Translations under genes and position numbers: made by a program
The notes under the pieces: generated by a model
What the model saw: only the letters and a program-made list of their open reading frames with translations
What the model was told of the DNA's origin: nothing
Database searches by the model: none
Shown: positions 1 through 64,000 of the stretch, one piece after another
How the letters are laid out: each line of letters begins with the position of its first letter
Numbering within the stretch: position 1 is the stretch's first letter
Assembly (NCBI GenBank): GCA_947044365.1
Contig: OX345647.1
Coordinates: 2,414,001-2,478,000, forward strand
Source of the DNA: Petrosia ficiformis
Taxonomy: Eukaryota; Porifera; Demospongiae; Haplosclerida; Petrosiidae
Length of the DNA stretch: 64,000 nt
Direction of reading: 5' to 3'

Positions 1-3000
1 CTGCGCTTCAATTTTTCTCTGCTTTCCTGAAGATCTTTCTTAACTTTTTTTACTTCTTCATCTAGTTGTGACAAACGTTCAGTCAAATTCTCCTTTTCAT
101 TCTCAACTGTTGTTTTTCCACTGTTGATAGCAATGAACAGGTATTGTGAAGATATAAAAGCATTATCGAACAGTAATTCAATCAGGCAAATGTAATCTAC
201 ATGTACTATTACTTTTATAAACAGTGTATACATGTACAGTATCTGTCAATAAAAAGTCACCATACAGTACAGTAATTACTGAGTAGTTTCATTTCCACAC
301 TACAGTAGTTTAACAGTAGTTTTGACATTAATTGTGCATGTGTCAATTGAACATCACAGTAGTGAGACAGTAATTACTATACTATACTGACAATAGAAGT
401 AACGTAATTACTATTACTATATGGTGACATTTTGTTGACATACATGTATACTGTATACTGTACTTTGAATGCAAACATGTGCACAAAAGACGAATGAGTC
501 TAAATAAAAGCATGTACACCATTTTAGTGTTGCATCGATATGTGAAATTTACTGATATTCCAATATCCATATTTAAGGAGATTGTGACCGATATTCATAA
601 TGTCTCTAATCATACAGTGATAAATTATTTATACAACTACTGACAGAGTATTTAGGTCTTGTTACCATTAGTTTTTGAAAACCATGTGAATATTAATTTA
701 CTGAAATTCCCTAGTTTTGAGAAATTTCCAACCACTGATTATGAAGCTCTTTCTCATGGTATTGACAACTGGGAAAAAAGTCATCTATTTTGGAATTTGC
801 TGTGTTATGTTGCAATGGTCAAAGTAATGTTATCTTAGTTAAAAGTGTCAAGAATAACTTGAAGACGGAGAGAGACTCAAAGCCAGGTAATACATGTACA
901 TGTAAATGACAACAGTACAGTAACTGCAGGTTAAAATGACAATACCCTTCATGAATACTTAACACCAAGAATGTTGGTCCACACCTTTAACGCACACATT
1001 TTTTACCAACTACTCAAAATTCTTTCTGGACCTATCCCAAATAACTAATAAGGATTAGAAGACTCTAAAGTAAGCTCAACATGGCGGCCAAAGAAAAGTC
1101 TGATAAGAAACAAACTCAGGAAATGTGGATACTGTGACATGTACTACAATGTACTCTTCCGATTTTTTTTTTGAATGACAGACAAACAGACAGACTGAAA
1201 TTATCACTTAACCCTATATACATGTATACTGCATGAGATAATAATAGTAAGTGATAATAATATTATAATACATACTAAAATATTCCTCATTGCATTCACT
1301 AATGACATCATATACATACTCACATTTCTAAATCCATAACATTTTTAATGAGAGACTCCACTTCCCTACTCAACTCCTCTCTGATGGAAAGATGATGAAA
1401 TGAAGAATTTAAAATGTAAAGGAAGGTACACATACTGAATTAACATGGTGCACAACTAATTTGGTTACAAAATAATAATTACCGAGCACCTTAGGGCAAC
1501 TAATCCAGGAGTGTAGTGAAATCTTGACCTTAGTTTGTATATATATACATATACGGTTCTGTCGTGCTTAGAAATGCAACAATTAAACGTATGACCTCAG
1601 GCACTCTAATCAGTTGACTGCGTGTACTGGTGATGGCGTTTACATGCATAAATTTATGTGATTAAATAAATGCTGTGCTGCAAAAAACCCTTGCCCTTGC
1701 CATTATACAATTTAATTTGAATATTTTTATGTACTATTTACCATGCTATACTGCCAAGGGTTCTGAGCTCAATAGCATTATCTATTACATATGTACATGT
1801 AAATAGATCTGTGTGTATTGTTTTCTTCGACTGGAAATGTTCTGTAATTCAGAATTATTACTACAACCTGTACATTTTAGTAAAGTTGTGCATCACCATA
1901 ATTATGTAGCATTCAACAGAGAGCAATGTACATCCAGAAACATCCATGTAGTGTGATACATCAACTTACATGTATTTCTACATGTATATACTCATGTATG
2001 TGTACCTTCTAACATGCTATACCCACCAAATACCAAATGACTCAGAACCACATTACTCATGCACCTAAATGTACATACATGTACATGTACTTACATGTAG
2101 CTACATATGCACATTTAACATTTTACATTTTATGCACAGTATCTTAAGCCCACTATTAATTGTGTTCACTAAATATAGCAATTTTTAAAATGATTGGCAT
2201 TAATTTCTAAACCACACCTACATGTACATGTAATATGCTTAATAAAAATGATCATAAAATTAATTTTTAGTTGTACTGCATTAGTCACTAAAATTGCTAA
2301 ACTTAGTACACATAATGTAATTAAAAGTAGACTTAAGGCAAGTCAATCACAGGGATGGGCCAATGACAGACAGGCATATATATAATTATGTAATGCTTAC
2401 TTCTCTGTATGAAGCTGCTTGTTTTCCATTAGTATTCCATCCAGTCCTATACAAGTGAGTTAAACAAAACATGACAAATATTTCGAATGAGTGAAACACA
2501 AATAAAATATCAATTCTGTACATGTACAATTACATTGACCATTAATTAAGATAAACGTAAATCCTTATAAAGTTTATCAAAATACATGTATAAAAATTTA
2601 AAACCACATGTCAATCACTGTTACTATACATGTAGTTATAATAAATGCATGGGACAAATTAATTTAATAATAATTACTCCAGTAGTGTCAGCACTATTAG
2701 TAAAATCAATTACTACTATTATACAGAATTAAATAATTAAATGTGCAAGTCAGCACCAAATGAGAAGCTCTTCAGGCAGTGGTAATGAGCAAATCAATAA
2801 TGCTTCAACAATATTTTATCATATCAACCATTTTCCCATTCCAAAACATGTAATAATGATTTGCTTACCTGGAAAATTCATTTCATCAGAGCCACCTATT
2901 TCAGCAAACAGAGATTTCTCATTTACTGGAATATCCTCTTCATGTATACTACTCACAAATTCCAATCTGTATTAATAAATGATTACTATACCTGTAATTA

Positions 3001-6000
3001 ATAAACTATAACTTCTGAATAACATTGTGAGTTATAATTATTGATCTGTGATGTAAGTCATGATTACTATTATATACATGTATTGTGTATTGCTCATCAG
3101 CTATTGCAATATTTAAGCTTGAAAATTCACAAAACACAAGCAAATTAAATATGCAGCAAATTACCATCCTACAGTAAAAAATTACTTTAAAATATCAAAA
3201 AATCAACATGTATCTTCATGATCTACTATGTGATAAGTCTACATGTATCTTCATGATCTACTATGTGGTAAGTCTACATGTATCTTCAGGATCTACTATG
3301 TGGTAAGTCTACATGCATCTTCATGATCTACTATGTGGTAAGTCTACATGTATCTTCATGATATACTATTTCGTAAGTCTACATGTATCTTCAGGATCTA
3401 CTATGTGATAAGTCTACATGTATCTTCATGATCTACTATGTGGTAAGTCTACATGTATCTTCAGGATCTACTATGTGGTAAGTCTACATGTATCTTCATG
3501 ATTTACTATGTGGTAAGTCTACATGTATCTTCATGATCTACTATGTGGTAAGTCTACATGTATCTTCAGGATCTACTATGTGGTAAGTCTACATGCATCT
3601 TCATGATCTACTATGTGGTAAGTCTACATGTATCTTCATGATATACTACATGTATCTTCAGGATCTACTATGTGGTAAGTCTACATGTATCTTCAGGATC
3701 TACTATGTGGTAAGTCTACATGTATCTTTATGATATACTATTTGGTAAGTCTACATGTATCTTCATGATCTACTTGTGGTAAGCCTACATGTATCTTCAT
3801 GATCTACTATGTGGTAAGTCTACATGTATCTTCATGATCTACTATGTGGTAAGTCTACATGTATCTTCAGGATCTACTATGTGGTAAGTCTACATTTATT
3901 TTGATTCCACTTGAATGTTGAAAAATATTATGCCCAATAAGGAAGGAAACTTAGCAATGGTATGTACATGTAATACATGTAAATACATGTAAATACATGT
4001 AAATACATGTAAATACATGTACATGTATGTTTGCTTTCTAAGAATTTGGATAAAGATGCGGCAATTTGTTTGCACACAAAAGTTAACCATAATTACTTAA
4101 TGAAAATATATTCTTGATGTAGCTATATATTATACAGCACAACACTACTCCATCAGGCAAAGTAATTTGGACCAAAACAATTAGAGCTAATGACTAATCT
4201 ATCTGTTTTATAAACCATTATCACTTTTGTAGAACTCTGCTATCAACACTTGTAATATTTTCAGGATTTTAATTTCGCTTTGTAGAGCTCTGTAATAGTG
4301 ATAGCAGTGGTGTGGAAACAGCCAGTTATGCAGGGCAGGACATTATCTAATAATCTAGTGAATGTTCAGTTAAATTGAAACTGAGCTGTATACAAAGTAT
4401 ATAGGGAACAGGACTAGAGTGGTGAAAATAGGCCAGAATGTCCAGCAATTGGGGTCACTATTCCCACACTCCTGATTGATAGTAGTCTATAAAACATAGT
4501 CATTAGTACTATTACAATTCCAACTAAAACAATTGGCACATTTCATAAATGTACATGTACACAACTTACCCCTCCTCAAGAAGCTGTTCTGTCTGTATCT
4601 CATCATAACCCTATAATCAAATTAAATTGAACATCAAAACATCACAAGTCATGCTGTATACATGTATGTACTTGTAAATATCATGAAGTATAAAAGATTC
4701 GGTCCTTTCAACAGAATTTGCATATAGCATATAGTTATTACTTGTCTCACCCAACAACACCCACAAAAACATGTGTGCATTCCATCTCTTTGCAAGTACA
4801 TTACAGCAATGCCTTTGTCTCTCATGTCTACATCTCATAATTCATAACAATGAATTGTATGTAATCAATCTTGAGTCTAACTAGCTGATATTTGAATCAG
4901 TATCTACACTTACTGTTCTACTCAAGCTACAGTGGCTTAGCGGTTAAGAGTATCTGACTGGGATCATGGAATCCTGGGTTCTGATATACACATACATGTA
5001 TATTGAGGTTTTCATTAACTGTGAGTACCTCACTGGGAATCATGGTATCCTAGGTTCTGATATAATGAGGTTTTCATTCTCCTTTTCTATATGTATTAGT
5101 TATAGCTTTATGACATAATAGCTTTCACTAATATATCTCCTTGTGGTTGTAACTGACATAAACTGGACATTATTCTTCATACATGTGCATTCTACATTTC
5201 TAATTATTACCTGTTCTTCAGATTCTAAAGTATATTCTTCAGCCAGACTAGTAAGATTTGGAGGAGTATTCCTTTCATCACTGCCCTCATCCACATGGTA
5301 TTCAGGTGAATCAAGACGTTGGATACCTGGCGTAGTACCAATCAAATCCTCTACAAGGAATAAAATACCATACCACATCTTCAAATATACCATTGATTGT
5401 ATAAGAAGGACAAACAAACATAGCCAAATGAAGATTCGGGGACCCCATTACCTGGACAACTCTGAACTCTAGGAACAGTATATAAGCTAACAGAACATGT
5501 CTAAATGGTTCCTTATATATAAGTGTTGTTTAAAACTAAAAGTATTATAGTACATCATTTTTACTTTTAGTTCTTGAACCAAAACTAAAATGTTTTAGTG
5601 GCAGGTGAACTACATGTAAGTAACTAACTAATACTAAAAGTATTTTAAGAACTTGGAACTAATTTATAACTAGAACTAAAAGCATTTTATTGTACCAAAA
5701 CAACACCAGTATCTTATAAATCATTTAAGTGCAGAATGTATAACTAACGTTAATAATTACTGTACCAAAACAACACCAGTTCCTTATAACACATTTAAAA
5801 GCAGAAGAAATAATAAATAAAACAGAAAGAAAACATACCATCATCTTCAGAAAAGGCTCTTGCACGAGATCTCCTTGGAACAACTGGTTGAAGACGTCTT
5901 TTCTTCTCTGAGTTTTGCTTACTTGTAGAAGTGAAATCATTAAACCCAGGTACTCTTTTATCACCAGAAGATCCAGCTATATCGTCACCCAGGTTTCTAT

Positions 6001-9000
6001 TATAGATGTTATACATACATATATATACGTATATATATATATTATATATATATATACATCTATATATATATATATATAAACACACTTATGTATAATTACT
6101 AATATTCGCAGCTTTACAAACTGCATTCTATCTGGAGAGATCAGACGTACAATGATCAAGTATATGTATGGTATGGTACAATGGTTAAAGGTTGCTTGCA
6201 ATGCAGAACTGATAAGGTTTATAATTTTTCATTTTTTATTGGACATGAGGAATATGACAATCATGTATAATGACATCAAGTGTTCAAGTGAAGGTCATGT
6301 TGTCGTTTGACGTCTTATATACATTACGATTGTGGTAGTTGTTGTACAATAATCCCCTATCCCAACTAATCACAGTGATTGATGGTGCTATAAAAAAACT
6401 ATTTATTTGTATAATCGTTAGATTACCTTTTTACTTCAGAAATTTTCATTGCGGCATTCTCTTTGATAGTTTCAATTTGCCCATGAAAGTTTCGAATCAA
6501 CTGTAAAATTGAAATCCATGATAATTTTCACATCAACATACAGTACATACATATACATTACAACTTTTAACTGCAATAATGTAATGAAGCACATCTTTAA
6601 TTCTATATATACTGTATGTACCGAGACAATTACTTGACTTGTTTTAAGTAACTGATAAAGGTCTTACAACAAATTGTTATTATTTAAACATGACAGTGTG
6701 AAATTTTAGAATGTTTCGACCAGGAGCCTTCATTAGCGGAAAGGTGGAAATTACTCTCGGGGAATAACGTGTAATATACAGAATACTGGTACAGTTTCTT
6801 TGAGATAATATGAGACCACACCGAATATGATGTATGCCATATAGATTGAAAATGCCTGACACCAAACAGATAACACTGTTCTCACACACATGTAGACCTA
6901 AAAACGTGACTTCATTGGCAAACTAGAGTTGGTAGATCTGTGAAATCATAAATTAGATGGTTGTTCAGGCATTGAGGCACTCCAAACTGCTGTTGTTGAT
7001 GCTGGAAGCAACTTTAAGACTACTTGAATACTACAAACATAACTATCATAGCTGAGAGTAGATTTGTCTAGCAATATTTATCAAAAGTGTAAGTTGTACA
7101 TGTAAATGCATCCAGACAATTATTTTATCAATCGTCTCATTAGAAAATTAAGCAAAACAACTTTAAAACAAGTTTAAAGCAGCTAGAGCTGTTTAAATGA
7201 ATCTACATGTAGAAGACTCTTTGGTTGACTTCCTCAAAGTGTTTCTATTTCAAAAATCAGAGACTCCTTTATGTGGTATGAAATCTGAGTTACACACTTA
7301 TCTGCTTATCCTAACTCTACTATAGTTACAGAGAACTGTTTCAAATATCAGCTAGTTAGACTCAAGATTGATTACATACAATTCATTGTTATGAATTATG
7401 AGATGTAGACATGAGAGACAAAGGCATTGCTGTAATGTACTTGCAAAGAGATGGAATGCACACATGTTTTTGTGGGTGTTGTTGGGTGAGACAAGTAATA
7501 ACTATATGCTATATGCAAATTCTGTTGAAAGGACCGAATCTTTTATACTTCATGATATTTACAAGTACATACATTTGTGTACATGTATACGTCATGACTT
7601 GTAATGTTTTGATGTTCAATTTAATTTGATTATAGGGTTATGATGAGATACAGACAGAACAGCTTCTTGAGGAGGGGTAAGTTGTGTACATGTACATTTA
7701 TGAAATGTGCCAATTGTTTTAGTTGGAATTGTAATAGTACTAATGACTATGTTTTATAGACTACTATCAATCAGGAGTGTGGGAATAGTGACCCCAATTG
7801 CTGGACATTCTGGCCTATTTTCACCACTCTTGTCCTGTTCCCTATATACTTTGTATACAGCTCAGTTTCAATTTATCTGAACATTCACTAGATTATTAGA
7901 TAATGTCCTGCCCTGCATAACTGGCTGTTTCCACACCACTGCTATCACTATTACAGAGCTCTACAAAGCGAAATTAAAATCCTGAAAATATTACAAGTGT
8001 TGATTGCAGAGTTCTACAAAAGTGATAATGGTTTATAAAACAGATAGATTAGTCATTAGCTCTAATCGTTTTGGTCCAAATTACTTTGCCTGATGGAGTA
8101 GTGTTGTGCTGTATAATATATAACTACATCAAGAATATAATCGTATATTTTCATTAAGTAATTATGGTTAACTTTTGTGTGCAAACAAATTGCCACATCT
8201 TTTATTCAAATTCTTAGAAAGCAAACATACATGTACATGTACATGTGATTACATGTATTTACATGTACATGTACATGTATGTACAGAACATCATTTTGTT
8301 TTACTATTTTTGTGCATTCAGTAGCTGAAGAAGGTTTTACATTCTGGGATATTAAATTTCAGAAGTATAATGATTGTCTAAATACAGTATAAAGTCACTA
8401 TACAGTAACAGACATACATGTACATAACCTTAGTTCTACTGTCAGTATAGTATAGTACTTACTGTTACACTACTGTGGTGTTCAATTGACAAGTACACCA
8501 ATTGAACTATAATATTATATTATACTGAAGTATGAAATGAAAATGCTAGTAATTATGTGTACTGCGTGGTGACTTTTAATTGATATACAGTGTATACAGG
8601 CATTTAACTATATTTCTTTACCAGTATTAATTTAGATGTATCATTCTCAATATAGTCAGTTATAATTTTCACACAAGCTACATTGTACATGTAATGTATG
8701 AACTTCACTCACAACTGAAATAATTCTCAATTAGGAACTAATCTTTAAAATATAAATAAACCAACCTCTCTGTTTCTTTCATGCAGTTCCTTGAACTCTT
8801 TATCCTTAGCTTCATGTCTATCTTCTAACTTCTCAACTGCAAAAGGTAAGTAAAAGGTGTGAAACATACAGGATTCATCCTTAAAAACATACATACATAC
8901 ATGTACATACAGGGTCCATCTCGAGTACTACTGAATATACAAATATGGTGAAGCTCTTGCTTTTGTTCAAATGTTAATGATTAGCCTGCAGCTAATGCAC

Positions 9001-12000
9001 TGATACTAAATGAATAATAATTATACACAAATCACCTTATATACAGGTAATGGTTATAGAATTGAAGTGCCAAAAACAACTACTAACCATAAACCCTAGG
9101 ATTTACATTGTAGGATGAAATGAAATGGTACATCAGTTTACTTTAAGAGCAAAAAGATACATGGACAAAAACAATCCATATGATTGATCAATAATCATTG
9201 CTGATAACTTTCTCATGTCTCAAACAACAACACTTAAAATGACAGAATATTTCCTTCCTCACTCAGCATTCTAAGAGGAAAAATTCACTTCCTCAAAAAT
9301 CATGTTATTTTCACAAAATGCTGGCCTAAGTCTACTATAACAGCAAGCTTCAATATTCACTTTTTTAGCGAATGCTTCTAATTGTATGATATTAAGAAAT
9401 TTCTATAGCAGTCTACCAATCAGAAGTGTGGAGAAGGTAGTCAAGTTACATAGATGATACTTTTATAATTTGGCCACACAGTAGAAATGCACTTGACGAC
9501 TTCTTACATCACATTAATGGACTTCACAACTGAATTAAATTCACCATGGAGATTGAAGGATAATAAACTCGCATTTCTGAATGTACTACTTGAGAGGAAA
9601 GGTACATCACTCCACACATCTGTATACAGGAAACCTACTCACATGAATAGATAGATAGATACCTGAACTACTGATCTAACCACCATTAGAGAACTAAGAC
9701 TAGAAATATTAGCTGCCTTAAAGAAAGACCCATACATCAACGTCTGTTTAGATGAAAACCTAGATGATGAACTTCGTAAACTACAACCTTTTTTCCAGGC
9801 TAATAGTTTTCCGTCATCCAGAGTCAAACAATCAATAAGGAAGAAGTGGAGTCATAACAGAAGAAAGTGTAGAAAAGATGATCTTAGTTCTACCTTATGT
9901 TAAAGGACTTAGTGAAAAAATCACCAAAGTATGTAGAAATTTTGATGTTTGGACAGCCTTCTCATCTAAACCCACACTTTGTAATATACTCATTCGTGTT
10001 AACAGAAGTTAGGCATCATTTATGAAATTCTGTGTGAATGTGGAGCTGTTTATATTGGTGAACAGGTCAAAATTTGAAGGCTAGAGTTTATGAACATCAG
10101 AGAGCTGTCAAGAATGGTGATCAACACAATGCTTTTGCCTGTCATCATGCATCTAGATACAGGTAACAGTTGTAATGAGAAGAGAGCAGAGTCATTGAGC
10201 AGGAATCCAACTGGGGTAGAAGTAGAATCAAGAAAGCAATACACAAAGAACTGCTACCAACACTATAAACACAGACCCAGGGATCCAACTTGGGTCATCA
10301 AGCATTCCCAGGACAACTCTAATCTACATGACTCTTAATGCAATTTAGGACACCTTTTTAAACCAGTCATGTCTCTTCCTTCGATTTTGATATTTTCTCT
10401 TTTATATTTTATACTTTTCACCAATGTACATGCACTATATACTATCAACATCTCCATCACCTTGTACTGTCATCTGTCATGAATGTAAGTATAAATAGGA
10501 CACTGTTTTTTTGTATAGTTATTGTTGTTTTAGCTGAAGAAGGCCTAAATGCCAAAATGTTCTGTAATTAATATATTATGTTCAACAAAGCTAAAAAATA
10601 ACCAGGAAATTGGTGTTATTTTGGCTTGGTGAAATTTTTTTTTCTTTTCATTTCTTTGCAAATTTACACTCATTCTGAGTGATAACATTCCATTTGAAGT
10701 ACTATGTAACATTTAATATGTGGTGGGTGTGGCTTTGTAGTCAATAGCAAAAGACAGAAATAAATGTAGATGAATGTTTCTTGTTTACAGGTTTCAATAA
10801 CCCTCTATACAGTGCCTATCTAAACATATTAAAAGGTGCTTGACCCATGTGATGTAGTATACATGTATGTACATATCAGGCAGAGCATTGGAATTTAAAA
10901 ATCAGAATTAGAATGATTCTGGAATGTTATCTTAATGATATACTGTAAATTGGGGTGGAATTTTGTAACAGCCCTTTTTTAGTCAACAGAATATGGAATT
11001 GAATTGTTGTGGTACGTGGAATACTACAATTACACTTCATTTCCATCGCTTGTGATTAATGAAAAGTGTAACATACACAATGTACAGTATACAGTGTATG
11101 TCAATAAAAAGGCATCATACAGTACAGTAATTACTTAGTAGTTTTATTTTCAAACTACAGTAGTTCAATTGAACACCACAGTAGTGAGACAGTAATTACT
11201 ATACTGACAGTAGAACACTGTGGAGACTTTTTATTGACATACATGTACATGTATACTGTATGTATTATAATGTGGAGTGATTGGAGTTTTCAAAGAATAA
11301 ATTAGGATTTCATCCAAATTTAGTGACTACTAGTGAGAATGTGAATTCACTTTAAAACATCATTCCAATGCACTGGTATACATACATGTGTATACATGTA
11401 CTGTTATTACTCTACTATTTTTAACATACTGTGTTCAGTTTGACTCTTGAGCTTGTTATTAAGAGACTTGTTCTCTAGAATAAAGTGGGATAATTGTTTC
11501 TTTAGGTTAGCAATCTCTGTTTCTGCTGCATCTTCCATTTCTATTGCTTTCTGAAAAAGAAAACCATCTTTTATCAGGTATAGATCAACAAACATATTGT
11601 ATACCATTAAATTAAAGTTACACTTACAACATTTTAGTATTTAGTAGTACAGGTTTAAAATTAAAAATACACATACATTTACATGTACAATGTATGCATA
11701 CATTGTACATGTATGTAATCTCCAGTGTTTCCTCCAAAGGGTGGTACCAAGGTGCTCCCCACCCTTTTAAATTTAATGCTGTTTTATAGCACTGTTGACC
11801 AAACATCATGCACTTCTTAATATTTATCTTGTGGTAAACATTGCACCTCTCTGCTGGTATCTGAAGAACACGTTTAATATACAAATATTAATTAACCTCA
11901 TCAATTTCTTTTCTTCGTTGTTTTTCTTTTTCATACTGTCCCACAAGTTGTTGGTTCTCATCATTCAGTTCCATCAGAGCATTCAAATTATCCTACAATA

Positions 12001-14270
12001 CAATTTAGAGAAAATCTCTTAATTGCTTAGAAAAAATGTATGTTAATTGTTAAACACTTTGCACTCTTCTGCCACTGAATAATACTGGACCACAAAAAAT
12101 GGTTTTTGATTAATACATACATGTATGTACATATATTTAAAATACTATTACAATCACTACACAAAGTAAATTATAAAAGGCTAAGGTAGATAATGTGTAT
12201 ATACATTTGTAATACATCAAACTCCCAGTTCATTGTAGGAATATATTGTACCAGCATATATACATGTACCTGAATGTTTGGGTAGTGTAATATATTCATT
12301 CATTGTTTTATATAATTATATTTTCACCAATTAATAATTGCTTTTAATAAGCAAACGTTTCGGAAGTTATGCAACTACCTTCAGTAGTGGGTATTAATAA
12401 TACATACAAACAACATTCTGTCATTTAGTAGAATGTATTATGTATATACATGTATATATACATGTATATACATATTTTATATTATATATATATAATTATA
12501 ATCATTATTAATTTTAGTAAGGAATAATTATAATTATGCAGTAAATTTTGGGTACTGTTTCCTTCTTTTGGACAACATATTCCTTACAGAAAATATTAAT
12601 GCTATAAATAAATCAGGATATTTGATACTGAAACACACAAACTGCCCTTCTCTGTTCCAGGTATGGATTCATTGGATAGCATCCAACTATGAAAAGATGT
12701 ACTTCAACAATTTATTAACAAATTATTATATAAAAAATAGAATGTAAACAAGAATAAAAATCATTTGAAAAAAATGAAAAATGCATGTAGGGATATCAAA
12801 ACCGAAAAAGCACAGGAACAAGAATGGGATGGACAAAATTAAACACCACTTCCACATAACTACCCTACATGAGTATATATATCTACAGTAAAGGCAAAAC
12901 ACAAAGAAGCAGCACTTATGTAAGGTTGTTTTGTGGAAGTGGTGCTTGATTTTGTTGCTAAGGTACCATCTCAATCTTGTTTCTGTTGCTATTCTTGACT
13001 GTAATAATGATTATTATAATTTTTATACTAAGATTATACCTGGTTGTCGGATAATGTAGAATCCAAAGTCTCAAGAACATTAACAACAAGTGGCATCAAA
13101 TTAATTATGACTTCTGGTCCATGATCATTAACAAGAGACTCTAACTCATCATAGATTTGCTTGGCTAAACTCTAAATTCAAATAAATAAAAATCGATCAT
13201 GCAGAATCATATGCACTTGATATAAGATTTGCTTAGACTATATTTGTCTGAAATGATTATCGAAATGTTTCCTATATTCTTTTCCATGGATAAAATAATC
13301 ATCCAACTCGGAATACATCTGATAAATCAGATAGAGACCAGCCAACTATACCAGTAAAAATTACACATACATTGTGTAAATGTATAAATTACCTATACAC
13401 CATTTATATGGACAAGAGGTCTGCACCACAGATACATTCTTAACTATAATACTGTAATTTGTAAATTAATAATCCCTTCCCAACCACATTCACCAATGTC
13501 TCATTGAGAGGTGATGATAGTGATAGAGAGATAGCTCCTATCGGTGTTTTGTCTATGTCCTCTGAAGGGCCCTCATAAAATTAGAGCTACATGTAGGTTT
13601 GAAGCTGGAAAGGTCGAAGATTACAAAAGTAAAGTCCAAACATTTCTCTCTAACACATTGTAATTAGTGAAATGATTTCTAAGGCAATATCATCTGGTAC
13701 AGATCTAAAGAGTTAAGGGGTACATGTGTATGCTCCTTGATTTTAAGTCATCTGAGATTGATTATGATACACTGAGAGAAAAGATTGTGTTTGCTTCAAA
13801 TCAATACAGTAGACATCATTACAAATGAATGTTGATGAGGGGACTAGCAAGGTGTTAGTCACTCATAAATCTCTACTAAAATATGAATATTCAATGAACC
13901 ATAGCGTCCTTCTACTATGCTTGTTGGCTCACTTATTGGGTTTTTAATTTTTTTTTTGGCAAATATTCAGGAAGTCCCATCAGCCATAATGATATTCATG
14001 AGGCTAACATTCTGTCCTAAGGGCTAGTATGGAGGAATGGGCATATCTGGACACTATTACAAATATCATACAACCTTTACCCTATACTACCTAGATTGTA
14101 TGATGTAATGTAGTGAGTATTACATGAAGGACCAAGAGGGGCAATAATTTAACACTTAGGTGAGATTAAGGGACTATAACATACAACTATAGTATTCATA
14201 CACATATTACCTGAACTCTCTCTGACATCATCGTTGGATGCTCATCCTCGCTTACTTCCTCAGGATTCAT
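1..14270 (-). CDS. MAPK8IP3: JIP3/JIP4-type JNK- and kinesin-interacting scaffold, N-terminal part (13 exons)
   Basis: Family members link kinesin-1 and dynein/dynactin to vesicles and scaffold JNK signalling. Exons in coding order: 14211-14270, 13040-13171, 11897-11992, 11430-11550, 8766-8836, 6427-6500, 5839-5996, 5211-5350, 4570-4610, 2869-2966, 2401-2446, 1324-1380, 1-120 (continues off the edge). Phases close throughout and give about 404 residues. Residues 15-19 read MSERV, as in JIP3/4, and the next exon resembles the RH1 region (IYDELESLV then [14 protein letters not shown]). Exons 3-6 are heptad-rich coiled coil. Exon 7 has a basic-hydrophobic stretch ([18 protein letters not shown]), a possible JNK-docking site by inference. 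Exons 11-13 start a second coiled coil, matching the second zipper of the family. One ancestral gene for JIP3 and JIP4 is expected, so the symbol is approximate. The C-terminal WD-like domain lies outside the window. Confidence 0.88.
240..441 (+). mobile_element. MITE family 1, copy A
   Basis: This short palindromic element starts TGTCAATAAAAAGTCACC and ends in the imperfect reverse complement GGTGACATTTTGTTGACA. The interior carries a second inverted pair around CAGTAATTACT. Other copies lie at 19891-20091 (same orientation, nearly identical), 8385-8587 (inverted) and 11099-11239 (internally shortened). It has no coding capacity and sits in the intron before the last in-window JIP exon. Confidence 0.7.
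3205..3893 (+). repeat. 35-bp minisatellite, about 20 units
   Basis: Tandem units read TCTACATGTATCTTCATGATC followed by TACTATGTGGTAAG. Variants have TTCAGG for TTCATG, GTGATAAG for GTGGTAAG, or a short internal deletion near 3640. The array fills much of the JIP intron between 2967 and 4569. On the plus strand, antisense to JIP, most units contain GGTAAGT, a consensus splice donor. Confidence 0.9.
3965..4896 (-). repeat. Left arm of a ~0.93-kb inverted duplication, containing JIP exon 9
   Basis: This arm is a near-identical reverse complement of 7340-8285, separated from it by about 2.4 kb. It contains JIP exon 9 (4570-4610; [14 protein letters not shown]) with both splice sites and flanking intron. 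The outer boundary falls in an ACATGTA-rich run near 3965. Exon 9 here is the functional copy, because phase 0 at entry and phase 2 at exit fit exons 8 and 10. Confidence 0.9.
4922..5090 (+). mobile_element. tRNA-derived SINE-like fragment with partial duplication
   Basis: The stretch at 4932-4989 reads GTGGCTTAGCGGTTAAGAG and ends CCTGGGTTCTGAT, resembling a tRNA 5' half with an A box (TGGCTTAGCGG) and a weak B box (GGGTTCTGAT). A second partial copy of the 3' part follows at about 5025-5080 (ACTGGGAATCATGGTATCC). The anticodon-arm region is not tRNA-like, so it is not called as a tRNA gene. Confidence 0.45.
5519..5712 (+). mobile_element. Short palindromic repeat, MITE-like
   Basis: The ends are GTGTTGTTT on the left and AAACAACAC on the right, and the interior is rich in alternating ACTAAAAGTATT and its complement. 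A further copy of the right end (CCAAAACAACACCAGT) follows at 5764. No target-site duplication is resolved. It lies in the JIP intron between exons 7 and 8. Confidence 0.35.
6018..6080. repeat. TA microsatellite
   Basis: Nearly pure alternating TA with a few C/G interruptions, in the JIP intron directly upstream of exon 7. Confidence 0.85.
7340..8285 (+). repeat. Right arm of the inverted duplication, with a misoriented exon-9 copy
   Basis: This is the reverse complement of 3965-4896, lying in the JIP intron between exons 5 and 6. A copy of exon 9 with intact acceptor (TTATAG) and donor (GTAAG) sits at about 7636-7676 on the plus strand, opposite to JIP, so it cannot be spliced into JIP mRNA. 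A few scattered substitutions separate the arms, implying a recent duplication or homogenisation by conversion. Confidence 0.88.
8385..8587 (-). mobile_element. MITE family 1, copy C (inverted)
   Basis: This contains the reverse complement of the family-1 interior (CTTAGTTCTACTGTCAGTATAG, then the GTTCAATTGAC region) and closes with GTGGTGACTTTTAATTGATA. It is more diverged than the copies at 240 and 19891. Confidence 0.6.
9480..10345 (+). mobile_element. Penelope-like retroelement remnant (RT end plus GIY-YIG endonuclease)
   Basis: Broken plus-strand frames translate into Penelope-like signatures. At about 9559-9650, [15 protein letters not shown] then [12 protein letters not shown] matches the end of the reverse transcriptase. 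At about 9896-9990, [19 protein letters not shown] lies in the linker. At about 10012-10110, [17 protein letters not shown] begins a GIY-YIG endonuclease, followed by [18 protein letters not shown]. Several stops and frameshifts interrupt it (stop after LHN near 9530, tandem stops near 9650), so it is dead. It lies in a JIP intron, antisense to the host gene. The N-terminal RT half is absent. Confidence 0.8.
10534..10560 (+). ncRNA. Degenerate hammerhead-ribozyme-like motif
   Basis: CTGAAGA is followed by a GGC/GCC stem with a CTAAAT loop and then AAAA, where the hammerhead core expects GAAA. Penelope-like elements are known to carry minimal hammerheads in their terminal repeats, and this lies about 190 bp past the GIY-YIG remnant. 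The G-to-A change in the core predicts loss of cleavage. Confidence 0.4.
11099..11239 (+). mobile_element. MITE family 1, copy D
   Basis: It opens TGTCAATAAAAAGGCATCATA and closes GACTTTTTATTGACA. It is about 60 bp shorter than copies A and B, missing the interior around TTTTGACATTAATTGTG. Confidence 0.65.
11723..11870 (+). mobile_element. CAGTGTTTCC repeat fragment
   Basis: Shares CAGTGTTTCCTCCAAAGGGTGG and the following CTCCCCACCC and TTGACCAAA segments with the fuller copy at 25280-25464. No right terminus is visible, so this copy is truncated. Confidence 0.45.
12353..12386 (-). ncRNA. Second hammerhead-like motif, minus strand
   Basis: The minus strand reads CTGAA, then a hairpin GGTAGTT-GCAT-AACTTCC with one T:T mismatch, then GAAAC. 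This resembles hammerhead stem II flanked by CUGA and GAAA, but the second part of the CUGANGA box is not intact. The downstream GTTTGCTTATT also recalls Penelope-type terminal repeats. It is a remnant rather than a demonstrated ribozyme. Confidence 0.3.
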
Positions 14271-14410
14271 TTTTTTTTGGATGAAGAAGGGCTGAAATTT
14301 CGAGTCTTTTCGACTATAGTCTCGTACCCAGACTGTCACGCCCCATGGCGAAAAACAGCTAGGTGTACGTGTAATAAGGAACAATTCTTATTTTACGGTA
14401 CTTAATAAAT
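14271..14410. promoter_or_regulatory. Shared divergent promoter region, JIP / WDSUB1
   Basis: Only 140 bp separate the JIP start codon (minus, 14270) and the WDSUB1 start codon (plus, 14411). Both 5' UTRs and core promoters must fit here unless there are unseen upstream exons. I see no clear TATA box. The sequence is less AT-biased than its surroundings (GTCTCGTACCCAGACTGTCA near 14320). Confidence 0.55.
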
Positions 14411-17400
14411 ATGGAGATTGCTGTCTTGCACGGTCATGAAGGAGACGTTAATCACTGCCATTGGTCCCCCATTGGCGATGACCACTTGTTGATTTCAGCA
14501 GGAGGGGACAAAACAATTAAAATCTGGAAGACTAATACAAGTAACAAGAAAATCACCCCAACTTCGTCACTTAGAGGTCACACTTATTATGTTAACTCGT
14601 GTACCTTTAATGCAAGCGGAGATTTGATAGCTTCTTGTTCATCAGATGGATTAGTGAGGTTGTGGTCGACAGCGACATGGAAAACAGTGGGTTAGTTAGG
14701 CTATTGCTGTCATATTATATACATGTATAATGCATCAGTTTTATGGGCAATAGCCAGCCCCTCCCACTCAACTGTGGAGGCCAGGCCATTGGGAGGCTCC
14801 TGTATGTGTAATTACAGACATATTTGTACAAATAATAAAAAATCATTATGAAAAAGATGAAAGATGATGTTAGGGTCTTAGGGATATCAAAATCAAAAAA
14901 AGCATAGAAACAAGATTGGGATGGTACCATTAAACACATTGTTATAATGTTATGAGTACTACTTCATTAGTCGCAGGGAAGTAGCACAGTATCACTTTCA
15001 TAGGCACCGCTTAATTATATATTATTGTCTGGTGTAACTGCACCATTGCAGAAATATGGAGAGTCGTACCTGTTAAGAGATGTCTCAGTTTATCAAGTAG
15101 AATTTCATTAAACAATTTAGTAAAATATGATGACTTTCGATGCTACGATGATCTATTATAGGAGATAAACATTAGAACCTGTTTATGAATCAGAGTCAGC
15201 ACATACATTATTGAAACAGTTACTACATTACCTTTCATAAAGCACCTATACTAGTACATGTATAGGGATCTCAATAGGTGCCTATATTAAAGATATAGGT
15301 AGAGTATTGGTATAGGCAACTGCATTGCCTATACATTGCCTATACACCTATTTCAGGCTTTGCAGATTACATTATTGTCAAAGTGCAATCTGAAGATGTG
15401 TGCAACCAAGGCTGCATATGCCTGTAACTACATGTACAATGTACTTTTGGCTGCAATTAACACTGTACCATGTGTGAACAGTTGTAAACTAGATAAATAC
15501 AACTATATACTTCACACAGACAATATCGGATTGGATATGCATATAGGCAATATGGATTATGAAATATAGGCATATAGGCAAATTGCTGTATAGGTGCAAC
15601 ACTAATTAAAAATACCGTAATAAATAATATGCTGTAATGTGATACAAGCCATGGATCATTGCAATGAGGAATAAAACTACAATGTGGAAATGTTAATAAA
15701 CATTACTGTGCAATTTATACTATTGTGGTAGTAGTGATGCAAACACTATCTCACTATTGATCTGTCGCCCAACCATAATTATCATACATGTACATCACTA
15801 TTTGCTTGATAGGAGTTCTGTCTGGCCACAAAGGACCTGTAAGAATGTGTTGCTTTTCAAATGATGGAGTATTAATTGCTTCAGCAAGTGGAGATCAGAG
15901 TGTATGTGTGTGGGAAACGAGTTCATTGAAATGTCTCTCTACATTTGACAAACATGATTGCAGGTATTTTCTTTATTTATAACCATCATTAATAGACCAT
16001 TTGAAAAATGTCATATCCACATTTAAAATGACTAAATAAACAAGAGTATGTTAAAATGACTGGATAATCAATGTATGTGTATAGATGATACTGATTATTC
16101 CCCCTCCTTCCCTGTACGCTGCAAGTGCTACGCTTGCTCTCTATTTATGGAATTCTCAAAAGAAATTAATAACATTACATGAATTAGTGGTGTTGGTATA
16201 TGCTTCATGTAACCTAGAGCCTTTTAATTCAAGTGTATATAGTACTATTCTAGGCCGTTTTTATGGCCTATAGGGCCATCCCTATATATTGCTTTCCATG
16301 GGGGGCTTGGTCAATTAATGGTGTGGCATGTAAAAGAATGTGTGGTCCAGCTGCAGACCAGCAGGAAGATTCAGGAAGAATATAAACTGATGTATATATA
16401 TAGCAGAGTCTAAAGATGATGCAAGAATCAATAAATAAGTATAATAAGTTGAGTTTCAGACTCGAGGAAGTCATCACTTAGAACCTTGAAGTAGTACTTC
16501 AGTTTCTGTGCACTTAGCCGGACTGCAGTTGCAATTACTTTTTCAGGCCTCAGAAAGGTAGAGACACTAGTGCCATCAGCAATAATTGATACATAGTCAT
16601 CGCAAAGCAATCATAGGGATACTTTTTTCTCAATATATCTTGTTATAGTGTATTATATATTTACTATAGCATTATATATTATATGGTCTAATTATTTCAT
16701 GCTAGGTTACATAAAGCAAGAGCCGTAGTGTTATGGTTTGTTACTATTCTTGGAACATTATATCTTTATTTTGTATAGTGTTATATGCTGTTCATTTGCT
16801 TCTGTTGGTTGGTTACTGGCATCAGGTGGTAGCAGTGGGGAATTGTTTTTGTTTGATGTTTTCAAAAATAAACAGCTGAAGAAAGTGATGGCTCATGATA
16901 TGGGAGTTAACTGGTTAGAATTTGCTGTAAACAGTGGAAGTTCTGATGTATTTACACTTGCTACTGTTGGTCAGGATAGCTTGGTCAAACTATGGAAAAT
17001 ATATTTAGGTAAGCATCTTGGTTTTTACAGGTTCTCTTTGATACACAGAATGTGTTACTTACAGATAAGATAGATACTGCCTTCCACTTACAACAGATAA
17101 GATAGATACTGCCTTCCACTTACAACAGACAAAGCTCATAATTTCTTTTTTAATACTAAATCTGAACTGAGTCTAAGCCAACTGCCAGACATTTCGGCCT
17201 ATTTTCATCACTCTTGTCCTGCTGCTCCATATACTTTGTATACAGTTTAGTGTCAATTTACCAAACAATTTACTGTAGGCTTTATCAGACATTGTCCTGC
17301 AAGACTGGCTGTTTTCACACCACTGACTAAGTCCAATGTTACCATGTATTTTTTTCTCACTATCACCAGGACCACCAGGCCAATCACTGATACTTAAAGA

Positions 17401-20400
17401 AGAAACGATTCTTCGTGGTCATATATCAGCTGTATACAGTTGTCACTTTTCTCCTGACATGATTCATCTTGCAACAGGGTTTGTTTTTTCTCCAATATTG
17501 TAAGGAAATGAGCAGTAATAGATAATGAAGAAGTTCTAAAAACTTGCTCAATTGTATTGAAAACAGCTTCTCAATCAATCAAGAGACTGGTAATAATTAC
17601 CAGTCCACTAGCACTGTAGAGTTTTGTGTATCACTTTAATGCACGATAATCTTTGCTTTCAAGTAGTGAATTAAATTATATAAATGGGAAAAAATCTAAG
17701 TCGATAATTTATACTAAAAATTAATGTTGCTACATATCTTCTTATTGCAGATCTGCAGATAAAACTGTGATCATTTGGAATGTGGTTAGTCCACGATATA
17801 TAATTAAACAAAATGTATTTGTGGAATGAAGTTATGGAATGCATGGTAATCTATAGACAGGGATCCATTATAATTATAGGCACGAATCTGTAGACAGACA
17901 GCCAGCCATTATAATTATAGAATGCATATATTATAGTATGACTCAAGTAGAGTATATAGATTGTGGTATATTTGAAGAAACAATAACTCAATCCCTGTTT
18001 CAAATATTAAGGGTGGAGGAGTGCATCAATGGTTTGGTCAACAGTGTTCAATCAGTGTTGTAAACAATAAACTGTTAAATTAAAGGATGGGAGAGCAAGA
18101 CTTAAGGGTGGAGGAGTGCAATGTCACCATCTTATAGGGGAAACATTGTACAATTACTATAGAAGCAAATCAATGAATTATTATTATAGTATATACCAAA
18201 CAGGAGATTGTTTTGTGGGAATTTCATTTGCAATGTTCCTTTTGCTATTTTAGTAGCTTGCTTACATATACAAATTGTACAAGTAGTTTTGCACTGGTGT
18301 GTTTTAAGATACTGTAATTATAATTACTATGTTGACCCCAGCTTTAAAACTCTTAATTTTCACAGAAATTGAGCCGAGTTAGAAAGAATAAATACCTTAG
18401 CATAGCGAATGTTAATTAAATATCACAGTGGATAATGTTTGCACTACTCTCTTGTACCCACAGAATGAGAGAAAATTAGTTCATAAAATAGATGCACATG
18501 GCAGGTAAATACGTAGATTATATTAAAAAAAATTTTGCTTTTTAATTGCTAAAAATTATAGAAACTATAGTACCTGATATCATAAAGTTTACATACTATC
18601 ACCGTACTTCCATTGACTACAGTGTACATTATGATCAGAGTGAAGTACACTGTACTTTGAATGTACAGTACCTGACATTATTAAGTTTACATACTATCAC
18701 AGTACTTCCATTGACTATAGTGTACATTATGAGTGAAGTACACTGTACTTTGAATGTATGTAGTATACACTATACAGTATTACACCTTAGTACTATGCTA
18801 TCACATACAAATGTAAAGGGAATTCACACATTACTATGATTACAGTACAGAGTAGTACTATAGTACTACTTAGAAGTACAGTTGACTATCACCTTATTAA
18901 AGTGTAGCTCCCATCATAGTATGTAAACTTAATAAAGTCAGGTACTGTAGGCTTTTAGTTTTATCAGAGTGTATGGTGATACATGTACTCTGTATGTAGG
19001 GATGGTCCAGAAACCCATACATTTCATTTGCTGAAATCTCGGCTAATACATGTGTATATACAAATAAGTATGCACACATACCTTTTGATATAGAGTTTTT
19101 TCACGACTAACAACACCGGAGATTGTAACTATCATTTACATTGGTATGAATACAAAGTGTAGAGTTATAATTATGGAAGTGGTTTGTTTAATTTTGTTGA
19201 GGCAGGACACACTTGACCTTCAGTGACCTTGATTTGTTATTCTATTGTGACCTTTTTCATGGGTTTTAACATCCTCTTGTATCTTCTGTCATTTTTTATG
19301 TTTTTGTTTTGTTATACTTGTACATAATTATTTGGTCACATAATTATATAATTTGTTTACATGTACATGTATGTAATTATTAATTCATTCATGTCACGAC
19401 TTTAGAAATGCAAATAATTATAAACAGATTTCCCACCATTTATGTACACGTGTGTTCCAACTAGATATGTAACATACTGCTGCTTTTCACCAGATGGGAA
19501 AGTTATTGCGTCAGCTTCCAATGACAGGACTATCAAACTTTGGAATATTGAAGGTATGTATTGAACTTCATGTCAAGAAACTGTCAATGAATACTTTTCA
19601 CATGGTGTGAAAAGAATGGAAAGTGCATAAGCTCATATACATGTAGAAATGCCAACCTTTCTAAGTGAGATCAGGCCTCTTTATTTGTGAGACTGTTCAC
19701 AGACACATAAAATGATTACAGCAACCCTCTAGAGTTAATAATAATGAATAATTTATAACGAATAATAGTTTATAGTGGATGTAGGCAGGGTCTCTACAAT
19801 AAATCTCTTGCATATAAGGGAAGTTATTGGAATATGAGAACTGCATGTTTCTCACACCCAATGTGATTTTCACTCATCTCATACAGTATATGTCAATAAA
19901 AAGTCACCATACAGTACAGTAATTACTGAGTAGTTTCATTTCCACACTACAGTAGTTCAACAGTAGTTTTGACATTAATTGTGCATGTGTCAATTGAACA
20001 TCACAGTAGTGAGACAGTAATTACTATACTATACTGACAGTAGAACTAAGGTACATAATTACTGTTACTGTATGGTGCCATTTTATTGACATATACTGTA
20101 GATACGGTTTAGATAATCTTTGTTGTTTTTTTCCATAATGTCTATGTGAATAAGGAGAGCAGATGACTGCTCATCTCTCTGCAGATCCATGACATTCCAC
20201 TTTTGTTTAAATGGCACAGAAAGTGACTGCCAGGCCGTGTGTGAGGGTTCATAATTCCAATCCCTCAACAATATTTTTTATGAGTAGTTATAAAATCCTT
20301 GTTAATCAGAGAGTACTTGCTTTATGTAGTGTTGACCGGAAAAAATGCCCACCATACATATTATATACAAAAGATATCAAATCTGTAAGATCCCAGACTA

Positions 20401-23400
20401 ATGAACCCATTGTGTACTTTTTCGTATCAAGTTTTTGTTTATATCTAATTCTAAATGACATAAATCATACATGTACATGTACAGATCATGTAAGACCCAT
20501 TTGATGATAAATTTTGAGTTATTCCATTGCCTGGCTTGTATAAGGCAACCTGAAAACGACAGCATTTAGAGAACGTGTGGTGTATTTTATCCAATACTAA
20601 TAGCATTTGGTCCATGTACTGTTTTCACAGGACTCATTAATGATGTTCATCAGAAAGACACAAATTCTGTTTCTGAAGACAGTAAAGAGATTGTGAGTTT
20701 ATCTGAGGTAAATATGTTGTCAGTCTACATGTATGTGTGTTGTCACTATTTGTCAGTAGTGATGCAAATATTTAAGATAATCAATCAACCCAAGACATTG
20801 GGTTGGCTTGCATCATAAAACTAATATGTATATGCTCACAAACTGGGAACTTCAACAACCTTAGGAAAGAAATACAGCAACTAAACTCATAACAGTAAAT
20901 TTGAACCTATCATTTCATAGAATGATATGATTACTGCCTTTCAATTGGAATTTTTTTATTCTTAACCCTTAGAGGACTAAGCTTATTTTTCAAAATTCTT
21001 CCCATTTCCAACACTGTTGTCTCTGCTGCATATATTTTGGCCACCGTTCACTTTCTCTACCCCAAACTTGGTTCCTTTACCGACATGAAATACTACTACC
21101 AACTTGCTTACCAGGACTCAAAAGTCCCCAAGCGCTTTGTAGGACTAATTCAAGTGCAGTGCTCTCCCTCCTTTGACTGCAACTGGGACAAACAAAGTGA
21201 CCCCCCTGCATGTTGGCACCAGCTACACCCACAATATTGGGTTTTACAGCAAGGGAAATGTCTCAGCTATCCACCAGATTGCTTGGATGGGGTCACTGAA
21301 ACCCCAAATTGCATGGACAGCGAGGGGGCACAGCCCCCTCACAACCCTGATTAACGAGGGGACACCCCCTTTAAATCTCCCCCCGTGCTCCATATTTAGG
21401 CCAAAGGGCAGCCGAAAAACCATTTACTTTTTCGGCCATTTTCATGGCCTTATCCCTGACACCAATTACAAACATTTGGAGTGCTGCGTAGTTAGCTAAA
21501 TAGGTTAACAGTACTGTACACTATGTGGGATGATAATAAATTATGAATATGTGTTATGGAGAGTGTGATTGGCCAAAAAATGGTGCAATTTTCTAAACTG
21601 ATAAGAAAGCACACGAATAGGATACTGTCAACTGCATTAGTCTCTGCAATACGTTCTTATATGAATAATTTCGAGCTATCTATATAGCACTATGTGTGTG
21701 CAAGGGGTTACGTTAAGTAATCAGTTCTAATCATTTTATTAGGCATGGCTCAGAAATTCGCTAAAATCAATGCATGCTAAATTTGAGCATTTAAAAATCG
21801 CTAAATTTAGTGGACGCAATTAATAGTACTTCTAAGGTATTGCATTATTGCTCGCGAGTATGTGTTCTCAGAACTTCTAGTTTAGCCTGTGATAATTACT
21901 TTATTTGTAATATCAAGAGTAAATATCACAATGTTTGCATACAAATATTATTTTACTAGTAATATTATCTACATAATGTTCTGCCCACACTGGTCGGGAA
22001 TAATCACCACTCAGATTGAATTAATCACCACTTAGATGAGTTAACCACCACTCAGATGAGTTAACTACCACTCAGATGAGTTAACAACCACTCAGATGAG
22101 TTAACCACCACTCAGATGAGTTAACTACCTCTCATATAACACATGTATAGGGTACTGAGATAGTATTAAGTTAGAATCCAACCACTGCTCAATATCCTGG
22201 GCAGAACACTGATAATATGTACTATTGAAGGAATATTGAATTTAATTTCATTATTGCTAGACTAGATTATAGGGAGACAACAACTTTACATTTCAATTCC
22301 TCAGGTGTCAAAATGTGACCATCCTGTTATTCCTGAAAAATCACTTGATGAGGTATTCCTCTGGCTTGAATATTTAAAAGAAATGGAAGACAAAAAAGAG
22401 GAGCTAAATGAACAGGAAATTGATTCAGGTATACAAACGCAGCAGCAAAGATGTATACAAATGTATTTAAATTGTTTGAAATCTTACTGTATTAAAATGT
22501 TCAGTACTCAAAATAGTTTTTGAAAGTGTCCAGAGGAAACATCTGGACAAATCAACATTCAACTTTTCTTCAACCATGATCATTAAATCATAATGAACTA
22601 TACTGATTTTTAATTCTTCACTACTACTTCATCAATTCCTGGTATTGAGTACTGTGTCAGAATGAATATCAATACTACCACACCCCTTTTATTAGTTGAT
22701 ACTACACATTATTCTGTCTCTAATATAATACTTACATTGTTATTTATTTTTATCATATTGTCCCCTAGTAATGTATTATATTCACTATAAGTTATGTCAT
22801 GTGACAATATAATTGACATGATTTGAGATGTCACATATATCAACATACTTATAATTAGTGCTGGGAATCGGTAGATACACCAATATCGATTATTAGTATC
22901 GATAATATCAGAGGAAGTAATTAATTACTTGACAGGAAAGACCTCCCACTGATTGGCATGAAAATAGATACTTTGGATATCATGTATCAAATATAAAACC
23001 AGTTGTAAGTTACGTTACTAGGATGTTTAAAAAAAAAACAAATGCCTTGTACTGAATGCACATGCACATAAGTACAAATCGATGTCTAGTAAATGAAATC
23101 GATTATCACTAATTGTGCTATATCGATAACGAATATCGATATTTCGATTATCAAGTCCCAGCACTAATTATAATTAGCTTTATATGATAAATTGGGTGTC
23201 TTGGGCAAAGTGTTTAATAAAGTGTTGCATTTGTAAAACGTAATGATAATGGTTTGGAATCAGTGATATGACCATTTTTTCATCTTTTTTTCTTTATACA
23301 TTGTAACATGGTTGTTACATATGTTTATATTGTGGTATGACATATTAGTGTGTCATGATACACAACACTATTGTCCTCAGTTAGTGGCATGACATATTAG

Positions 23401-26062
23401 TGTTTCATGATACACTATTGTCCTCAGTTACTATAATGATTATGATTTAACTATTTTTAGTTGGCAGAATTTCTGGACTTATAAATGCACTGCAACAGGT
23501 GTCTACAAAAAATGGTGAGTTGATTCTATGGATTTGCTTTTTTTTTTTACAGAAATAGTAGATAATTTTCACATTTTAGTGTGCACACCCATTTGAATTT
23601 CCTCTTTCCTGCAATATGAGATTCCCTCAAAAGAATATAATCACTCTATTTTAATGTAATCAGTGTCAGGTTATGGATTGTGTTTTAGTTGTGGTCTAAT
23701 AAATGGGTGTGGCTTTAAGTTGGGAAAAGATGGGAATAATATCACTACTCTATTTCTGGAGGTATGGCACAGGTAGGATACATGTATAAAGCTGATGGTT
23801 AATTAATGGTTAAAGGCTATTTTTATTGTGTATTGCCCACTCCTACTGTACTTTTGGTAAGTTTCCTCAGCTTTGACATGAATTCTTCAGTTGACCAGCA
23901 TAATGACTTGGGGGGTGGGGTTAACTAATCTTTTCGAAAATTATGGCTTTCAGTATCATACCCTGGGTAGGATCACTTATTTTAATTCAAAGTGTATGGT
24001 TCCAGTTACTTTATGGATATAAATTTATCCATTTCCTACAAGTAGTAATTTTATGGGTTTTTTGTTCATCAATTTTCGTAACACTTTTAAAAGTATAGAT
24101 TGATGAATTGCTGCTATTAGTTCTCCACCCTCATTCGGTATCAACGAGCCATTCCTGTAAACATTATTTGGCGTCATCTGATGGGCATGTTCACCCCTTC
24201 CACTATCACCACTTGTGTCTAATTCACTTTCATCTGTGTTGGGGAATCATTGATGGTTATTATGGGGTCAGTAGTAATTACAGACACAGGGGACCCTGTA
24301 CTTTCTTTATTCCATGATATGGTAAACTCTGGTGGGCATGTTTCTTTTATAACTGCACTGGCAATACCTCTTCCCCTTAAATTGGCAAAGAGATTCCATG
24401 AAAAACCTTCAAGGCCTGTAGACAAAGAATAAAACAATCTTATGGTCCAGGTATCTTCATCGTATGCATTGGAACATTTACCAGGCCTACCACTCGTATA
24501 AAATTCACTGATACCCTTAACCTCCCCATCACGAATGTTTTGTAAGTTTGTTTGGGCAGACGTTTGCCTTTATTTTGTGAATTATTTGTTGATAACGTGA
24601 TTTCAATCCTTTATTAGCATAAAAATATGGCAGTAAGTAGTCCTGGTGCTCATGACCACAACTGTTCAGTTCATCTTCTACTTCTTCAACATACTTACAA
24701 CAACCAGCTATCCTTGTAAACGTAAGCTAAAAAGACTTATGGCCAGTATGCTGGTATAAAAATAGGTTTGGGAAGCTATCACCACAAGCACAAAAGGTCA
24801 ACAACCTTGCTGAGTCCAAGATGCCGTTTATTTTCAATGTGGATAAATCTGTTTGTATTTCTGCTATTTCGTGAGGAAATAACTTCGGCAATGTTTTGTG
24901 CATACCATCTGCCACTTGAAAAATTTTGCTGCAGGCTATCTTCAAAGGCACAAAGTGATGCTTTAAACTGTGTAATAAAAGATCAAACTTGATGATCACT
25001 GTTCCGAAATAAAGAAATGTTATCAAATGTTGAGGTATGGCACTGAGATCTCTCTCCCCCAGCTCAAATACCACCTTCATATTTTAAAGATGAGATTGAT
25101 TAACTACTAGAATCAGTCCCAGAATATCTAATATTTTGTGGAGGAGCATGCTCCCATTACTGCACATAAAAAAATTGTTTTCACTAACAGAAACTGCAAC
25201 TCTAGTAGCATTTTTGGTGAAGTGCAAGAGTAATGAAACTCATATTGTCATATCTTAAGTAGTTCTTCTATCAGAGTATCAGTGTTTCCCCCAAAAGGTG
25301 ATACCATGGTACTCCCCACTCTCTAGTCTTGTTCCTCACCCTTTAATTTTAATGTTTATGCTCAAAGGCAGTGTTTTACATCACTTATTGAACATTGATG
25401 ACCAAATGATATGTACCACTGATGTGTTTCTCCACCCTTGATATGTATCCTGAGGGAAACACTGAGTGTATGTATGATGTATCCCATTCATTCATTGCAT
25501 TCATTGATAGCTATATATTTAATTGTATAATTTATACAAAAACAAATTTATGGATTCTTGTTTAACATCTATTTTAATTATGTTTTTAGAAATATTAAAA
25601 TGCCCTATCACTCAAGAACAGTTCCAAGATCCTGTTGTTGCTGCAGGTAAACATTTATATATTAGATATAATAGCCTGCATAGCCATTATTACAGGCTTA
25701 TAAATACCCATGGGAAACGTGATTGAGGACTGCACTGCATGTATTGTAAATGAATGATACGTTATGAAATCATGATTGAATCATTGGTCTCACTGTCAGT
25801 GTACATAAATGACTACAGCCCCCTTAGCTTCGCTTATGGTAACAGACACACACAAAAAACCAAAGTACTATAATCTCCATGAAGGTTAATATATTATTAT
25901 TACTTTAATGACTTTATCATTGCAGATGGTTATACATATGAACGTTCAGCTATCATGAGTTGGTTCATGGAAGGAAATCGTCGGAGTCCTACAACTAATG
26001 TGACACTACCAAATACTACTTTATTTCCGAATTACTTACTTAAAAGTCTTGTTCGTAAATAG
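14411..26062 (+). CDS. WDSUB1: WDSUB1-like WD40 and U-box protein, complete (14 exons, 460 aa)
   Basis: Exons: 14411-14690, 15813-15963, 16779-17008, 17370-17478, 17751-17784, 18464-18504, 19465-19553, 20631-20707, 22305-22428, 23461-23514, 25590-25646, 25926-26062. These plus-strand exons close in one frame ending at TAG. That is twelve coding exons listed, so the '14' in the call is an over-count; trust the list. Residues 1-312 form about seven WD40 repeats, with clear GH and WD-type endings (SGDQSVCVWETSS, SADKTVIIWNV, SNDRTIKLWNIEG). Residues 397-460 form a U-box: CPITQEQFQDPVVAADGYTY, then SPTTN. U-boxes recruit ubiquitin-conjugating enzymes, so an E3 ligase role is likely. Human WDSUB1 has a SAM domain between these parts. 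Here that linker is only about 85 acidic or helical residues, with no convincing SAM. Length is close to the human 476 aa. Confidence 0.92.
15242..15597 (+). mobile_element. Palindromic element with GCACCTATAC ends
   Basis: It begins GCACCTATAC and ends GTATAGGTGC, with an interior full of TATAGGCA and TGCCTATA in both orientations. It lies in WDSUB1 intron 1. No clear target-site duplication. Confidence 0.5.
16253..16645 (+). repeat. Dispersed repeat with GGTCAATTAATGG core
   Basis: Carries CATGGGGGGCTTGGTCAATT, ACCAGCAGGAAGATT and AAGTATAATAAGTTG blocks in the same order as 40850-41150. Inverted partial copies of its left part are at about 44620-44760 and 45470-45640 (AAGCAATCATAGGGATGGCC). 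The right end (ATAGGGATACTTTTTTCTCA then ATATATCTTG) matches the arm of the perfect palindrome at 38697-38753. Confidence 0.55.
17185..17335 (+). repeat. Diverged copy of a repeat inside the inverted duplication
   Basis: CTATTTTCATCACTCTTGTC, ATATACTTTGTATACAG and GACTGGCTGTTTTCACACCA match, in order and with substitutions, 7810-7940 in the right arm of the JIP duplication. So a dispersed element is embedded in the duplicated arms. Confidence 0.55.
18666..18947 (+). mobile_element. TA-target MITE, family 2
   Basis: Inverted termini of about 32 bp: CAGTACCTGACATTATTAAG... on the left and the complement ...AATAAAGTCAGGTACTG on the right, flanked by TA on both sides. This fits a Tc1/mariner-type non-autonomous element. 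A partial direct duplicate of its left end lies just upstream at about 18569-18660. Confidence 0.65.
19891..20091 (+). mobile_element. MITE family 1, copy B
   Basis: Nearly identical to copy A at 240-441: TGTCAATAAAAAGTCACCAT at the left and ATGGTGCCATTTTATTGACA at the right. It lies in the WDSUB1 intron after the last WD-repeat exon. Confidence 0.7.
20995..21490 (+). repeat. Dispersed repeat family 3, uninterrupted copy
   Basis: GC-richer than its surroundings. It shares TACCCCAAACTTGG, GGGGTCACTGAAA, AACCCTGATTAACGAGG and AAACATTTGGAGTGCT blocks, in order, with 29035-30060. It carries an open 105-codon frame (21037-21354) with no recognisable domain. At 21371 it holds the empty TTAA site that is occupied in the other copy. 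Confidence 0.7.
22013..22137 (+). repeat. 20-bp minisatellite, about 6 units
   Basis: Units of GAGTTAACCACCACTCAGAT, with ACC/ACT/ACA variants at one position, in the WDSUB1 intron before exon 22305-22428. Confidence 0.85.
22856..23166 (+). mobile_element. hAT-like MITE, copy 1
   Basis: Termini TAGTGCTGGGA and TCCCAGCACTA, with many ATCGATTA/TAATCGAT motifs inside. The flanks CTTATAAT and ATTATAAT match at 7 of 8 bases, consistent with an 8-bp target duplication. A relative sits at 55571-55868. Confidence 0.7.
24219..25080 (-). pseudogene. Decayed coding segment of unknown family
   Basis: In the WDSUB1 intron 23515-25589 the minus strand carries a 117-codon frame (25080-24727) followed by another protein-like stretch after a stop (TRIAGCCKYVEEVEDELNSC, about 24715-24655) and a 72-codon frame at 24437-24219. 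Composition looks coding, but frames are broken and I recognise no family. It is probably a mobile-element or retrocopy remnant. No splice structure is evident. Confidence 0.3.
25280..25464 (+). mobile_element. CAGTGTTTCCC-terminated MITE
   Basis: Begins CAGTGTTTCCCCCA and ends TGAGGGAAACACTG. Flanks CAGAGTAT and AGTGTATG are only weakly similar. CAGTG termini with 8-bp duplications are typical of hAT elements. A truncated relative is at 11723-11870. Confidence 0.5.
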
Positions 26063-26744
26063 AAACTAATTTTGTGTTTCTTTTTATGCCAGTTTTGTGT
26101 AAATTATATGTATTATATATACTGTTTCTCTAATTTGCACGAGTGTAATTTTGTATCTCTGATTTCACTACGAATAGTAATAAGTATGTTATTTTATAAA
26201 TCTTAAAATCTACTGCTGAACATAGCTGTTTTTTCTTTCAGGGCCTTTAGGGGGAGAAATTTACCCCTCCTTCCCCCAAAATCTGTTTATGAAGTTACAG
26301 CACATTTTTAACCCCTATGAAGCTATTCTCTATATCATCCTAGAAAAATTGTGCATCATAGTTTGTATATAGAATATGTATGAGGGACTTGTCACTTTTC
26401 AGGCTTCGCAAAAACACTTTCCCAAGAAATATAATTGGATTCCTTGAGTAGATATCTAACTTGTACAATATTTACTGAATTAAGTCTATACCAACTTGTA
26501 GTCTTATAGCTAGTTGTTCAATGATTTTACTTATCTTTCCTCACTATAACACTTTATGTGTAGTTTTAGTTCTTTTATGGAATAATTATTCATCAAAGTT
26601 AAGCCAATGGCCTTATATTATACGATTGGACGAACCAAGAATAGTTTTTTGTAAAAGACTCTTTATTAGCCAATTCACTAAGAGAACATCACAATTCTAT
26701 GATGTTGGAATATTAGATCTTATATAATCATGGTAATGGAAGAA
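26063..26744. other. WDSUB1 3' flank, no gene seen
   Basis: AT-rich sequence after the WDSUB1 stop. No consensus AATAAA occurs within the first 200 bases. The ORF at 26521-26727 has no recognisable features and is probably chance. Confidence 0.4.
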
Positions 26745-27445
26745 GATTGTTGTGTCATCAAGTGGCAGGTATAGAATTGCAGGGCCATATGTTCTGGTAG
26801 TTTTGTGCTTTGACACAATTATTTTAAGTTTGTCCTCTTCATCTCCATGTATGACAAATTCTGCATTTGCCGCCTCCTTCAGTGTTATGTTAGTTGGTGG
26901 GCCTAGTCACTGAAAGTACCTATGCAATAGGCAAAGGAAAATGTAGGTAACAAAAGTCAATATTTTCATCAGAGGGATTTGGCTCTTCAAGCATGCTTTT
27001 CACTTCCTCAAATCCCACTGTTGAATGTACAAGGTCCTGCATTGCTTTCAGATCTTCGCTCATTGTGGCTTTCTCTTGAGATGCCTTGTCTTTCATAATT
27101 ATGGGCAATTTTCTCCGATTCATTTGAAGTTTTCCGTAATTGCAAGCATTCCAATACATTTCTTCCCTCTTTACCAGATTTCCTATACTGCACTACATCC
27201 GTGAGTAAGTATTATAAAGCTGCTCGTATCCTATCAAGTTGGGTAAGAATACTATCCAGCCCTATGCCATTCCTTTGTAAATTTGTAATGTACATTTTTA
27301 ATCGATCACGATCCAGGAGATGGTTCCAAGAGAAATTTTGAGAATCGGCCAAAGCCAAGTATTTGGACATGTCCATGCAAACCTGAGTTGCTTCAACTGA
27401 AGATTTGCTGCCACTATCGAAGCTTGTGAGGTTATCAAATTTCAC
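26745..27445 (-). pseudogene. Decayed tyrosine-recombinase (Crypton-like) fragment
   Basis: The minus strand from 27445 reads a SAM-like core-binding domain (MSKYLALADSQNFSW, LKMYITNLQRNGIGLDSI, LDRIRAAL). A TAA stop follows at about 27211, then the frame continues YLLTDVVQYRKSG, shifts by one base, and runs into SQEKATMSEDLKAMQDLV. After another stop at about 26905, PPTNITLKEAANAEF and IIVSKHKTTRTYGPAILYL resemble the start of a tyrosine-recombinase catalytic domain, with its conserved V-x-x-HKT-x-x-x-x-GPA block. The HxxR and Tyr catalytic parts are not found. Family assignment rests on motif memory only. Confidence 0.5.
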
Positions 27446-28784
27446 AAGCTCCGGGGTTTTCTTGAGATCATAGTGGGAAAAGATCCCTGCTTTGTGATAC
27501 TATAATATTACTATGTTTTTTAGAGCTTAATTCAAAGCTCTCCTTTATTGAGATTTACCAACTCCTGTTTTCACTGCCCCTGTTTTGCAACAACTATGCT
27601 TTGCACAATTTTTTTTTGTTTGTCTGAATTCACAATTTTGTATACGAATTCGAAAGTTTTCCCACTGATTTTGAACGATATCCCTCGATCAGACAATGGT
27701 AGAATTTTTGGTATTTAAAGTTGCCTGAAGTAAAGTTGCATATTTCTTTTATAAAAACCATTTCCTTGTAACTCACATAAAACAGTCTCTTGTTCCTCTA
27801 TATGTTCCTCTGCTGCTTTATCTTCAAGTAACAAATTTCAATGGCATAAAATGTTCTGAAATAAAGGACTTACCTTCCATGGTATTTCACCTGTCGTGAT
27901 TCCACAGTCCCACATTACCTCCTCATCTTTTGTATTGCACATATGAAATACATTCCAATGCGAGATTTCCCTCAAATAAAAATGGGAGGGTAAGGTCATA
28001 CATTAGGATGGTTTATGTACTGCCCAATTTGATTGAACTGCCTTGTGGCGTTATAATAGCTAGTAGGTGTACGTCCTACTTTGAATGATATTGTTGCAGA
28101 GGTTTCGCATATTTTTTTTCCTACTCTTTCTGCTTCGGGATAAAATTTGCGGTTTCGTAAACTTTGGTGGTTTTGTATTTACAAAGGTATAAATCTACTG
28201 GGTATGTATTTTGTAGCAAAAACACCCCTCCCCTTCTCTTCTTCTGCATCACGTATTTCAATGGGTGCTTCTAGATCTCTATTGAGCCTGTCGATAATCT
28301 TTTCCCTCAGTGTTTGATAATTACATGAAAGAATTTTGTGATAACTAACAATATTCTCTTAGATTTTCTTAGAGAGGTAAGGCCCTTTCTCTTCACTTGA
28401 AACTATTCAGGAAAAATACATATTTTTTATTTGTAAAGTATTATCATGCTTACATTTCTCTGCACAGCCACGCCCAATGACTATAAGCTATATAGGGCAA
28501 ATTTTCTTTTCGGGAACATATGTCCCTCTCAGCAATTTTAACACAATTTGGTGGGTGTGGTCCATAGTGAGTGGGGAGTATGTGCAGGGTTAATGGGAAG
28601 TGTGAATTTCCCAAATCCCCCAAACGTGAAAAAACATTTTGTGATTAATTAATTAGTGGGTGGAATCAAGCACCATCCTCATATACATGGGTTTCCTAGA
28701 GTCTTTGTTACTGAGAACCCCAAAGAGGGAAAATATTTCAGGGACATACTCCAGGGTTGCTAAACGAAAAGAATTCAGGGTTCA

Positions 28785-28905
28785 GGGTGCATATTCTTTG
28801 TGATGAGGAGTATTAACCACAGGTATTAAACTGCAGAGAGAATTTAGGGTTATGGTTTAGGCCTTGGAAATTAGGATTAGGTTTAGGGTTTAAGGTTTAG
28901 GTGTC
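28785..28905 (+). repeat. Degenerate TTAGGG-like cluster
   Basis: Irregular runs of TTTAGGG, TTAGGA, TTTAGG and TTTAAGG (for example GGATTAGGTTTAGGGTTTAA at about 28873-28892). Scattered further motifs occur at 28984-29005 and 30101-30130. They may be interstitial telomere-like sequence or simple G/T drift. Confidence 0.4.
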
Positions 28906-29034
28906 ACTCATACATTCAAACAATAAGAACTCTGAAACCATGCCGGAATGTGTTTTCATTCTGAAAAACTCCACTTCTGATTTTAGGTTAGGTTATAAGG
29001 TTTAATGCTATGGTTGAGAGTTTATTAATAGAGT

Positions 29035-30060
29035 TTAACCTTTTGAATGGTGAGCATGTTTTTGGCAACGCTTCCCATTTCCAAAACTGTGGGCTCTGCT
29101 GCAGATATGTCGGCCATTGTTCACTTTCTGTACCCCAAACTTGGCTCCTTTCCCGACCTGGAGTGCTACTTCTAGCACCAGAGATTCATTGAACTAAATC
29201 ATATGCAGTGTTCTCAGCTACCCACCAGATTGCATCGGAGGGGTCACTGAAATCCCAAATTTTGTGGGTGGTGAGGAGGCTGCTCCCCCTTCGAACCCTC
29301 GTTAACGAGGAGACACTCCTTTAAGGTGGTACTAGGGAGTGGGCGGATGCGACTCCAATCAGTTTCAAAATAGAATATTATATAATATGACTCTAACCTG
29401 GTGTAATGGCAACCTTCATATCTTCTAATCACCTTTATAGGGTCCTGGAATTGATAAAACATATATAAAATGTCCATTTTTGTAATCGCAATAAGTACAA
29501 AACGGAGAAAGCCACGCCCACCAATCATGGCGTGCACCAAGTACAATGCATTTAGAGAAAACAAATAGAGCCATTTTCTGGAAATTCATTTTACTTTTAT
29601 AGTTACAAAAGGCTGAAGAAAGCTGAATTCTGTAGCTTTTCACTGAAACCATAAAATCTACCTTTCTAGGCACTATCAAACTCCGATCTTTCTCAGAGAG
29701 CAACTACAGTTATTGTTTCCCACCCACCGCCCCCTCCACCACCCGTGGGGCGTGTTTAGGTTTGTTTCTGAAAATAAACTATCAGTCAAAACATTTAGGC
29801 CCAATAATTATACCCCCGGGTGGGTGTGGCTTCCAAAAAATACAGAATGGAACCAGATTGTATGCAAGACTAGAAACTGATTGGAGTAGCATCCGCCCAC
29901 GGAAAAGACTACAACCTTAAAATCCCTCCATAATATATTTAGGGTAAAGTGCAGCAGAAAAACCATCAACGTTTTTAGGCATTTTCTTGTGCTTATGACT
30001 GAAACCAATTGCAAACATTTGGAGTGCTTTGTAACACTATGAACACACTCCTTAGTGCAA
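29035..30060 (+). repeat. Dispersed repeat family 3, interrupted copy
   Basis: The left part (29035-29320) and right part (29921-30045) align in order with 20995-21490. They are split by the 592-bp element at 29325-29916. The right part retains AAACATTTGGAGTGCT. Confidence 0.65.
29325..29916 (+). mobile_element. TTAA-target element nested in repeat family 3
   Basis: Flanked on both sides by TTAA (29321-29324 and 29917-29920). The termini are inverted: GGTGGTACTAGGGAGTGGGC, then GCGACTCCAATCAGTTTC on the left, and GAAACTGATTGGAGTAGCAT, then CCGCCCACGG...CTACAACC on the right. The paralogous repeat at 21371 has a single TTAA, the empty site. piggyBac-type transposases use TTAA. The internal minus-strand ORFs show no transposase signature. 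Confidence 0.7.
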
Positions 30061-30216
30061 ATACACAAATATGTGACATCAGCACTCTAAGCAAGGATTA
30101 CACTTAGGGTTATAGTTTAGGGGATAGGGTTTATAAATCATGTTACCTTGGACACTCAGCAGTTATTGCTTTGACTTTCCCGTCTAACAGGTTACCTCAT
30201 TTCGGAAGAAAAAAAA

Positions 30217-30314
30217 TTACTTTGCTCTACTCATGATAGCTTCATCCTGCGGAGTAGTGCGGACACATTGAACTTGTAGATGCTTTTATACAAGCTGGAA
30301 TACATGAATCTAAC
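30217..30314 (+). pseudogene. Decayed ankyrin-coding remnant upstream of the 2A gene
   Basis: CTACTCATGATAGCTTCATC at about 30224 is identical to coding sequence near 36150 of the downstream ankyrin gene. With a short insertion it continues as ATTGAACTTGTAGATGC (IELVDAFIQAGIHESN), the second half of an ankyrin repeat. The frame runs directly into the ATG at 30315. Confidence 0.5.
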
Positions 30315-33300
30315 ATGGCAACACTGCTATCTGTCATGATTGATCTATGTCAATGGAGGGCTAGCATTGGTCTATGGAACTGTTGTAAATGGCCATGTTG
30401 TACTGGAAATAGCAGTACACTGAAAGGAGGATGGGTCCTAGGACGATCAAAAGAGAAGAAAAAAAAACCAACCTTTTCTCTTATCTTGTTCCTGTCTGTT
30501 CTTCTTATTCTAGCAGGTGATGTGGAACTTAATCCTGGACCAGTAACAGGTAATCATATTGAAAATCTTTCCTTAATATACATATCCATTTTATTTGTAA
30601 CAAATAGGCACCAGTTTAATCACAAAAGTGTTATTGAAAGTGCTTGATGCTACCTTGAGTCTTGCTTTACGTTTCTGTCTTGAAGATGTTGCTAAAGACA
30701 TGTTCTCTAAAGGATTGATCTCAGAGTCAACTATCACTTCACCAAATTATAATACCGTGATTAGTGAATTCAAAACAGTAATGAGAACGAAAGAAGACAC
30801 ACCTCAGTTGGAGAAACATTGCCAATTGTTCCTGACTTGCCTGTCTAGCCAAAGTGGACCAGCTGAAGCAGTTGCTGAAAACTTAGCTGAACAATGGAGG
30901 GAGGAAGTACAAAAAGAGTTGAGTATCTCGCTCTCACTTGATGTTGTCATACTAGATGAAGATGGGAAACAAATGGATAGTGAATTAGTAGAGGCTAATA
31001 CTGAAATGACTGAACACTTCACTACAGATGAAACAGAACACCTGGAGAGTCTTGATATTCATGACCATTTCAATGAATTATTAAGACAATTTAAACATGA
31101 ACTCCATGGCAAATTAGCAAAGGGAGAAGAAAAGCTTTCCGATATTACAGACTTTGTACAACAACTTGTATCTACAGAAGATTTGTGTGATGTTGAACAT
31201 TTAGATGAAGTGCTGAAGAAACTCGACTCTTACTACAATTTCTTAGATTGTCAAAACATCATTCTTTTTGCAACAAGATTTGCCTCACCTGCTCTTTTGC
31301 AAAAATTTGAAAACCATTCAAAAGAAGCGGAATCATTTTGTAGAACTTACACTATTAAGATACTTCAAAAATGTTTTGATGTAAATTTTGACACTCACCA
31401 AATCTATGCATCTATTAGTCTTAACATTGCCTGGAGTAATGTAATTATTGACAGACTATACATGCTTATCAAAAATTTCTCTGTCAAACATGGAAGCCAT
31501 TTTGTACTAAAGCATATTAAGGTGACTGAGTCATCAGTCCATATTGAGTACTTCATGAGAGACTCTTCACTGAAAATACAAGAAATTATTGCGCATGCTC
31601 AAGAAAAGGTTTCCTTGATGTGGTTCATTGGTATCTATGAATTCAGTATTAATGGACATACAATTCTACAAGTTGACAATGAAGAGAACTTCACATTTGA
31701 GTTAGCTCTTCTCAAAGCAGCAAGCACAGGTCATATTGAAGCAGTTCAGTTACTACTTGATTTAACAGATAACACTGAACACTGCAATGAAGAAGGAACA
31801 ACACCCTTAATGTTAGCTAGTGAGGGTGGATATGAACCAGTTGTTAAGTCACTACTATTAGCTGGAGCTAATGTTAATAGTCAAAATAATGATGGATGGA
31901 CAGCACTAATGGAAGCAAGCAAGTATAATCATATCACAATAATCCACACTCTACTTGAAGTTGGTGCTGATCCACATCTACAGATTTCAGATGGACGTAA
32001 TGCCTTAATGATTGCTAGTATTAATGGTCATCATCAGGTTGTTCAGCAATTATTGAGAAAAAATGTTGACTATAATTGTCAACAAAAGCGTGGAATTACT
32101 GCTTTGATGTATTCCAGTATAAAGGGGCATTGTGAAGTTGTTGAACTATTACTTAATGCACAAGCTGATCCTAACATTCAAGGTAGAGTTGGATGGACTG
32201 CACTGATGTTAGCCTGCTTAAAAGGCCATATTAAAGTTGTTGAACAGCTACTCAATAAAGAAGCTGATCCCAATATTCAAAATACAAGTGGACAAACTGC
32301 ACTAAGATTTGCTAATCAAAGTGGCCATTTTCAAGTTGTTGAGCTGTTACTTAAACAACATGCTAATCCTAATGTTCGAGACACGAATGCTGGATGTACT
32401 GAACTACATTTTGCTGTACTTGGTTCGTCAAAAATGAACAATAAATCTGGCTTCCTATTTACAGAAATGACTGGTACTATTCAAGATTACATTAAAATAG
32501 TACAGTTACTGATAGGTCACTCTAGTATTGACATTGATGCAGTGACTGATGAAAGTTTCACAAGTCTTATGTTTGCTAGTATGTATGGCTGTACAGAAGT
32601 AGTTGAGCTATTGTTAGAGGCTGGAGCTAATCCAAATATACCGATTAAGACATCCACAACCATGAAGGACATTAATGGATGTACTGCTCTTATGCTAGCC
32701 TGTCAGCATGGCTATTCCGAAATTGCTGAATTGTTACTCATTAAAGAAGCTGATCCTAACATTGAAAATACAAGTGGACAAACTGCACTAAGATTAGCTA
32801 ATCAAAGTGGCCATTTTCAAGTTGTTGAGCTGTTACTTAAACAACATGCTAATCCTAATGTTCGAGACACAAATGCTGGATGTACTGAACTACATTTTGC
32901 TGTATTTGGTTCGTCAAAAATGAACAATAAATCTGGCTTCCTATTTACAGAAATGACTGGTACTATTCAAGATTACATTAAAATAGTACAGTTACTGATA
33001 GGTCACTCTAGTATTGACATTGATGTAGTGACTGATGAAGGTCTTATGTTTGCTAGTATGTATGGCTGTACAGAAGTAGTTGAGCTATTGTTAAAGGCTG
33101 GAGCCAATCCAGATGTACAGATTAAGACATCTACAACAATGAAGGACATGATAATGTCCGACGAAACAGACATACTACTTCAACCACAAGTCAAATCATT
33201 TCTTTTACCAAATTTTTCTCTATTAAAAGGAATGTCCGTTCATGGTTGGACTGCTCTAATGTTTGCCAGTTGGAAAGGTCGTTCGGACATTGTTCAGATA

Positions 33301-36300
33301 TTATTACGAGCTAGGGCTAAACCTGATCTACGGGCTGAAACTGGTGACACTGCTTTATTATGTGCAGCAATGAAAGGACTTTCTGATATTGTACAACAAC
33401 TCCTTGAGTGTGGTGCTAATCCAAATATCAGTAACAGAGATGGCAGAACTTCGCTAAATGTAGCTGTAGTTTGTTTATCAATACAGCAAAAGAAATTAAA
33501 GCTTGTCCCAACAATCTCAAAGGAATTTGAAATAGTTGATCCGCCTGGTAGTTATGAGGATTATCACCAAATACTACAACTACTAATAGCTCAGCCAAAT
33601 GTTGATATTCTAGTGAATGCAAATTTAAGTGGATACACAAGTCTTCACATAGCCAGTATGTGTGGTTGCACAGATGCAGTTGAACTATTACTACGGGTTA
33701 GTGCTGATCCAAACATACAGTCTCATAAGGTTGAAACATCAAATAATCTGTCAATTTTACCAAGTAACATATTGCTACAACCACAACTCAAAACATTCTT
33801 TTTACTGAGTGACTTTCAAACAATCTCTGGGTTCACTGCTCTAATGTTTGCAAGTGGTAATGGTCACTTAGAAATTGTCCAGTTGTTGTTAAAAGCAAAG
33901 GCTAAACCTGATCTACAGACGGAAAATGGAGAAACTGCTTTGTATCTAGCAGTAATGAAAGGACATCCTGATATTGTACAGCTACTACTGGAATATGGCG
34001 CTGATCCAAATATCTGTAACATACATGGCAGAACAGCAATTCATGCTGCTACCTATTGTGCTGGCTTAGCAATTACAACAGCAAGGGGAGGGATTGCATA
34101 TGGTAGCATACTTACAACAATAACTTCTGGTACATATGAACATCATCTCAAAACTATGAAGTTGCTAATAGCTCAGCCAAATATTAAAATCAATGAAACT
34201 ATTGATGGAGTTACAACTCTTATGACAGCCAGTAGTTTTGGAAATGAACAAATTGTCGAACTATTACTACAAGCTGGTGCTGATCCCAACATGTCAATTA
34301 AAACATCTATGGATAAATTTATCTTAGCAAAAACTAAAATTCTCTTTAGCAATCAATATCCAACTTTATTTGGAAATGAAATGATTGGATGGACTGCCTT
34401 GATGCTAGCCTGTAAAGGTGGTCATTTGGAGGTTGTAAAATTGGTATTAAAAGCGAAAGCAAACCCTGATCATCAAATGGAGGCTAAGGGGATTACTGCT
34501 TTAATAATTGCAGTACAAAAGGGGTTCTCAGACATTGTACAACAGCTACTTGAGTATGGTGCTGACCCTAATATTGGTGATAGAAGGGGTTCTACAGCAA
34601 TTCATTCTGCAGTGGGACCAAATGATTCACAGTCAAACCCTTCAAACAGAGATGAAAATTTTACAAGAGCATCACAGAAACTGGAAATTATTCAACTGCT
34701 AATTGAAAGCGGTGTCAATTTGAACATCCAAAATATAGCTGGAATTTCACCGCTGATGATGGCCTGTATGGACAGTTGCAGTAATTCTACACATGTGGTT
34801 GAACTACTGCTAAAAAATGAAGCTGATCCAAACATACAAACTACTGGTACTAAAATGATTGGATTAACTGCCCTAATGTTTGCTTGTGTAGTAAGTAATG
34901 TAGAGGTCATAAAATTGCTTTTAAAAGCAAAAGCAAACCCAAATCAACAGCAAACTGATGGAATGACAGCTTTAATGTTTGAAGCGAAACAGGGACATCC
35001 ACACATTGTACAACAACTACTTGAGTATGGTGCTGACCCTAATATCAGTGATAGAAGTGGTCGTACAGCAATTCATTATATTATGATGTTATATGATAGA
35101 CAGCCAAGCAAAATGATGTCTGACAAATTGGAAATACTTCAATTGCTTATTGCAAGAGGGATTAATCTCAATATTAAGGATAGAAATGGAAAGACAGCTT
35201 TAATGGCAGCCAGCTTTTTTAGGTTTACAGAGGCAGTAAAACTATTACTACAAAATGGTGCTGATCCAAATATAGAGCAACATAAACCTGTAAATATAAC
35301 TTCAAGCTTGCCTAAAACGATTAGATTTACTGCCTTGATATATGCCACTGGTGAACGAATGAATGGAGAGGTTGTCAAATTGCTATTAAAAGCTAATGCA
35401 AATCCTAACCAAGAAAATGCGCTTGCTTTAATGATTGCAGCACAGCAAGGCTATCCAGACATTGTACAACAATTGCTCAAGTATGGTGCTGATCCTAACA
35501 GCATCAGTGATATAGATGGTTCTACAGCACTTCATTGTGTTTTAGAGTCACAGAAAGAAACTCCACACAAAGACAACAAAGAAAAGATTTCCAATCAATT
35601 GGCAATTATTCAACAACTTATTGAAAGCGGTGCCGATATTATTAACATTCAAAATGAAGATGGAATGACAGCCCTGATGATGGCCACTGATGAAGGTCTC
35701 TCAGAGATTGTTGAATTATTACTTCAGAATGGAGCTGACCCTAATGTCCATTGCCATAAAGGATGGACTGCCCTCATGTATGCCTGCAGTCATGGCAACT
35801 CTGAAGTAGTTGAAAGTCTGCTAAAGTTCATTGCTAATCCTCTGTTAGTTGATAATGATGGATTCACAGCCTCAATACATGCACTGTGTAGTGGTTATAA
35901 AGATCTTGGCTATAAACTTGTTAATGACAGGGATTTCAGTCAAAATGAACTCAAATGTTTATTAATAATGGATTTACTAGAAGGGAATCAAATAGAAGCT
36001 ATTTCAAGGCTGGATGAAATCACTGACCTTACTACAGAGAAGAAGGAACTCATGATTTCTTGTGTTGTAGGTTCTTTGGAAGATGTAGTTGGTAAACTAC
36101 ATGAATCAGACCTTCATCCTGATACTACTCTAGTAGGTGGTCTTACTCTACTCATGATAGCTTCATCCCGTGGGCATATTGAACTAGTAGAATATCTCGT
36201 AATAATTGAGGCTAATATCAATCATAGAGACATGTTTTGGAAATATACTCCTATATTCTATGCGATATTGGGAAGTGGATTAAATGAGTTGGTGGAGTTC

Positions 36301-36576
36301 CTACTAGAGAATGGCGCAGATATTAATGCTGTCGCTGGCAAGCAAACTCCACTGGATTTGGCTAATTCCGGTTCAGTGGATAATCAGATTAGCAGTTTGT
36401 TGCTTAAAAATGGAGGTCAAACTTTTGCGGAGTTGATAGTTGATATTCAGCCACCAATAAAAACGTCTCCAAATTTGGTTGAATTTTCAGATCAAGTTAA
36501 ATCGCTAATCCAAGACACAGTAGTAAAAGGAGAACATACAGAATACACACACACATATATAACTACATATACTTAA
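30315..36576 (+). CDS. Large ankyrin-repeat protein with N-terminal 2A-like recoding motif (2 exons, 2067 aa)
   Basis: Exons 30315-30549 and 30608-36576; the junction codon GGC is split 1/2 and the frame stays open for 2067 residues. Residues 53-67 are hydrophobic after a KEKKKK stretch, and residues 69-76 are DVELNPGP, the 2A consensus. Ribosomes would skip between Gly75 and Pro76, giving a 75-aa leader and a 1992-aa ankyrin protein. Residues 80-440 are helical, with an unnamed region (LDSYYNFLD..., then HVVLKHIKV-like VLKHIKVTESSVHIEYF). Residues 440-2012 hold about 37 ankyrin repeats, mostly G-x-TALMxA...VVELLL...GADPN. From repeat 8 on, every fourth repeat bears a long insert, giving a four-repeat higher-order unit. 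No NACHT, kinase or membrane segment is seen. The start is provisional: ATG 30315 is the first in-frame Met and Met8 is the alternative. Confidence 0.85.
30519..30542 (+). promoter_or_regulatory. 2A-like translational recoding site (DVELNPGP)
   Basis: The codons GAT GTG GAA CTT AAT CCT GGA CCA encode D-V-E-L-N-P-G-P, matching D-(V/I)-E-x-N-P-G-P exactly. The preceding residues LSVLLILAG give the leucine-rich helical context that active 2A peptides need. The predicted break is between 30539 and 30540. The upstream pyrimidine-rich DNA ending TCTAGCAG also looks like a splice acceptor, so a cDNA is needed to exclude an in-frame intron there. Confidence 0.75.
32280..33150 (+). repeat. Recent ~470-bp tandem duplication inside the ankyrin gene
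   Basis: 32285-32670 and 32759-33145 are almost identical, sharing long runs such as GTTCGTCAAAAATGAACAAT and the residues SKMNNKSGFLFTEMTGTIQD. The second copy lacks 12 bases (SFTS), which removes part of one ankyrin repeat. The frame is preserved. Confidence 0.85.
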
Positions 36577-36587
36577 AATATATAGAT

Positions 36588-36593
36588 AATAAA
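36588..36593 (+). terminator. Polyadenylation signal AATAAA of the ankyrin gene
   Basis: A consensus AATAAA starts 12 bases after the stop codon, implying a very short 3' UTR. Confidence 0.6.
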
Positions 36594-37473
36594 AGAGTAA
36601 CATACATAATAGATGTTTGCTTAGTATTATACATTAAATTTGCTAATAACATTTGTCTTTAGTTAACAGTTGCTGCACTATAAGGTCACAATGACATGAT
36701 TGTAACCTAAATCAATATTTAATTATAATGCACATGTAAAGTTGATGTAGACTGTCAAATTTGCAATTATTAAAAAGTGTTTCTGTCTGTCTGACAGTAA
36801 CAACAATGGTGACTAACAATAATTTGTTAACTATTCATCCAATGACGTCCATACAATACGTATATATCTCTTGATGATATGGTAATGTGATCATAATATT
36901 GACCCAAACTGTTCCAATTTTGGTTACTAATTATGGGATGCCAATTAATCAAATGAGTCAAAACTGCACTATCAGCCTCTCACTTTATATTTTGTGTTGA
37001 CCATACGTGTATATAGATCCATGCCAGTGTCTACAGATGATGAAAGCACTATTTCCCTAATGGCATTCAATTTTGTCCCTAAATTTCACTGACACATCCC
37101 ATATTCTTTTCTGCCCTAGAATTAGCTAGCTACACACGTTTTCTCTAATAGACATTTGTGTAGCAACTTCACAATCAGTACCAACACATTTTATGATATG
37201 ATGTCAGATATAGTATATCCAACGTCTAATATGACATTGGTGGTCCGATAAAGTATATCTAATGTCTGATATGATATTGGAGGTCCAATATAGTATATCC
37301 AACGTCTAATATGATATTGAAGAACACAAACAAAAGTGCACCCACTTCTAAATATCATCAATAAAATTATATTATTAATCATAATCTCAGCAAAGTTATT
37401 GTTAAAGTCACTATTAATTATTTGTCATTATTATCTGGAACACACTAAAATTAATCAATATTCAAATGCATAA
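36594..37473. other. Convergent intergenic region with a short tandem repeat
   Basis: Lies between the 3' ends of the ankyrin gene and the epoxide hydrolase gene. At 37196-37320 a unit of about 56 bp (TATAGTATATCCAACGTCTA then ATATGATATTGGAGGTCC) occurs about 2.3 times. Nothing else is recognised. Confidence 0.55.
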
Positions 37474-40400
37474 TTATTGTTGTGATTCCAGGAACTCCCT
37501 CATATGCTTGTTGGTAAGTTCAGGACAGTCTTGTTGTACCCAGTGACTACACTGAGGTATACGGCTGTGTGTGTGTGTGTGTGTGTGTGCATTTGTTGTG
37601 TTGTGTTGTGTTGTATTAGAAAAATGGATGAACAACAGACATTTTTCATCTACATACATAACAAATGACAATGACTATCATATTATTGCTTGAAGGTTAA
37701 AAACAGGTGGGGTCAACAAATGTCTTAGATGGAAAATGGACATTTGTGGATGGAAATACCATATAGCCCTAAATTTTGAGTTTATCGTGATAACTAATGG
37801 ACCACAAAAGTTTCATTCATAAAAATAATGGTCACTACCCACTACATGGGATCATTTTGGTGAATGCAAAAATTTTATTGCGAAACAGTTGAATATCATC
37901 AAAAAGTGAAACAGACAATCAAATGGAGGTAGCAGCAACAACTCCAACTCCAACTCCAGTTCCTACAAATGCAACTAATGATCCATCAGGAGCAGGGAAG
38001 GGCAAAAAGCCTTATCCCTGGTGGAAAGAAAAAAAGAAACCCTATGAAAAACCATCAGAAAAAAAGGATACACCTCCAAAAACGGGGGGTAAAAAACCAC
38101 CAACTCCCGAGATTATACGGTTAGTCATTAATTTGCCAAGCAAATTATGTACAATAATGAATTTATTACAAAGAAATATTATAATTATAACTATTATATA
38201 TATATATATATTTTTATACTATGCAGATAAACGTTACAGTATCGAACGGTGGTATTTTAAACATATTATCCAAATAAATAAATAAATATATATATATACC
38301 AGTATATATAATAATGTGATTATAAAATATATAATTATATATATATGTAACTATTATTTATTATTTTATATATTATAATAAATTATATATATATTATAGT
38401 AATAACATATTATTAATAACAGGATAAATTATAATAAAGCAGTATCCGCTTTGTGGTGTCCAGCATTCAGTAATCACAGCTGACTTTATCATGCCTGAGA
38501 CACAACAGCCTACTATAGTTATTATCTACTCTCCTTACCTTTTAAAGGACCTTATAAATATATACCAGGTAGAATAGCTAGCTATTAGTTCCAGTTTCTA
38601 CATAAGCTGGTAAAGTTACAAGCAGCTTTCTTTCTGCTGCTCTGTGGAGCTCGAGCGCGTTCTATTACGAGCCCCCCGGAACGACGTACATACGGCCAAG
38701 ATATATTGAGAAAAAAACATTCCATAGGGATGTTTTTTTCTCAATATATCTTGTTTTTATTTACTTTAGAGGAACAGAATAAGCTATAAATCTCCTGTCT
38801 GTTGAACAATGTCATATCAAACCAACATTACTTACACATTAGTCATGCAATTATGAGCTGTTAAATTGCTGAGTGTTCTTGTGTGTGCTTTCTAGTGATG
38901 GCATGCCTATTGTTTTGCGGGTAAAAAGTCACTTATGCCTAGAGCTATAGGGTGTGTATAAATTTGTGTATAGACATAGCCACACCCACCACTGGTTTTC
39001 TACTCTTTTTGCTAGATGCCAAATTTGCACATGCAAATGGTGGGTAGGTTGGAAAAGGACCTTTGTTACACAAAGCAAAGGTAATGTTCATGTCCAAGAT
39101 TTCATAAACAATTAGTCAGTGTGTTTAATGCAACTTGAATATGGTAAGTAAATTGACCCAGTGGAATCAAAATGGCAGGTTAATTGAAACCCAGTTGAAA
39201 GAACAGCCCCTAACATTTGATACACATATGTGCATAATTATCTTTATTATAATAACTATACAATACTTGAGGTTGATGAAGTGCCATACTGCTGCAATTA
39301 AAGTTTAATCATATCTTTAAGCTTATTCAATGTTCAAGTATTAGTGATTAGTATTGCCCCAGAGAGCCACGCCCTACAGGCAAAAGACAGCCTGAAACAG
39401 TCGCTTCAAATTTTTGGTCCAAGCATCAAACATTCTTTCCACTCAAAAAGCATGATTACGAAAATGGGTAGTTAACAATGAACATCACACATTGTGAATG
39501 TGACACTTGGACCAAAAATTTGAAGTAACTGTTCCAGACTGTCTTTCACTCATAGGGCCTGGGACGAGACTACTAGTGATCATGTATCAAGTCCACCCAA
39601 ACAATACATTATCTTAGATGGAGTCACTAAACTTATAAAAATTCTTGAGTGGGCATTGGGCAAAGATTGAAACTGAACTGAGCTGAGGGCAAGTCACATA
39701 CATATACATGTATATATATATATATATATATAATTACTGGCAATAAAGTTTGCCCAACACTTACTGGATTGTAATGTTAGCACAGACATCATGATGTTGA
39801 TCAACAAGTGAAATGTCAAGAAAGACATCCTCTTCACCCTATCAATATTAAATATAATGAAGCTAGTAATATATGGTAAGATTATCACTTAGCTACATGT
39901 GGAGTAACAAAGGCTAACAAAGTAATGGATGTTGTTGTATAGTCTACACATGTATATGAGGGAAGGGACTCCTGGGGACAAATGCTATGTGCCATATTTA
40001 GGGGGTTTCATTCTAGTGCATTAATTGATGCATTGACACAGGAACTTCAAGTGTATATACTATATTGGGCTTGTCCTCAGACCCTTTATTTGTGAATTGG
40101 GTCTGGCTATACGAAGGTACATAGTAAATACATACAATGACAAGAACAACTATATATTGATATACGATACATCAAAATATCATTAAATATCATGATACAA
40201 TATTGGCTGATAGTTATATCGATCACTTGAATGGGTCATTAAATATCATGATACAATATTGGCTGATAGTTATATCAATCACTTGAATGGGTAGTTTAGC
40301 AGATATGTAGTTGGCATAACTGTGAATTGCAAGATATTTAACCATCCATTGACAACTACAATCAAGCTTCTTATTTTACAAAGCATTTCAATTACTATTT

Positions 40401-43400
40401 CCAGCAATTAAACACTATAATTATCACAATGTTATCATAATATTAATGGCTGTAATACGCTTTAGTATTTTTGGATATCACATATCTTAGTCCCACTTAG
40501 TTTGCATTGGGATGTAACATAGAATTTAATTGATTCTATAATGTTCTTACCCACAAAAGCAATGTTGGAACTTCGAGAGGTTTAAAAGGACCAGGTGTTC
40601 GTTCACCAATATTAAACACATTACGATGGTAATTGATAGTTGGAGTAAGGGCACCTTTCTGACTGAAGGTATATTTGAAAGCTTCCAAAACATCATCAGA
40701 GAAGTTATTCAAATTACGAACACCCTATATCAAAAATCATGATAACATTTATAAATATAACACAAAATTTACACACAGCTCAGAACTGCTTGAAGGCTAC
40801 ATAGAAACTGGAACTAATAGCTGTTTGAACCGAAATATAATTATGGTCTGTAGGGCCATTACTTTCCACAGGGTTTAATGTGTATTATCTTCTTGAGTCA
40901 GTATGTGTTGTATATGTAGTTAAGGAAGTCGTGTTATTCTGGGGCTAGGTCAATTAATGGGCATGGTGTGTAAATCCACACGCGGTTGAGCTATAGAACA
41001 GCAGGAAGATTAAGTAAAACTAATACTAATAACTGTTATATATAGCAGAGAAAGAGTATAAAGATGATGCAAGAAACTTTAACAAGTAAGTATAATAAGT
41101 TGTTGAGGGCATGAGAAAGTCATCATTTAGAACTTTGAAGATCTGTGTACTTACACACATGTAGATGCCGTCAGTTTCAATTATGTATTCGGGTCCCAGT
41201 TTCAATTTTGTAGTTAAGTTATAGTTATAGTTAAATTCACTCATCACTGTAGTTAAGTTATAGTTATAGTTAAATTCACTCATCACTGTAGTTAAGTTAT
41301 AGTTATAGTTAAATTCACTCATCACTGTAGTTAAGTTATAGTTATAGTTAAATTCACTCATCACTGTAGTTAAGTTATAGTTATAGTTAAATTCACTCAT
41401 CATTGTAGTTAAGTTATAGTTATAGTTATAGTTAAATTCACTCATCATTGTAGTTAAGTTATAGTTATAGTTAAATTCACTCATCATTGTAGTTAAGTTA
41501 TAGTTATAGTTAAATTCACTCATCATTGTTAAATTCACTCATCATTGTAGTTAAGTTATAGTTATAGTTAAATTCACTCATCATTGTAGTTAAGTTATAG
41601 TATAGTTAAATTCACTCATCATTGTAGTAGTAAGTTATAGCAGGAGCCTATAATGATGTTGACCAGAAAGTGTGAGAGTAGGAGCGGCAAATGACCACAC
41701 ATTTAAATAAATTGGTCAAACTATCTGTCTGACCATCTGTTACTATTTTTAGAACCCACGTGTATATGCCTTCGTTAAATTCGGCTTCTAAAAAATGAAT
41801 AGCTACTATATACTACATTGACTAAGTTTCCTGTAAAACAGAGAAAAGAATTGAGCGATATTCTGGCTTGTGTAAACTGTGAAGATGTTCTTAGTGAAGC
41901 CATTGACAAAGTAGTAAAAAGCCATCACTGCTCAATGACAGAAGGCAATGATGTCAAACACTATTGCATAGGACTAAATAGTTATTTTTCGGCTTCCCCA
42001 AAGCATGCTCTTACTTTCCTAATAGTAGGTGACTCCATTTCTGCCTCCAGACGTGTTTGTTTCATAGCTAACCTTGAGGATCGTTGAGGTGTAGACACCA
42101 TATTTAACAAAGGCATAATTATACACGTGGGTTCTAAAAATAGTAACAGATGGTCAGACAGATAGTTTGACCAATTTAATTAAATGCGTGGTCGTTTGCC
42201 GCTCCTACTCTTATGCTTTCTGGTTAATGTTATTATGGGCTCCTGATTATAGTCAATTCACTCATCACTGTAGTTAAGTTATAAATTCACTAGATTATCA
42301 ACATTCATTACACTTACTGAAGTTTTGCCCCTATACATCGCTTTGAACATTCCAAAGTCCCTCAAAGACAGAATACATTCAGGTAACCAAGGTGTTTGAA
42401 ACATGAATATATACTGGAGGAAGAAATAAATCATAACTAGATCACAAAGACTATAATAAAAGTTTGGTATTAATTTATGATTAAATTTAAATATTCTGCT
42501 ACTACACAAATAACCATCTGGACACACTACAGTGGAACCCATCTTATCCAAATGGCGGGCACCTCCTTCTACCAGGCAGAAAAAAACAAAAAAAAAAAAT
42601 TTAAAAAATTAAGAGGCATGTTCACATGCATATGCTCACTCGTTACGTGATCAACATACGTGGAATTATGTTCAGCTACTTTCAAAGTTACTGTCAGTTT
42701 CAAAGATATGGGCACCTCTTCATCCCACACTGCCCAGGTAAGAGGGGTTCCACTGTATTTGTATAACCCTTGATTCTAGGGTAATAAGTTATTGAACCTA
42801 GGGTATATGAATTATGAATGGTGTGGTTAATCACATAATATTTTAAATAGTTGCAACCATACAATAGTTTGTTATTCTATCTAGTGTGTCCACTTTACTC
42901 CTTAGTACCTGTAAAAAGTAGCTGCTTATCATGTGACCAACCAACTGAACCAATAATCAATTATGTTTTGGGACATAATCAACAATTGAATTTCTGGTGA
43001 GTAGTTATTTATACTATGTTCCCAGCTCTATTACAATCACGATGTTGAGGTACATGTAAGTACATGTAGCAGACAGGGTTTCACAAAGTGGGGGGAGATC
43101 AAATTTATTTCAACACGCAACATCTTAGTTACAAGCCTTCTGGGCCACAGAAACAACCTCAGAGGGCCTAAAATTTAAAGTTTTATTGGGGGAACATACC
43201 CCCATACCCCTCAGGAGCAGTGTACTTTGCATGATCCATTCTTTCAGCCTCTTCACAAAAACTCCTGTATGAAACCTTGGCAAAGGGATTGCACTTTCTT
43301 TAGGGAGGTATCTCAGGTCTACCTCTCCATATGAAACCCTCTGCAGTGTAAATCTTCTCAGAAGAAAATCATAATAAATATAAAATTGAAGTTGCTAACC

Positions 43401-46400
43401 CAAGACTTCCTCATCTGACTCCATCCAGTGCTTAGTGACTTTGTATAAACTCTGTGAAATATTAAAGGACAACATCAGTGAATTTGTCTTTATGTATTAT
43501 ATTATAAAATGCATTCTTTACACAAAACAGAACAAATTTGATAAATCAAAAGACAGCAACATAAGAAAAACTTCCTGTTTAGGAGTGGTCAATGAATGGT
43601 GTAGATATGTGTTTGCATGTGTAGAAGTCTGGGAAAGAATATTATTGTAGCTGAGTGTAGTAATGCAAACAAGAAAGGGGTTAGGTTTTTTTTTTACCTT
43701 TCCAAGTGACAAGATTCGGTAGTTTATTGGTGTGTGTATTCGCTACTATATACAGAAACACTTGCTTGTATAGCTAGCTAAAAAAACACACAATGATACT
43801 GCCTAGAATAATTTTACGATATATTGATGTCGTATTCCCACTGGGGTTACATGAAGAAACACCCCACAACTCTCAGAATGAAGTGGATACAACAAGTACA
43901 AATAACAAAAGCTGATTGGAAAGAATAATGGAACAAGTCCGCTAGATAAATATGCTATGAAGAACAATATACTGAATGGGAGTTTACTAGATGCAGTATA
44001 TGCCGTATAGCAAATTACTTCCTTCTGTGAAACATACATGTATAATTCTATATTTCAAGATAACACTGGCTAATACACATACATGTAGATACATGTACAT
44101 TTAAATGGATATTTACACTGTATAAATGGTCTGATAAGAAATCATTATTATACTCTAACATACTTTGGATGAGGGCAGTTTAACACTATGAATTTCTCAA
44201 TCAGTTCGGGATGCCTGTGAGCCACTCTCCTGAAGTGTATTATAAGTATAAAATAAATTATATTGAATATTTCAGTTGATGAAGCATGAAAACTTGGTTG
44301 ATCAAAATTCTAATTTAGAGGGATTTCATACAAAAGTGTATTAAAAACAACTTAGAAGAGGACATACAGTAAACTTGATACATGTATTATGAAGAAAATG
44401 TATCCTTATGATTGCTTTGTGGGAGGCATCATTTACTCATTGCTGACTTTCTCATGTCTGAAACTAAGCAACAACTACATGTACATGTACATGTACATGT
44501 AACAGTTATCTGTTTATCCATTCTTCTTACTTTTTTATAACTCTTGGAGTGTATTTTCAGCTAGAAAATTTACAGTTTGGTCAGTTTATACTAGATTGTA
44601 TTTCAAGCGTGTGCTTACTTATATGCCATGCCTATCAATTGACCAAGCCCCCTAGAATGACATAACTACCTTACGTACATATACAACATGCATGTGACAC
44701 AAAACTATTAATACATATATATAGTTGGAACCCATGGGAAAGCAATCATATGGATGGTTTTACACAGACACACAATATATGATTGCCATACCCTTCCATC
44801 TACACTTTATGACAAGGATAACAATGATTATGCTCAAATTCTCCCAACTTGTTTAAACGAAAAGTGGGCAAGGTTAGTGAGTGTAAAATTACACATCAGT
44901 TTAGTACATATAAGTGATTATTCATGCTAAAATGATAAGACAATCTATGTCATCAAACAAGCTTACAAGATTTATATTTCTTACCAAGCTATAACTCCAC
45001 CCCAATCATGAGCTACAAGAATACACTTGCCGGAACCAAGAACCTTGATCTGTAACAAATAGTATGTTATGATAATACAGTTGATGGATACCATATTGTC
45101 ATAAAACACAGGTAGAGTTTGAATGTGACAAATTGATCAAAACTGCTTGACTATGATGGGAGCTACACTTTTAGCAGGTGATAGTCAACTGTACTTCTAA
45201 GCAGTACTATAGAAGTACTGCAATTATATGTAGTAATGTGTAAATTTCCTATACATTTGTATGTGATAGCATAGTATTAAGGTGTAATACTGTGTAGTAC
45301 ATTTGAAGTACAGCATACTTCACTCACAAAGTACACTGTAGTCAATGGAAGTACAGTGATAGTACTTAATGTCAGGTAGTGTATATGTACCATCCCAATC
45401 TTGTTTGTGTGGTGTTTTGGTTTAAATCTCCACATGTTCTTTAAATAATTAAGTATACATTCTATTATGTGCCCCATGCCCAATAATTGACCAAGCTTCC
45501 CAGAATGATGCACTTTCCTTAACTACATATAGGGCATAAGTGACACAAACATAATTATATATATATAATATATAAATTTATCAAACATACATTGAACTGG
45601 TGGGAAAGCAATCATAGGGATGGCCTTATGGGCCATAAAAAAATTAATGATGTACTATATATAATAGTTTTAATTACAAAAACAATACTTTTAAGTTCCC
45701 ACGTATACATGTACTAGAGTACCATAACCCTTCACCTCTACACGCAGTGAGGATTAATGAACTGAGAACACATTTTATATGAATACCATGTGATAATGGA
45801 TTTATTTACATGTACATGTATCTTACCAGTTGTACAATATCTTCTTTCAATATATCAATTGAGTATTGATTTACACCACTAGGCTTGTCTGAATCCCCAT
45901 AACCTCTAAAGACAATTTATAAATACAATAGTAAAAACAATTATTAGTCAATAAATACATGTATATTGTATAAAGACAAATGTTGAGATAGCACTATGCT
46001 AACTCTTGTTTGTGGGCACTTTTAATAATAGATACGACTTTTCAAGAACCAACTATAAGGCACTGCGGTCAATAGTATCCAGTACTGGTATGTGAATCAA
46101 TTAGCTAAGGAAGTACCTTTCATTTCCACAGTTACTAGGTACTCGAGAAGGGGAGGGGTTTCAACAATTAATCAATAGTGGCAGTCACTGCCTCGATAAG
46201 AAACAATTTATATCACATATTGTGGCCACATATAACACAATATGTAATCCTACATCCTAATATTATTACTATTATTATTGACAATATGAAGCAGGATTAA
46301 GGTGATGAATTAGAAGTGCGGGGTCGTAGTGGGGTGAAGGTATTATTTATTCTACAACAGAATGAGGAATACTACTTGGAATGATTGGGCGGCTTACTGC

Positions 46401-49400
46401 TGATGCTTCTGGAATGATACTATACCACTGTAAGGGACATTTGTATAAACCACAGCCTTCATGCTATTGGTGTTACACAAATACTTTGAGCAGGAGTGCC
46501 AACTGCCAAGATGCAATCTCAAAGTTTAAACAATTCTTAAAAGAAATAACAGAAACTCTGCTTGATAAATGACACAAGATCCTGATCAGGATGAAGTAAT
46601 ATCTAAATATTCTAAGTTCTACCATGAAAGACTACAATTTGGTTTATTTGAACTCAAAAAGTAGAAAACCATCATCTCATCAAATCCTTTGTCTGACAGC
46701 ATAATGACCTCATCCTTGTCAGTCGATAAAATGAACTATCCATCATCAACTGGTAAAATTACCTCTACATAAGTTGGTACTTCTTTCTACTCTGCCTCTT
46801 ATCTATAATTTCAGAACTGCACAATCAATATAACTATCTCTGAAGGTCAATTCCAGAACAACTTTCCTACAATATGTTCTACCAAAAGTTTTACTGATAC
46901 CTAATTCAACAACTGTTGTTAGTGTGAATAGTACTCCTGATTGTGATGAGCAATGTTTGGATGACCTATTCAGTTTCCCTTTTATGAAATCATCTTGAAT
47001 GTTCAAGGCAATGTGACCTTACCATTAGAACATCTACATGTGTTCAAGGCAATGTGACCTTACCATTAGAACATCTACATGTGTTCAAGGCAATGTGACC
47101 TTACCATTAGAACATCTACATGTGTTCAAGGCAATGTGACCTTACCAATAGAACATCTACATGTGTTCAAGGCAATGTGACCTTACCATTAGAACATCTA
47201 CATGTGTTCAAGGCAATGTGACATTACCATTAGAACATCTACATGTGTTCAAGGCAATGTGACATTACCATTAGAACATCTATGTGTAAACATTCAAGTT
47301 TTCACACGATACTATTGTTGAATGGATTTCAGTAACGGTTTGTTTGAATTGTTGTTATTTGGAAAAACATTTCGGGAGTGATATTAATTATTTATAAAAG
47401 TATTGTCAATCATGTTTAATACTCAACAGATATAAAGTATTGTAGTTTGTAACGGACACAAGTTTCTGTTATTGCATATGTGCAAAACATATTGATACAT
47501 GAAAATAGCACTAGTGACATAACTCAAACATGTAATTTATAAAATAGAGATGGAAGCAGAGTTTTTGATAACTTTTGAAGCTTGAGTCAAATTGGCTCAA
47601 AAATGGTTAGTGTGTGCGCCATTGAGAATACATCTTGAGCCAATTAACAAACAGTTAATGCTGTTAGTGACAATATAATCATAATTAACTGCACCACTGG
47701 CCCAAAGAGAGAACTGTGCAGTGCCAAATAAGAAGCTCTTTGGGCCAATGGTGCACCATATGAGCTTATCAAAAACACTGATGGAAGATACGAACTAGCA
47801 CACAGCAGGTAGTTCAATTATACTTGGAGTGCTGTGTCTACTTTGTACAACAAGGCTTATCACAATGTTGGCCTGTTTTTGTTGTAATGAATACAAAAGC
47901 ACAGAAAATACCAATAGACTATAAATTGCATTACAAGAAGTGTAGTTGCTACCTACTGAATAGTTAACCAAATAGCCTACTACAAGCAGTGTTCTCAATA
48001 GGAAATTAAAGTGGCATGATGATGTTAGATCTACATACATCTATATTAGGGATATTTTCCTTTACTTTTGAATTCAAAATAAATTGCCTCACAAGTACAG
48101 CTGTGTAGCATCATACTAACAGACCAGGGTAAAACTATTATTCATACATCTGTAGAACATATTTTGACATGAAAACCTGATATTTACATAATACGTAATG
48201 TTAGAACTAACAAGTCGTAAGTAACAAACTCTAGTTAATAAAATACACTTAATTTTCAATTACCTCATGTCTACAGCTACAACATGATAATCAGTACAGA
48301 ATTCTCTCAACTGATAACGCCAGGAAAACCAAAACTAAATAAAAAACAGAAGACGTCGAGATATATATTATTACATAATAATCAGTGCTTCATCCAGTGG
48401 TTAGGGAGAGGAAAGAGCGAATGATGCGAATTGGGGTATGCTCCTTTAGGAAATGTTTAACATTTAGGCCATCTGAGGAATACTCTACCCCACTGTATGA
48501 AACCATGATAATTACAGTGAAACCCCTCTATTGAGGACACCCTGAAATGAGGACACCCCTGTATCAAGGACACTTACAAATGTCCCAAAGTGTGCTTTAT
48601 AATATAAATTTACCCGAAATGAGGACACCCCTGTATTCAGGACACTTATATTTGTCCCAATGCTGTCCACAATAGAGAGTTTCCACTGTATATACATTAT
48701 ACATTACATATATACTACATGTACATGTAACACTGTATATAATATAATTTTTTTGATCACAGCTTCCAAGATCAAGTTTTGATTAATTGTTGCAGTGCCA
48801 TACACACACTCACTATCCTTTTATTCATTTTCTATCACAATTCAAAATCAATTTAATGAAAAGGGCCTAAGATATATCTGTGTAAAAGTTTCAATGTGCT
48901 GAGATTTGAAGCAGCATTACTACGCTATAAGGCTACAGTGACCAGCTGATTTAAGTAGATTTAGGTTCAAATGTGAGAAACCAAATACAGAATAATTATC
49001 ATTATAATGGACATATGAATACATTATATATGAATACATTGTAGGATTTGTATCCACACTCCATTATACATTTGTGCAATCAAAACAGGGGCTGATATAA
49101 ATCTTACTATGTAAACTATGGATTATATATATAGACACTACTGGGCATGGCTAGGATAAACATAATATATACATCTACCTCAGGGAATCCATGTAGGAAT
49201 AACATCAGAGGTTTGGTTTTATCACCAGCTGTGACATAATGGAACTTTATACCATTAGCAGTGACATATTCATGTGCACCCAGTGAAGGGTCAATCAGAC
49301 ATGCTGGAGGAACTGGATAAAATATAAACAACAGATAGTTAAGACAATTTCAAGAGAAAATCTAATAATGATATACCATAATTATAGTGGTTTTATTTGG

Positions 49401-50773
49401 TGAGGGGAAGTTACAAATAGGCAAGATTAGATCAACAAACCAAATTCACATCTAAGAGGCTGTTGCAACTTTACCTTCATTCCTGTTTCAGAGATCTTAG
49501 AAGCTGTATTTAAATAAAAAAAGGAGACCATGTATGTGTAGAATAAGGTACGTCATGAGAGTATAAGAAGTTTCATATTTGTATCTGTAGTAGATTTGTC
49601 AAATAAGTTAACTTTAGCTGAAAGAACCAGCACAGAATTGCTATGAAATGGAAAGCGCTATCAGCACAAGATCAATTCTGTGTTTAGAGGTCAGTAAGAC
49701 TATCAAAGTAACTAAGAACATTTTCTGTAAGTGGAGTTTTGTAGTACGTGAAAAATAAGTTGTTACTTATGAATATGCTAATTACCCGAGTGCCACCTTG
49801 ATCATGAATGTTTGTTTATTTGTGGTGAGGGTTCTACACCATGGGTGTCAATAGTGTAGTTTTAACACTGGCTGTGACTAACTAACCATGCTGAATCGTC
49901 ACTTAAATTACCGGATTAAAATGAATATGTCGTATAGCGGGTATTTTTGACAAGAAGAAATTTTGGTGAAATTGTAAAAATTTGGATATTGGAATGGAAA
50001 GTTTACATTTGACGTTTCAAGCATGTGTTACTAAACTATGCCTACATTTGATAAAGGAGCAAGAGTGCAGGTTTCGAAAGCACTGTGAGAGAATACCACA
50101 ATAACCAGACTATAGGGATACTGTTGTCGTAGAAACTCTACTTCGTGTAGCAGAGTCAAAATATTTTCTTCGTCAATAAAACCTGCTATATGGTACAAAT
50201 TGTTTATTGAATTTGACCGTGAAAAGGAACCCACAATAACACCCTATTCCACCAGGTATTCCTGTCAATGTTTAGTCAAGACTTTGAAAGTAAGTACACA
50301 TATATGCTGCTTTTGGCACCCAATATGGTAGTCTTGCAAGCAATAAAATGGTGCCTAGCAGTGCATTTGCCCATTGCTATGTATTTACGCATTTGTGCAT
50401 AAGGTCTATATAATTATACATATTCCAATATGCTACACAACAGAGAATATTATTGGGAGAGGTTTAACTTTTTAAGTGTTGCAAAATACTAAGGCTAGGT
50501 AGAGAGAATCCCAAACTGTTGCAACACTAGAGATCCAGTAAAATGGCTTTCATAAGCACATAACATTGTGCCAAAGGTATTTATAGGTGACTAAATAACA
50601 CTTGGAACCACTTTCTGATCGTTGATACTCGTGACCTACCAAGTTCATTAACTAAACTTACTACTTCTTGTTTTCTTTCTAAATGCCTTTATTGGATTCT
50701 TAAGAACAACGAAAATCATCTGCAGGAATGTGGTAGATGTCCATATGACTTGCAGCAAACGTACTGTCACCAT
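37474..50773 (-). CDS. EPHX4: EPHX4-like membrane epoxide hydrolase, complete (11 exons, 330 aa)
   Basis: Alpha/beta-hydrolase that opens epoxides to diols through an ester intermediate. Exons in coding order: 50662-50773, 49179-49312, 48264-48334, 45827-45905, 44985-45049, 44164-44229, 43400-43430 (31 bp), 42318-42413, 40551-40724, 39765-39838, 37474-37564. All phases close. Residues 5-24 are a hydrophobic anchor followed by basic KNPIKAFRKKTR, as in EPHX3/4. The oxyanion motif HGFP is at 78-81, the nucleophile Asp147 lies in AHDWGG, and lid tyrosines are Tyr187 (YIFMFQTPWLPE) and Tyr250 (NYHRN). The acid is Asp280 in GEEDVF, and the base is His308 in CSHWVQQD. The protein is slightly shorter than human EPHX4 (362 aa). 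The lid around residues 176-186 is short and rests on the 31-bp micro-exon. EPHX3 is the alternative ortholog. Confidence 0.92.
37567..37620. repeat. GT microsatellite and TGTTG run
   Basis: (GT)11 followed by repeated TTGTG units directly upstream, on the minus strand, of the last epoxide hydrolase exon. It forms the acceptor's upstream tract (CACACACAG). Confidence 0.9.
37923..38121 (+). CDS. Putative small Lys/Pro-rich protein, unconfirmed
   Basis: Opens MEVAATTPTPTPVPTNATND and is then rich in KKP, PPK and WWKEKKKPYEKP, ending near a possible donor (ACG|GTTAGT at about 38119). It lies in an epoxide hydrolase intron on the opposite strand. Without splicing, the frame runs on to 38285 through AT-rich sequence. 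No domain is recognised. Codon use is unlike the AT-rich noise around it, which argues for a real or formerly real exon. Confidence 0.3.
38180..38425. repeat. AT-rich microsatellite tract
   Basis: Long runs of TATATA and ATAATA interrupted by short unique pieces, within an epoxide hydrolase intron. Confidence 0.8.
38697..38753. repeat. Perfect 24-bp inverted repeat with 9-bp loop
   Basis: CAAGATATATTGAGAAAAAA...CAT at 38697-38720 is the exact complement of 38730-38753. A single arm also occurs at about 16619-16645. A distinctly GC-rich patch (38648-38696, ending GACGTACATACGGC) lies just left. Confidence 0.85.
40850..41150 (+). repeat. Second copy of the GGTCAATTAATGG dispersed repeat
   Basis: Aligns in order with 16253-16500: AGGTCAATTAATGGGCATGG, ACAGCAGGAAGATT, AAGTATAATAAGTTG and AGAAAGTCATCATTTAGAAC. 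Confidence 0.55.
41213..41638. repeat. 39-bp minisatellite, about 11 units
   Basis: Units of TAGTTAAGTTATAGTTATAG then TTAAATTCACTCATCACTG. Because 39 is a multiple of 3, the minus strand stays open and gives a spurious 170-codon frame. One further unit lies at 42252-42290, beyond the foldback element. Confidence 0.9.
41641..42245. mobile_element. Foldback element with ~127-bp terminal inverted repeats
   Basis: The left arm 41641-41767 and right arm 42119-42245 are complementary at about 90% (CAGGAGCC...GGGCTCCTG outer ends, ACCCACGTGTAT inner ends). Flanks carry TTATAG on both sides, a possible 6-bp target duplication, although the host minisatellite itself contains TTATAG. The 351-bp interior holds an 89-codon plus-strand frame (41818-42087; KQRKELSDILACVNCEDVLS) with no recognised domain. 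It has split the 39-bp minisatellite. Confidence 0.8.
42530..42755 (+). mobile_element. TA-target MITE with CAGTGGAACCC ends
   Basis: Begins CAGTGGAACCC, ends GGGGTTCCACTG, and is flanked by TA on both sides. Such ends are typical of pogo/Tigger-type Tc1/mariner derivatives. Internal repeats read GGGCACCTC. Confidence 0.7.
45160..45385 (-). mobile_element. Family-2 MITE, inverted diverged copy
   Basis: Contains the reverse complement of the 18700-18920 interior: TGATGGGAGCTACACTTT, AAGTACAGTGATAGTACTTA. The termini are eroded and no TA flank is clear. Confidence 0.5.
47001..47285. repeat. 41-bp minisatellite, 7 units
   Basis: Units of GTTCAAGGCAATGTGACCTT then ACCATTAGAACATCTACATGT, nearly invariant (two units have GACATT, one has CCAATAG). 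It lies in an epoxide hydrolase intron. Confidence 0.9.
47691..47754. repeat. 19-bp inverted repeat
   Basis: GCACCACTGGCCCAAAGAG at 47691-47709 pairs with CTCTTTGGGCCAATGGTGC at 47736-47754, with one mismatch, around a 26-base loop. No T-run follows on either strand. Confidence 0.6.
48515..48688 (+). mobile_element. TA-target MITE with CAGTGAAACCCC ends
   Basis: CAGTGAAACCCCTCTATTGA at the left and CAATAGAGAGTTTCCACTG at the right, flanked by TA. Internal direct repeats of GAGGACACCCCTGTAT. Same broad type as 42530-42755 but a different subfamily. Confidence 0.7.
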
Positions 50774-50976
50774 TAGCTTGAATGGAAGAGCCATCGCTCG
50801 AGTCTTGTCTCGTCCCAAACGGTCTGGGAATGAGACTAGCTCGACTGGTTGGACCCCCTGAGAATTAGATTTATATTGCGCTCGACTTTTTGTAGTTACT
50901 GGTTGGACCCCCCGAGAATATTAGCTTCTACGTAGATATATATACGAAGTTCAGTTGAACAATTTAGTAGTACAGA
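50774..50976. promoter_or_regulatory. Shared divergent promoter region, EPHX4 / DOMON-Ig gene
   Basis: 203 bp separate the start codons of two divergent genes. It contains a direct repeat of ACTGGTTGGACCCCCNGAGAAT at about 50838-50862 and 50899-50921. It is more GC-rich than neighbouring DNA, and a TATATATA lies at about 50937-50943, some 34-40 bp upstream of the plus-strand start. Confidence 0.5.
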
Positions 50977-53900
50977 ATGTTACAATTACTATTAATTATC
51001 TTGTATATCCAGCAAGCCACTTGTGATTTGTGCAGTGGAGTTTTGGTAGGTACGGCATCAAACTATCAAGTAGAATGGAGAGTAGCTGGCAGTGTGGTGA
51101 GCTTTTCTGTTAGTGCTGATACAAATAGAGCACAATGGATTGGCTTGGGCTTCTCTTCTACTCCATCAATGGTTAGTTAAAACTGGAAATGTTTTACCAC
51201 ACAATTAATGCACCACATATTGTAGTGTCACAAAAATGAAGTAGAACGCTGCATAATATATGTAAATATAGCACTGATGTTAGGTGTCATTGCACTGTGT
51301 AGAATAATAATTATTACCTTTTTAATCATGCACTCCTGATGCATATCATTTAACTTTCAAACATAGGCTCCAGCTGACATTGTTCTTGGTGGACAAGATC
51401 AAGAGGGGGGAAGATTTATACATGACAGGTTTGTTATTACATAGAGAGATACTAATATTTATGTTGTGTACTGAATAGATAAGTAGCTAATTAAAACATG
51501 TAAAAACTTCACTTACATGATAATAATAATTATTATAGTAACATCAACAGTAACGTCATACATGCATTGTGTATAATTATAATTGTTCTTATTTTGTGAA
51601 TCAAATAAGATATAATTATGGGAATAAGGTATCCAACCCCCACCCCCCATGATTGCTCTTGTAACGATTACATTGTCGACTCTCTCATGTCTGAAAGTGT
51701 GAAGTAGAAACTCCGTGAATGGATAAATACAGCTGAATTTTCCTGCAAATGGATGTTTCAGCTGACAGCAGTTAAAGAAAGCCTTCAAGATGACATTTCT
51801 GTCAAAATCGTTATTGCATTCAATGAAGGAAGCTGAAGATGAGAAATAATTTTATCAAGTAGACCAAATGGCTGCTCATTTATTCTTCAACAACATGCAT
51901 GAATATTAATCAAAAACATTTATTATGCCTCAAAAGCAATCAATAAATATCTACAATGAGTGCTAAAGCCATTGACAAACCATTTCACTTGCTGAAACCA
52001 TGCCTTCTATAAAACAAATTACACACTTTACCGATATACTTTTTGTAATTAGTAAAAAATAAATAGTTCATACCTTGTCCCAAGCAATTCTTTTCATGCT
52101 GAGCTATAGTCGTGTAAATGCATTTTTCAGAATTAAGATTTAGATCATAGGTTTCAAACTTTAAATTTGTGCTTTTTTTGTCTTTATTATAATCTGTCTA
52201 GTGGAAGAGTATTTTTTTACAGTTGAGACCTTTCCTGCAATGTACATTTGGTGAGAACTTTTCGTAACGAATGTTTGAGTTACTTCTATAGCATGTTTAA
52301 TATTCTTAAGTGGCATAAAGCAACTGCTGAAACATCCTGATTTATAAATCTAGTGTAGGAGCCATCAACTTATTGAAATACGGACGAGGGTTTAGTTTAG
52401 CTCGCACAGTAATACTTCCGCTGGCTACATGTCTCATCAAACTGCCAAGGAAAGAGATCTAGTTACTTTCTCTATTTACATGATAAATATTTTTCGTATG
52501 TGCTGCAATCAAAACCCTTACAGTGTTATAGACATCATTACCAAAAACTACAACATTGTATACCAATTGGGAGCATGTGTGCATACCACAAATTTAACAA
52601 AATAAGTTAATCTCAAATTGGGAATAGAAAGCAGCATACTGACATGCATGAGATCAGTAATTAGTAAAACAGAATACATAGAAATTTAACAACAAGAATG
52701 TTACACATACATTGATTTTCAAATTGCATGTTGAAAGTAATGGTAATAAGCAATTTTATGGTTAAATGCTAGCAAAGTGATTAAAATATAGGTCTATTAT
52801 GATATAGTATAGTACATGCAATTATGAATTTTGTATGCGCACACAGGATAAAGGTACTATGGTACATGTATTTTTTATATTATGCACTACTAACACAACT
52901 TAAAGATAAATGTTGAACACAATTCTTATCAAATGGGTAGGAACCAAACTAAAGCTTGTAGGCTAACCAAAATATAAATGCTCATAGATAATCAAAACAA
53001 ATGCAAGTATAGGTGTTTTAAAAATATTTCTGTTCCTTTAATTTATAGTTATTCTTTTCTTCATTCCTTTCAGTTATAGCATGATCCAAACTGTACCAAC
53101 AAGAGATACTTCCTCAAATATATTTGATACTTCTGTTTCATATATTAATGGAAGACTAGTAATGACATTTTCCAGAGAAATGATCACTAATGATACAACA
53201 GATCAAGACATTTCTATCGAGCAAGCAACATATTGGATATGGGCATTTGGAAATATTGAATCTATAAGTCCTTTTCATCTTCTTTATCATGGAAGTCATA
53301 ATAGAGGTGTATTTCAAACTCAAGTATTGCTACCGTCACCTAAAGAATGTTCAGGTAATATCTGAATACATGAATCATTATCCCGTAGTGCATATGTAAG
53401 GGGTTAAGCAGAGTTTCATAAACTTTAGGCCCTTTGAGGATGCTTCTGGTGAGATGTTGTTGCATGTTGAAATACATTTGGTTTGAAATGAAGGGGAGGA
53501 GAACTCAAGTTAGGGTGGATATCCTCCCATCCCCCCCTCCCCTCCCGCTGTATTAAACCCTGTTAAGTGATCAGTTATGTCAGTCATAACATAGAAAATC
53601 ATGATACTTTTTCCCCATGATAAGTATTTCTCATTCTTATCTTGGAGTAAACAAATTGTGAATAGTATTGAGTCTCCTATACACTCATGATGTCAGTAAT
53701 TAATAAACAGAATACATAGAAATCTTCAATATTACATACAAGAATGTTTATATAATATAATTTTATTAATTTCAAAGCACATGTTGAAAGTAATTAATGT
53801 TAATGAGAATTTTTAACATGGTTGTGTCTGTGGACACACACTACACAATATGCAACAATACATGTACCAATACTAACCTTTGGTCTAATATTGTGTTTAT

Positions 53901-56900
53901 GCACATAATTATACACAAAATGCACTACTATACTATCAATATGTACATAGTCACTACATATAAGATAGGTCATAGGTCATATATGTACATGCATGCAGCT
54001 ACTTTATAATACATGAATATTAGATACACTGTATAATATTATATCAAGCTATAATAATGATATTTATAGTGATAAGTTGCCAGAAATTTCAGCATTTCAT
54101 AACTTGCAATTATAGTTCCATTTTTATTTTTCTTGTGCCCAATATATCTATTATTATGTACCTTACCTTAAACAAAAAAAATTAAAGTACATAAATATAT
54201 TAAGAAAAAAAAGAATAATACATAAAATGTGTTTGGTTTCACAACAGGAAGAATATTGGGTACACAATCAACTACAAATGAAAGAATTCAACCTACAATC
54301 AGGAACATCAGAAGTGTTGGTGAGTGGTGCAGTATTATAAAGGGTTTAAAATACATGAAGAAAACAGATTACACTATAGTTATATTACAATAAAATACAT
54401 TACTATATATTATACATTTGTATAATGTCAATTGGGTATGATTGTGTGTAGAACTGAGCAATGTGATTAAAGAATACAGTTTGACTTGCTCAATGACTAG
54501 TAATATTTTTGATTAATTGTTTACCAAAAACAAAATTTTTGAGTAGTTAGCACAGCTGTAAGGGATTATATTTAGTTGCATGCTCATACTGTTGATGCCA
54601 TACACACTGCATACCAATTACTTGAAGTCCTAGTTTGTTTTCCTGTTTAATAATTATTTCACACTAAACTTGATGTCACTTATAAGTATTTTCACTTTAA
54701 AATATTTTATTTGGTCATCAACAATTAGTTTAAAATACATGAAGGGTTTAAAATACATCCACTATGATTTAAATTATGCTTGCCAAGAAACATCACAAAA
54801 AATTATAGCCAGCTATATTGCTTCAAATAATTTAAATAGGAAATATTCATTATGGCATTAAGATTCATGTAGCCTGTATCATTATTCCTAGCCTTGTAAT
54901 AAGTGTTTTACCAGTATATAATTATTTTACATACTTGTACTCATGTCATACACACCATCTGTTAAATTTAATTACATGTAATTATCAACATGCACTTTGT
55001 AAAGTAGTCTACATGATTAATCTTTCCATCATGGTTGATGCTTAGCTTACTCTTCACATGACGGTGTGAAAAGAACAACTGTTTGTGCATGTGCTAATTA
55101 CTATGCAAAAAAAAACACAATATGTGGTCAGTAAATGATGTGTCAGTGTAGTACACAATAACATGTATAAAATCTGCTCATGGTTTAGAACAAGAGAGGT
55201 CCGAAGTTTTGTACAGAAACAGAGACTGCTTGACTAAAACTAACCATAATTTATTAATTATACTGTACTATCTATTTTCAGCTAAACTAAAACATAAAAC
55301 AGATATTTGGGTAACTAAAAAGTTAATTAGCGCATATGTGAACAGTTGAATCCAGGCTCTTTTTCTCTGCTATCTTGAGAGCCTGAGTACAAGTCTAGGT
55401 TGATACTGTACTTGCATTGTAATTCATTTTTATCAAAGCAAATTATTATGGTTTGCTGTGACCACAGAAAGGTGAAAGGTGTGCATTATTTGATTAGTAT
55501 ACACATAATTATTGCAAAACAAACAGAAATTGCTTTGAAACCTGTGCTTCAAATATAACATATTGTACAGTAGGGCTGGGACGATTAATCGATTAATTAA
55601 TCGATATTGAAAATTCTTCTGATTATCGATTATAAGTCTGTGATATCGATTATGCTAATTATTCCAAAAGACATACTTTTCAAGCATGCGACAGTAAATA
55701 ATGTACATTACGGAAGTGATAGGAAGCCTTTTTGATCATCAAATGGGAGGAGTTTCCTGTATTAATTAACTTAATTGGCCTAATTACTTCTGCTGATTTT
55801 AATCGATTATTAATCGACTTGAAGTTAGTGATGATCGATTTCAGAATCTCAGCCGATTCCCAGCCCTATTGTACAGCAGTTGAGTTAGAAGAAAGAGTTT
55901 CAATGGCAAATAGGGATTTGATCTCTGTTAGTGTATATTGTGAATTTTAATGTCCTATATAGCAAAAACTAGAACCACATAAAATACAAAATTGGCCAAT
56001 AATTGGCTGATAACTAAAACTAAAAATTTGGGGAAAAGAGGTCGTTACTATCATACAAAAATAACACTTAGGGTGCTATGGTAGACCAATGCGTTCATTG
56101 GGATTTTACTCCATGCATGGAGTACTTTCAACCCATGATTAACCTGTTAAAATCCCCAATTAGTATTGAAATTCATGTAATGCAACTATATTCGGACATG
56201 TGTTACCTTTATTTAGAAGCACCAATATGCAGCAGCTCAAACTTCATGTGTATCCAAGAAGCTGGTTTAGAGAATATTACTGTTATTATATTCGTTTCAC
56301 AAGGTTTAGTGCAACAACCTGTGGATGAGATCATTCAAACAGGAGAGAACGTGACATTAACATGTCTCTGTAATTCATTTCCTTCTGCTGGATACTCATG
56401 GGAGAGGAATATTATAGATACTGATGAATTTGAAACAATTGAAAATGAAAGTTATGAACAGTTCATAATTGATCTAGTAAACTACGAAGACTTTGGAATA
56501 TATCAATGTGTTATTCATACATCTCTGGTGAATACTATTATTAATGGGAGTGTGCCTACTTTCAATGTTGTTATTATAGGTAGGTTGTCAAGGATATCAA
56601 ATATCATGGATCATTATTAATATTTACTTTTATGTCATCTTGTCATAATGTATATAAACCAATAATGTGACCTTTGCATTCAAATGAATCAGGTCCTTCA
56701 TGTGATAGTACATCACCATGATACTTACATGAATGCTGTTCAAATGAAGCATGAAATTATATACATTCAATTATATATAGGTGATCCTACCATCAATATT
56801 ACTAAGACAGGTTCGATCACACTTGGGAACATGTACAACATTTCCTGTCAAGTGATGGCTGGTACATTCAGACCACTTGTGACATGGTTCTATTCTAATG

Positions 56901-59900
56901 GATCTCAAGTCAATGAAACACAACTTATTAAACTTTATTCATTACAGCTTTCATCATCGACCATTTCCATCATGTCTTTTGATCCTTTGAGTCTCTCACA
57001 TGCAGGAGAATACAGATGTAATGTCAACATTACCATGGAAGGGAAGTTGATGATTAATAGTTCCAATTCAGTTACTATAATAGTACAAAGTAAGTTGTTT
57101 GTTAAAGTTGTCAATGATTATTCTTGCTAATCTTCATGCAGTCCCCAAGCCTGTTATCAGCATTACAATAGACCATACAGAATTTCAAGTACTAGCCGAG
57201 GGAGCTTCTATTGATTTAGTCTGTGATGCAAATCTTAACATTGATGATCTACTAGTTACAGTCGAATGGTATTATAATGAACAGTTTCCTCTTGTTAATA
57301 GCTCCAATTACACTGTGTCAATTTTACCTAACTCATACATTAGTACATTACATATTCATAAACTTACACAAAGAGATGATGGAGCTATATACACCTGTAG
57401 TATGAGATTTGAAGCTGATTCAGTGTTTGTTAATGCAAGTGAAGCTGAAGATAGTATAGTAATCAGTTTAGGTAAGTCACAGAAGCAATTATACAATGTA
57501 ATAATAATGTATGTATTTGAAATAGTTAAATATTTTACTGGTTTTTCTTTCAGTTTTAAAACCAGTCAATGTATTTGCGACTCCTCAAATCCAGACTGCA
57601 TCAATTGGAGGATTAGCTAGTTTTAACTGTTCTTCCAGTTATACAGATCTAATAATTTGGATTAAGGGAGAGAATACATTGATATCAAGTTCACCTCCAT
57701 TGAATGTCACTCATGTGGTAAACTCTCTTACAAATGTTGTCAGCAGTAATTCCAGTTTAAATTTGATGAACATCACTAGCAGTTCAACTGGAGGAAATTA
57801 CACATGTATAGCTATCAATGAAGCTGGGTTTGACAATATTACTGTTACTTTATACATATCTCCAATTGTAGTACAGCAACCTATTGACCATATTGTTGAT
57901 CTAGGACAAGATGTAATTCTAACATGTTTAGGTGATTCATTTCCTCCTCCTTTCTACACATGGGAAAGATTTAATACAGATACAAATCAGTTTCAAACAC
58001 TAGATAATGAAACTAGTAACCAATTGACATTCATGTCAGTAGACTATAATGACTTTGGAACTTATAGATGCATTATTCAAACACCTGTTATTAATGAAAG
58101 TGTATCTGCTGTTAGTGTTGTTATAATTGGTGAGTTGTAAAACATTTGCAACATGCAGTTGCATTATAGTGCATAAGTATATCTGTCTCTATATTTAGCT
58201 GGTTACCTACTAACCATCCACCTGTTACAGTACTTACTTCCATATTTTAGGTGATCCTGACATCATTATTACTGTGAATGGATCTGATACCCTTGGAAAT
58301 ACCTACAGTATCACTTGTGAAGGGATGGTTGGAGCATTTAGACCTAATGTGACCTGGTTTTACTCAAATGGATCTCGAGTCATGGAAGTGCCTAGCATCA
58401 ATACTTATTCTTCATTTCTCTTATCATCAACAATTTCTATATTGTCTTTTGGACCTTTAAGTGTATTTCATGCAGGAGAATACATCTGTATTGCCAGTGT
58501 CCACTTAGAAGAAGATCTGATGGCTAGTAGTAATAAATCAACATATATAATAGTACAAAGTAAGTTATGCTACGTTATCAGCTAGATATGTAATTACTAT
58601 AATAATATAATCTCATCTTCAGTTCCCAAACCTATGGTAAATATTGAAGTAGACACGTCTGATCTTGATTTAATTACAGAGGGAGCTGCAATTGATTTAA
58701 TATGTGAATCAAGTTTGAACATAGATTTTCATGACAACATAGACATTGTTGTGAACTGGTCACGTAATGGGGTTCTCCTTTATAACAACTCCAACTACAC
58801 AATTAATCCAGTCTCAATGGTGCTAAACTCATATATTGGTATTCTACAAGTTCATGAAGTTGTAGATAATGGAGATGTATACTCATGTAATGTTAGATTT
58901 GAATCCTCTATTAATCCTATGTTTATCAATGCCAGTGAGGGTGGAAGTGACTTCGTACTCAACATAGGAAGTGAGTTATGTGGTATCTCTGTGTTACATT
59001 GAATGTTACCACAATAACTATTCATTTTTTAGTTTATAAACCAGTGAACATATTTGCCACTCCTCAAATCCAGACTGCATCAATTGGAGGATTAGCTAGT
59101 TTTAACTGTTCTTCCAGTAATACAGATCTAATAATTTGGATTAAAGGAGAAAATACATTGATATCAAGTTCACCTCCATTGAATGTCACTCATGTGCTGA
59201 ACTCTCTTATGAATGTTGTCAGCAGTAATTCCAGTTTAAATTTGATGAACATCACTAGCAGTTCAACTGGAGGAAATTACACATGTATAGCTATCAATGA
59301 AGCTGGGTTTGACAATATTACTGTTAATTTATACATATCTCCAATTGTAGTACAGCAACCTATTGACCATATTGTTGATCTAGGACAAGATGTAATTCTA
59401 ACATGTTTAGGTGATTCATTTCCTCCTCCTTTCTACACATGGGAAAGATTTAATACAGATACAAATCAGTTTCAAACACTAGATAATGAAACTAGTAACC
59501 AATTGACATTCATGTCAGTAGACTATGATGACTTTGGAACTTATAGATGCATTATTGAAACACCTGTTATTAATGAAAGTGTATCTGCTGTTAGTGTTGT
59601 TATAATTGGTGAGTTGTAAAACATTTGCAACATGCAGTTGCATTATAGTGCATAAGTATATCTGTCTCTATATTTAGCTGGTCGCCTACTAACTACCCAC
59701 CTGTTACAGTATGTATCTGTTATATGTTACTTTTGTATTTTAGGTGATCCTACCATAAACATTTCTATGAATGGATCTAATACCCTTGGAAATACATACA
59801 ATATCACTTGTGAAGGAATGGTTGGAGCATTTAGACCTAATGTGACCTGGTTTTACTCAAATGGATCTCAAATCATGGAAGTGCCTAGCATCAACATTTA

Positions 59901-62900
59901 TTCTTCATTTCTCTTATCATCAGCAATTTCTGTATTGTCCTTTGGACCTTTAAGCGTTTCTCATGCGGGAGAATACATCTGTAATGCCAGTGTCTACTTG
60001 GAAAAAGATCTGATGGTTAGTAGTGTTAAATCAACATATGTAATAGTTGAAAGTAAGTAACACTAAAATTATGGGACACTTAATATAATTGTCTGTTATA
60101 TTCTTCAGTTCCAAACCTCGTGGTGAATATTACAGTAGACTCTTCAGATCTTGGAGTAATTGTAGAAGGAGCTTCTATTGGTTTAATATGTACCTCAAGT
60201 TTCAATGCAGATCTATACAATGACTTACAAATTATTGTGGAATGGTCACGTAATGGATTTCTGGTTTTTAATGATTCTAACTTCACAATTAATCCATTCT
60301 CAATGGTGTCAAATGCATATATTAGTACACTACAAATTCATGAAGTTCTACAAAGTTATAATGGAGATGTGTACACCTGCAATGTTAGATTTGAATCCTC
60401 TATTAATCCCATGTTCATTGATGCTAGTAACAGTGGAAATAACCTGGTACTCAACATAGGAAGTGAGTTGTGTGAATATTACTTGAATCATTAGTATATC
60501 TATTATCCTTTTTTTAGTTTATAAACCAGTGAACATATTTGCGACTCCTCAAATCCAGACTGCATCAATTGGAGGATTAGCTAGTTTTAACTGTTCTTCC
60601 AGTAATACAGATCTAATAATTTGGATTAAGGGAGAAAATACATTGATATCAAGTTCACTTCCATTGAATGTCACTCATGTGGTAAACTCTCTTATGAATG
60701 TTGTCAGCAGTAATTCCAGTTTAAATTTGATGAACATCACTAGCAGTTCAACTGGAGGAAATTACACATGTATAGCTATCAATGAAGCTGGGTTTGACAA
60801 TATTACTGTTACTTTATACATATCTCCAATTGTAGTACAGCAACCTATTGACCATATTGTTGATCTAGGACAAGATGTAATTCTAACATGTTTAGGTGAT
60901 TCATTTCCTCCTCCTTTCTACACATGGGAAAGATTTAATACAGATACAAATCAGTTTCAAACACTAGATAATGAAACTAGTAACCAATTGACATTCATAT
61001 CAGTAGACTATGATGACTTTGGAACTTATAGATGCATTATTCAAACTTTCATTATCAATCAGAATGTGTCTAGTATTAGTGTAGCTCTAATAGGTTAGTA
61101 CAAATGTAAAATTATACATTATATATATATAATTATTATACATATAATTACCATAATTATACATATTTATTAGTGTATGATATCCCCCTGTAAGGAGGTG
61201 GCTATGGGCATATAATGGTCATGACAAGGATTATAAACTTTTTATAATAAGGACATACTATTTACAAATTTTCTGATAAGCATATGCAGTTAAAACTCTG
61301 AGTTCACAGTATTATGTTGGTAAACTGAATTTCACTCATTACAGGTGATCCTACAATTAATATTACAAAAACTGGTTCAACAACTCTGGGAAGTATGTAC
61401 AATATTACTTGTCAAGTGACTGTTGGAACATTCAGACCTCTTGTGACATGGTACTATTCCAATGGATCTGAGGTCATCAACACCGAATCCCAACAAGTTT
61501 ATTCATTACAACTCTCATCATCTAGCATTTCAGTGATTTCAATCAACACTTTAAGTGCTTTTCATGCAGGGGAGTACTTTTGTAATGGCAGTGTTACATT
61601 GGACAGGGGAGTGACAGTTAGCAATACAGAATTTATCACTGTATTTTTACAAAGTAAGTGAACAATTCAGACCACTGATTAGCATATCAATTTACTTTAT
61701 ACTTTTTCTTCAGTCCCATCTCCTTCAGTAAATATATCAGTAATTCCTCAAGATTTTGGAATTCTGATTGAGGGAACATCAATAGATTTAGTCTGTGAAG
61801 TAGACCTTGATGAAGATTTACAGGATGTATTTAATGTCACAATAGATTGGTCACGCAATGAAAGTCCTATGTTTGTTAATGACTCAGACTATGCAATTAA
61901 CCTAGTCTCATTTAAATCACATTCATACATCAGTACATTACATATAAGAGAACTTAAGCACAGTGATAACGAAGCAATCTACTTCTGTAATGTCACTGTT
62001 GAACTTTCTGTGTATTCAGAATTTATTTTTGAGAGAAGAAGAGAGAAACAGATTATACTGTCAGTGCAAGGTTAGCATGCATTATGTTGTTATATTATTT
62101 AATAATTACTACATCTAAATACAGAATTTACTCCTTCACATGCTGAAATAAGTCTTGTGATTCCTCCAATACCTGATGCTGGTGATATATATTCAATAAG
62201 TTGTATTGTTGACATAATAGAACGTTTTGTATATGAACTTAATTCTTCCACTTTATTTGTATCTATTGATCAGAAGGGAGTTAATTCCACAAGAGTGGTT
62301 GATGTTATCAATGGCACCACTGAGGGATTAGTGATGAAAAATGATTCAGTCTACACAAGAATACTGACGTTTGATGAGATTAAAACATCTGATGCTCGTA
62401 CCTACTACTGTGTGGCAATATTTCTAGAACTAAATGTGACTGCTTATGTCACTTCATTAGTCAGTGTAAGAAGTAAGTTTGCAATTGTAAGTAATTGTGA
62501 CTGCTGTAATTAAATTAAGATTTTCATAGTTGTCTAATTTCATATTATATTCAGAGCTGGTTGTCTATATTTTAGCCTCATCCCCAAGCCCTAGTGCAGT
62601 TATAGCTAGGCATGGCAAATTCCAGGCAAAAGAGAGAGAAGAAGGGCCTGGTGAATGGGTTCTAACTCATTAAGATCTAAGTGGAATGTGGCCACAGATA
62701 ATCAACCACTACAAATTGCATAGTTGAGAGTAACACCTTCATACAGCAGAACCATTATACTTTGGCATCCACTTTGTTATTACAGAGTTGCAACACCATT
62801 GCATATATACATTGTATAGTTTCACATGACTACATCCTTACCTTTACTCTTTGTTGAATGATATAAAAAGGGTCTGGGAACAGGACTATGTATATCTAAC

Positions 62901-64000
62901 ATTAGCCCATGCAGTGTAAATGTATAGTAATTTCATTGCATCTAGAATATATACCTACATGTGTTCTTGTAAATTTCATTAAAGTTCCTCTTCAAAATAT
63001 TGGCCAGTGTAAATTTTATTTGTTTTATTGCATCCTCCAAATGTTGCAGCTTAGTGTAAATTTGTGCTATTGTATCAAGATTATTCCTGTGTTCTTTTTA
63101 TAATTTCATTAGTCCCAACTCCAAATGTTACGATATTGATTATTCCTTACATTGCTATCATATATGAGAGTACTCTCATCAATGTCACCTGTACTGCAAC
63201 ACTACCAGATGTCGTTGACACACCTGTTTTTTTTTATGCTTCTTGGATTCATCAGAATGAAGAAAATGTAGTAGTCAATGATATTACTGTTATTCCACCT
63301 GAAGTTTCAAGTGAGAATATTTTTGAAAATATTCTTGAATTTCATCCAATTGACAATGGAGACAATTCAGAGTTCAACAATACAGGGATATATGTTTGTA
63401 TAGTGAATGTATCATCTAGCAATATACTGCTGTCTCCACGATCTAACAGCGACACCATCAATCTGATAGTGAATGGTATGAGATGGTATCAATTTGTATG
63501 TATTATGTATTACTTTCATTTTCTTACACAGATATTCCACCTTTGAGAGTTAACATTACCACTACAGGACAACCTATTCTCAACCAACGCTTCAATTTAA
63601 CATGTACAGTGAACATAGTAAAAGGTTTAATAATTCAACCCACTGTTACTCTGGCATCAAGTACTGGAAACATAGAGGGTTCATCTGTAGAGCAGTTCAC
63701 AATCGTAGACGAGACAGTTGTAACTGTAACAGCAGTATTTGATCCACTGCAATTCAAACACAGAGGAGTGTATACATGTACAGCTGAATATAACATATCC
63801 ATAACTAATGATGTTGACTCAAACTCTAAGCAGTACCATTTAATTGTCGAATACGATTGTGAGTGAAGTGATGTGAAAACATATTATTGGGTTATAATAA
63901 TTATTATTATACACACAGCTCCCCCTGCAGCAGTGGAGATCACTCAAGATCATGAAGGCAGTAACTATGTTGGTACTCCACTGAAAATTACTTGTTTATT
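50977..64000 (+). CDS. Secreted or membrane DOMON plus multi-Ig protein, 3' incomplete (20 exons in window)
   Basis: Exons: 50977-51171, 51367-51428, 53074-53354, 54248-54319, 56217-56579, 56781-57089, 57142-57471, 57554-58129, 58251-58559, 58623-58970, 59033-59608, 59744-60052, 60109-60462, 60518-61093, 61345-61653, 61714-62070, 62125-62472, 63113-63475, 63532-63858, 63920-64000 (cut). About 2148 codons in one frame. Residues 1-16 are a signal peptide. Residues 25-178 are a DOMON domain (WIGLGFS, ADIVLGG, TYWIWAFG, HNRG), a heme- or sugar-binding fold. Then come at least 18 Ig-like domains with C...W...YxC signatures and many N-glycosylation sites. The 576-bp exons encode two Ig domains each, the others one. 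From exon 3 on, every intron is phase 1. No membrane segment or cytoplasmic domain is reached. Cell recognition or adhesion is the likely role, by inference. Confidence 0.88.
52655..52990 (+). repeat. Intronic segment duplicated at 53690-54000
   Basis: CAGTAATTAGTAAAACAGAATACATAGAAAT, split by small changes, recurs around 53693-53722, followed in both places by an AAGAATGTT block and a CATGTTGAAAGTAAT block. The two copies flank DOMON exon 3, suggesting an old duplication of intron sequence around that exon. Confidence 0.45.
55571..55868 (+). mobile_element. hAT-like MITE, copy 2, perfect 8-bp target duplication
   Basis: Termini TAGGGCTGGGA and TCCCAGCCCTA, interior rich in ATCGATTAAT. TTGTACAG occurs on both sides (55563-55570 and 55869-55876), an exact 8-bp duplication as made by hAT transposases. 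Confidence 0.8.
57554..62070 (+). repeat. Tandem Ig cassettes of ~1.48 kb, three copies
   Basis: Cassettes of three exons (576 + 309 + about 350 bp, four Ig domains) start at 57554, 59033 and 60518. The 576-bp exons are almost identical in all three. The first two cassettes also share intron sequence (58130-58200 and 59609-59680) and the 309-bp exon. The third cassette's 309-bp exon (61345) instead resembles exon 56781. A decayed fourth cassette, missing most of its first Ig domain, begins at 56217. Confidence 0.9.

What the first reader, a model, noticed from the sequence alone, without database searches (positions are those of the whole stretch)
30519..30542. 2A-like ribosome-skipping motif at the N-terminus of a giant ankyrin protein
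The eight residues match the 2A consensus exactly and sit right after a short hydrophobic, leucine-rich stretch that could act both as 2A upstream context and as a signal sequence. If active, one mRNA yields a 75-aa leader and a free cytosolic ankyrin protein starting with proline; when skipping fails, the intact chain could be sent to the secretory pathway. 2A-like motifs at N-termini of immune-type proteins and non-LTR retroelements are known in some invertebrates, so dual targeting of a recognition protein here is plausible.
Basis: partly seen in the sequence, partly recalled or inferred. Interest (0 to 1): 0.88.

Follow-up and report, generated by a model that had tools for sequence, protein, structure and literature searches.

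The report
Transposon-like ribosome-skipping leader on immune-type genes
In what is probably a sponge genome, a giant ankyrin-repeat gene appears to begin with a short leader ending in an exact copy of the viral "2A" ribosome-skipping motif, which is predicted to split the new protein in two as it is made; leaders of the same plan lie upstream of many immune-receptor-type (NLR) genes and open a Helitron transposon protein, although such skipping is described as rare in cellular genes.

Summary
The motif is real: window 30519-30542 reads DVELNPGP. It is not chance: 205 genomic 2A patterns against 0 reversed. Of 103 scored NACHT domains, 67 have a 2A within 6 kb upstream on the same strand, 1 downstream, 0 on the opposite strand. 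Leaders read from the ankyrin family, NLR-type families and a Helitron share one plan: MI-x3-QWR-x2-IG, linker, hydrophobic run, 2A; immune-type copies then show a splice donor. Eight transposon-like 2A loci of non-LTR type lack QWR. Leader codons look constrained (uncorrected pN/pS 0.30-0.44). Best reading: a StopGo first exon shared with Helitrons, predicted to release a hydrophobic peptide and a Pro-initiated cytosolic protein. No transcript or skipping assay was available; this copy's 5' flank is rearranged, so its own expression is uncertain.

The parts
30336..30549 (+). leader exon: conserved start MIDLCQWR to a phase-1 splice donor (71 codons plus 1 base); exon ends inferred
   Evidence: ATG present in 13 of 13 aligned full family copies
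30351..30371 (+). QWRASIG, the QWRxxIG signature shared with NLR-type leaders and a Helitron
30471..30518 (+). hydrophobic run TFSLILFLSVLLILAG; L-rich upstream context of the 2A
   Evidence: class described in PMC12846837
30519..30542 (+). 2A/StopGo octapeptide DVELNPGP; predicted skip between G (30537-30539) and P (30540-30542)
30550..30607 (+). inferred phase-1 intron (58 bp, GT..AG)
   Evidence: in 11 of 11 close copies examined (window included; sites located by motif) donor, acceptor and frame are kept while length varies from 49 to 71; the two most divergent full copies (L020, L021) were not examined
30608..36576 (+). exon 2: N-terminal region plus ankyrin repeats (ORF from its first ATG, 30700, is 1,958 aa)
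   Evidence: (PF00023 E=3e-233, 24 stretches)
30610..30930 (+). N-terminal helical domain of exon 2; predicted fold most like CARD/PYD, inconclusive

Best explanation
This is a leader exon ending in an exact 2A (StopGo) motif, spliced in the inferred gene model to a giant ankyrin gene, and it is predicted to make the ribosome skip the Gly-Pro bond so that a 68-aa leader peptide and a separate 1,992-aa ankyrin protein starting with proline would come from one mRNA. It is one member of a genome-wide cassette (MI-x3-QWR-x2-IG, linker, hydrophobic run, (A/S/C)G, D(V/I)ExNPGP, phase-1 donor) that also lies upstream of many NACHT (NLR-type) genes; the same leader without the intron opens a Helitron transposon protein. 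Likely mechanism: the hydrophobic run and DVELNPG act in the ribosome exit tunnel, the leader is released, and the receptor-type protein is made in the cytosol without its leader or an initiator Met; a small unskipped fraction would keep a membrane-seeking N-terminus. Shown: motif, frame, conservation, genome-wide distribution and shared leader plan. Inferred: splicing, skipping, product localisation, and a single common origin, most likely with a Helitron as donor.
For: Exact octapeptide in frame. 205 genomic 2A patterns against 0 reversed (full list). QWRxxIG pattern 215 against 10 reversed; on contigs C1+C2, 53 of 81 QWR sites have a 2A 141-237 nt downstream on the same strand, 49 of the 53 in frame. 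67 of 103 scored NACHT domains (all over Pfam's cut-off) have a 2A within 6 kb upstream on the same strand, 1 downstream, 0 on the opposite strand. NACHT matches downstream of family B (L025), C-like (L072) and E (L070) leaders. Helitron_like_N + PIF1 + OTU in the 2,232-aa ORF of L074, which opens with the same leader plan. Among 44 distinct QWR-2A leaders in hand, 43 start with M five residues before QWR, 44 have I next, 43 end in (A/S/C)G before the 2A. Leader pN/pS 0.364, 0.304, 0.440 in families A, B, C. Intron sites and frame kept in 11 of 11 close copies examined. The upstream hexapeptide LLILAG fits the L-rich motifs ending (A/S/C)G before D; representatives of motifs 1, 3, 4 and 6 (6 being L-rich) were all active in vitro (PMC12846837 section 10).
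Against: No transcript, ribosome profile or skipping assay. In family A1 the 2A codons show no synonymous change either (10 distinct leaders), so constraint on the octapeptide cannot be separated from recency or gene conversion there. The window copy's 5' flank differs from the other copies and carries an ankyrin-like fragment and an interspersed repeat, so its expression is uncertain. 28 of 81 QWR sites on C1+C2 lack a 2A at the exact pattern; of seven of these fetched, five were printed and show stops before any 2A (four) or a degenerate NVEFNPGH (one); two had a stop within 25 residues of QWR and were filtered out. 36 of the 103 NACHT domains have no 2A within 6 kb upstream, and only the 103 best of 249 candidates were scored. 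Leader families D and F (6 and 5 sites) have no scored NACHT within 15 kb. Exon 2 of three C2 copies stops early in the fetched stretch. The direction of transfer between Helitron and immune-type genes is not resolved.
Confidence: 0.72

Rival explanations
1. Dual-targeting signal sequence: skipping gives a cytosolic ankyrin protein, failed skipping sends the intact chain into the secretory pathway, and this partition is the selected function.
For: Precedent in sea urchin NLRs, where a 26-aa 2A-like sequence does both (PMC4981915, abstract and Results part 1 read). The hydrophobic run has mean Kyte-Doolittle 2.5 over 17 residues and varies less than the linker (pN 0.037 against 0.097).
Against: The run lies at residues 46-61 behind a long Cys/Lys-rich segment, not at the N-terminus as in the sea urchin. 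The same plan with a more hydrophobic run (2.9) is on a Helitron replicase. L-rich runs are themselves a StopGo context class. No signal-peptide predictor was available.
Confidence: 0.25
2. The leader is not used in the window gene: translation starts inside exon 2, or an acceptor just before the motif (TTCTAGCAG) replaces the leader.
For: A pyrimidine-rich tract and AG precede the motif, and a CAG stands at that place in the 6 of 6 family A and B leaders sampled. None of the 19 related proteins found in the database contains the 2A or QWR; most begin near the start of exon 2, though these look like ORF-based gene calls (inferred). The 5' flank is rearranged.
Against: The leader reading frame is constrained. 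Donor, acceptor and frame are kept in 11 of 11 close copies examined. The AG is absent at that place in the 7 of 7 family C-F leaders sampled. The window's first ATG in exon 2 (30700) is 92 nt into the exon, which would remove a conserved start of that exon.
Confidence: 0.12
3. The 2A leaders beside NLR and ankyrin genes are remnants of Helitron insertions, not part of those genes.
For: A Helitron with the same leader is present in the genome, and other loci look alike.
Against: Orientation is 67 upstream against 1 downstream and 0 opposite. Immune-type leaders carry a splice donor where Helitron-type ones carry zinc-finger codons. Purifying selection within families. The two types differ consistently: 36 of 36 immune-type leaders read MI(D/N) and W two residues after G, 8 of 8 Helitron-type read I(S/A/T) and IGCF (sorted by residue 3).
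Confidence: 0.05

Closest known systems
Sea urchin SpNLR2A leaders (Roulston et al. 2016, PMC4981915; abstract, Results part 1 and passages read)
   Same: 2A motif at the N-terminus of NLR-type immune proteins after a hydrophobic stretch; about 80% skipping (their qualitative estimate) for one
   Different: There 26 aa, in 14 of 87 NLR entries. Here 69-88 residues through the 2A in 36 distinct immune-type leaders, with a conserved MI-x3-QWR-x2-IG start, on an ankyrin family as well, upstream of 67 of 103 scored NACHT domains, and shared with a Helitron
2A in non-LTR retrotransposons (Odon et al. 2013; paper not held; known here through citing texts)
   Same: 2A before a cysteine finger and an endonuclease domain is also present in this genome (L083)
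   Different: Eight such 2A loci read here have no QWRxxIG on either strand of the 2 kb fetched and continue into coding sequence without a splice donor; only L083 and L084 gave endonuclease matches, the rest are typed by eye
Viral StopGo/2A with L-rich upstream motif (Li et al. 2026, PMC12846837; abstract, section 10 and passages read)
   Same: Octapeptide and (A/S/C)G-D context
   Different: Those lie within virus ORFs; the paper says StopGo is used only rarely in cellular genes (passage)
Helitron rolling-circle transposons
   Same: L074 has Helitron_like_N, PIF1 and OTU domains
   Different: A 2A leader on a Helitron: my library searches found no paper holding Helitron with '2A-like' or with StopGo

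Membership tests
2A/StopGo recoding element | core octapeptide D(V/I)ExNPGP in frame | tested here: met
2A/StopGo recoding element | suitable upstream context (one of the described classes) | tested here: met
   LLILAG before D fits the L-rich class by eye; no motif scoring was run
2A/StopGo recoding element | skipping activity with two products | not testable with these tools
   needs in vitro translation
Sea-urchin-type dual-targeting 2A signal sequence | N-terminal 2A preceded by a hydrophobic segment | tested here: met
   but the segment starts at residue 46
Sea-urchin-type dual-targeting 2A signal sequence | unskipped form enters the exocytic pathway | not testable with these tools
   needs a cell assay
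Helitron (for the mobile element carrying the leader, not for the window gene) | Helitron_like_N (Rep) plus PIF1 helicase | tested here: met
   one element (L074) tested in this genome
Helitron (for the mobile element carrying the leader, not for the window gene) | TC...CTRR termini with 3' hairpin (recalled) | not tested
   termini not mapped
NLR (for leader families B, C, E elsewhere in the genome) | NACHT domain downstream of the leader | tested here: met
NLR (for the window gene) | NACHT domain | tested here: not met
   ankyrin-repeat families only
CARD/death-fold domain at the N-terminus of the window protein | death-fold six-helix bundle | tested here: inconclusive

The most novel reading that the evidence does not exclude
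A StopGo first exon carried by Helitron transposons was captured once and then shuffled onto most of an animal's NLR repertoire and onto its giant ankyrin genes, so that one transposon-derived ribosome-skipping leader now strips itself from a whole class of immune receptors during translation.
Probability: 0.45. Interest if true: 0.88.

Novelty: new variant of a known kind. Interest (0 to 1): 0.8.

Why it matters
StopGo is described as only rarely used by cellular genes (PMC12846837, passage). Here it would be a standard first exon on dozens of immune-type receptors, and the same leader sits on a Helitron. That makes two questions testable: whether animals use ribosome skipping to set the location or dose of receptors, and whether transposons supplied the switch. 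The QWR signature also gives a search handle for other genomes.

Full report
Observation. Window 30519-30542 encodes DVELNPGP in the frame that opens with MIDLCQWRASIGLW at ATG 30336. Unspliced, the leader frame ends after 103 codons; an inferred 58-bp GT..AG phase-1 intron (30550-30607) joins it to an exon that runs open to 36576, giving a 2,060-aa protein with the 2A at residues 62-69. The ORF counted from the first ATG of exon 2 (30700) is 1,958 aa and matches only ankyrin-repeat families in Pfam.

More than chance. D[VIM]E.NPGP patterns occur 205 times in the 191-Mb genome, 0 times for the reversed pattern (expected about 0.06 at the window's base composition). The complete list is 66 + 87 + 52. 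A leader search found 136 matches at E<=1. The window's leader family (A) accounts for 14 of the 205 sites: seven clustered on C11 plus two others there, three on C2, one on C1 and the window's on C12; in one C11 copy the leader is split by an insertion.

What else carries it. Downstream of a family B leader (C3) is a NACHT domain (L025, E=6e-23); downstream of a family C-like leader a Death domain and a NACHT domain (L072, E=2e-6 and 2e-23); L052 (family C) has a Death match at E=4e-4, below its cut-off; family E (L070) has NACHT at E=1e-25 and a weak Death match (E=0.02); family D (L069) only a weak Death match (E=0.003). Family F (L071) was read by eye only. Of 103 scored NACHT domains (of 249 first-look candidates), 67 have a 2A within 6 kb upstream on the same strand, median 2,407 nt; 1 has one downstream and 0 on the opposite strand; 36 have none upstream. 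By 2A spelling, the 67 fall mainly in families E (29 of 38 sites of its commonest spelling), B (19 of 32) and C (12 of 16); family A and the Helitron-type spellings have 0, and families D and F have none within 15 kb. I read leader sequences for a sample of these, not for all 67. A 2,232-aa ORF with the same leader plan has Helitron_like_N, PIF1 and OTU domains (L074). Several other loci continue after the 2A into a similar cysteine finger and repeats, but were not domain-tested. Eight further 2A loci look like non-LTR elements (L076-L081, L083, L084) and have no QWRxxIG in the 2 kb fetched; L083 and L084 gave endonuclease matches, L084 below cut-off.

Shared plan. The 44 distinct leaders with both QWR and an in-frame 2A read MI-x3-QWR-x2-(I, twice V or S)-G (43 start with M, one with V; I second in 44), then a linker, a hydrophobic run and (A/S/C)G in 43, and are 61-88 residues long through the 2A. 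The sample was picked by QWR, so QWR itself is not a result there; the test of association is the genome-wide pattern: on C1+C2, 53 of 81 QWRxxIG sites have a 2A 141-237 nt downstream on the same strand (49 in frame), and 53 of 86 2A sites have a QWR. The other 33 include non-LTR-type elements, a transposon-like group of 14 identical sites, and leaders with a variant signature such as QWRASVG. Of the 28 QWR sites without the exact 2A pattern I fetched seven; the five printed show stops before any 2A (four) or a degenerate NVEFNPGH (one), and the other two had an early stop. Sorted by residue 3, 36 of 36 immune-type leaders read MI(D/N) with W two residues after G; 8 of 8 Helitron-type read I(S/A/T) with IGCF; two further Helitron-type loci with a changed signature (L045, L051) were left out by the QWR..IG filter. 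Immune-type leaders end in a phase-1 donor where Helitron-type ones continue into coding sequence. The consistent difference suggests one transfer event, direction unknown. In the public protein set, 7 of 93 returned proteins hold a 2A octapeptide and 1 also QWR, far apart; two (P0026, P0030) join 2A and a PHD finger to Helitron domains, by eye like the 2A-finger start of the non-LTR locus L083, so Helitrons seem to exchange 2A modules.

Selection. Uncorrected pN/pS is 0.364 (family A, 12 distinct of 13 loci), 0.304 (B, 16 loci), 0.440 (C, 8 distinct of 9). Within the 10 distinct 69-codon leaders of A1, pN is 0.019 in residues 1-20, 0.097 in the linker and 0.037 in the hydrophobic run, with pS 0.079, 0.175 and 0.192; the 2A itself shows no change of either kind. 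Copies are related and may exchange sequence, so these are descriptive. In 11 of 11 close copies (window included; sites located by motif) donor, acceptor and frame are kept while intron length varies from 49 to 71 bp; exon 2 of the other ten compared with the window gives pN/pS 0.36-0.60, seven stay open through the 466 codons fetched and three C2 copies stop early.

Mechanism. The upstream hexapeptide LLILAG fits the L-rich class of StopGo contexts that end in (A/S/C)G before D; representatives of four classes, among them one L-rich motif, were all active in vitro in the cited work (PMC12846837 section 10). I infer efficient skipping: a 68-aa leader ending DVELNPG, and a 1,992-aa protein starting PVTG. 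Dual targeting as in sea urchin NLRs (PMC4981915) is possible, but the hydrophobic run starts at residue 46, and the same plan with a more hydrophobic run is on a Helitron replicase/helicase, so the run is more simply read as StopGo context, with membrane seeking as a side effect. The released leader may itself have a role; nothing here tests that.

Caveats. The window copy's 5' flank is rearranged: positions 29951-30091 are an interspersed repeat (39 other matches listed, 40 of 1,156 candidates scored), an ankyrin-like fragment precedes the leader, and about 28 nt shared before the ATG by most of the other copies (by eye) are not conserved here. Expression of this copy is therefore uncertain.

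Literature. Searches for '2A-like' with sponge and NLR (one paper, unrelated), with NACHT (three papers: the sea urchin one and two that by title are on other subjects), with Helitron (none), StopGo with Helitron (none), 2A-like/ankyrin/ribosome skipping (12 of 60 listed), StopGo or skipping with sponge terms (25 of 1,442 listed, none of the 25 holding both kinds of term) and Helitron with 2A peptide or self-cleaving (10 of 1,144 listed, none of the 10 holding Helitron) showed no report of this. A 2026 sponge NLR paper (PMC12909245: outline with abstract, one section and a term search) does not contain '2A-like', '2A peptide' or 'skipping' in its main text. The library lacks most subscription papers.

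Noticed in passing
window 29951-30091: Interspersed repeat with 39 other matches listed (40 of 1,156 first-look candidates scored), about 250 bp upstream of the leader ATG.
   Followed up: partly
window 30258-30314: Ankyrin-like fragment in frame directly upstream of the leader, not seen in the other aligned copies; sign of a rearranged 5' flank.
   Followed up: partly
G000:C11:5316371-5317142: A copy of the leader split by an insertion of roughly half a kilobase between its N-terminal part and the 2A.
   Followed up: no
L075 and 14 further sites with the same 23 bases; 9 of the 15 lie within 2 Mb of the ends of C1: A group of 15 identical DIEQNPGP sites followed, in the one copy read, by a CxxC-type finger, with no QWR leader; element type not determined.
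   Followed up: partly
P0026, P0030: Database proteins that join a 2A plus PHD finger, as in non-LTR retrotransposons, to Helitron domains.
   Followed up: yes
L083, L084: Non-LTR-type elements with 2A directly before a cysteine-rich finger (PHD-type in L083, just below cut-off) and an endonuclease match.
   Followed up: partly
window 3206-3899, 41208-41640 and 47000-47282: Large tandem arrays with units of 35, 39 and 41 bp.
   Followed up: no
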